A stretch of 35,872 nucleotides of DNA, taken from Candidatus Rifleibacteriota bacterium. GTDB lineage: Bacteria; Muiribacteriota; Ozemobacteria; Ozemobacterales; Ozemobacteraceae. Both the position numbers and the translations under genes were made by a program. Shown one piece after another: positions 1 through 35,872 of this stretch. Positions within the stretch are counted from its first letter, which is position 1; every line of letters begins with the position of its first letter. The notes beneath the pieces are model-generated. The model saw only the letters and a list, made by a program, of their open reading frames with translations. It did no database searches and was not told the DNA's origin. The stretch is taken from NCBI GenBank assembly GCA_012517355.1, contig JAAYVD010000133.1, forward strand, positions 1 to 35,872, in the 5' to 3' direction.

Positions 1-477
1 GAGGGCGGTCACCAGCCAGGGGGCGTCGTTGGCCTGGAGCCAGGTGAAGTCGAACCGCTCGGTCAGGCGCTGGTCGAGGATGGACAGGAAGAGGGCATCG
101 GCGGGGGAGACGTTCTGCCAGACGGGCGGTTTGCCCTGCCGGCGGCCGACGAGGTCCTCCCAGAGGCGGAAGGCGGCCCGGTCCGTGAACGCGAGCGAGG
201 TCTGGCGCCAGAAGCCCTCATCGAGGGCCGAGTAGCGCACCACCTGGTCGTTTTCGAGGAACAGGAAGGGGCGGAACCCGAAGACGGTGGCGGTCTCGCG
301 GCCGATCGTGGCCCCGACGGTCTTCCGCCACAGGGCCAGGAACCCTTCGGACAGTTCGATCTCGAGAGGCAGGCGGGCGAAATGCTCCCGGTGCGGGAGT
401 TCCCGCTCGGGGGTGCCGCCCAGGCAGTTCGAGACGTAGTGCCAGAGGATGTCCTCGGGCACCACCTGCACCTTCAT
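1..477 (-). CDS. Hypothetical protein, last visible gene of the FtsH/MoxR operon (3' end cut by the window)
   Basis: An open frame of 159 codons runs from the ATG at 477 to the left edge without a stop. Its start overlaps the stop of the 101-aa gene by four bases (ATGA), so it is translationally coupled to the operon. The visible protein begins MKVQVVPEDILWHYVSNCLGG and is rich in Trp, Phe and acidic/basic pairs. It has no signal peptide, no membrane segment and no motif I recognise. It is probably a cytosolic accessory protein of the system encoded upstream. The C-terminus is unknown, so a domain beyond the edge could change this view. That it is a real gene is supported by codon usage like its neighbours and by the coupling. 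Confidence 0.8.
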   Translation of the reverse strand, partial: MKVQVVPEDILWHYVSNCLGGTPERELPHREHFARLPLEIELSEGFLALWRKTVGATIGRETATVFGFRPFLFLENDQVVRYSALDEGFWRQTSLAFTDRAAFRLWEDLVGRRQGKPPVWQNVSPADALFLSILDQRLTERFDFTWLQANDAPWLVTAL

Positions 478-779
478 TGCTTCTGCTCCTGCTTGCGGCC
501 GGGGGTGGCGGCCTGGGGGAGGGGCACGCCGGCCGGCTGGTCGAGCAGTTCCGGATGGTGGTCGGTGCAGACGAGGGGAATCTTGCCATCGCGGAGACGG
601 CCGGCGATATCCTGGCCGAACATGGTTTCGGCGAGGGCGATGATCTCGTCGCGGACGTGGCCGTCGCGGATGGCCTCGTTGAGCTCGAGGGTGGAGAGTT
701 CGGGGTCTTCGTAGCCGACCACGATGCGGGTGTCGCCCGAGCGCTCGTCGAACACGAAGTCGAGGACGATCTTTCTCAT
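474..779 (-). CDS. Small 101-aa protein of unknown function in the FtsH/MoxR operon
   Basis: The start at 779 is chosen because an AGGAGGAT ribosome site lies a few bases upstream and the ATG overlaps the radical-SAM stop by four bases (ATGA). A much longer frame reading through from 1094 has the wrong composition for its first 105 codons. The protein starts MRKIVLDFVFDERSGDTRIVV, predicted as two beta strands, then an acidic helical part (about residues 26-65), and ends in a Pro/Gln/Lys-rich tail. It has one Cys in the motif LVCTDHHPE. Size and position suggest a small adaptor or a substrate of the neighbouring radical-SAM enzyme, but that is inference. I do not recognise a family. Confidence 0.82.
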   Translation of the reverse strand: MRKIVLDFVFDERSGDTRIVVGYEDPELSTLELNEAIRDGHVRDEIIALAETMFGQDIAGRLRDGKIPLVCTDHHPELLDQPAGVPLPQAATPGRKQEQKQ

Positions 780-1393
780 GGGATCCTCCTGGGGGGCGGA
801 ATGACGGTCGGGGAAGGGCGGGGGACGGGGCTGGCTCCAGGCCAGGGGGTGCCGGGGAGGGGGGTGCCGTTGACGACGATGTCGTCGGCCCGCAGGTGGA
901 TCTCGATCTCGCGGCGAGCCGCGGGCCAGGATTCCGCGAGGGAGCGGTAGCGGCCGGTCAGGGCATGGACGGTCTGGTTGGCCGAGCCGATCCAGCGGCG
1001 GGAATCGGGGTGGCGGCCGGCCTCGAAGGGGCCGGCCTTGACCAGGTCGCACCAGGGCAGGATTTCGGGGAAGCGTTCCTGGACGGTGGGCCACGGGTGG
1101 CCGGTGAACAGGATGATGCCGAGACGGCTGCGTTCCCGCAGTCTCTGCAGCAGGACGAGGAGGTCGGCGGCCTGGTCGAGGGGTTCGCCGCCGAGCAGGG
1201 TGAGGCCTTCGACGGGCAGGGCGGCCAGTTCGTCGGCGAGGGCCATCGGGGCGCGGTCGCGGCCGCCCGCGGGGTCGAGATAGGCCGGGTTGCAGCAGCC
1301 CGGGCAGCGGATGGAGCAGCCCTGTACCCAGAGGGCGGCGCGGGTTCCCGGCCCTTCGACCTCGGTCAGGGGGATCAAGTCAGCGATCCGCAT
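776..1393 (-). CDS. Radical-SAM activase-like protein (single 4Fe-4S cluster type)
   Basis: Near the N-terminus (residues about 25-32) is the cysteine motif CSIRCPGC, the CxxxCxxC that binds the S-adenosylmethionine-cleaving 4Fe-4S cluster. It is preceded by the VEGPGTRAALWVQG segment typical of NrdG/PflA-like activating enzymes and followed by LLGGEPLDQ, the GGEP motif that contacts SAM. A conserved LFTGHPW strand follows. The core ends near IEIHLRADDIVVNGTPLPG, and the last 25 residues are Pro-rich. At 205 aa it is NrdG/PflA-sized, but no ribonucleotide reductase or formate-lyase gene is visible. Instead it sits in an FtsH/MoxR/vWA operon, so it may modify a protein of that system (inference). 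The ATG at 1393 is preceded by AAGGA; a GTG three bases earlier is an alternative. It overlaps the upstream gene by 14 bases. Confidence 0.88.
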   Translation of the reverse strand: MRIADLIPLTEVEGPGTRAALWVQGCSIRCPGCCNPAYLDPAGGRDRAPMALADELAALPVEGLTLLGGEPLDQAADLLVLLQRLRERSRLGIILFTGHPWPTVQERFPEILPWCDLVKAGPFEAGRHPDSRRWIGSANQTVHALTGRYRSLAESWPAARREIEIHLRADDIVVNGTPLPGTPWPGASPVPRPSPTVIPPPRRIP

Positions 1394-2684
1394 CACCGAT
1401 CATCCTTTTCAGCACGGTGACGACGCTGGCGCCCAGCTGCCGCTCCTGCTCGCCGGGGTCGGCGGCGGCGAACTCCTCGCTCTGGGGGAAGGCGAGGGGG
1501 ACATGCTTGCGTTGGGTGTCTGGTTCCCCGCCCAGCAGCCAGCCCTGGGTATGGATCGACTGGAAATCGGCGGGTGGCTCACCCAGCGACGACAGGAAGA
1601 TGCGCCGGAAAATGCCTTTCTCCTCGAGAAAAAAGCGGAAGAAGGCGCCAGCCTCCTTGAAGGCGGTGGGCTGGAAGCCGGAGAACCGGAAGAACAGGCG
1701 CACCGCGTCCTTGACGAAGGTCTCCATGATGCGCTCGGCCAGGATGAAGCACCAGGCGAACAGCAGGCCGAGGTGCCGTTCGTGTTCGAAGAAGGGGGTC
1801 AGCTCGAGGGCCACGGTGACGTCTCGGCGGATGCGGAAGACCGCCCCCTCCTCGCGTTTGAAGTAGAGGAGCTGGTTTTCGCTGAACTTGTAGTCGAACA
1901 GGTCGACCTCCATCTCCTCGTCGATGTAGCCGAGTTCGGAGGGGACCAGCGAGCTGATGTCGCCCTTGGTGGCCAGCGAGTCGTAGCCGCCGAGAGGCAG
2001 GATCTGGGGCTCGCCGAAATGGGCGACGACGGTCGAGGACTCCTCCTTGAGGGTGAAGGTGCCGGTGGCCCACGGCGCGATGCCGGCCACGGCGGCCATC
2101 ATGCGGCGGTAGAAGGTGCGGTCGGCCGGGAGGCGGAACAGGTGGGGGTGGCCGATCTCGAACAGGTCGGTGGGGGTCAGGGCGAAGGGGGTGGCCTGCA
2201 GGCGGGCGAGGGCGTCCTGGCAGACCTGGGCGAGGAGGCGGTGGGCGGGGAAGGCGGGATCGGGTGGGGGGGGCTGGTCGAGGACGGCGTCGAGATCGCG
2301 GGCGGCCATCTGGACCTGCGGGTGGTGGAAGCCGGGCAGGCGGTCGAGCACCTGGGCGAGGACGCCGGCCACGAAGGCCTCGGGGGGCTGGGCGCCGTGC
2401 AGGATGAACAGGCCTTCGAGGTGTTCGAACCCGGGGGTGTGGCCGAGGGCGGCGAGCAGTTCGTCCTCGGCGGGCAGGCCCGTCCGTTCGGTGCGCGTGC
2501 CGGCGTTGCGGCGGGTGAGGCGCTCCCAGAGCAGGGCGAAGAGCCCGGGGGGGAGGGCGTTCTTCCCGTGCAGGACGGCGTCGCGCCAGACCCGGCGGGG
2601 GAGGTCGTCGAGCAGCCGGAAGCCCGAGACGGCCAGCGAGGTCTGCCACCACGCCTGGATCTGGGCGGGTTTCAGCAGGGCCAT
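1380..2684 (-). CDS. vWA-like partner protein without a MIDAS motif
   Basis: This 434-aa cytosolic protein follows the MoxR gene after only seven bases. Residues 1-200 form a helical N-terminal region. Residues 229-280 contain LPLGGYDSLATKGDISSLV, then PSELGY and ENQLLYFKREEG, a block that precedes the vWA domain in MoxR-partner vWA proteins as I remember them. The expected first vWA strand follows (RRDVTVALEL, 287-295), but the metal site DxSxS is absent: the strand ends in ELTPFF. Strand and helix spacing after it (HLGLLFAWCFILAERIM, then AVRLFFRFSGF) still fits a Rossmann-like vWA fold. I therefore call it a degenerate vWA partner. The fold assignment is inference; the gene itself is secure. 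Confidence 0.72.
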   Translation of the reverse strand: MALLKPAQIQAWWQTSLAVSGFRLLDDLPRRVWRDAVLHGKNALPPGLFALLWERLTRRNAGTRTERTGLPAEDELLAALGHTPGFEHLEGLFILHGAQPPEAFVAGVLAQVLDRLPGFHHPQVQMAARDLDAVLDQPPPPDPAFPAHRLLAQVCQDALARLQATPFALTPTDLFEIGHPHLFRLPADRTFYRRMMAAVAGIAPWATGTFTLKEESSTVVAHFGEPQILPLGGYDSLATKGDISSLVPSELGYIDEEMEVDLFDYKFSENQLLYFKREEGAVFRIRRDVTVALELTPFFEHERHLGLLFAWCFILAERIMETFVKDAVRLFFRFSGFQPTAFKEAGAFFRFFLEEKGIFRRIFLSSLGEPPADFQSIHTQGWLLGGEPDTQRKHVPLAFPQSEEFAAADPGEQERQLGASVVTVLKRMIGDADR

Positions 2685-2691
2685 GCGGTGG

Positions 2692-3675
<984 letters not shown>

Positions 3676-3689
3676 GGTTCGGTTCCTCG

Positions 3690-5579
3690 TCAATGGGTCT
3701 GGGCGCGGAGGGCGTTCGACACCAGTTTCATCCAGTCGGCGAAACCGGCATCGGTGGCGAAGGTGCGGGCGTGTTCCAGCCAGAGGGCGCGGCGGCGCTC
3801 CTGGAACTGGTGCTGTTCGAGGTTTTCGGGCACGAGGTCGGCGAGGGTGCCGACCTCGAGGAAGCTGAGGAGGGTGAGGATCTCGTCGGTCATCTTCTCG
3901 TCGCGGGCCACGTAGACGGCGTGGTCGAGCCAGCGCATGGTGCGTTCGAGCATGCGGTCGAGCTGGAACCGGCGGACGGGGGAGCCGTTCAGGAACAGGC
4001 ACAGGATGAAGTGTTCGGCGGCGTCGCGGAAGTCGGTCCAGCCGTGGGGGGGCTCGGGGAGCCGCGCCAGCAGCGCGTTGAACAGGCGCTGCTCGTCGAC
4101 CTTGCGCTGGAAGGCGAGGGACAGGCGGTAGATGTCGCAGTAGAGGGTGAGGTTGTACAGGTCCCATGGGGCGGTGCGGCCGAGGTCGATGACCAGGGGT
4201 TCGATCAGGGCCTCGAACTCCTTCAGCGGGCCGAACCCGGTGACCAGCAGGAGCAGCAGGCGTTGGGCGCGGGCCTTGGTGTGGAGGGTGGCGGCGCGCT
4301 GGCGGGCCAGGGTGAAGTAGGCCTTCCACTCGGGGGCCCCGGCGGAGAACCGCTCGTATATGGCCTGTGCCAGGGGTTTGCCGTCGCTGACGGGGGGGAA
4401 GGCCTGCTCGTCGAGGGCGTTCATCCAGGGGACGCGGGCGATCTCGGCGGCGAACTCGGGGTCGTGGCGGGCGAACAGGAAGGTCGGCTGGTAGAGCGAG
4501 CCGGTGAACATGTCGTCGAGGGAGATCTCGCGGATCTTCTCCATGGTCAGGGTGTCCCACCAGCGGCGGGTGGCGGCGGAGCGGCGTTCGATCTCGGGCA
4601 GGTTCGGCCAGGCGGCGAGGTCGGCGGCCTTGCGGCCGGCCACCGTTTTGGCGGCATCGGCGAGATGGATGGTGGAGACGAGCTTGTTGGCGAGTTCGGG
4701 CGAGAGGTGGGTGGTGAGCAGGATGCGGAACTGCTGCCGGACCAGGGCCACCAGCTGGACGGTGCCGCAGCCCATCCGGACGAGGAAGTTGTTGACGTTC
4801 ATGCGGATGCGGGGCTCGTCGTTGGCGGTCATCAGGCCGATGCGGTTGGCGCCGGCCTCGCGGGCCCCGGTGACCACCTGGTTCTCGCGGAAGGCGTGGA
4901 AGGCGCGTCTCTCGGCGCCGTAGCCGGTCCGCATCGAATCGACGGCCTGGCGGAAGATGTCGGCGTCGTGGAAACGCCAGGCGTAGGCCAGGAGCAGCAG
5001 GTAGTGCAGCTCGGCGTCGAGGCTGGGGGTGCGGATGGCGGCGAGCAGGTTCCCGCGCTCGACGGCCGGCAGGCTGGCCTGCGACAAGGGCTGGAACCGG
5101 GGGTCGGTCTGGGCATACTGCATGACCGAGTCCATCAGCGCGCCCTGGTCCTGGTCGAGGATGGCGGCGGTGGCCTGGCCGACCAGGGCTGACAGCCAGG
5201 CCTTCAGCGAGGCGCTGAGGTGGGCGCGTTGCCGCCAGCCCGCCACGTCCTCGACGTGGGCGAGCAGGTGCTTGTCGAGTTTCTGCAGCTGGCCGCGCAG
5301 GCCGGTGGCCTGGGCGGCGGAGACCTCGGGGGCGGCGTCGAGGGAGACCTGGCCCAGCATGGGGCCCTTGCCGCGCGCGAAGGAGAAGCCGGCGGTGCGC
5401 AGGGTGCCGCCGGGTGCGGCGGAGCCGGGATCGCCGTCACCGAACAGGGCGGCGAAGGCGGCCACCTTGCGGTAGCCCCATTCGAGGAAGCCGATCTCCT
5501 CTTCCTCGGGCGGCGCCCCGGGGCGGCGCGGGGAGCGGGGTCGGGCGGTCGGTTCGTCGAGCTCGATCTCGACGATCAT
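3690..5579 (-). CDS. Large unrecognised operon component (629 aa)
   Basis: It starts at the ATG at 5579, which overlaps the previous stop by four bases (ATGA). Residues 1-50 are acidic and Pro/Arg-rich with an EEEEIGFLEWGYRK stretch. After a low-complexity Gly/Ala linker, the remainder from about residue 90 is almost entirely helical, resembling an alpha-solenoid or helical scaffold with many Arg/Gln/Leu heptads. No Walker motif, no signal peptide and no membrane helix is seen. The conserved-looking blocks include NDEPRIRMNVNNFLVRMGCG and WDLYNLTLYCDIYRLS. It lies between the 407-aa protein and MoxR and is likely a dedicated scaffold or effector of the FtsH/MoxR system. I do not recognise a family and assign no activity. 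Confidence 0.85.
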   Translation of the reverse strand: MIVEIELDEPTARPRSPRRPGAPPEEEEIGFLEWGYRKVAAFAALFGDGDPGSAAPGGTLRTAGFSFARGKGPMLGQVSLDAAPEVSAAQATGLRGQLQKLDKHLLAHVEDVAGWRQRAHLSASLKAWLSALVGQATAAILDQDQGALMDSVMQYAQTDPRFQPLSQASLPAVERGNLLAAIRTPSLDAELHYLLLLAYAWRFHDADIFRQAVDSMRTGYGAERRAFHAFRENQVVTGAREAGANRIGLMTANDEPRIRMNVNNFLVRMGCGTVQLVALVRQQFRILLTTHLSPELANKLVSTIHLADAAKTVAGRKAADLAAWPNLPEIERRSAATRRWWDTLTMEKIREISLDDMFTGSLYQPTFLFARHDPEFAAEIARVPWMNALDEQAFPPVSDGKPLAQAIYERFSAGAPEWKAYFTLARQRAATLHTKARAQRLLLLLVTGFGPLKEFEALIEPLVIDLGRTAPWDLYNLTLYCDIYRLSLAFQRKVDEQRLFNALLARLPEPPHGWTDFRDAAEHFILCLFLNGSPVRRFQLDRMLERTMRWLDHAVYVARDEKMTDEILTLLSFLEVGTLADLVPENLEQHQFQERRRALWLEHARTFATDAGFADWMKLVSNALRAQTH

Positions 5580-6799
5580 GCGTTTTTTTTTACGCCGGGG
5601 AATTCGAAAGTCCAGGCGGAGGCGAAGGGATCGACGCGGTGGAAGACGATCTCGGCCTGGAAGGTGATGAACTCGTCGAGGCGGCGGGCCTTTTCGGCGG
5701 GGAGCATGACGGCGCGCAGGGAGGAGCCTTCCCCTTCGATGACGAGGTGGTCGCCCTGCGGGCACTTGAAGATGTCGAACAGGCGGGCCTCGGGCAGGCG
5801 GGGCAGGAGGGTGCGGCCGGCGGGGAGGAAGACGCGGCCCTCGAGCCGGTGGTAGGCGGGGAAGGCGTCGGAGAACACGCTGGCGAGGCCCTTGTCGGCC
5901 TGGCGGTTGGCGGCCAGGACCCAGATCTCGTTCTGGCGGGTGAACCAGGCCGAGAACCCGCCGAAGTGGCGGGAGGTCTCGTTGGCCAGGATGGCCTGCA
6001 GGCGGGCGGGTTCCTCGACCCGCCACATCTCGTGGGGGGCGGCATCCTCGGTTTCGCGCAAGCGGGGGACGATGGTGATGCGGCCGGTCTCGTTCACCTG
6101 GGCCTGCTCGGGGGCGGGGCAGGTGATCTCGACGATGGTGGAGGCGTGTTGCCACTTGGGCCGGAAGCTGAGCAGGCCGCCGTTGGCCTGGATGAGCAGG
6201 TGGGTGTTCTCGGGCAGCTTCAGCTGGTTGAGGCGCAGGCCGTTGCCGGGGTCGGCCAGGGTCCAGCCGGCTTCGACGTAGAACCCGGGCTGGCCGGGCA
6301 CCTGGTTGAACTGGTGCCAGGTGGCGTCGGCTGGCAGCAGGTCGAGGACCCAGCGGGAGGGCTGGGCGATGCGCAGGACGTAGAGGGGCGGGTCGAACCG
6401 GAAGCAGGCGAATTCGAGGCGGCCCTGCTGGATGAGGAAATGGCGGCGGACCGCCTCGAAGAAGACGGCCTGTTCGCCGGTGAGGATGATGATCTCGTCG
6501 CCGAGGCGGCCGTCGGGGGCGGGTTTGACCACGAAGGTGCGCAGCAGTCGCACCCAGTTGACGGGTTTGAGGTCGTCGGGCGGGACTGGGGGCTCGGCCA
6601 CCTGGCCGGCCAGGATGCCGAGGCCGCGGGAGTGGAACAGGCCGAACAGGGCGGTGTCGGCCAAGCCGTCGCCGCTGACGCGGAACCAGACGTGCCAGGG
6701 TGGTTCGCGTTCCTGCAGGAACTCGCCGGCGAGCTGGCCGACCTCGATGAGCCAGCGGACGGCGAACATCTCGGCGAGATTGGCGAGGCGCAGGTGCAT
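5576..6799 (-). CDS. Unrecognised beta-rich operon component (407 aa)
   Basis: The ATG at 6799 follows the FtsH-like stop by eight bases; a much longer read-through frame extending to 8959 is a shadow of the FtsH gene. The protein is cytosolic. Its first 90 residues are helical, followed by alternating short strands (for example YVLRIAQPSRWVLDLLP and NTHLLIQANGGLLSF). A distinct C-terminal module starts at about residue 323 with VFLPAGRTLLPRLPEARLF and contains GDHLVIEGEGSSLRAVMLP. This 'LPAG...LP.LP' pattern looks like a self-contained small beta domain repeated in accessory proteins of MoxR systems, but that is only an impression. No catalytic motif is evident. It probably recognises substrates or bridges the protease and MoxR modules. 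Confidence 0.85.
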   Translation of the reverse strand: MHLRLANLAEMFAVRWLIEVGQLAGEFLQEREPPWHVWFRVSGDGLADTALFGLFHSRGLGILAGQVAEPPVPPDDLKPVNWVRLLRTFVVKPAPDGRLGDEIIILTGEQAVFFEAVRRHFLIQQGRLEFACFRFDPPLYVLRIAQPSRWVLDLLPADATWHQFNQVPGQPGFYVEAGWTLADPGNGLRLNQLKLPENTHLLIQANGGLLSFRPKWQHASTIVEITCPAPEQAQVNETGRITIVPRLRETEDAAPHEMWRVEEPARLQAILANETSRHFGGFSAWFTRQNEIWVLAANRQADKGLASVFSDAFPAYHRLEGRVFLPAGRTLLPRLPEARLFDIFKCPQGDHLVIEGEGSSLRAVMLPAEKARRLDEFITFQAEIVFHRVDPFASAWTFEFPGVKKNA

Positions 6800-6807
6800 G
6801 GCGGGGT

Positions 6808-9087
6808 TCAGGCTCCGGTGCCCGGCCGGGGCTGGCTGGCGGCGGGGGAAGGCAGGCCGTCGTCGGGGCCGGCTCCGGTGCCGGTACCAGTGCCGGCGCC
6901 GTGGTGGTCGCCGGGGCGGGGGGCGGGGGCCGGGTCTGCGGGGGCGTAGGCGCGGGCGGCCAAGGCGTCGGCGGCCGGGGTCGCGGGCCCGGGGGGGGCG
7001 GCCTCGGTCGCCCGGAAGAAGGCGGCGAGGTCTTCCGGGGTGAGGGTGCGCTTTTCGATGAGCAGGTCGGCGAGGCGGTCGAGCTGGTCGCGGTGGGCCT
7101 CCAGGAACCGGGTGGCCTGGACGAGGGCCTCGGCGAGCAGCACGTCGACGCGGGCGGAGGCCTGGCCCATCAGCAGGGCGTTGGCCTGGTTCTCGCCGCC
7201 GAGGAAGCGGGGGGCGGTCTGGCCGCCCATGCCGTGGACGGCGACCATGTCGGAGGCGATGCGGGTGGCCGTCTGCAGGTCGGCGGAGGCGCCGGTGGAG
7301 ATCTCGCCGAAGACCAGCTTCTCGGCGGCGTAGCCGCCGAGGCAGATGGCGATGTCGTTGCGCAGGCGGGACTCGGTGAAGAAGGCGTTGGGTCGCCGGG
7401 CCTTCGACTCGACGAGGCCGAGGGTGCCGCCGCCGCCGCCCTCGAGGGTGACTTTGCGGATCTCGTCGTGGCGGTTGCCGCGCCGGTAGAGGAGGGCGTG
7501 GCCGCACTCGTGGATGGCCACCACGCGCTCCTCTTCGGGGGTCAGCGAGAAGCCGCCTTCCAGCTCCTTCAGCCAGGCCTTCAGGGAGGCGTCGTCGATC
7601 GCGGTGCGGCCGTGGTTGATCAGCCAGCGCTTGAGGTTGCGCATGAGGGCGTTGAGGTGGTCGCCGGTGTGGGGGGTGCCGGTGTCGGTGAGGCGGGAGG
7701 TCCAGCCGGCGAGCAGGTCGAGGTCGTCGGCGGTGAGGCCGGTCTCGAAGCCGCGGTTGTAGAGGTCGAGGATGGCGCGGCGGTCTTCCCATTCGGGGTA
7801 GGGGATCTCGATCTGGTATTCGAACCGGCCGGGGCGGAGGAAGGCGGGGTCGAGGCAGGAGAGGAAGTTGGTGGTGCCGATGACCAGCACCAGCTGTTCC
7901 TTGCGGAAGCCGTCCATCTCGGTGAGGAGCTGGTTGACCATGGAATGGGCGGCCTGGGTGCCGCCGTCGCCGGTGTTGCCGGTGCGCTGGGCGGCGATCG
8001 AGTCGAGTTCGTCGAAGACGATGACGGCGGGGGCGGTGGCGCGGGCGCGGGCGAACAGGCGCCGGATGTTGGCCTCGCCTTCCCCGACCCATTTCGACTT
8101 GAGCTCGGGGCCGCTGACGATGTAGATGGCGGCGTTGAGGGCCTCGGCGATGCCCTTGGCGAAGAGGGTCTTGCCGGTGCCGGGGGGGCCGTGGAAGATG
8201 AGGCCTTTCGGGATGATCGTTTCGAGCTGGCGCACCTCTTTCTCGTCGGCGGCCTGGTTGGCGCGCTGCAGGAGGTTGAGGATGTTGTCGCGGATCTGCT
8301 GTTTGACCTTCGGGTAGCCGGCGATGTCGCGGTCGAGGTGGATGTGCGACAGGGAGGCCCCGGCGCAGGCGGTGTAGCCGCGCAGCTCGTTGAGGTAGTT
8401 GGCGAGCATGTCGGGGATCTTGGGGTCGAGGTCGGTCTTGCGGGCGAAGATGCCCATGATCTCGCGGAACCGTACCGGGTTCAGCCCCGAGACGAACTTG
8501 TACAGACTCATGAGATTGATCGGGTCGGTCGCCGTGAACTTGCGGGCCTCTTCGGCGGTGAGGAGCTTCGCCATGCGGGCGCGGGGCAGGCCGAGCATCT
8601 CGGCGCGGGCCGGGAAGGCCTGGCCGATCAGCTCGGGGATGGGGAAGTCGGGGTCTTCGAAGGTGGCCAGCACCAGGAGCGGGTTCTCGTGGATGATCGT
8701 CATGATCTCCTTGGCTTCCTGGGACAGGCCGCCGATGGCGGTGGAGGTGATGATGTCGAGGTAGGACAGGAAGAAGACCTTGTTCGGCTCGGTGTTGTTG
8801 ACCAGGCTGCGCAACTGGTTGACCATGCCGATGACGCGCGGGGGGGAGTCGGTGCTGCCGGCGGGGGGGCGGCCGTCGATGAAGGTGACGTTCTTGCCGT
8901 CGGTCGTCAGCCGCTTCTTCAGGATGCCCTGCAGGTAGGGGATGATCTGCTTCTCGCACCGCACCATCACCGAAACGCCCTCCCGCAGGCGCGACCAGAC
9001 GAAGCGGATCTGTTCGGTGTAGCAGTTCTCCACCGCTTCGAACATGGTCAGCTTTTTGGGCAGGTCGGCGATCTTCACTTCGAGCAT
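6808..9087 (-). CDS. Soluble FtsH-like AAA+ zinc metalloprotease with degenerate N-terminal AAA domain
   Basis: The 759-aa protein has a C-terminal half like FtsH: Walker A GPPGTGKT (300-307), Walker B VIVFDELDS (355-363), sensor N407, second-region-of-homology arginines in FLRPGRF (416-422), the M41 zinc motif HECGH (526-530), and a candidate third zinc ligand D603 in GASADLQ. Both ATPase and protease sites look intact. Unlike FtsH it has no N-terminal transmembrane helices. Residues 1-240 instead resemble a second AAA-type fold that lacks a P-loop but keeps a Walker-B-like strand (VFFLSYLDII, 104-113) and a sensor-like LLVLATFEDP. The last 60 residues are Pro/Ala/Gly low complexity with a GTG repeat. 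It is the first gene of the operon and likely its degradative or unfolding engine. Confidence 0.93.
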   Translation of the reverse strand: MLEVKIADLPKKLTMFEAVENCYTEQIRFVWSRLREGVSVMVRCEKQIIPYLQGILKKRLTTDGKNVTFIDGRPPAGSTDSPPRVIGMVNQLRSLVNNTEPNKVFFLSYLDIITSTAIGGLSQEAKEIMTIIHENPLLVLATFEDPDFPIPELIGQAFPARAEMLGLPRARMAKLLTAEEARKFTATDPINLMSLYKFVSGLNPVRFREIMGIFARKTDLDPKIPDMLANYLNELRGYTACAGASLSHIHLDRDIAGYPKVKQQIRDNILNLLQRANQAADEKEVRQLETIIPKGLIFHGPPGTGKTLFAKGIAEALNAAIYIVSGPELKSKWVGEGEANIRRLFARARATAPAVIVFDELDSIAAQRTGNTGDGGTQAAHSMVNQLLTEMDGFRKEQLVLVIGTTNFLSCLDPAFLRPGRFEYQIEIPYPEWEDRRAILDLYNRGFETGLTADDLDLLAGWTSRLTDTGTPHTGDHLNALMRNLKRWLINHGRTAIDDASLKAWLKELEGGFSLTPEEERVVAIHECGHALLYRRGNRHDEIRKVTLEGGGGGTLGLVESKARRPNAFFTESRLRNDIAICLGGYAAEKLVFGEISTGASADLQTATRIASDMVAVHGMGGQTAPRFLGGENQANALLMGQASARVDVLLAEALVQATRFLEAHRDQLDRLADLLIEKRTLTPEDLAAFFRATEAAPPGPATPAADALAARAYAPADPAPAPRPGDHHGAGTGTGTGAGPDDGLPSPAASQPRPGTGA

Positions 9088-9148
9088 GGTCGGGTGGGTC
9101 CTTCGGGTTCTTCGGGTCCTCGGGGGCGCGCCCGGGCGGGTCGGGGAC

Positions 9149-9157
9149 AGTATACCA
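9149..9157 (-). promoter_or_regulatory. Extended -10 promoter for the FtsH/MoxR operon
   Basis: On the minus strand the sequence reads TGGTATACT, matching the extended -10 consensus TGnTATAAT at all but one base. No good -35 is seen at 17 bases, which is usual for extended -10 promoters. Predicted transcription starts near 9142, giving a leader of about 55 bases with repeated CCCGAAG/GGACCC blocks before the ATG at 9087. It lies in the only gap of the operon's upstream side. Confidence 0.6.
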
Positions 9158-9187
9158 TCGATCCGGTTCCGGCGGGCGGGTCAGGTG

Positions 9188-9826
9188 TCAGGGTTTGCCG
9201 CCGAAATGCTGGTATTCCCAGAAATCCGACGTGCTGATGGGGCCGGAGCGGATCACCCGCCCCCGGGAATCGAAGACCTTCCGGAGGATGTTCCCTTCCG
9301 CCTCGTCCTCCGTGTCGAGATTGCCATCCTGCCCGTCTATGCGGGTCATGGTCTCCTGGAATTTCTCGCGGTCGCGGATTTCGAACTCGAACCGGGAAAC
9401 GTCGTCGAACTCGGCGTCGCCAATGGGATTCCCCTGGGCATCGAAGTAGGACAAACGCTTCAGGATGGGCGCGAGTCTGCCGTTGCCGAACCGGTCCAGG
9501 TAGGTCCCTTCGTCGCCGCAGAACTCGTACATCAGGAAGACGATGCCGCCATGGTAGCTGACCGGCCTGCCCCATTTGTCGAGCCGGAAGGTCACGTGCT
9601 GGTTGTCCCAATTGGAGACATGGACCTCCGACTGGTCTCCCCACGCGGTGAAATCCCGCGTTTGTCTGCGGGGCCGCGACTTGTCGAACCCTTTCACCGG
9701 GATGAGCCCGCAATAGGATGGGAATATCCGGGCGGATCCGGCTTCCAGGGCCGCCGGCAGTCCCAGGAGGAGGACGAGCATAGCCAGGCCGGCAGCGAAC
9801 CGTCGACCATTTCTTTCCATTGTCAT
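9188..9826 (-). CDS. Secreted hypothetical protein (212 aa)
   Basis: The ATG at 9826 follows an AGGAGGAT ribosome site by eight bases; a second ATG six bases later is possible. Residues 1-29 are a clear signal peptide: basic N-region MERNGRR, hydrophobic core AAGLAMLVLLLGLPA, and cleavage after ALEAGSA. The mature part has the paired short motifs YFDAQGNPIGDAEFDD and VFDSRGRVIRSG, which resemble the Y-D-x-x-G strand pairs of YD/RHS-type repeats, and two Cys (in SYCG and EFCGDE). No catalytic residues are recognised. It is divergent from the secreted 429-aa gene and may share regulation with it. The function is unknown; a periplasmic or surface location is inferred from the signal peptide. Confidence 0.85.
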   Translation of the reverse strand: MTMERNGRRFAAGLAMLVLLLGLPAALEAGSARIFPSYCGLIPVKGFDKSRPRRQTRDFTAWGDQSEVHVSNWDNQHVTFRLDKWGRPVSYHGGIVFLMYEFCGDEGTYLDRFGNGRLAPILKRLSYFDAQGNPIGDAEFDDVSRFEFEIRDREKFQETMTRIDGQDGNLDTEDEAEGNILRKVFDSRGRVIRSGPISTSDFWEYQHFGGKP

Positions 9827-9844
9827 TTCCGGGATCCTCCTGGT

Positions 9845-9869
9845 GGGACCCCGGTCGACCCGGGGACCC
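9845..9869. repeat. Interrupted palindrome in the divergent promoter region
   Basis: GGGACCCCGG and CCGGGGACCC form a 10-position inverted repeat with one A/A mismatch around a five-base TCGAC centre. It lies between the probable -10 and the start of the minus-strand gene at 9826. It could be an operator or a leader hairpin. Confidence 0.4.
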
Positions 9870-9879
9870 GATGACCCGC

Positions 9880-9885
9880 ATTTTA
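9880..9885 (-). promoter_or_regulatory. Possible -10 element for the 9826 gene
   Basis: TAAAAT on the minus strand matches five of six consensus bases and lies 54 bases upstream of the start codon. No convincing -35 is found at the right spacing, so this is weak. Confidence 0.3.
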
Positions 9886-9950
9886 CACCTTGTGGTGGGG
9901 GGATCACCAGGGAGGCGTTCGGATCTCCCCATGTTCCTGGCGCCAACCCC

Positions 9951-9979
9951 TTGCCAGTGGATGGTGAGGGGGCTACCAT
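9951..9979 (+). promoter_or_regulatory. Sigma-70-like promoter for the secreted 429-aa gene
   Basis: TTGCCA (five of six of the -35 consensus) is followed after exactly 17 bases by TACCAT (four of six of the -10). The start codon is at 10029 with a GTAGGAGG ribosome site. The leader also holds a GTAGG/CCTAC imperfect hairpin at 9986-10011. Confidence 0.5.
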
Positions 9980-10028
9980 GGCAGCGTAGGCCCGCAGGGG
10001 CCTGGACCTACGGGTAGGAGGGTTTGCC

Positions 10029-11318
10029 ATGCAGGGGTTCCGTGGCGGTTGGGTTGTCGCTCTGGCTCTGGCGGTGGCTTTTGCCCTTCCCGGACCGGTC
10101 TTGGCCGATGCCGAAGAGGAATGTCTCGACCAGTACAACCGTCTCCTGCAGTATGAGCGCCAACTGGCACGGCTGCTCGAAGACCCCGCCCGGGGCGGTG
10201 GCGGGGGCGGGGCGAAGATCGCCCACCTGCGTGGCGAGATCGCCCGGCGGAAGGCCGCCTTGGCCAGTCGCTTCCCGGCGGCCGATCTCGAGCTGGCCCG
10301 TCCGTTGGGGGATATCCGGAAACACGGCCGGGCCTGGATCCTGACCCTCCTGACCCAGGGCCGTTTCACCGGCCAGGGGAAGGAGGTCCATGCCCCGCTG
10401 TCCCCGGTCCTGGTCAAGCCGGCCCGGCACCAGGGCCTGGCGGGGTCGGTCTGGCGCGGTGGGTGCGGGTTCACCCTGATGGTGCTGCTGAGCTACGACC
10501 CGGTCTGCCGGCAGGCCTATCGTGAGTTCCTGTCCTGGTGCGAGGAAGTGGCCGGGGCGATGGAAAAGCGTTTGGGCCGGCCCCTGGCCTACTTCAAGGC
10601 GGAGATCTCCCCCAACGAGATGGGATGGGACCAGGACGCCTTCTGGGCGAAGGCGGTGGCCATCGCCGAGCGCACGGCCAACCGGTTCTTCTGGGACGCC
10701 TCGCCGGTGGAGATCCGCGAGGTGACCGGATTCCTGGCCCTGATGATGATGACCGCGCTGGTCAACCAGGTGACCATCGACCCCGACCATCCCGACCACG
10801 AGACGCTCTACCGCCGGTCGTTGTGGCGCAAGGCGGCCGTGCCGTGGGTGAAGGACGACAAGACCTCCCTGGCGAACAAGTTCGACCTCCACCACCTGCT
10901 CTCGCACGCCTGGGTGGTGTATCTGCAACTGCTGGAAGACACGTGCTGGCGAGGCGGGCGGATCCTGTCGCGGGCCGAACAGGCCCGGCTCCTCCCCTCG
11001 CGACTGAGCTACGCGAAGGCCCGTTCCCTGTCCCGGCTGGTCGGGTTCGGATACGAGGTGAAGAGCATGAAAGAGGGGTGCGGGTTCCGGGAGGCGGCGG
11101 CCGTCGAGTCCCTTCCCCGCCCCCTCAAGGCGGTGGCCCAGGTGCTCGGCCTGGAGCAGGTGCGCGGGTGGGAGGCGTGCCGGGACATCCGGACCAACGA
11201 GCGGGGGGCGGCCTGGGGAGCGGCCCTGTTCCTCAGCCGCGGGTTGCTTCCCTTCACCGCCGCCGATCAGGCGGCCGCCATCGTGCGGGCCTGGAAGATG
11301 CCGGCCTGCCTGCGTTGA
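10029..11318 (+). CDS. Secreted hypothetical protein (429 aa)
   Basis: The ATG is preceded by TAGGAGG at good spacing. Residues 1-26 form a signal peptide (hydrophobic WVVALALAVAFALPGPVLA, cleavage near VLA-DAE). A coiled-coil-like Arg/Glu/Leu segment with a six-Gly run follows (residues about 30-85), then a helical globular domain with conserved-looking blocks GCGFTLMVLLSYDPVCRQAY, PNEMGWDQDAFWAKAV and KFDLHHLLSHAWVVYLQLL. Three His cluster in the last block, and six Cys occur in the mature part. No known hydrolase motif is evident. It is probably periplasmic. It stands between a divergent secreted gene and a sensor kinase. I do not recognise a family and give no function. Confidence 0.87.
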   Translation: MQGFRGGWVVALALAVAFALPGPVLADAEEECLDQYNRLLQYERQLARLLEDPARGGGGGGAKIAHLRGEIARRKAALASRFPAADLELARPLGDIRKHGRAWILTLLTQGRFTGQGKEVHAPLSPVLVKPARHQGLAGSVWRGGCGFTLMVLLSYDPVCRQAYREFLSWCEEVAGAMEKRLGRPLAYFKAEISPNEMGWDQDAFWAKAVAIAERTANRFFWDASPVEIREVTGFLALMMMTALVNQVTIDPDHPDHETLYRRSLWRKAAVPWVKDDKTSLANKFDLHHLLSHAWVVYLQLLEDTCWRGGRILSRAEQARLLPSRLSYAKARSLSRLVGFGYEVKSMKEGCGFREAAAVESLPRPLKAVAQVLGLEQVRGWEACRDIRTNERGAAWGAALFLSRGLLPFTAADQAAAIVRAWKMPACLR

Positions 11319-11343
11319 CCGCCTGCCTGGGGTGGGGCGTTTC

Positions 11344-11377
11344 GCAGGGGTGAGCGTCGGGCAGGGGTGAGCGTGGG
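11344..11377. repeat. 17-bp tandem duplication
   Basis: Two adjacent copies of GCAGGGGTGAGCGTCGG (second copy with one change) lie just after the stop codon of the secreted 429-aa gene. This is probably a recent local duplication. Confidence 0.7.
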
Positions 11378-11387
11378 GCTGGGCCGT

Positions 11388-11417
11388 ACGGGTGCGGAGC
11401 CCGTCGGGCGGGTTTTT
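11388..11417 (+). terminator. Possible weak intrinsic terminator
   Basis: ACGGG pairs with CCCGT across a seven-base loop, or GCCC with GGGC across three bases, followed by GGG and TTTTT at 11413-11417. The stem is short, but the T-run and position between two same-strand genes fit. Confidence 0.35.
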
Positions 11418-11434
11418 GCCCCTTCCCGCCGTTT

Positions 11435-12988
11435 GTGGTAGAACCATGGGGTATTTGCCAGAAGGAGGTTCCGGCCATCGAGCAGCTGCCAGGCATCACT
11501 CCCCCGCCGCCCCCCCAGGATCGCGTCCTGATCATCGAGGACGACCCCGATTCGGGGAACCTTCTGGTGGAGACCCTCTCGGTGGAAGGCTACGAGGTCC
11601 GGCTCGCCACCGACGGGTCGTCGGTGCTGGAGACGGTGGAGGAGTTCCGTCCCGACCTGGTGCTGCTCGACGTCATGATGCCGAGCATCGACGGCCTGGA
11701 GATGTGCCGGCAGCTCCGCCTGCAGGAATCGACGCGCACGTTGCCGATCCTGTTCCTGACCGCGAAGGACGACCTTTCCGACAAGATCAAGGGCTTCCAG
11801 GCTGGCGGCGACGACTACATCACCAAACCGTTCATCATCAGCGAGCTGCTGGCCAGGCTGCAGGCCCACCTGCGCATCCAGCGGCTGAAGCGGGACCTCG
11901 CGCTCTCGGAAGAACGGTACCGGTTGCTCATCGAAAACTCGCCCGACGGTATCGTCCTGCTGTCGCCGGCACTCGAGCTGCTGTTCCACAACGCCCGGTT
12001 CCTGGAGATCCTGCGCGGGCAGACCCAGGAGGCGCTGACCGGGCGTGTCCTGCAGTCCCTCTTCCCGATTTCCGAGTTGTTCGCCGAGATCTCGGCCATC
12101 GTCGAACGGGTCAAGGCCGCGGGCGGGCCGGCGATGAAGGAAGCGACGATCGCGGCCAGCAACCACCGCTCGGTCTACCTCGAGATCTTCGGCATGCCGG
12201 TCCACAACCAGGGCGGGCAGGTGGCGATGTACCAGGTGGTCTTCCGGGACATCACCCAGCGCAAACGCATGGAAGAGGCGCTGCTGCAGGCCGAGAAGAT
12301 CAACGCCCTGGGTATCCTGACCGCGGGCATCGCGCACGAGATCAACAACCCGTTGACCGGCATCAGCAACGCCATCCAGATCCTGCAGCGGGGGACGGTG
12401 GCCAAGAAGCGTCAGGACGAGCTGTTCGGGCTGGTGCTCGACAACATCGAGCGCATCGTGCGCATCGTCAAGGACCTGCGCATCTTCTCGCATCCCCACG
12501 AGTCGGCCCCCGCCCTGTTCCCGGTCAACGAGGCGGTGGCCGAGATGGTCAGCCTCGCCCGCTACCAGGTGGGGCGCGCCCGCATCACGCTGGAGATGCG
12601 GCCTTCCCCGGAAGCGCTGTTCCTGTTCGGCGACCGGCACCAGTTCCAGCAGGTGATTTTGAACCTGGTGGTGAACGCCATCCAGGCCATCACGGCGGAG
12701 ACCGGCCAGGTGACCGCCTCGGTGCAACGGCAGGGCGAGAAGGCCATGATCACCGTGGAGGACACCGGTTCGGGCATTTCCGCCAGCCAGATGTCGAGGA
12801 TCTTCGACCCGTTCTTCACCACGAAACGGGACTGGAAGGGGACGGGACTCGGCCTGGCCGTGGCCTACCGCATCGTGCAGTTGTTCAAGGGCACGTTGAC
12901 GGTGCAGAGCACGGTCGGGGTGGGCTCCCGGTTCATGATCACCCTTCCCCTGCATCCTCCTCCGACGGCTCCCGCGGCCCCCAGGTAG
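11435..12988 (+). CDS. Hybrid signal-transduction protein: receiver - PAS - histidine kinase
   Basis: Residues are numbered from the GTG at 11435. A receiver domain (about 30-150) has the acidic pair EDD (35-37), phospho-acceptor D79 in VLLDVMM, T109 and K131 in TKPF. A PAS domain (about 160-275) follows. The kinase has the H-box GIAHEINNPLTG with H301, an N-box LNLVVNAIQAI, and the DTGSGIS and GTGLGLA ATP-site motifs. It is soluble, with no membrane segment, so it probably acts downstream of another sensor through its receiver domain. No GTG/ATG start has a ribosome site. A strong AAGGAGG at 11462-11468 is placed eight bases before an in-frame ATC at 11477, the likely true start, which gives MEQLPGITPPPPPQDRV as the N-terminus. 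The 3' end overlaps the convergent glycosyltransferase gene by 50 bases. Confidence 0.93.
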   Translation: MVEPWGICQKEVPAIEQLPGITPPPPPQDRVLIIEDDPDSGNLLVETLSVEGYEVRLATDGSSVLETVEEFRPDLVLLDVMMPSIDGLEMCRQLRLQESTRTLPILFLTAKDDLSDKIKGFQAGGDDYITKPFIISELLARLQAHLRIQRLKRDLALSEERYRLLIENSPDGIVLLSPALELLFHNARFLEILRGQTQEALTGRVLQSLFPISELFAEISAIVERVKAAGGPAMKEATIAASNHRSVYLEIFGMPVHNQGGQVAMYQVVFRDITQRKRMEEALLQAEKINALGILTAGIAHEINNPLTGISNAIQILQRGTVAKKRQDELFGLVLDNIERIVRIVKDLRIFSHPHESAPALFPVNEAVAEMVSLARYQVGRARITLEMRPSPEALFLFGDRHQFQQVILNLVVNAIQAITAETGQVTASVQRQGEKAMITVEDTGSGISASQMSRIFDPFFTTKRDWKGTGLGLAVAYRIVQLFKGTLTVQSTVGVGSRFMITLPLHPPPTAPAAPR

Positions 12989-14570
12989 GTTTCGGCACGG
13001 TCGCCAGGCGGTCGGCCAGGAGCCGGCTGCCGGCGCGCCAGTCGGGGAAGGTGCGCGCCAGGCGGAGGGCCTCGGCGCCCTTGGCGCGGGTGGCGGGGCG
13101 GTCGGTGAAGGCCTCCCGCAGGCGCTGCCGGAAGTGGGCGAGGTCGGGTTCCTCGAGGTCGGTGGCGGGGGAATCGGTGAACAGATAGCCTTCCGGGGCC
13201 TTGATCGGCACGGTGCGGACGGGGAAGCCGGTCACCTCGTCGAGGCCCACCAGGCGCTGGAGCTGGGCGGGGCCGATCACCGGCCGGCCGCAGGCCATGG
13301 CCTCGCGCACGGTCAGGGCGGTGAGGAAGGACCGGTTGGCGCAGACATAGGCGTGGGAGCGGGCCAGGAGGGCGGCGATCATCTCGTCCTCGACGGGGTC
13401 GTCGATGACCAGGACGCGGGCCAGCATCGAGTTCAGGGCGCCGAGGCGGCCCTGCAGATCGGGGATCTCGTAGGGGAATTTCTTGCGGGGCTTGGCTTCG
13501 TGGGCCAGTTTGACGATCAGCACGACGGGCTCGGCGGCGGTGAACTCCTCGACATAGGCGCGGAGCAGGAGGTCGAGGCCTTTGCGTTGGAGGGGGCTGG
13601 TGACGGCGGCGAAAATGAAGCCGTCCTCCTCGGCCAGGAAGTCGGGGGGCGCGGCCTTCTCGTGGAAGATGCGGGCATTGACCCCGACGGGGGCCACGAC
13701 CAGTTTTTCGGGAGGAATCCCGGCGGCGATGGCCTGTTCCCGGTGGAGGTCGGAGGGGAGGAACACCAGTTCCGGGGCTTTGAGGCGGGCGGCTTCGGGG
13801 GCGGACAGCCGGAAGGGGTCGAACGCGGTCAGGGCCCAGTAGATGCCGCGATCGACGTCGGCGGGGAGGGTGGAGGCGGGGCCGCAGGCGAGGCGGACGC
13901 GGCCGGTGGGTGGGCGGCGGGCGATCTTCTGGAGAAGCTGCGGCAGGGGAAGATCGGGCCGGTGGCCGTAGGAGGTGGTTCCCTGGATGGCGGTGGGGAA
14001 CTCGAGGCCGCGGGCGCCGAGGATGAACTCGCGCATGCTGCGGCCGGCCCAGGTGGTGGCCGTCGGGTCGCCGAGGAAGCAGCAGCGGGCGAAGGGCTGG
14101 GGGCCGCCCGCGAGGGAGCCCTCTTCGCCGTCGATCTGGGAGTCGGGGTGGTCGGTGGGCGGGCGTGGCGGTCGATAACCGCGGTCGCGGTCACGGTCGT
14201 AGCGCGGGCGTGGAGGTCGGTCGCCGCCTTCGCGCTCGAAGCGCGGGCGTGGAGGCCGGTCGCCGCCTTCGCGCTCAAAGCGTGGTCGTGGAGGCCGGTC
14301 GCCGCCTTCGCGTTCGTAGCGCGGGCGTGGGGGCCGGTCGCCGCCTTCGCGTTCGAAGCGCGGGCGTGGGGGGCGGTCACCGCCTTCGCGCTCAAAGCGT
14401 GGTCGTGGAGGTCGGTCACCGCCTTCGCGTTCGAAGCGGGGGCGTGGGGGCCGGTCGCCGCCTTCGCGTTCGAAGCGGCTGCGTGGCGCCCTCTTTCCCC
14501 CCTTCCAGACACGTGCCGGGCGTGGGGAGCGGGCGGGATGAGGACGCTTGCGTGGTCGGTCCATGGTCAT
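12939..14570 (-). CDS. GT4-type glycosyltransferase with Arg/Gly-rich N-terminal repeat region
   Basis: Residues 150-543 look like a GT-B glycosyltransferase: FLPSDLHREQAIAAGIPPEKL and VAPVGVNARIFHE match the mid-domain 'S..v....g.....v.p.GvD...F' signature. FAAVTSPLQRKGLDLLLRAY is the usual 'R KG.d.Ll.A' donor block. Near the end, LTALTVREAMACGRPVIG gives the 'EAMACG.PVI' motif that binds the sugar-nucleotide phosphates. Residues 33-123 are seven copies of FEREGGDRPPRPR, a disordered basic tail resembling RGG/RNA-binding tails and unusual for this family. The start at 14570 overlaps the PHP stop (ATGA); an ATG six bases later has better ribosome-site spacing. No signal peptide. The donor and acceptor sugars cannot be told. 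Confidence 0.85.
   Translation of the reverse strand: MTMDRPRKRPHPARSPRPARVWKGGKRAPRSRFEREGGDRPPRPRFEREGGDRPPRPRFEREGGDRPPRPRFEREGGDRPPRPRYEREGGDRPPRPRFEREGGDRPPRPRFEREGGDRPPRPRYDRDRDRGYRPPRPPTDHPDSQIDGEEGSLAGGPQPFARCCFLGDPTATTWAGRSMREFILGARGLEFPTAIQGTTSYGHRPDLPLPQLLQKIARRPPTGRVRLACGPASTLPADVDRGIYWALTAFDPFRLSAPEAARLKAPELVFLPSDLHREQAIAAGIPPEKLVVAPVGVNARIFHEKAAPPDFLAEEDGFIFAAVTSPLQRKGLDLLLRAYVEEFTAAEPVVLIVKLAHEAKPRKKFPYEIPDLQGRLGALNSMLARVLVIDDPVEDEMIAALLARSHAYVCANRSFLTALTVREAMACGRPVIGPAQLQRLVGLDEVTGFPVRTVPIKAPEGYLFTDSPATDLEEPDLAHFRQRLREAFTDRPATRAKGAEALRLARTFPDWRAGSRLLADRLATVPKPTWGPREPSEEDAGEG
14202..14474 (-). repeat. Seven 39-bp in-frame tandem repeats in the glycosyltransferase gene
   Basis: Seven copies of a 39-base unit encode FEREGGDRPPRPR (one copy with Tyr for the first Phe). 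Copies differ mostly at synonymous positions (for example TTCGAAGCG vs TTTGAGCGC forms on the minus strand), so the array is selected at protein level and not a brand-new expansion. Confidence 0.9.
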
Positions 14571-15436
14571 TTCCTCTTCTCTTCAGACAGGCGCTCGGAC
14601 GCGCGGTGTTCCAGGTCGCGGAAAAGGTCCTCCCCGATCCCGTAGAGACCGAGCCGGTTGGTGTGTTTGCCGTATTCTCCGTGGTAATCGCTTCCCCCAG
14701 AGAAGGCGAGGCCCCGATCCCGGGCGATGCGGGAAAAGAATTCGATGTGCTGGGGGGTATGTTCGGAATAATAGACTTCCAGGCCATCCCAGGGGAGGGA
14801 GTCGACCTCGGCCCAGACCTGTTTCCAGTGGGGGTGCAGGCCCGGGTGGGCGATGATGGCCAGCCCGCCCGCGCCCTGGATGGCGGTGATCCCTTCTTCC
14901 GGGAGGACGTGCTCTTTCTGGACATAGGCTGGCCGGCCGCGGGCCAGGTAGCGGTGGAAGGCTTCCTGGAACTCCTTCACTACACCGATTTCCTGCAGGA
15001 ACCTGGCCACGTGGGGGCGGCCCAGCACCCGGTCGGACTCGGCCTGGAACCGCTGCCGCAAAGGCTCCACATCGATATGCAGCTCGGCCAGCCGGTCGAG
15101 GATCTTCAGGGCCCGGACGTGACGCAGTTTCTGTTGGCGGTCGAGCAGATCGATCAGGGCTGGGGCCCGGTGGTCGACGAACAGCCCCACCACGTGCAGG
15201 GAAACGTCGCTGGTGGGCCAGCCGCATGACAACTCGATGCCGGGAATGAGCCGGACCCCGGTTTCCTCTGCGGCGGAAAGACCCTCGGGAACCCCCCGGA
15301 GGGTGTCGTGGTCCGTCAATCCGAGCACCGAAACCCCGGCTTCACGGGCCCGGGCGAGGAGTTCGCGGGGAGACAGCAGGCCGTCGGATGCGGTGCTGTG
15401 AACGTGAAGATCGGCGAAAACGCGTTGGTCGGCCAT
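14567..15436 (-). CDS. PHP-domain phosphoesterase (RNase AM / TrpH-YciV type)
   Basis: The 289-aa protein starts at 15436 behind GGAGGAGCC; upstream codons lack a ribosome site. It has all PHP metal motifs in order: DLHVHSTASDG (motif I, HxH plus SDG), GLTDHDT (II), IPGIELSCG (III), IIAHPGLH (III/IV) and GGSDYHGEY near the end. Family members hydrolyse 3',5'-nucleoside bisphosphates (pAp) or act as 5'-3' exonucleases that mature 5S/23S rRNA; size (E. coli YciV is 293 aa) and architecture fit this subgroup. The cytosolic enzyme is cotranscribed with the downstream glycosyltransferase (four-base overlap), a pairing with no obvious functional link. Confidence 0.92.
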   Translation of the reverse strand: MADQRVFADLHVHSTASDGLLSPRELLARAREAGVSVLGLTDHDTLRGVPEGLSAAEETGVRLIPGIELSCGWPTSDVSLHVVGLFVDHRAPALIDLLDRQQKLRHVRALKILDRLAELHIDVEPLRQRFQAESDRVLGRPHVARFLQEIGVVKEFQEAFHRYLARGRPAYVQKEHVLPEEGITAIQGAGGLAIIAHPGLHPHWKQVWAEVDSLPWDGLEVYYSEHTPQHIEFFSRIARDRGLAFSGGSDYHGEYGKHTNRLGLYGIGEDLFRDLEHRASERLSEEKRK

Positions 15437-15464
15437 GGCTCCTCCGGCCCGAAAGCGGGATTCC

Positions 15465-15493
15465 ATGATACCCGATCCGCCGGGAGCCGTCCA
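15465..15493 (-). promoter_or_regulatory. Probable promoter for the PHP - glycosyltransferase operon
   Basis: On the minus strand TGGACG (15488-15493, four of six) and TATCAT (15465-15470, five of six) are 17 bases apart. They lie 29 bases upstream of the PHP start codon, back to back with the plus-strand promoter. Confidence 0.45.
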
Positions 15494-15509
15494 TTGCGGG
15501 ACGCCGATT

Positions 15510-15539
15510 TTGACTTCTTTCCCGTCCATCGGATATACT
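15510..15539 (+). promoter_or_regulatory. Sigma-70-like promoter for the exported 282-aa gene
   Basis: TTGACT and TATACT each match five of six consensus bases and are separated by 18 bases. The start codon follows about 45 bases downstream with AGGAGG before it. Confidence 0.7.
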
Positions 15540-15584
15540 CGCCCTCAGAAATGACCGGGCGGGCGTTCCGGCCAGGAGGTTCCT

Positions 15585-16433
15585 TTGTCTCACGGAAAGA
15601 AGATTGCCATGTTGCCCTTTCGGGTTTCCCTGCCTTGCCGCTGGGCATGCCTGATCCTGTGGGTGGCCATCCTGGCCGTCCCGGCCGGCGCCGAGAAGAA
15701 CCTCCTGCCACGCCTTCCCGAGCTGGTCATCGAGAAGGGCTATTCCGATGCGTTCGAGGTTCTGGAGTGCACCGCCACCAGCGAGGTCGTGGGCGAAACG
15801 GCGCACAGCACCCTGAAGGTCGTGTTGAAGAACGTCAGCGGGAAGCCCGTTGCCAGTTCCCTGAAAATCCGTGCCCTTTACCTGCTGGGGGCGCATGGAG
15901 CCACGCTCAAGGTCAACGGCAAACCCCAGCGGTACGACCGCCAGAATCCGCGCCTTTCCTTTTCCCTGGCGCCTGAGGAGAACCTCACGGTCGACGTCGA
16001 GGCGAAACAGAACATCCTGTACAATCTCGATGCGCTGAAAAAAGAGTCCGAGGCGAACTCACGTTCTTCAGGGGAAAAATCGGGACCCAAGTTCGCCCTC
16101 GACGATTTCCGCAAGTTTTTTGGTCGTGAAAACTTCGGTCGGCGCCTTTTGGTGGGGCCTCTCGTCTCCAAGTGGGGGATCTTCCCGGTGACCTTCCGGT
16201 TGGTCCGCCTCGAAATCCGCGTGCCCCGCGAGTTCGAAGGGATCCTGCCCGAAGGAAGTCCCTGGCAGAGAACCGATCGGTCCAACACCCAGGTGTTCCG
16301 CTTCGAAGGAATCGAAGGATTCAGCGGGGCGGTGTTCCTGCCCAAGCAGGATGCTCCGGCCTTCCGCCAGATGCAGGACGCTGCCAGGCCGGCTACCGGG
16401 GCCTCCGGTCTTATCCAGGTGCCTGGCCAGTAA
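15585..16433 (+). CDS. Exported hypothetical protein (282 aa)
   Basis: The TTG at 15585 is chosen because AGGAGG lies five bases before it; an ATG at 15609 lies behind a weaker site. A signal peptide covers residues 1-36 (hydrophobic ACLILWVAILAVPAGA, cleavage before EKN). The mature part looks like an all-beta domain: an initial YSDAFEVLECTATSEVVGE strand pair, a central DFRKFFGRENFG segment, then LVRLEIRVPREFEGILP and FEGIEGFSGAVFLP. No catalytic motif, no lipobox, and one Cys in the mature part. It has its own strong promoter and is not in an operon; the next gene converges 15 bases away. The function is unknown and a periplasmic location is likely. Confidence 0.85.
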   Translation: MSHGKKIAMLPFRVSLPCRWACLILWVAILAVPAGAEKNLLPRLPELVIEKGYSDAFEVLECTATSEVVGETAHSTLKVVLKNVSGKPVASSLKIRALYLLGAHGATLKVNGKPQRYDRQNPRLSFSLAPEENLTVDVEAKQNILYNLDALKKESEANSRSSGEKSGPKFALDDFRKFFGRENFGRRLLVGPLVSKWGIFPVTFRLVRLEIRVPREFEGILPEGSPWQRTDRSNTQVFRFEGIEGFSGAVFLPKQDAPAFRQMQDAARPATGASGLIQVPGQ

Positions 16434-16448
16434 CGTCGCTTCTTCTGC

Positions 16449-17339
16449 CTACCGAGGATCGCCTGTCCTGTCCCACCGCCGCCTCGCCAGGGCCAGTCCG
16501 GCCCGGCCCATGACGGCATGTGCCCGCAACGCCAGTGGCAACCAGCCCGGAGGCACCGACGGGAAGTAGGCCTGGCGCAGAAGGCGCCAATACAGGTCGG
16601 CAAAACTGTTCGTCGAGAAGGCGGTTTCCTCCTCCCTCCCAGCCTGTGCCCCCTCGGGGTGGGTCTTCCACCGGAATTGCACATGGAACGGGCCCGTCGG
16701 GCGATAGGGAGGGGGCGCCTCGTGCTTGATCGCCGCTCGGGAAGCCGCTTCCGCCAGGCTGTGGCGCCATTCCTCCCGGGCGGCTTTCGTCATCGGCCGT
16801 GACGGAACCGGGTGGACGGCCAACCCGGAAATCCTTGCCGCGGCCTGATCACAAGCGACCGGGCAGCCGGAAAAAAAGGTTGGCCTGATCCCCCAGGCGC
16901 CGAGAGAGCCGGCAAACAGCTCGACTTCCGCCAGGGGCCGTCCATTGACGGTCAGGCGGCGGAACCGGGAGGTGAGGGTGTGCGCCAGAAACCCCTCGGT
17001 TCCTGCCGCCGCGTGCATGCCCAGGAAAAAAGCCCGGCCGGCCTCGGGTGGCCGGCCAAGCCCCGGAATGGGCCGCAGCCGGTAGCCCTGTCGCAACCGG
17101 ATTCCTGGTGGCAGCAGCTCGGAAAAGAGGTTGAACCCGGTCCGGTGGAAGTCGACGACGGTGATGGGGGCGATGCCGAGGGCTTGCAGGGCGACGACCA
17201 CCGCCCGCACGTCGAACGTCATCTCCCGGCAGGCAGCTATCCAATCGCGGGTCAGCCAGCGTGCCCCTTCGCGATCGGTGCACCCGGAACTGCCTTCGAT
17301 GTCGGCAAGGATGACGATGCTCATCATGCTGCCGGCCAT
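16449..17339 (-). CDS. M55 D-aminopeptidase (DppA family)
   Basis: The zinc-binding pattern of DppA is complete: ILADIEGSSG near the N-terminus (D13/E15), VVDFHRTG (first His), FLGMHAAAGT (second His, the strongly conserved block) and EVELFAGSLGAWGI (Glu) before PTFFSGC. DppA-family enzymes form decameric barrels that release D-amino acids from D-Ala-containing peptides. The gene starts one base after the murJ stop (TGA-A-ATG), suggesting coupling and a role in peptidoglycan-peptide salvage. Internal ATGs at 17327 and 17324 fit the usual DppA N-terminus equally well, so the start is uncertain by five residues. No signal peptide: cytosolic. At 296 aa it is slightly longer than DppA (about 274). 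Confidence 0.88.
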   Translation of the reverse strand: MAGSMMSIVILADIEGSSGCTDREGARWLTRDWIAACREMTFDVRAVVVALQALGIAPITVVDFHRTGFNLFSELLPPGIRLRQGYRLRPIPGLGRPPEAGRAFFLGMHAAAGTEGFLAHTLTSRFRRLTVNGRPLAEVELFAGSLGAWGIRPTFFSGCPVACDQAAARISGLAVHPVPSRPMTKAAREEWRHSLAEAASRAAIKHEAPPPYRPTGPFHVQFRWKTHPEGAQAGREEETAFSTNSFADLYWRLLRQAYFPSVPPGWLPLALRAHAVMGRAGLALARRRWDRTGDPR

Positions 17340-17340
17340 T

Positions 17341-18849
17341 TCAGTGGGAGTCCGTTGCGGGGGGTCTGGCGTCCCGCCAGAAGGGCCAGGCAGCAAGCCC
17401 CGCGCCGAGCTGGATGACGACCCAAACCCCGGTCAGGCCGATCAACTGCTGCCACTTCCCTTCCAGCCCCCCGGCCCGCACGAGCCGGGAAAACCCCCCG
17501 GCCAGCGGGGAGGAGAGGATCGCTCCCACCGCGAGGCCGGCGAGGGCGGGCACCATCGACCGCCACCATCCCCCACGCCCGCCCCAGGCCAGCCCGCAAA
17601 ACAGCAGGGCCATCTGGACGTTGGCGGCCAGGGCCGCTCCCCAACCTACGCTGGCAGGACCCCAACGGGGCACCAGCCAGGTGTCGAGGCCGATCTGCAG
17701 CAGGATGCTGGTCAGGCCGGCCAGGAAGGGGAAACGGAAACTGCCGCGGGCGAACAGGGCACGGTTCAACAGAAGACAGGTCGAAGTGGGAAGCAGCCAC
17801 CACGCGTAGGCCCGGAAAAAGCCGGCGGTGAGCGCGGTGTCGGCGAGTTCGAACCTTCCCCTCTGGTAGACGGTGGCCACGATCGTTTCGCTGCCGGCCT
17901 GGATGGCCAGGAACACGGGCAGGAGCATGACGGTGAGGGCCCAGACGCCTTTCGCGAGCAGGGGGGGGCGTTCCTTCTCTTCGATCTGGCTGAGATTCGG
18001 GAAGAGCACGGTCGCCAGGCTGATGGAGATGATGCCCAGGGGCAGATTGAGGAGCTTCTCGTTATAGTTGAGGATGGTCACCGACCCGACGGCCTCGGAG
18101 GACAGCAGATACCGCTCGTAGACCGGGATGACCGGGGAAAGGAACAACCAGACCGCCACCGGGGCCACCTGGTCGGTGAATTCCCGCATCACCGGCCAGG
18201 ACAGGTTGGCGGGCGACAGCGCCTGGTCGGCCACCAGCCCGTGCCGCCGGACCAGCCAGGCCAGGAAGAGGAGTTGCATGATCGCGCCCAGGGTCACCGA
18301 AAGGGCGATCGCCTCGAGGTTGCCGCCCCGCGTCCACAGGATGACGGCGATGATGGTCAGGTTGACGACCAGAGGACCCAGGCCGGGGGGGCCGAACACC
18401 TGCCGGGCGTTCAGGAACGCCGTCATCACGGCGGTCTGGGCCGACAGGACCACGTAGGGGGCAATCAGGCGCCACAGATGGCCCAGGCGGCCGAGCGCGG
18501 CCGCCTCAAACCCGGGGACGAGCAGGGCACAGATGGGTTCGGCCCAGATGATGAGGATGGCCACGGCCAGCCCGGCGGGGAGGGTGACCGCCCAGAAGAT
18601 GCTCCAGAAGGTGGTGCGTTCCTGGGCTGACGCCGCGGGGGTGCGCACGAAGAGAGGGATGGCGGCGCTGGCAACCAGCCCCTCGCTCAAGAACCGGTAC
18701 ATCAGTTCGGGGACCAGCAGGGCGGTCAGGAAGATGTCCGATTCCGGCCCCCGGCCGAAGAAAGAGGCGAACACCGCCACCCGGATGAACCCGCTGAACC
18801 GGGACAGCAGGGTCAGGAAGGCCAGCAGGCCGAAGGCGCGTTTCAGCAT
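17341..18849 (-). CDS. murJ: Lipid II flippase MurJ (MviN family)
   Basis: This 502-aa integral membrane protein has about 14 hydrophobic segments. The N-terminus has the MurJ signature: LTLLSRFSGFIRVAVFASFFG, then SDIFLTALLVPELMYRFLSEGLV with the positively charged and FxxEG-type residues of the inner cavity. Later SPVIPVYERYLLS and LLNLPLGIISISLATVLFPNLS correspond to the conserved mid and TM8 regions. MurJ moves the undecaprenyl-linked peptidoglycan precursor across the inner membrane. It is followed directly by an M55 D-aminopeptidase gene. No ribosome site is clear before the ATG at 18849, and no promoter is obvious between it and the terminator at 18904, so expression may use read-through or an atypical promoter. 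Confidence 0.95.
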   Translation of the reverse strand: MLKRAFGLLAFLTLLSRFSGFIRVAVFASFFGRGPESDIFLTALLVPELMYRFLSEGLVASAAIPLFVRTPAASAQERTTFWSIFWAVTLPAGLAVAILIIWAEPICALLVPGFEAAALGRLGHLWRLIAPYVVLSAQTAVMTAFLNARQVFGPPGLGPLVVNLTIIAVILWTRGGNLEAIALSVTLGAIMQLLFLAWLVRRHGLVADQALSPANLSWPVMREFTDQVAPVAVWLFLSPVIPVYERYLLSSEAVGSVTILNYNEKLLNLPLGIISISLATVLFPNLSQIEEKERPPLLAKGVWALTVMLLPVFLAIQAGSETIVATVYQRGRFELADTALTAGFFRAYAWWLLPTSTCLLLNRALFARGSFRFPFLAGLTSILLQIGLDTWLVPRWGPASVGWGAALAANVQMALLFCGLAWGGRGGWWRSMVPALAGLAVGAILSSPLAGGFSRLVRAGGLEGKWQQLIGLTGVWVVIQLGAGLAAWPFWRDARPPATDSH

Positions 18850-18903
18850 GGCAAGCGTCGGCGGGGGCGGTGTGGCGCCGCCGGGCGGATGGCCTTTGAA
18901 AAG

Positions 18904-18931
18904 GGAAAAGGCCCCGGCTTCAGCCGGGGCC
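18904..18931 (-). terminator. Strong intrinsic terminator after the Cys-rich gene
   Basis: GGCCCCGGC and GCCGGGGCC form a perfect nine-base stem with a TGAA loop on the minus strand, followed by TTTTCCCTTTT. It starts 15 bases after the stop codon at 18946. Confidence 0.9.
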
Positions 18932-18945
18932 CGGAAATGACGTTC

Positions 18946-19185
18946 TCAGTGTCCGCCGCAGTCGCCGCAATCGCCGCCGCAGCCGCCACCGTTGTCGCCA
19001 CCCTGGTCACCGCCATCCCCGCCATTGGGGTCGCACTTGTGGCCGTCGCCCTGGTGATCGCCACCACAACCGCCGTTGTTGTCACCATCGCAACCGCCGC
19101 ACCCGTCGGGGTCACAAGCCAGGACCGGGGAAGCCACAAAACCCACAGCCAGAAGCAGAATCAGGGAGACCATCCAGAATTTCAC
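18946..19185 (-). CDS. Small secreted Cys/Gly/Asp-rich protein (79 aa)
   Basis: It starts with GTG at 19185, preceded by TGGAGGAAATACAAG; spacing is good. Residues 1-23 are a signal peptide (KFWMVSLILLLAVGFVASPVLA, cleavage before CDPD). The mature 55 or so residues are almost only Gly, Asp, Cys, Asn and His: eight Cys including CGGC, CGGDCGDC and CDPN motifs, plus His at HQ, HK and the C-terminal GGH. This composition suggests metal binding or a disulfide-rich secreted peptide. A perfect -35, extended -10 and strong terminator show that it is a separate transcription unit. Not recognised. A RiPP precursor is possible, but no modification enzyme is adjacent. Confidence 0.85.
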   Translation of the reverse strand: MKFWMVSLILLLAVGFVASPVLACDPDGCGGCDGDNNGGCGGDHQGDGHKCDPNGGDGGDQGGDNGGGCGGDCGDCGGH

Positions 19186-19213
19186 CTTGTATTTCCTCCA
19201 TACTCATTTTTTT

Positions 19214-19233
19214 CCCGCCAGGAACCTGGCGGG
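19214..19233 (-). promoter_or_regulatory. Leader hairpin with A-tract before the Cys-rich gene
   Basis: CCCGCCAGG and CCTGGCGGG pair perfectly around two bases. The stem is followed on the minus strand by seven A's, then the ribosome site of the gene at 19185. An A- rather than T-tract means it is not a terminator in this direction; it may stabilise the mRNA or regulate translation. Confidence 0.6.
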
Positions 19234-19246
19234 GAGGACTTCATTG

Positions 19247-19275
19247 AACATATCATCCACTCGGCGGGGTGTCAA
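19247..19275 (-). promoter_or_regulatory. Strong promoter for the Cys-rich gene
   Basis: On the minus strand a perfect TTGACA (19270-19275) is followed after 17 bases by TATGTT (19247-19252), which also has the TGA of an extended -10. The leader is about 55 bases. It is the closest match to consensus in the window. Confidence 0.8.
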
Positions 19276-19457
19276 ACCTCAGGGAAAGAAATGCAGCAAT
19301 TCTCACCATGGCCTCTGAAGAGGGTTCCCGGGTAGCTTCGGTCTGACTTGTTGAAGGGACCAATGTCGGCGGAAAACATCGGTCATCGGAGAAGCTTCGG
19401 ATCGTTGAGGGAGAATTCCTGAAAGAAATGCCACCAGGGAGGGGGAGGGGCCCGGGT
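19276..19457. other. Intergenic gap without recognised features
   Basis: This gap of about 180 bases lies between the Cys-rich gene's promoter and the YjbQ stop codon. I saw no convincing ORF, terminator or RNA. There is a G-rich stretch at 19438-19456. Confidence 0.6.
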
Positions 19458-19865
19458 TCACGGGTGGGCCGCCAGCACGCTGATCACCAGCTTGCGGGTG
19501 CGGGGTCCGTCGAACTCGCACAGGTAGATGCCCTGCCAGGTGCCCAGCACGAGGTCGCCCTCGGCCACGATGAATGGGTGGCAGCTCCCGAACAGGCTCG
19601 ACTTGAGATGGGCGTGGCTGTTCCCCTCGCCGTGGCCGTCGGCCGGGTCGTTCGTCGGAAAGGCCGCCTCGAGCCGGCGTAGCAGGTCGGAAACCACCGA
19701 AGGGTCGGCGTTCTCGTTGACCGTCAAGGCCGCCGTCGTGTGGGGAACCGAGACCAGCACATGCCCTTCCTGGATGCCGGCCGTCTTGACCGCCTTGCGA
19801 ACCAGGGCGGTCACATCGACGAACGCCTGGGGCGCCGGGGTGCGAACGGTTTCTTCCCGCAGCAT
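19458..19865 (-). CDS. yjbQ: YjbQ/UPF0047 family protein
   Basis: This 135-aa protein is the typical length. It shows the conserved family blocks VLVSVPHTTAALTVNENADPSV (His in the active pocket), DGHGEGNSHAHLKSSLFG (the His-rich 'N..AHl..s..G' motif) and LVLGTWQGIYLCEFDGPRTRK. These proteins form trimeric beta-sandwiches; members have weak thiamine-phosphate-synthase-like activity, and the true role is not known. It starts one base after the GH13 stop with GGAGGAC as ribosome site, so it is the last gene of the M28-GH13-YjbQ operon. Confidence 0.94.
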   Translation of the reverse strand: MLREETVRTPAPQAFVDVTALVRKAVKTAGIQEGHVLVSVPHTTAALTVNENADPSVVSDLLRRLEAAFPTNDPADGHGEGNSHAHLKSSLFGSCHPFIVAEGDLVLGTWQGIYLCEFDGPRTRKLVISVLAAHP

Positions 19866-19866
19866 G

Positions 19867-21324
19867 TCAGTCCTCCGGGGTGAACAGGATGGTCGCTTGC
19901 CCCGGTCCCAGGGCGAGTTCCGGGCCCAGCGATCCGGTCAGGGGTCGCCAGCCCTCGAGGGTCAGTTCGGCGAGGCGGCGCGCGCTGCGGACCCGTTTGG
20001 GAAGCCGGAAAAAGGCCGGCCGGGCCAGGTCGGAATTGACCGCCGCCAGCAGGTGGCGGGTGCCGGTGGTGCGCACGAACCCGCGGCAGCCGCCTCTGCC
20101 TCGCCGCCATTCCCCGAATGGCAGAATCACGCCTTCGGCGGCGAACAGGGGGTCGGCGGCCTTGGCGTGCAGAACCTTCCCCATCAGGGCGGGAAGACCG
20201 GTGGCGATGCCCCGCGGGGCGAAATGGGCCGGCCCCGAACGCAGGACATCGACCTTCTCGAGCAGCCCCAGTTCACTGCCGGCCACGAACATCAGGTCGG
20301 TCGACAGGAAGGCGGCCAGCACGAATTCCAGTTCCATCTGGCGGATCACCTGTTCGCGCTCGCCGGGCTCGACCTGCGACAGCGAGAGCAGGCCGTCGCG
20401 TTCGATCACCTGCCGGTGCAGGGCTTTGTCGGAGAGCTTGCCCAACGTGTCTGGCCGCACCGCGGCCAGGGCCTTCATGGCCGGCATCAGCACGTCGTGG
20501 CTCGAGAAGATGGCGCAGGAGGGCTTGTGACCACCCTGTCGGGCAAACCGGTAGATGTCGGACGGGATGGCCCGCCCCCCGCTGTACCAATACATGTTGT
20601 GGAAATACCGCTCGGCGCCGGCCGCGATGCCTGACCGGGCCAGGTTGATCAGCTTGTCCATGCCCAGGTTCTCGGCCAGGAACCAGACGTGCGGGAAGCG
20701 GGCCTTGGTCTCCTTCACCAGCCGCGACAGGCCGGCGGGATCGAGCCCCCAGGCGGCGTCGATGCGGATGGCGTTGACGTGGTACCTCTCGACATGCGGG
20801 AAGATGACCTTTTCCAGCCAGTAGGTGACCAGGTCGGGGTTGGCGTTGTCGAGGATGAAGGCCCCCCAGTTGACCCGGATCCGGTTGCCGTCGGCGTCGA
20901 CGTCGTCGGCCCCGGCTTCGATCCCGTTCCCGTTCCCGAGCTTGAACCATTCGCGGCGCAGGTGCTCCGCCTGCCAGTCGGCGTGGTTGAACGGGATGTC
21001 GATCATCCGGTCGAGGCCCTGCTTCTCGACGAAAGCCATGAAGGCGGCGAACCGCTCCCAGGTGCCGAACAGGGCGCAGGGCCGCTCGTAGTCCTTGACC
21101 ACGTATTCGGAAAAGCTCGGCAGGAAGTGGGGAAGCAGGAGCAGGACGTTGACGCCCATCTCCTTGAGCGACACCACGTACCGCTCGAGATCCTCGACGG
21201 TGGCGAAATACCGGTGGGGAACATCGGCGTAGATGCGTCCGCGCCGGTCGGGGGGCAGGACGGGGAAGGGCCGGGGTTTCTCCTCCGGCCGGAAGGCCGT
21301 GAACAGGGGCAGGGCAGGGTTCAT
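19867..21324 (-). CDS. GH13 alpha-amylase-family glycoside hydrolase
   Basis: This 485-aa cytosolic protein has the four GH13 regions: DIPFNH (109-114), AIRIDAAWG with nucleophile D189 and R187, FLAENLG with acid/base E218, and FSSHD with H276 and transition-state D277. All three catalytic acids are present. The N-terminal part starts directly with the barrel (YFATVEDLERYVVSLKEMGVNVLLLLP), so it lacks extra starch-binding modules. A C-terminal beta domain ends at GQATILFTPED. The substrate is an alpha-glucan or related oligosaccharide; I cannot tell hydrolase from transferase. It overlaps the M28 stop by four bases and precedes yjbQ by one base. A glycogen debranching enzyme occurs elsewhere in the window. 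Confidence 0.9.
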   Translation of the reverse strand: MNPALPLFTAFRPEEKPRPFPVLPPDRRGRIYADVPHRYFATVEDLERYVVSLKEMGVNVLLLLPHFLPSFSEYVVKDYERPCALFGTWERFAAFMAFVEKQGLDRMIDIPFNHADWQAEHLRREWFKLGNGNGIEAGADDVDADGNRIRVNWGAFILDNANPDLVTYWLEKVIFPHVERYHVNAIRIDAAWGLDPAGLSRLVKETKARFPHVWFLAENLGMDKLINLARSGIAAGAERYFHNMYWYSGGRAIPSDIYRFARQGGHKPSCAIFSSHDVLMPAMKALAAVRPDTLGKLSDKALHRQVIERDGLLSLSQVEPGEREQVIRQMELEFVLAAFLSTDLMFVAGSELGLLEKVDVLRSGPAHFAPRGIATGLPALMGKVLHAKAADPLFAAEGVILPFGEWRRGRGGCRGFVRTTGTRHLLAAVNSDLARPAFFRLPKRVRSARRLAELTLEGWRPLTGSLGPELALGPGQATILFTPED

Positions 21325-22712
21325 CGGCTGGAAATGGGGTTCAGCATGAGCAGGGTCGCCAGGTTGCTGCGCGTGACCCGCTCCATCAGGTTGGGGTCGA
21401 GGTTGGCGACCAGGTCGGTGACCTTGTGGTAGTGGGCCGACATCTCGGGATACCCCTCGATGGTCAGGATGGCGGGAACCCCGATGTTCCAGAAGCTGGA
21501 ATGGTCGGAATACCAGATGTCGCTGTCATACAGGCACTTGCTCTCGAGGCCGGTGTAGAGCTTCGCCGTGTCCTTGAAGACGTCGATCAGCCAGTTCGAG
21601 GCGGTGTTGCCGATGACGGCGACCTGGTTGTCGTCACGGTCGGAGATCATGTCCATGTTCAGGACCGCCTTGATTTTCAGACCCTGGGTGGCCGCCAGTT
21701 GCTTGGCCACCGCCTTGCTGCCCACCAGGCCGACCTCTTCGGCGTTCATGCCGCAATACATGACGGTGTACGGCAGGGAAAGCCGCGACGCGACGCTGGC
21801 GACGTGCAGGACGCCCGCCGCCCCCGATCCGTTGTCGTCGGCCCCGGGAGCCTTGCCCGTGCCGCCACCCCATCCGACGGTGGAATCCATGTGGCCGCAG
21901 ACCACGATCACGGTGTCGGGGTCGGTCACGCCTTTCTGGATGGCCACGATGTTCGACAGCGGCTGGGAGGAATACGGGAAGGTGGGGGTCGCCACCTCGA
22001 GATTGGGCATTTTCTGGAACTGCTCGGCGAGCCACCGGACGGCCTGGGCGTTGCCTGCCGCGCGCACCTGGCGGCTGTAGCAGTCCTCCAGGGCCTGGAC
22101 GGTGGCTTTCATGTCATCCTTGGTGATCAGCTTGATCAGTTCCTGGATCCGGGGATCGAGCTCGATGCGGGGAGCCTTGGGCAGGCGGCCGAGGGACTTG
22201 AGGGGCAGCAGGGTCTCCTCGATCAAGCTGTAGCGAAGGAGGTTGTCGCCCAAAAACGCCTCGTCTTCCGGCCGGATGCGGATCACCCGCGTGTGACGGT
22301 CGGAAAACAGGGGTTCGAACTTCGAGCGCAGGAGTTCGTCCTGGGCCTCGTCCTCGACCCAGACCAGATACCAGGCCTCCCCGGCGTCGTCCAGGCGCTT
22401 CTTGTCGATGATGCGGGTTTTGAGGGCGGCCTTCCGCATGCGCTCGAGCCGCGAGTAGTTGACGTGGGTGAGATACCCCGCGGGGCTGGAGTAGCAATAC
22501 TTGCCCGCGTAGGCGAAGATCTTCGATTCATTCGCCTTGGACGGGGGGATCTGGACTTCGACGAGATACCCGATGCGGTCGACCCTTTTTTCCTCGCGAA
22601 GAGTCCTGATGAACTCGTCGAACTCGGCTTTCGGTTCCCCCGAAAGGGCGAAACCGGTGAGGGGAAGGGCCAGGGAACAGACCACCAGAAGGGCGAGCCA
22701 CCGACGCGTCAT
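21321..22712 (-). CDS. Secreted M28 family zinc aminopeptidase
   Basis: A signal peptide lies at residues 1-24 (RRWLALLVVCSLALPLTGFA). After an N-terminal region of about 200 residues resembling a prodomain, the M28 domain begins. Metal and catalytic residues are visible in order: CGHMDST (H274, D276), ADDNGSGAAG (bridging D292), NAEEVGLVGS (general base E325 and ligand E326), NMDMI (D354) and SAHYHKVTD (H429). M28 enzymes are di-zinc exopeptidases removing N-terminal residues from peptides. It is the first gene of an operon with GH13 and yjbQ, behind its own promoter. The start at 22712 has GAGGAGATGTACCC upstream. Confidence 0.93.
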   Translation of the reverse strand: MTRRWLALLVVCSLALPLTGFALSGEPKAEFDEFIRTLREEKRVDRIGYLVEVQIPPSKANESKIFAYAGKYCYSSPAGYLTHVNYSRLERMRKAALKTRIIDKKRLDDAGEAWYLVWVEDEAQDELLRSKFEPLFSDRHTRVIRIRPEDEAFLGDNLLRYSLIEETLLPLKSLGRLPKAPRIELDPRIQELIKLITKDDMKATVQALEDCYSRQVRAAGNAQAVRWLAEQFQKMPNLEVATPTFPYSSQPLSNIVAIQKGVTDPDTVIVVCGHMDSTVGWGGGTGKAPGADDNGSGAAGVLHVASVASRLSLPYTVMYCGMNAEEVGLVGSKAVAKQLAATQGLKIKAVLNMDMISDRDDNQVAVIGNTASNWLIDVFKDTAKLYTGLESKCLYDSDIWYSDHSSFWNIGVPAILTIEGYPEMSAHYHKVTDLVANLDPNLMERVTRSNLATLLMLNPISSR

Positions 22713-22760
22713 GGGTACATCTCCTCGAGAGTGGATTCGGGAGGCAGATCCGTATCATCC

Positions 22761-22789
22761 ATTCTACCCGAAGCTTTCCGAGTTTCCAA
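22761..22789 (-). promoter_or_regulatory. Promoter for the M28-GH13-yjbQ operon
   Basis: TTGGAA (22784-22789, four of six) and TAGAAT (22761-22766, five of six) on the minus strand are 17 bases apart. The start codon is about 48 bases downstream. Confidence 0.6.
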
Positions 22790-22932
22790 CCACCCTCGAG
22801 GGATTCCAGGTGCCCGGTGCCCCACTTCGGCGGGTCGGTGGCAACGGATCGCCGGTCGGAAAAGGGAAGGGGTTGTTTGGAAGCCCTGGCCCCTCCAAAG
22901 GCAAGGTTGCCAAAGGAAGTAGGGGAAATGAC

Positions 22933-22960
22933 CCGGCGCCAGGCGGTGGCCTGGCGCCGG
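22933..22960 (-). terminator. Hairpin, probable terminator of the Trp-repeat gene
   Basis: CCGGCGCCAGG and CCTGGCGCCGG form a perfect 11-base stem with a six-base loop, 31 bases after the stop at 22992. The following minus-strand sequence TCATTT has only a weak T-run. Confidence 0.55.
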
Positions 22961-22991
22961 AGGGTTCCTGGAATGGATTCTCGGGAGAGGA

Positions 22992-23633
22992 TCAGTGGGA
23001 AACAGGAGTGGCGTGCAGCATTTCGAACCTGTTCATCAGGTCACGGTCGCCCTGCCATCCCGGGTGGAGGATCTGCATCTGGTCCAACAGGAGGCCGATG
23101 TACTGCCGGTCATTTGGCGAAAGATGCGCGTAGACCGATTGTTCGAGCAGGGGGAAGAGGAGATCCCGGGGGTCGTGGACGGGACTGTCACCGATCGGAT
23201 AGGGGACCCGCCGGCCATTCGGCATTTCGCTCCAGGACCACCCGCTGGAGGGGTAGACGACCCGGCGGCCATCGCGGCCTTCGGTCCAGGTCCAGCCGCT
23301 GGAGGGATAGATGACCCGCACGTGGTCGCGGCCTTCGGTCCAGGTCCAACCGCTGGAGGGATAGACGACCCGGCGGCCGTCGCCGCCTTCGGTCCAGGTC
23401 CAGCCGCTGGAGGGATACACCACCCGCCGGCCATTGCGACCTTCGGTCCAGGTCCAGCCGCTGGAGGGATACACCACCCGTCGCCCATCCCCGCCCTCGG
23501 TCCAGGTCCAACCGGAGTCGGGATACCAGACGCGGAACCCGTCCTTCCCTTCGGTCCAGGTCCAGCCGGCGAACACGGCACCGTGCAGGACGAAAACCAG
23601 GATCAAACCCAGAAGCATGCTTCTCATCTTCAT
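22992..23633 (-). CDS. Secreted protein of seven tryptophan-rich 18-residue repeats (213 aa)
   Basis: The ATG at 23633 is preceded by GGAGGGAACACGAA; the frame is open further upstream without a ribosome site. Residues 1-22 are a signal peptide (MLLGLILVFVLHGAVFA). Residues 23-148 are seven tandem copies of GWTWTEGRDGRRVVYPSS, the last degenerate (GWSWSEMPNGRRVPYPIG). Each copy has two Trp, one Tyr and a GxDGRRVxYP turn, which suggests a beta-hairpin or short propeller/solenoid unit, possibly sugar- or surface-binding. A helical tail of 65 residues contains LEQSVYAHLSPNDRQYIG. I do not recognise the family. It stands alone between a terminator-like hairpin and a divergent LysM gene. Confidence 0.87.
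   Translation of the reverse strand: MKMRSMLLGLILVFVLHGAVFAGWTWTEGKDGFRVWYPDSGWTWTEGGDGRRVVYPSSGWTWTEGRNGRRVVYPSSGWTWTEGGDGRRVVYPSSGWTWTEGRDHVRVIYPSSGWTWTEGRDGRRVVYPSSGWSWSEMPNGRRVPYPIGDSPVHDPRDLLFPLLEQSVYAHLSPNDRQYIGLLLDQMQILHPGWQGDRDLMNRFEMLHATPVSH
23190..23567 (-). repeat. Seven 54-bp in-frame tandem repeats in the Trp-repeat gene
   Basis: Seven units of 54 bases (18 codons) with few nucleotide differences between central copies; first and last copies diverge more. The unit is CAGGTCCAGCCGCTGGAGGG-like on the plus strand. Confidence 0.92.
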
Positions 23634-23842
23634 TTCGTGTTCCCTCCGAAAGGCCGGATTCTGTCTCGGAGAATAGAGCAAGAATCATACCTGGTCAGGG
23701 AGCCGCCTTCGACCGCCTTTCGGGCGGAAGAATCCGCCGAACCGCCGGGAATCAGGCAGCCCGTGCCGAATTCCGGTCAGACGAAGGAGCCCCCCCGGGA
23801 AAAATGACCCGGGAAATGTGTAACCCCGAACCAGGGGAATGG

Positions 23843-23848
23843 TAAACT
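23843..23848 (+). promoter_or_regulatory. Possible extended -10 for the LysM gene
   Basis: TGGTAAACT contains a TGn extension and a -10-like TAAACT (four of six) 24 bases before the ATG at 23873. No good -35 is seen. Confidence 0.35.
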
Positions 23849-23872
23849 AAGGAAAACTGGTGGAGGTGGGAC

Positions 23873-24823
23873 ATGAACCGGAACCTGCTGCTTGCCTTCC
23901 TTCTGGTGTTCGGGCTGATCGGCGTTGGCTGGGCCTCCATGGACGACGTCCTGAATGACCATGACCCGTCCGACGATACCGCTGCGACCGTGACCGAGGC
24001 CGCCAAAGAGGTCAAGTCGATCGTTTCGACGATCGCCTCGGGCACCACGCCCCCGCCCAAGGACGTGGTCGACATGGTCGACAAGATCACCAAGCTCATC
24101 GAGGATATCACCAAGGCCCTGGAAGAGGTGGAAAAGACCGAGGGCAAGGATGGGAAGGAAGAGAAGTCCGGCAACTACACCGTCGTGAGCGGCGACTGCC
24201 TGTGGAACATCGCCAAGAAGTTCTACGGGGATGGTTCCGCCTACACCCGGATCGTCGAGGCCAACAAAGACAAATACCCCAGCCTCGCCAACAACCCAGA
24301 TCTCATCTACCCGGGCTGGGATCTGACGATCCCCGGGGCCGATGACACCCAGACCTCCAACAATAACAATAGCAGCGATTCCGGCACCACTCCCGACACC
24401 GGGTCGGCTCCTTCGGGGACCGCGGAAAAGGTCGCCGCCGTGGCCAAGACCTTCCCCAGTCGCTATAACGGCTACCAGAAGTTCCCGTATGCCGCCGGCA
24501 CCGAAGGCGGCAACCTCGGGTGCGCCAATGTCGTCTCGGCTGCCCTCAAGGAAGCCGGGGTCAACGTCTGGAGCTTGAACGTCACGGGCGTCAAGAATGC
24601 CCTGTTGGGCAAGGGCTGGAAACTGGTGAGCGCCCCCCCGTGGAAGGAAGGCGACGTGGTCTGCTGGAGCGCCCCCTCGGGAAGCATCCACGGGCACATC
24701 GGCATCGCCGTGAAGAACGGCAACTCGATGTCGGCCATGAACAACTCATCCACCCAGCGCAAGCCGATCTTCAGCACCCCGGTGAACTACCGGGCCGTGT
24801 CCTGCACCGTCCGCAAAATCTAG
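23873..24823 (+). CDS. Exported LysM protein with C-terminal cysteine-peptidase-like domain
   Basis: Residues 1-21 form a signal peptide (LLLAFLLVFGLIGVGWA). Residues 35-95 are an acidic helical/coiled region. A LysM domain lies at about 101-154 (YTVVSGDCLWNIAKKFYGD ... LIYPGWDLTIP), which binds peptidoglycan glycan chains. An Asn/Ser/Thr linker (155-185) leads to a C-terminal domain like NlpC/P60 or CHAP endopeptidases: nucleophile candidate C217 in NLGCANVVSAAL, GDVVCW (260-265), and HGHIGIAV with H273/H275. It is probably a cell-wall endopeptidase or amidase outside the inner membrane. The beta-propeller gene follows 19 bases later. Confidence 0.88.
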   Translation: MNRNLLLAFLLVFGLIGVGWASMDDVLNDHDPSDDTAATVTEAAKEVKSIVSTIASGTTPPPKDVVDMVDKITKLIEDITKALEEVEKTEGKDGKEEKSGNYTVVSGDCLWNIAKKFYGDGSAYTRIVEANKDKYPSLANNPDLIYPGWDLTIPGADDTQTSNNNNSSDSGTTPDTGSAPSGTAEKVAAVAKTFPSRYNGYQKFPYAAGTEGGNLGCANVVSAALKEAGVNVWSLNVTGVKNALLGKGWKLVSAPPWKEGDVVCWSAPSGSIHGHIGIAVKNGNSMSAMNNSSTQRKPIFSTPVNYRAVSCTVRKI

Positions 24824-24842
24824 CCAAAAGGATTTTTCCGAC

Positions 24843-25793
24843 ATGCGCAACCTCCTCCTCTGCCTTGTCCTGACCGCCCTTACCGCGCCGGCCGCCCTGG
24901 CCGGCGTTTCGCTTCCGTATGGTACGGGGGCCGGCCAGGTCTCCTTCTACAACGCCAACAACCACCCCGACGCCGAAGAACCGGTTCCCCTCGGTCCCTT
25001 GTCCTTCCGCGTGGCCGGTGGGGACTTCTGGATTGCCGACAGCGTCGCCGGCCGGATCTTCCACGTAGACGGCCAGGGGAAGGTCCTGGCCACCTTGGCG
25101 GTGCCGAAATCGGGGCCGGTCATCCTGATCGAGGACATCGCGCTGATCCGCGATGCCGCGGGAAAGGTCCAGGGGGTGTGGGCCCTGAACGGCGGGGCCC
25201 AGGAGGTCGTCCGCCTGGCCCTCGACGGCACGGTCGTGAAGAAGTTCGGAACCCGTGGCGATGAGCCCGGGACATTCGTGCAGATGCACCGCCTCGAGGT
25301 TGGCCCCGACGGCCGCTTGTTCATCGCCGACAAAGGGCGTCAGAAGATCCTGGTCTTCTCGCCGGAAGGGGCCTTCGAGCGCGAGGTCCCCTGGCAGTGG
25401 TCCGGGCTCTGTCTCGATGCGGCCGGTAATCTCTGCCGCCTGGTCTGGGACGACGCCGCCAAGGTGAACCACCTGGTGGTCGAGACCCCTGAGGGAAAGC
25501 CGGTCAAGGATGTGGTTCTCGACCTGGGCACGCATTTCGACCCGGAGTTGTGGTTCCTCAACGACCAGGGCGAGGCCTGCCTGACCTTCACGCCTGCCAC
25601 CGGTTTCGAGGGGACGTTCACCTTCGCGGTCTGCGGGGCCGACGGCAAGCCGGTCAAGCGGGCCGAGCTGAAGCCGCCCATCGCCATGAACCGGTATCTC
25701 GACAAGGCCGAGACGGGTTTGTTCCTCGGCGTGGCCGATTACAACGACCCGCCCAAAGGCGAATTCAAGATCGAAGCCTGGTCCCCGAAGTAG
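24843..25793 (+). CDS. Secreted NHL-type beta-propeller protein
   Basis: It follows the LysM gene by 19 bases with AAAAGGA as ribosome site, so it is the second gene of that transcript. Residues 1-20 are a signal peptide (LLLCLVLTALTAPAALA). The mature part has repeated blade motifs of the NHL/six-bladed type: FWIADSVAGRIFHVDGQGKV, GVWALNGGAQEVVRLALDG, LEVGPDGRLFIADKGRQKI and LCLDAAGNLCRLVWDD. NHL propellers usually mediate protein or ligand binding, and no enzymatic residues are seen. It may assist the LysM cell-wall enzyme. The strong terminator ends this unit. Confidence 0.87.
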   Translation: MRNLLLCLVLTALTAPAALAGVSLPYGTGAGQVSFYNANNHPDAEEPVPLGPLSFRVAGGDFWIADSVAGRIFHVDGQGKVLATLAVPKSGPVILIEDIALIRDAAGKVQGVWALNGGAQEVVRLALDGTVVKKFGTRGDEPGTFVQMHRLEVGPDGRLFIADKGRQKILVFSPEGAFEREVPWQWSGLCLDAAGNLCRLVWDDAAKVNHLVVETPEGKPVKDVVLDLGTHFDPELWFLNDQGEACLTFTPATGFEGTFTFAVCGADGKPVKRAELKPPIAMNRYLDKAETGLFLGVADYNDPPKGEFKIEAWSPK

Positions 25794-25857
25794 GAATCGG
25801 ACTCACCACTCACCCCCAAGACACCGAGGACACAGAGACAGAATAGAATTCAAGCCC

Positions 25858-25896
25858 ACGTCCCCCGTTGCTTTCATGGCGGGGGACGTTTTTTTC
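25858..25896 (+). terminator. Strong intrinsic terminator of the LysM-propeller operon
   Basis: ACGTCCCCCG pairs with CGGGGGACGT (10 bases) across a 12-base loop, followed by TTTTTTT. It lies 62 bases after the stop codon at 25793. The intervening sequence contains a 'gaCACcgAGGACACAGAG' type repeat with no function visible. Confidence 0.93.
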
Positions 25897-25919
25897 AATG
25901 ATCCGCATAAAGGCTTGCC

Positions 25920-26045
25920 GAAGGGGCTTTGCCCCTTCACCCCACCAGGGCCGATGGCCCTGGATCCTTTCTGCTGGCGAGGTGAACGCTGTCGCGTTCA
26001 CCTCGCGGAAGCTCCGCTTCGCGGTCCGTTAGTCCTGGAACGGAC
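25920..26045. repeat. Cluster of four to five closely packed hairpins
   Basis: Hairpins follow each other almost without gap: GAAGGGGC/GCCCCTTC (25920-25938), CCAGGGCC/GGCCCTGG (25945-25963), a perfect 12-base stem CGAGGTGAACGC/GCGTTCACCTCG (25978-26005), a short GAAGC/GCTTC (26008-26020) and GTCCGTT/AACGGAC (26024-26045). No T-tracts follow, so they are not classical terminators. The style matches intergenic palindromic repeat elements seen in many copies in other genomes. Confidence 0.85.
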
Positions 26046-26079
26046 GGAAGTCTCTTTTCTGCGGATCCCGGGGGTGGAT

Positions 26080-27908
<1,829 letters not shown>

Positions 27909-28781
27909 TCAGTGGGTTTGGGCGTCGGCGCCGGCGATGACCTCGGAGAGTTCCTTGGTGATGACCGACTGACGGGTGCGGTTGAACTTCATGGTCAGCT
28001 CGTCGATGATCTCCTGGGCCCGGTCGGTGGCCGCGTCCATGGCCACCATGCGGGCCGCCTGTTCGGAGGCCGACGACTCGAGGACGGCCTTCATGAACAG
28101 GCCTTCAACGTAGCGGGGGATGAGGGCGGTGAGGATGGCCTCGGGCGAGGGGTCGAACTGGATGCGCTGGTCGCCATGGTGCCGTGACTTGCGTCCGACG
28201 CCGATTTCGGAGACGGGGAGCAGGATCCGGGTTTCGATGCGGCGTTCCAGCGTCGAGACGAAGTGGGTGTAGATGATGACCAGTTCGTCGATCACGCCGG
28301 TCGTGTAGAGGGAGATTGCGTTGCGGGCCGCCATGCCGAGGGCCTTCTGGGAATACTTCCCGACCAGGTCGGGGTGGCTGCCGATGACGGTGAAGGCCAG
28401 GCGGCGAAAATGGTCGACCCCCTTCTTGCCGATCAGGATCAGCTTCTTCTCCTGGCCGGGGTTGTCCTGGAGTCGCCGCAGGCAGGCCTTGACCAGGTCG
28501 TGGTTGAAGCTGCCGCAGAGGCCACGCTCGCCGGTGACCAGCACGATGCCCGTGGTCTTCACCGCTCGGCCGCCGAAGAGTGGGTGGGAAACGTTCGGGG
28601 GCAGCACCGCCCTTAGGTCGACCACCATCTGTTCGAGCTTTTCGAGATACAGGTGGGTCGACAGATAGGAATCCATGGCCCGGCGCAGTTTCACGGTGGC
28701 CATCATCTTCATGGCGCGCGTGATCTGCTGGGTGGAACGCACCCCCGTCATCTTCTTGCGGATGTCCTTGAGACCGGGCAT
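27909..28781 (-). CDS. atpG: ATP synthase F1 gamma subunit
   Basis: This 290-aa central-stalk subunit begins [29 protein letters not shown], with the conserved N-terminal helix, and ends with the conserved C-terminal helix RMVAMDAATDRAQEIIDELTMKFNRTRQ followed by SVITKELSEVIAGADA. The middle ERGLCGSFN block is typical. It overlaps the atpA stop by one base (TGATG). The rotor function is established for the family. Confidence 0.98.
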   Translation of the reverse strand: MPGLKDIRKKMTGVRSTQQITRAMKMMATVKLRRAMDSYLSTHLYLEKLEQMVVDLRAVLPPNVSHPLFGGRAVKTTGIVLVTGERGLCGSFNHDLVKACLRRLQDNPGQEKKLILIGKKGVDHFRRLAFTVIGSHPDLVGKYSQKALGMAARNAISLYTTGVIDELVIIYTHFVSTLERRIETRILLPVSEIGVGRKSRHHGDQRIQFDPSPEAILTALIPRYVEGLFMKAVLESSASEQAARMVAMDAATDRAQEIIDELTMKFNRTRQSVITKELSEVIAGADAQTH

Positions 28782-30400
28782 CAGGCCCTCTGGCGGGTGG
28801 GGCCGGCGGTTTCCCCGGGAGTTCCGGCCGCGGCGGCAGCCACCGCGGTCGTGGCCGTGGCCTCGGCGGAAGCCGCGGGCGGCGGTCCGGCAGGCTTGAA
28901 CTCGGTGTTCAGGAACTCCTGGACGATGCGGGGAAGGGCCTCGGCCAGGCCGGCGTCAATGACCTTCTCCTGCCGGATCTTGTACAACACCTCGGGGTGG
29001 CGCTGGGCGACGTGCCGGCAGAGGGCCTGCTTGAAGGCGGTGACATCCTTCAGGGGCAGGGGATCGAGGAACCCGTGGGAGGCGGCGAAGATGGTCAGGA
29101 CCTGGTCGGCCACCTCCATGGGCTGGTATTGGGGCTGCTTGAGCAGCTCGACCAGCCGCTCCCCGCGGGCCAGCTGGGCCTGGGTGGCCTTGTCCAGGTC
29201 CTTGGAAAACTGGGCGAAGGCGGCGAGTTCGCGATACTGGGCCAGTTCGAGGCGCAGGGGGCCGGCCACCGTCTTCATCGCCTTGATCTGGGCGTTGCCG
29301 CCCACCCGCGAGACCGACAGGCCGGCGTTGATGGCGGGCCGGACCCCGCTGTTGAACAGGCCCGCCTCCAGGATGATCTGACCGTCAGTGATCGAGATGA
29401 CGTTGGTGGGGATGTAGGCCGAGAAGTCGCCGGCCTGGGTTTCGATGATGGGCAGCGCGGTCAGCGAACCCCCGCCTTTCTCCTCGCTGAGCTTGGCGGC
29501 GCGCTCGAGCAGGCGGGCGTGCAGGTAAAAGATGTCGGAAGGGAAGGCCTCGCGGCCGGGCGGCCGGCGCAGCAGCAGCGACACCTGCCGGTAGGCGGCC
29601 GCGTGCTTCGACAGGTCGTCGTAGACGCAAAGCACGTGCTGTCCCTGGTCGCGGAAAAACTCCCCGATGGTGCAGCCGGCGTAGGGGGCCAGGAACTGGA
29701 GGGGGGCCGGGTCGGCGGCGTTGGCGGCCACGATCACGGTGTATTTCATGGCGTCGTGGCGCTCGAGGATGTCGGTGATCTGGGCTACGGTGGAGGTCTT
29801 CTGTCCGATCGCGACGTAGACGCAGATGACCCCGGTGTCCTTCTGGTTGAGGATGGTGTCGATGGCGATGGCGGTCTTGCCGGTCTGCCGGTCGCCGATG
29901 ATCAGTTCGCGCTGGCCCCGCCCGATGGGGATCAGTGCATCGACGGCCTGGATGCCCGTTTGCAGGGGTTCCTTGACCGGCTGGCGCTGCACCACGTTGG
30001 GGGCGGGCCGTTCCAGCGGCCACCGGTCGCGGGCGACGATGGGGCCCTTGCCGTCGAGGGGCTGTCCGATGGCGTCGACGATCCGCCCCAGCAGGGCGTC
30101 GCCGACCGGGACCGAAACGATCTTGTTGGTGTCCTTGACCAGGTCGCCCTCATGGATTCCCTCGTCGGGGCCGAGGATGATGCAGCCGACGTTGTCCTCC
30201 TCGAGGTTGAGCACGTAGCCCTTGATGCCGTTCGGGAACTCCAGCAGGTCGCCGACCATGGCGTTGGGCAGGCCGTGGATGCGGGCGATGCCGTCGCCCG
30301 CCAGGAGGACCTGGCCGGCTTCGACCAGTTCGTGCTCGGAGGAGAACGCCTCGATTTCCTTCTTGAGGATGGCCACGATTTCTTCGGGCTTGATGGGCAT
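28781..30400 (-). CDS. atpA: ATP synthase F1 alpha subunit with Ala/Pro-rich C-terminal extension
   Basis: This 539-aa subunit has the Walker A motif GDRQTGKT (169-176), QKTSTVAQ, the [24 protein letters not shown] region and the arginine-finger block ISVTRVGG-like ([14 protein letters not shown]). The start at 30400 is the usual MPIKPEEI with ribosome site AAAGGATCC. The core ends at about EFLNTEFK; the last 40 or so residues are Ala/Pro/Thr-rich ([13 protein letters not shown]), which is not part of the normal alpha subunit and may be a disordered tail. It binds nucleotide non-catalytically. Confidence 0.97.
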
Positions 30401-30413
30401 GGATGGGATCCTT

Positions 30414-30995
30414 TCAGGGCTGGGCTGGGGTCGGCGTGAGGCCGTCCAGCCAGTCCTGGTCGTAGCGGTGGAGGAAGTCGGCCAGCTGGGCGAACCGGCG
30501 CCTGACGGTGGAATCGATGACCCGGTCCTCCATGAAGATGAGCAGGCCCCCCTTGACCTCAGGTTGGACCTGGAGCTTCAGGTCGATCGGCCCGTCGTGG
30601 TGGGCGCGGAGCTTTTCCAGAAGGGCCTCACGTTCCGAGGGAAGGAGGGGTACGGCGGACTGGACCTGGACGCCCAGGATGTTCATCTTCTTGCGGTAGA
30701 GATTCTCCAGTTCCTCGGCGATGTCGGGGAGAAAATCGGTGCGGTGGCGGCGAACCAGCAGGTGCAGGAACTCGCGGGCCAGGGTGGCGGGACCCTTGGC
30801 GAAGCTCGCGTCGACCACGTGGTGCTTGCGGTCGATGGGAACCGCAGGGTTGAGCAGGAAGGTGCGCAAGGCCGGGGCCTGCTCCCACAGGTTCATGAAG
30901 GCGCGGAACTCCCCCAGGGCGGGCAGCAGTTCGGCCCGCTCGATGGCATGGAAGAAGGCGGCAGCGTAGCGGCGGGCGATGACCCTCGATTTCAT
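30414..30995 (-). CDS. atpH: ATP synthase F1 delta subunit
   Basis: This 193-aa protein fits delta/OSCP: it begins [18 protein letters not shown], has [19 protein letters not shown] in the N-terminal bundle, and ends with the conserved [25 protein letters not shown] block. Delta links F1 to the b subunits of the stator. The ATG at 30995 overlaps the atpF stop by four bases; longer frames upstream are shadows of atpF. Confidence 0.95.
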
Positions 30996-31687
30996 GAGGG
31001 TTGCTCCGGTTGACCGGCCTGGTCGAGGCGGTCGATGGTCTTGCGGATCAGGTCGTGGTGCATCTGGTCGTCGAGGGAGGTTTCGATCACTTTTTCGGCG
31101 GCCAGCATGGTGAGTTGCACCATGCGCTCCTTGAGACTGGCCCAGGCGCGATCCCGCTCCATGGCGATCTCGCGCCTGGCCTGTTCCTGGAGGGCCTCGG
31201 CCTTTTCCCCGGCCTCGGCCAGGATGGTCTCCTTCGCCTTCTGCGCCTCGGTGATGGCCTCCTGCCGGAGGCGGTAGCACTCCTGGTCGATGGCCGCGAG
31301 TTTCGCGCGGTATTCCTCCTGGAGGGACTGGGCCTGGGTGTTCTTGCGGGCGGCCTCCTCCAGTTCCCCTTTCACCTTCTGGGCCCGCTGCTCGAGGATC
31401 TGGCCGATGGGGCCGAAGAAGAACGCCCGGAGCAGGGCGAGCAGGATGAGGAAGTTGAGCATCTGGGAAACCACAATCATGGCGTCGAACGAGAACAGAC
31501 CGGCTTCCCCGTGGCCGCCGGGGGCAGGAGTGGCGTGGCCGGCCGCCGTCGCGACATCCTGGTGGAGCGGTGCTTCGGCGAGGGCCGGGCCGCTGGCGGG
31601 GGTGGCAACCTCCGCCGCGGATGACGGGAAAACCCCCGTCAGGACGACGAGAGCGGCGATGGTGATGAAGAGGGCGGGCCTACGCAT
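30992..31687 (-). CDS. atpF: ATP synthase Fo b subunit with signal-peptide-like extension
   Basis: This 231-aa protein has a single membrane helix at about 70-92 (AMIVVSQMLNFLILLALLRAFFF) followed by a long charged helix (RAQKVKGELEEAARKN... and AEAGEKAEALQEQARREIA), as in the peripheral stalk. Before it lie 65 extra residues beginning with a signal-peptide-like segment (RRPALFITIAALVVLTGVFPSSAA) and an Ala/Pro/His linker. Extensions of this type occur in b subunits of some deltaproteobacteria-like lineages, as I recall. The start has GGAGG 11 bases upstream. There is no second b or b' gene. Confidence 0.95.
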   Translation of the reverse strand: MRRPALFITIAALVVLTGVFPSSAAEVATPASGPALAEAPLHQDVATAAGHATPAPGGHGEAGLFSFDAMIVVSQMLNFLILLALLRAFFFGPIGQILEQRAQKVKGELEEAARKNTQAQSLQEEYRAKLAAIDQECYRLRQEAITEAQKAKETILAEAGEKAEALQEQARREIAMERDRAWASLKERMVQLTMLAAEKVIETSLDDQMHHDLIRKTIDRLDQAGQPEQPS

Positions 31688-31708
31688 GCGGGGATTGGCC
31701 TCCGCAGG

Positions 31709-31954
31709 CTACCATTTCAACAGGAGGAGGATCAGGGAGACCAGGAGACAGTAGATGGCCAGCGACTCGATCATGGCCAGGCCGATGATCATGGTGAACC
31801 GGAGTTCGCCGCTGATCTCGGGCTGGCGGGCCATCGAGTCCATGGCGGCGCAGATGACGCGGGCCTGGGCGACGGCGGCGAACGAGGAGCCGACCAGGAT
31901 GGACAGGACGGCGGCGATCGATTCGGTGGAACGGACGACAGTGGTGGGATCCAT
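31709..31954 (-). CDS. atpE: ATP synthase Fo c subunit (rotor ring), Na+-type ligand pattern
   Basis: This 81-aa hairpin of two membrane helices joined by the polar loop ARQPE (42-46) has the ion-carrying carboxylate E63 in AMIESLAIY. Aligned on the loop, Q30 and E63-S64 occupy the positions of Q32 and E65-S66 of the sodium-binding Ilyobacter tartaricus ring (spacing 33 in both); Tyr68 is also in the place of its Tyr70. The usual Gly-rich GxGxG of helix 1 is replaced by GSSFAAVAQA, and Thr67 by Leu65. Identity as c subunit is sure. The ion is a prediction. Confidence 0.95.
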   Translation of the reverse strand: MDPTTVVRSTESIAAVLSILVGSSFAAVAQARVICAAMDSMARQPEISGELRFTMIIGLAMIESLAIYCLLVSLILLLLKW

Positions 31955-31981
31955 GAAGCAGCCTCCAGTGGTGGGTTCGGA

Positions 31982-32665
31982 TCAGTGGGAATGCTCTTCC
32001 GAGGGCATCGCCCCGGAAAGGTACAGACCGGCCAGGATGGTGAAGACCATGGCCTGCAGGAAACTGGTGAAGATGGCCAGGAGCATCATCGGGAGCGGGA
32101 CGAGGAAGGGGAACAGGGACACGGTGAGGACGAGGATGACCACGTCCTCGCCCATGATGTTGCCGAACAGGCGCAGGGTGAGGCTGATGGGTCGGGACAG
32201 CTCGCCGACGACGTGGATGGGGAACATCAGGGGACCCAGCCACCAGGGTTCCCCCCAGAAGTGCTTCAGGTAGCCGAGGCCGCCCTCCCAGAACCCGAAG
32301 AAGTGGGTCAGGCAGAAGACGATGAGGGCGAGGCTGACGCAATTCGAGAAAACGCTGGTGGGCGACTTGAGGCCGGGAACCAGGCCGAGGAGGTTCTCGA
32401 ACAGGACCATGATGAACAGGGTGCCCAAAATGGGCAGCAGGCGGCGGGCGTGGCGGGGGCCGGTGATCATCTCGACCAGCCCCAGGAGGGTCTCAAAGAT
32501 CCCTTCGGCGATGTTCTGCCAGGGGCCGGGCTCGAGGGAAAGCCGGCGGGTGGCCAGATACGCGGGCAGGACGAGGACGAGGGTGACCAGCCAGGGGAGG
32601 ACGGCCCCGGGAGGCAGGGGGATGAACGACAGGGCGTAGAAAAGATGACTCTCAAGAGCGTGCAT
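31982..32665 (-). CDS. atpB: ATP synthase Fo a subunit
   Basis: This 227-aa protein has five to six membrane segments and the essential helix with R165 in SLTLRLFGNIMGED (E. coli Arg210 equivalent), followed by a hydrophobic block ending in FTILAGLYLSGA. The a subunit forms the ion half-channels next to the c ring. The start at 32665 (MHALESHLFYALSF) is chosen over an upstream one at 32713, because the upstream extension is Arg/Gly-rich and lies inside the previous gene; it overlaps that gene by 14 bases. It ends at SGAMPSEEHSH. Confidence 0.94.
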   Translation of the reverse strand: MHALESHLFYALSFIPLPPGAVLPWLVTLVLVLPAYLATRRLSLEPGPWQNIAEGIFETLLGLVEMITGPRHARRLLPILGTLFIMVLFENLLGLVPGLKSPTSVFSNCVSLALIVFCLTHFFGFWEGGLGYLKHFWGEPWWLGPLMFPIHVVGELSRPISLTLRLFGNIMGEDVVILVLTVSLFPFLVPLPMMLLAIFTSFLQAMVFTILAGLYLSGAMPSEEHSH

Positions 32666-33083
32666 GGTCGTCTCGCGGCGGGAACCGCGGGGCCCGGGCG
32701 CACCCCGCGACAATGGCGAACTGGCTGGTGAGCATGCCCCCCAGGAGTTCCAGGAGGTCGACCCCCAGGTACCACAAGCCCAGGAGTCCGCCCAGCATCA
32801 GCCCGAATTTGAGGACGGACACCAGGAGGGCGGCGCCGAACATGGCCCCGGTGCCGCCTTTCATGCGCATGACCGTGGACACGAGCAGCTGGAAGCTGCC
32901 GAACCCGGCCAGGGCGCCGACCAGGGCTCCCCAGCAGAAGCGGCGCTTGAGCAGGAACCCGATCGTGAGGGCGGCTACCAGCAGGGCCAGCGTCCAGCGC
33001 CGGACCGACTGGCACAGGTGAAAGACCAGCCGTTCAAGCCGGTCTTCGGGGGTTTCCCGGGGCTCCTGTGGTTGCTCGGTCAT
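32652..33083 (-). CDS. atpI: AtpI-like ATP synthase accessory membrane protein
   Basis: The 143-aa protein begins MTEQPQEPRETPEDRLERL, a charged cytosolic part, followed by four hydrophobic segments (WTLALLVAALTIGFLLKRRF, WGALVGALAGFGSFQLLVST, AAMFGAALLVSVLKFGLML-like and LLGLWYLGVDLLELLGG). This four-helix pattern with the early LxxxRRxxWGxLxGxLxxxxNx-type helix 2 is that of AtpI, a c-ring assembly helper. It starts 50 bases inside the end of atpZ and its own last 14 bases overlap atpB. I am sure of the gene; the family name is from position and topology. Confidence 0.8.
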   Translation of the reverse strand: MTEQPQEPRETPEDRLERLVFHLCQSVRRWTLALLVAALTIGFLLKRRFCWGALVGALAGFGSFQLLVSTVMRMKGGTGAMFGAALLVSVLKFGLMLGGLLGLWYLGVDLLELLGGMLTSQFAIVAGCARAPRFPPRDDHARS

Positions 33084-33327
33084 GAAGGCTCCTGGACAAT
33101 GTTCGCCATGCCTGCCCGATGGCGGCACCCAGGCCCCAGAGGATGCCCAGTCCGGCCCCCCACGGGTGCCACCCGAACCGGTCGTCGAGCCAGATGCCGA
33201 GGCCGATGCCGAGGGCGAGGCAGATACCCATGGTCAGGCCGAGAGCGAGCACCTCCGCGAGAGGGGCCCACCGGCGGGGATCCTTGCCGGGGCCAGGACT
33301 GGCGGATGGCCGTTCTTTATAGCACAT
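33034..33327 (-). CDS. atpZ: AtpZ-like small membrane protein, first gene of the atp operon
   Basis: About 97 aa with two membrane helices (LAEVLALGLTMGICLALGIG, then GAGLGILWGLGAAIGQAWR) and the AtpZ-type WLDDRFG between them. AtpZ/AtpI assist c-ring or Mg/Ca handling in F-type ATP synthases. The ATG at 33327 lies within the spacer of a good promoter, so it may be upstream of the transcript. A GTG at 33252 would give a protein that starts with the first helix, and its GGAG is immediately adjacent, so neither start is comfortable. The 3' end overlaps atpI by 50 bases. Confidence 0.8.
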   Translation of the reverse strand: MCYKERPSASPGPGKDPRRWAPLAEVLALGLTMGICLALGIGLGIWLDDRFGWHPWGAGLGILWGLGAAIGQAWRTLSRSLHDRATTGAPGNPRRPA

Positions 33328-33344
33328 GGGCCCACCCAAGTCAA
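33316..33344 (-). promoter_or_regulatory. Promoter of the atp operon
   Basis: TTGACT (33339-33344, five of six) and TATAAA (33316-33321, five of six) are 17 bases apart on the minus strand, with TGC giving an extended -10. The predicted start of transcription is near 33309, downstream of the apparent atpZ ATG at 33327. Confidence 0.7.
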
Positions 33345-33483
33345 AAGCCGAGGACCGGGCCGGCCGCCGGGACCCATGGTGGAGGAACGGGGGCTGACTG
33401 GTGATGGGGGCTCCGGGAAAGCCGGGCGGGGCCTACGCCGGCCTTGCCGGGAGGAGGGGTGTTCGGGAGGCGCGGAGTGGACC

Positions 33484-35469
33484 TCACACCATCAGCATGG
33501 GGCGTTGCCCCTTGATGTCCTCGACGTAGCAGCGCAGCAGTTCGGCGACGCTCCAGGCCTGCGCGAAACAGCCGGCGCAGGTGTGGGGTGGGTTCCCGTC
33601 GAAGATCTCGGAGATGTTGCCGAGGCAGCCCTCCTGGTCGAGGTGGATCTTGAACGGCTCGAGCATGTGCGAGGCGCGCAACTGGGCCTCCATCGAACTC
33701 TGGTGCACCTTCAGGAAACTGGAGATGAACGGCCCGATGAGGAAGGCCCAGACCGTGCCCTGATGGTAGGCCCCGTCACGTTTCTGCCGGTTTCCGTCAT
33801 ACTTGCCCATGTAGAGCGGCTCGTTGGCGGCCAGGCTGCGCAGGCCGTAGCTGGTGTAGAGACGCTCGAAGACCTCGGCCACCACCTGCTTCTCCTGGGG
33901 CGGGTCGAGCAGCGGGAAGGGCAGGTAGACGGCGAAGATCTGGTTGGGGCGGAACGCCCGGTCGGGAGTGCCGTCGGCGGCCAGGCAGTCGAACAGGCAG
34001 CCTTCTTCTTCGCTCCAGAACCGGCGCCGGAAGGAGGTCTTGACCTTGCGGGCGAGGGCTCCGACCTCCCGGGCGTCCTGGTCGAACTTCTCGAGCAGCA
34101 GTTCCGTCACCTTGAGGGCGTTGTACCAGAGGGCATTGATCTCGACCGCCTTGCCGTGGCGCGGCGTGACCACCCAGTCGTCGACCTTGGCGTCCATCCA
34201 GGTGAGCTGCACGCCCTTCTCGCCGGCCAGGACCAGGCCGTCGTCCGGGTCCATCTGGATGCCGAAGCGGGTGCCGTTCTGGAACGCCTCGATGACCGCC
34301 ATCATCGGCCGGAACAGGTTCTCTCGCACGAAGGCGTAGTCGTCGGTGTATTCGATGAACTTGTAGACCGCGTGGAACAACCAGAGCGAGGCGTCGACGC
34401 TGTTGTAGAGAGCCTCGGTCCCCTGGTCGGCGAAGCAGTTGGGCACCAGTCCGTCGCGGATCGACTGGGCGAAGGTTCTGAGGATCGAGCGGGCGTCCTC
34501 GAACCGGCCGGTCACCATGGTCAGGCCGGGCAGCGAGATCAGGGTGTCGCGGCCCCAGTCAGAGAACCACGGGTAGCCGGCCAGGATGGTCTTGCCGCCG
34601 GTGCTGCGGCGGGCGACGATGAACTGGTCGGCGGCCAGCAGGAGGCGGCGCAGGAACGGGTCATCCGACTTCATCGCGGAGGCGACCGCCTCGAGGCGGA
34701 TCTCCTCGCGCCGGCGCAGGTCGACCGGGTTGAATGATCCGACCGGCTGGTCGGAGCAGAGGAGCGAGACCGAGCCGGTGGCGGGTGCCAGACTCAAAAA
34801 GCCGGTCGAGAAGTCGTCCTCGCACGGGTTCAGGCCGCGGTTGGCCTCTTCCGCGAGGTAGATCTCGCGATACCAGGCGGGGGCGCGAACGAAGGTGCCG
34901 CGGTCCCAGGCGAGGGAGAGGGCGGGGGCGTTGGCGAACGGCTGAAAGGTGAAGCCCTGGGCGGTGTAGGTGGCGTCGTCGGAGAACCCCGGGTTCTCGT
35001 ACATGTTGCCGTGGAAGTCGCGGAACAGGAAGTGCGGCCGGATGCGCAGTTCGAGGTCGTCGCGGCCCGACATGACCTTGTAGGTGACGAGGGTCGAGTT
35101 CTGGCCATAGATCATGCACAGGGTCTTGGTCACCAGCACGTCCTGGATCTGGTAGACCCAGGTGGGGAAGGGGTCCCGTTCGAACCGTTCGAGGTGGATG
35201 TGCCCGACCGGGTGGAGGTCCCGGCGGGTGTGGCTGGTCGACAGGGGGAACTCGCGGCCGCCGATCAGCAGGGTTTCCTCGAGGCGCGACACCAGCACGA
35301 TGCGCTCGACGGGGGGGCGGCGCGAGGCCACCAGGATGCCGTGGTAGCGGCGGGTGTTGAGCCCCGTGACGGTGGACGAGGCATACCCGCCGATGCCGTT
35401 GGTGACGAGCCATTCCAGGCGGCTGGCCTGGGTCAGATTGCCGAGGGTATCCCGACCGAGCGAAGCCAT
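33484..35469 (-). CDS. Glycogen debranching enzyme (amylo-alpha-1,6-glucosidase type)
   Basis: This 661-aa cytosolic protein shows the bacterial GDE architecture. An N-terminal beta domain (residues 1-260) starts with the conserved EWLVTNGIGGYASSTVTG and LNTRRYHGILVAS. The (alpha/alpha)6 barrel contains ILAGYPWFSDWGRDTLISLPG, LYNSVDASLWLFHAVYKF, GVQLTWMDAKVDDWVVTPRHG and near the C-terminus RDGAYHQGTVWAFLIGPF. The D and E residues in DWGRDT and WMDAK blocks are the usual active-site acids. It removes alpha-1,6 branch points from glycogen. It is a single gene with GGGAGG before its ATG, and nothing is linked to it but the terminal non-coding region. Confidence 0.95.
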   Translation of the reverse strand: MASLGRDTLGNLTQASRLEWLVTNGIGGYASSTVTGLNTRRYHGILVASRRPPVERIVLVSRLEETLLIGGREFPLSTSHTRRDLHPVGHIHLERFERDPFPTWVYQIQDVLVTKTLCMIYGQNSTLVTYKVMSGRDDLELRIRPHFLFRDFHGNMYENPGFSDDATYTAQGFTFQPFANAPALSLAWDRGTFVRAPAWYREIYLAEEANRGLNPCEDDFSTGFLSLAPATGSVSLLCSDQPVGSFNPVDLRRREEIRLEAVASAMKSDDPFLRRLLLAADQFIVARRSTGGKTILAGYPWFSDWGRDTLISLPGLTMVTGRFEDARSILRTFAQSIRDGLVPNCFADQGTEALYNSVDASLWLFHAVYKFIEYTDDYAFVRENLFRPMMAVIEAFQNGTRFGIQMDPDDGLVLAGEKGVQLTWMDAKVDDWVVTPRHGKAVEINALWYNALKVTELLLEKFDQDAREVGALARKVKTSFRRRFWSEEEGCLFDCLAADGTPDRAFRPNQIFAVYLPFPLLDPPQEKQVVAEVFERLYTSYGLRSLAANEPLYMGKYDGNRQKRDGAYHQGTVWAFLIGPFISSFLKVHQSSMEAQLRASHMLEPFKIHLDQEGCLGNISEIFDGNPPHTCAGCFAQAWSVAELLRCYVEDIKGQRPMLMV

Positions 35470-35744
35470 GGGGCGACCTCCCGTGCGTTGGTGTCCCTTT
35501 ATACCTCGTTTGGGAGGCGAAGGGAATCCCGGGGGAAAAGGGGTAAGAATGAATGATTCGAGGCTGAATGTCTCGGTTTCTGGCGGTCAGGGGGAATGGC
35601 GGTGATTTTGGATTTTGGGAACGTAAGGAGAAGGGGGGACGGAGGGGAAGGGGCGAGCGGGTTGGAAGAGCCGTCGGAAAAAGGATCCGGGCTGGGAGGG
35701 GAGAAGGCAGACGGGGGGGGGGCAGATGAGGGCGAGGACAATTG
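35470..35744. other. Non-coding, purine-skewed region without genes
   Basis: After the debranching-enzyme start no credible gene is present. From about 35620 the plus strand is mostly G and A with several GGGG runs, ending in a nine-G run near 35713-35721. Short open frames here are composition artefacts. A G-quadruplex or triplex structure is possible. No RNA gene is recognised. Confidence 0.6.
35498..35503 (-). promoter_or_regulatory. Possible -10 element for the debranching enzyme
   Basis: TATAAA on the minus strand, five of six consensus, 29 bases before the start codon. No clear -35 is found at 16-18 bases. Confidence 0.4.
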
Positions 35745-35872
35745 GCGAGGACAGAGGGCGAGGACAGAGGGCGAGGACAGAGGGCGAGGACAGAGGGCGA
35801 GGACAGAGGGCGAGGACAGAGGGCGAGGACAGAGGGCGAGGACAGAGGGCGAGGACAGAGGGCGAGGACAGA
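35745..35872 (+). repeat. Perfect 13-bp tandem repeat running off the window
   Basis: The unit GCGAGGACAGAGG repeats about 9.8 times without any mismatch up to the last base, after a related first copy (GGCGAGGACAATT, from 35731). It is a minisatellite; the true length is unknown because the window ends inside it. There are no spacers, so it is not a CRISPR array. Confidence 0.97.

What the first reader, a model, noticed from the sequence alone, without database searches (positions are those of the whole stretch)
22992..23633. Secreted protein built of seven GWTWTEG-DGRRVVYP repeats
Seven nearly identical 18-residue units with two Trp, one Tyr and an Arg pair each, after a signal peptide. I know of no family with this unit. 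The arrangement could make a Trp-lined surface for carbohydrate or membrane binding, and copy number is prone to change by recombination.
Basis: partly seen in the sequence, partly recalled or inferred. Interest (0 to 1): 0.6.

Follow-up and report, generated by a model that had tools for sequence, protein, structure and literature searches.

The report
Secreted Trp-rich beta-hairpin repeat protein
A small secreted bacterial protein carries seven copies of an 18-residue unit, not described in the databases searched, that is predicted to fold into one long free-standing beta-sheet lined with tryptophan; relatives were found only in its own small bacterial phylum, some of them fused to a TPR domain, and its function is untested.

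Summary
The minus-strand gene 22992-23633 encodes 213 residues: a signal peptide (1-22), seven 18-residue units GWTWTEGxDGRRVVYPSS (23-148), and a 65-residue helical tail. No Pfam, NCBIfam, PHROG or PDB family matches. Relatives turned up in five other genomes of the same phylum (40 held). Three same-family orthologues also have seven units, matching unit by unit, then the tail, then a TPR domain that the window gene lacks. A fourth relative has six units; a fifth has eleven degenerate ones. AlphaFold2 without an alignment folds the array confidently (pLDDT 85-95 over most units) as 14 short antiparallel strands; the antisense reading of the same repeat DNA gets pLDDT 42. The best solved-structure match (weak, E 0.06) is the TCP10/G-box domain of CPAP, a free-standing single-layer beta-sheet that binds a proline-rich peptide. 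Conservation fits a sheet with a Trp/Pro row and an alternating Glu6-Arg12 row on one face, with distinct end units. Most likely it is an exported binding or scaffold module; the ligand is unknown. New variant of a known kind.

The parts
22992..23633 (-). whole gene, 213 aa plus stop; its own transcription unit by position
   Evidence: divergent gene starts at 23873 (+), next gene on the same strand starts at 22712
23568..23633 (-). signal peptide, residues 1-22 (MKMRSMLLGLILVFVLHGAVFA)
   Evidence: by eye: charged n-region, hydrophobic core, AVFA before the cut; also hydrophobic in the orthologues
23514..23567 (-). unit 1, GWTWTEGKDGFRVWYPDS; N-terminal end unit with an aromatic at position 14 (Trp/Tyr in all five arrays)
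23244..23513 (-). units 2-6, five inner 18-residue units, each a predicted hairpin WTWTE / RRVVY with tight turns at xDG and SSG
23190..23243 (-). unit 7, GWSWSEMPNGRRVPYPIG; C-terminal end unit with Pro/Ala at position 14
22995..23189 (-). C-terminal tail, residues 149-213, predicted helical, with the L..LL....LLLxQM pattern found only next to this array; the last ~20 residues align with the first TPR helix of the longer orthologues

Best explanation
An exported protein whose seven-unit array folds into one free-standing, single-layer antiparallel beta-sheet of 14 five-residue strands. Each 18-residue unit is one hairpin, and tight turns (x-D-G and S-S-G) join strands both within and between units. 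One face carries Trp2/Trp4/Val14/Pro16 rows and an alternating Glu6-Arg12 row; the other carries Thr3/Thr5/Val13/Tyr15. Distinct first and last units end the sheet. It most likely works as a rigid recognition surface or scaffold outside the cytoplasm, gripping an extended ligand (a proline-rich or otherwise extended peptide, or a glycan) with its aromatic rows, as the TCP10/G-box sheet of CPAP grips a proline-rich peptide. In relatives the same module is attached through the helical tail to a TPR domain; the window protein keeps only module plus tail. Shown: gene, signal-like N-terminus, array, conservation, fixed number and register, TPR fusion in relatives. Predicted: strands and turns. Inferred: single layer, face assignment, ligand binding.
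For: AlphaFold2 on the window sequence alone: pLDDT above 85 for about the first 110 residues of the array, strands 2-6, 12-16, 20-24 and so on at period 18, helices in the tail. The antisense frame of the same repeat DNA gives mean pLDDT 42.5, so repetition alone does not give the confidence. The two best PDB fold matches are TCP10 domains of CPAP (E 0.062, prob 0.87), described as a single-layer sheet of ~20 antiparallel strands with type I turns and exposed aromatics binding prolines (PMC3776556). Conserved positions over 34 units fit the register: W4 33, R12 33, W2 32, E6 32, Y15 32, P16 32, T3 31, G10 31. Four same-family arrays have seven units each, orthologous by index. TPR in relatives: TPR_6 at 34.8 bits against a cut-off of 26.3 in P0005.
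Against: The model is single-sequence, with overall pTM 0.56, and the last unit and tail are poor. The Foldseek hit is weak (E 0.06) with TM-score 0.25. Coordinates could not be inspected, so single layer versus a curled or closed sheet is not shown. No sequence similarity to TCP10 was found. WTW motifs occur in designed trpzip hairpins (SWTWENGKWTWK, e.g. PMC2705519), which may colour the predictor. No ligand, partner gene or conserved neighbourhood supports a specific role.
Confidence: 0.5

Rival explanations
1. Hairpin solenoid like choline-binding (CW_binding_1) or MORN repeats: units stack as separate hairpins in a superhelix, with Trp pockets between neighbouring units that bind small aromatic-loving ligands such as amines or sugars of the cell envelope.
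For: Trp/Tyr-rich hairpin units of similar length; LytA choline-binding domains appear lower in the fold search (ranks 5, 12, 25, 31).
Against: LytA matches have prob 0.02-0.04 against 0.87 for TCP10. Predicted links between units are only three residues, too short for the separate-hairpin arrangement; MORN has a 6-residue connecting loop (PMC7725318). No CW_binding or MORN Pfam hit.
Confidence: 0.2
2. Self-assembling matrix or fibre protein (curli-like): the open sheet edges join end to end into fibres on the cell surface.
For: Free edge strands are inherent in an open sheet; secreted, repetitive, aromatic-rich; both faces of such a sheet are exposed.
Against: The end units are distinct in all five arrays, and the last strand carries Pro/Ala at position 14, which would discourage edge pairing; TPR fusion suggests a recognition protein. 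The TCP domain itself is monomeric (PMC3776556).
Confidence: 0.12
3. Cell-wall or glycan binder working with the neighbouring LysM-CHAP hydrolase and the cell-wall genes in the window.
For: Divergent neighbour at 23873 has LysM and a sub-threshold CHAP match; an M28 peptidase lies downstream and MurJ is nearby.
Against: No neighbour is shared with any relative's locus, so the linkage is probably accidental.
Confidence: 0.15

Closest known systems
TCP10_C / G-box domain of CPAP (SAS-4), PF07202, PDB 4bxp
   Same: Predicted to be alike in architecture: a long meander of short antiparallel strands with tight Gly-containing turns and exposed aromatics; best fold match.
   Different: No sequence match; turns are RDG/SSG rather than PDG; bacterial and secreted; strictly periodic 18-residue unit with Trp pairs; ligand unknown.
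Choline-binding repeats (CW_binding_1, e.g. LytA)
   Same: Tandem Trp/Tyr-rich hairpins of about 20 residues on exported bacterial proteins.
   Different: No Pfam match; links between units are too short; fold match poor.
MORN repeats
   Same: Tandem hairpins with Trp, Gly and Tyr.
   Different: 23-residue unit with YxGEWxxGxxxGxG, absent here; longer connecting loop.
RTX nonapeptide repeats (GGxGxDxUx)
   Same: 18 residues could be two nonapeptides; weak tblastn and phmmer hits fall on RTX proteins.
   Different: No 9-residue period and no Ca-binding Asp at position 6; the hits look compositional.
Trpzip designed hairpins (SWTWENGKWTWK)
   Same: WTW-turn hairpin motif (sequence as given in PMC2705519).
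   Different: Trpzip has Trp on both strands; here Trp is on one strand only, facing Val/Pro.
Phylum-specific secreted TPR proteins (SP, TPR, DPFxGF...KFExLH)
   Same: Three orthologues carry this TPR and C-terminal helix after the array and tail.
   Different: The TPR domain is absent from the window protein.

Membership tests
TCP10_C (G-box) | match to the Pfam profile PF07202 or to TCP10 chains by sequence | tested here: not met
   no match; PF07202 finds nothing over cut-off in 40 genomes and does not hit this locus
TCP10_C (G-box) | single-layer meander of short antiparallel strands with tight turns | tested here: inconclusive
   14 predicted strands with 3- and 5-residue loops; best fold match but E 0.06 and TM 0.25
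TCP10_C (G-box) | binding of a proline-rich peptide along the sheet edge | not testable with these tools
   -
Choline-binding repeats (CW_binding_1) | match to the Pfam profile | tested here: not met
MORN repeats | YxGEWxxGxxxGxG, 23-residue period | tested here: not met
   period 18, no GxG; no Pfam match
RTX repeats | GGxGxDxUx with 9-residue period | tested here: not met
Phylum-specific secreted TPR proteins | TPR domain | tested here: not met
   absent in the window gene and in the 280 bp downstream in all three frames; present in three orthologues
This array family (array plus LLxQM tail) | units of about 18 residues followed by the conserved helical tail | tested here: met
   six genomes; the only six significant tail-profile hits in 40 genomes are next to arrays

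The most novel reading that the evidence does not exclude
A bacterial, exported, free-standing single-layer beta-meander built from near-perfect 18-residue Trp hairpins: an independent bacterial counterpart of the TCP10/G-box sheet, an architecture its describers called unique among natural proteins, used as an interchangeable recognition module on secreted TPR proteins.
Probability: 0.4. Interest if true: 0.65.

Novelty: new variant of a known kind. Interest (0 to 1): 0.45.

Why it matters
If the model is right, it gives a second natural example of a sheet with no hydrophobic core, in a very regular, sequence-simple form suited to studying how such sheets stay soluble and to building repeat scaffolds. 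It also names a module and a fusion architecture in a sparsely sampled phylum.

Tried and rejected
Pseudomonas loci from the genome-contig scan: an ATP-grasp-like enzyme sharing one 8-mer (IGDSPVHD), chance. Kitasatospora plasmid hit: GC-rich DNA repeat WCGSEGGAGRRVVRVGG, not a relative by eye; RTX calcium-binding hits: compositional. G014:C180 (VPSDGHTVTGGPAVARE repeats): a different repeat sharing little but DG. G100 hit: no convincing array in its reading frames. Phage and viral collections: nothing. Frameshifted TPR downstream of the window gene: not found in any frame. Synteny among relatives: none.

Full report
What is there. The minus-strand ORF 22992-23633 encodes 213 residues: a signal-peptide-like start, seven 18-residue units (residues 23-148) and a 65-residue tail. 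The periodicity is far beyond chance (85/108 lag-18 identities against a maximum of 28 in 20,000 shuffles). Units 2 and 4 are identical in protein with 8 synonymous differences, and third codon positions vary most, so the units are held alike by selection on the protein rather than by a very recent duplication alone.

Relatives. The protein was searched in its own genome, in 57 relatives, in all 40 held genomes of the phylum, and as an array profile in 382 genomes of 324 genera. Real relatives lie in five other genomes, all of the same phylum: G012, G023 and G004 (same family), G035 (another family) and G014 (same family, diverged). G012, G023 and G004 have seven units, the tail, then a TPR region and a C-terminal helix. 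G035 has a Cys-rich zinc-ribbon-like N-terminus, six units and the tail, then stops. G014 has eleven 17-residue units (WxxxEGxDGRxVxYP) and the tail. G021 has a contig beginning inside the same TPR domain, so its array, if any, is off the contig. The first three genomes and the window are orthologous unit by unit (mean identity 0.72 for same index against 0.62 for different index; 0 of 5,000 permutations). The tail profile finds six significant hits in 40 genomes, each directly after an array. Proteins with the TPR domain but no array are common in the family. The window protein ends within what is the first TPR helix of the longer orthologues, and no TPR remnant follows in any frame. None of the neighbours is shared among loci. 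The sample covers a few hundred genomes outside the phylum, so restriction to this phylum is a provisional statement.

Structure. AlphaFold2 on the mature window sequence alone gives pLDDT above 85 over about the first 110 residues, two five-residue strands per unit (W2-E6 and R12-P16) and helices in the tail; the last unit and tail are of low confidence. As a control for confidence gained by repetition alone, the antisense reading of the same DNA, also an 18-residue repeat, was folded: mean pLDDT 42.5. Loops of 5 residues (G-R-D-G-R) and 3 residues (S-S-G) leave room only for neighbouring strands to pair, which means a meander (inference). The best PDB fold matches are the TCP10 domain of CPAP, wild type and mutant (E 0.062 and 0.17, prob 0.87 and 0.66), with low TM-score. 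That domain is described as a single-layer sheet of about 20 antiparallel strands with type I turns, lacking a hydrophobic core, binding prolines with aromatic residues (PMC3776556). No viral structure matches well.

Reading the conservation on that model (inference). With pairs summing to 18 within a unit and 36 between units, one face has rows W4-V14, W2-P16 and E6-R12, and the other T3-Y15 and T5-V13. The most constant positions of the 34 units are W4 and R12 (33), then W2, E6, Y15 and P16 (32). R11, which would sit at the turn, varies. Position 14 is aromatic in the first unit of all five arrays and Pro/Ala in the last, as expected of end units that differ in role.

Function. No family, partner or neighbour names the ligand. 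An exported rigid surface with aromatic rows, fused to TPR in relatives, is most simply a binding or scaffold module. Peptide, glycan and self-assembly remain open and are listed as rivals.

Known families. Pfam, NCBIfam, PHROGs and PDB sequence searches give nothing convincing for the array. PF07202 does not match it. RTX, MORN and choline-binding features are not met. The string GWTWTEG is in no paper of the library.

Verdict. The closest architecture is known, so it is filed as a new variant of a known kind, with moderate interest that depends on the predicted single-layer sheet. The organism was not identified.

Noticed in passing
window 14197-14477 (gene 12939-14570, -): A protein with an N-terminal stretch of about seven RFEREGGDRPPRP units (13 aa, basic and acidic, probably disordered) before a glycosyltransferase-like domain (by eye).
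   Followed up: no
window 35728-35872: The contig ends inside a 13-bp tandem repeat (GAGGGCGAGGACA, 11 copies).
   Followed up: no
window 23873-24823 (+): Divergent neighbour: secreted LysM protein with a sub-threshold CHAP match.
   Followed up: partly
window 26469-30400 (-): ATP synthase gene cluster (alpha, gamma, beta-like subunits); the beta-like subunit carries a C-terminal domain of V/A type.
   Followed up: no
L051, L035, L036, L049, L050, L037-L040, L052, L053: A phylum-wide family of secreted TPR proteins with a conserved C-terminal helix (DPFxGF...RVxxFIxAV...KFExLH), many copies per genome and no Pfam name found here.
   Followed up: partly
L020 (G014:C180): A secreted 582-aa protein with VPSDGHTVTGGPAVARE repeats, a different 17-residue-scale repeat.
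   Followed up: no
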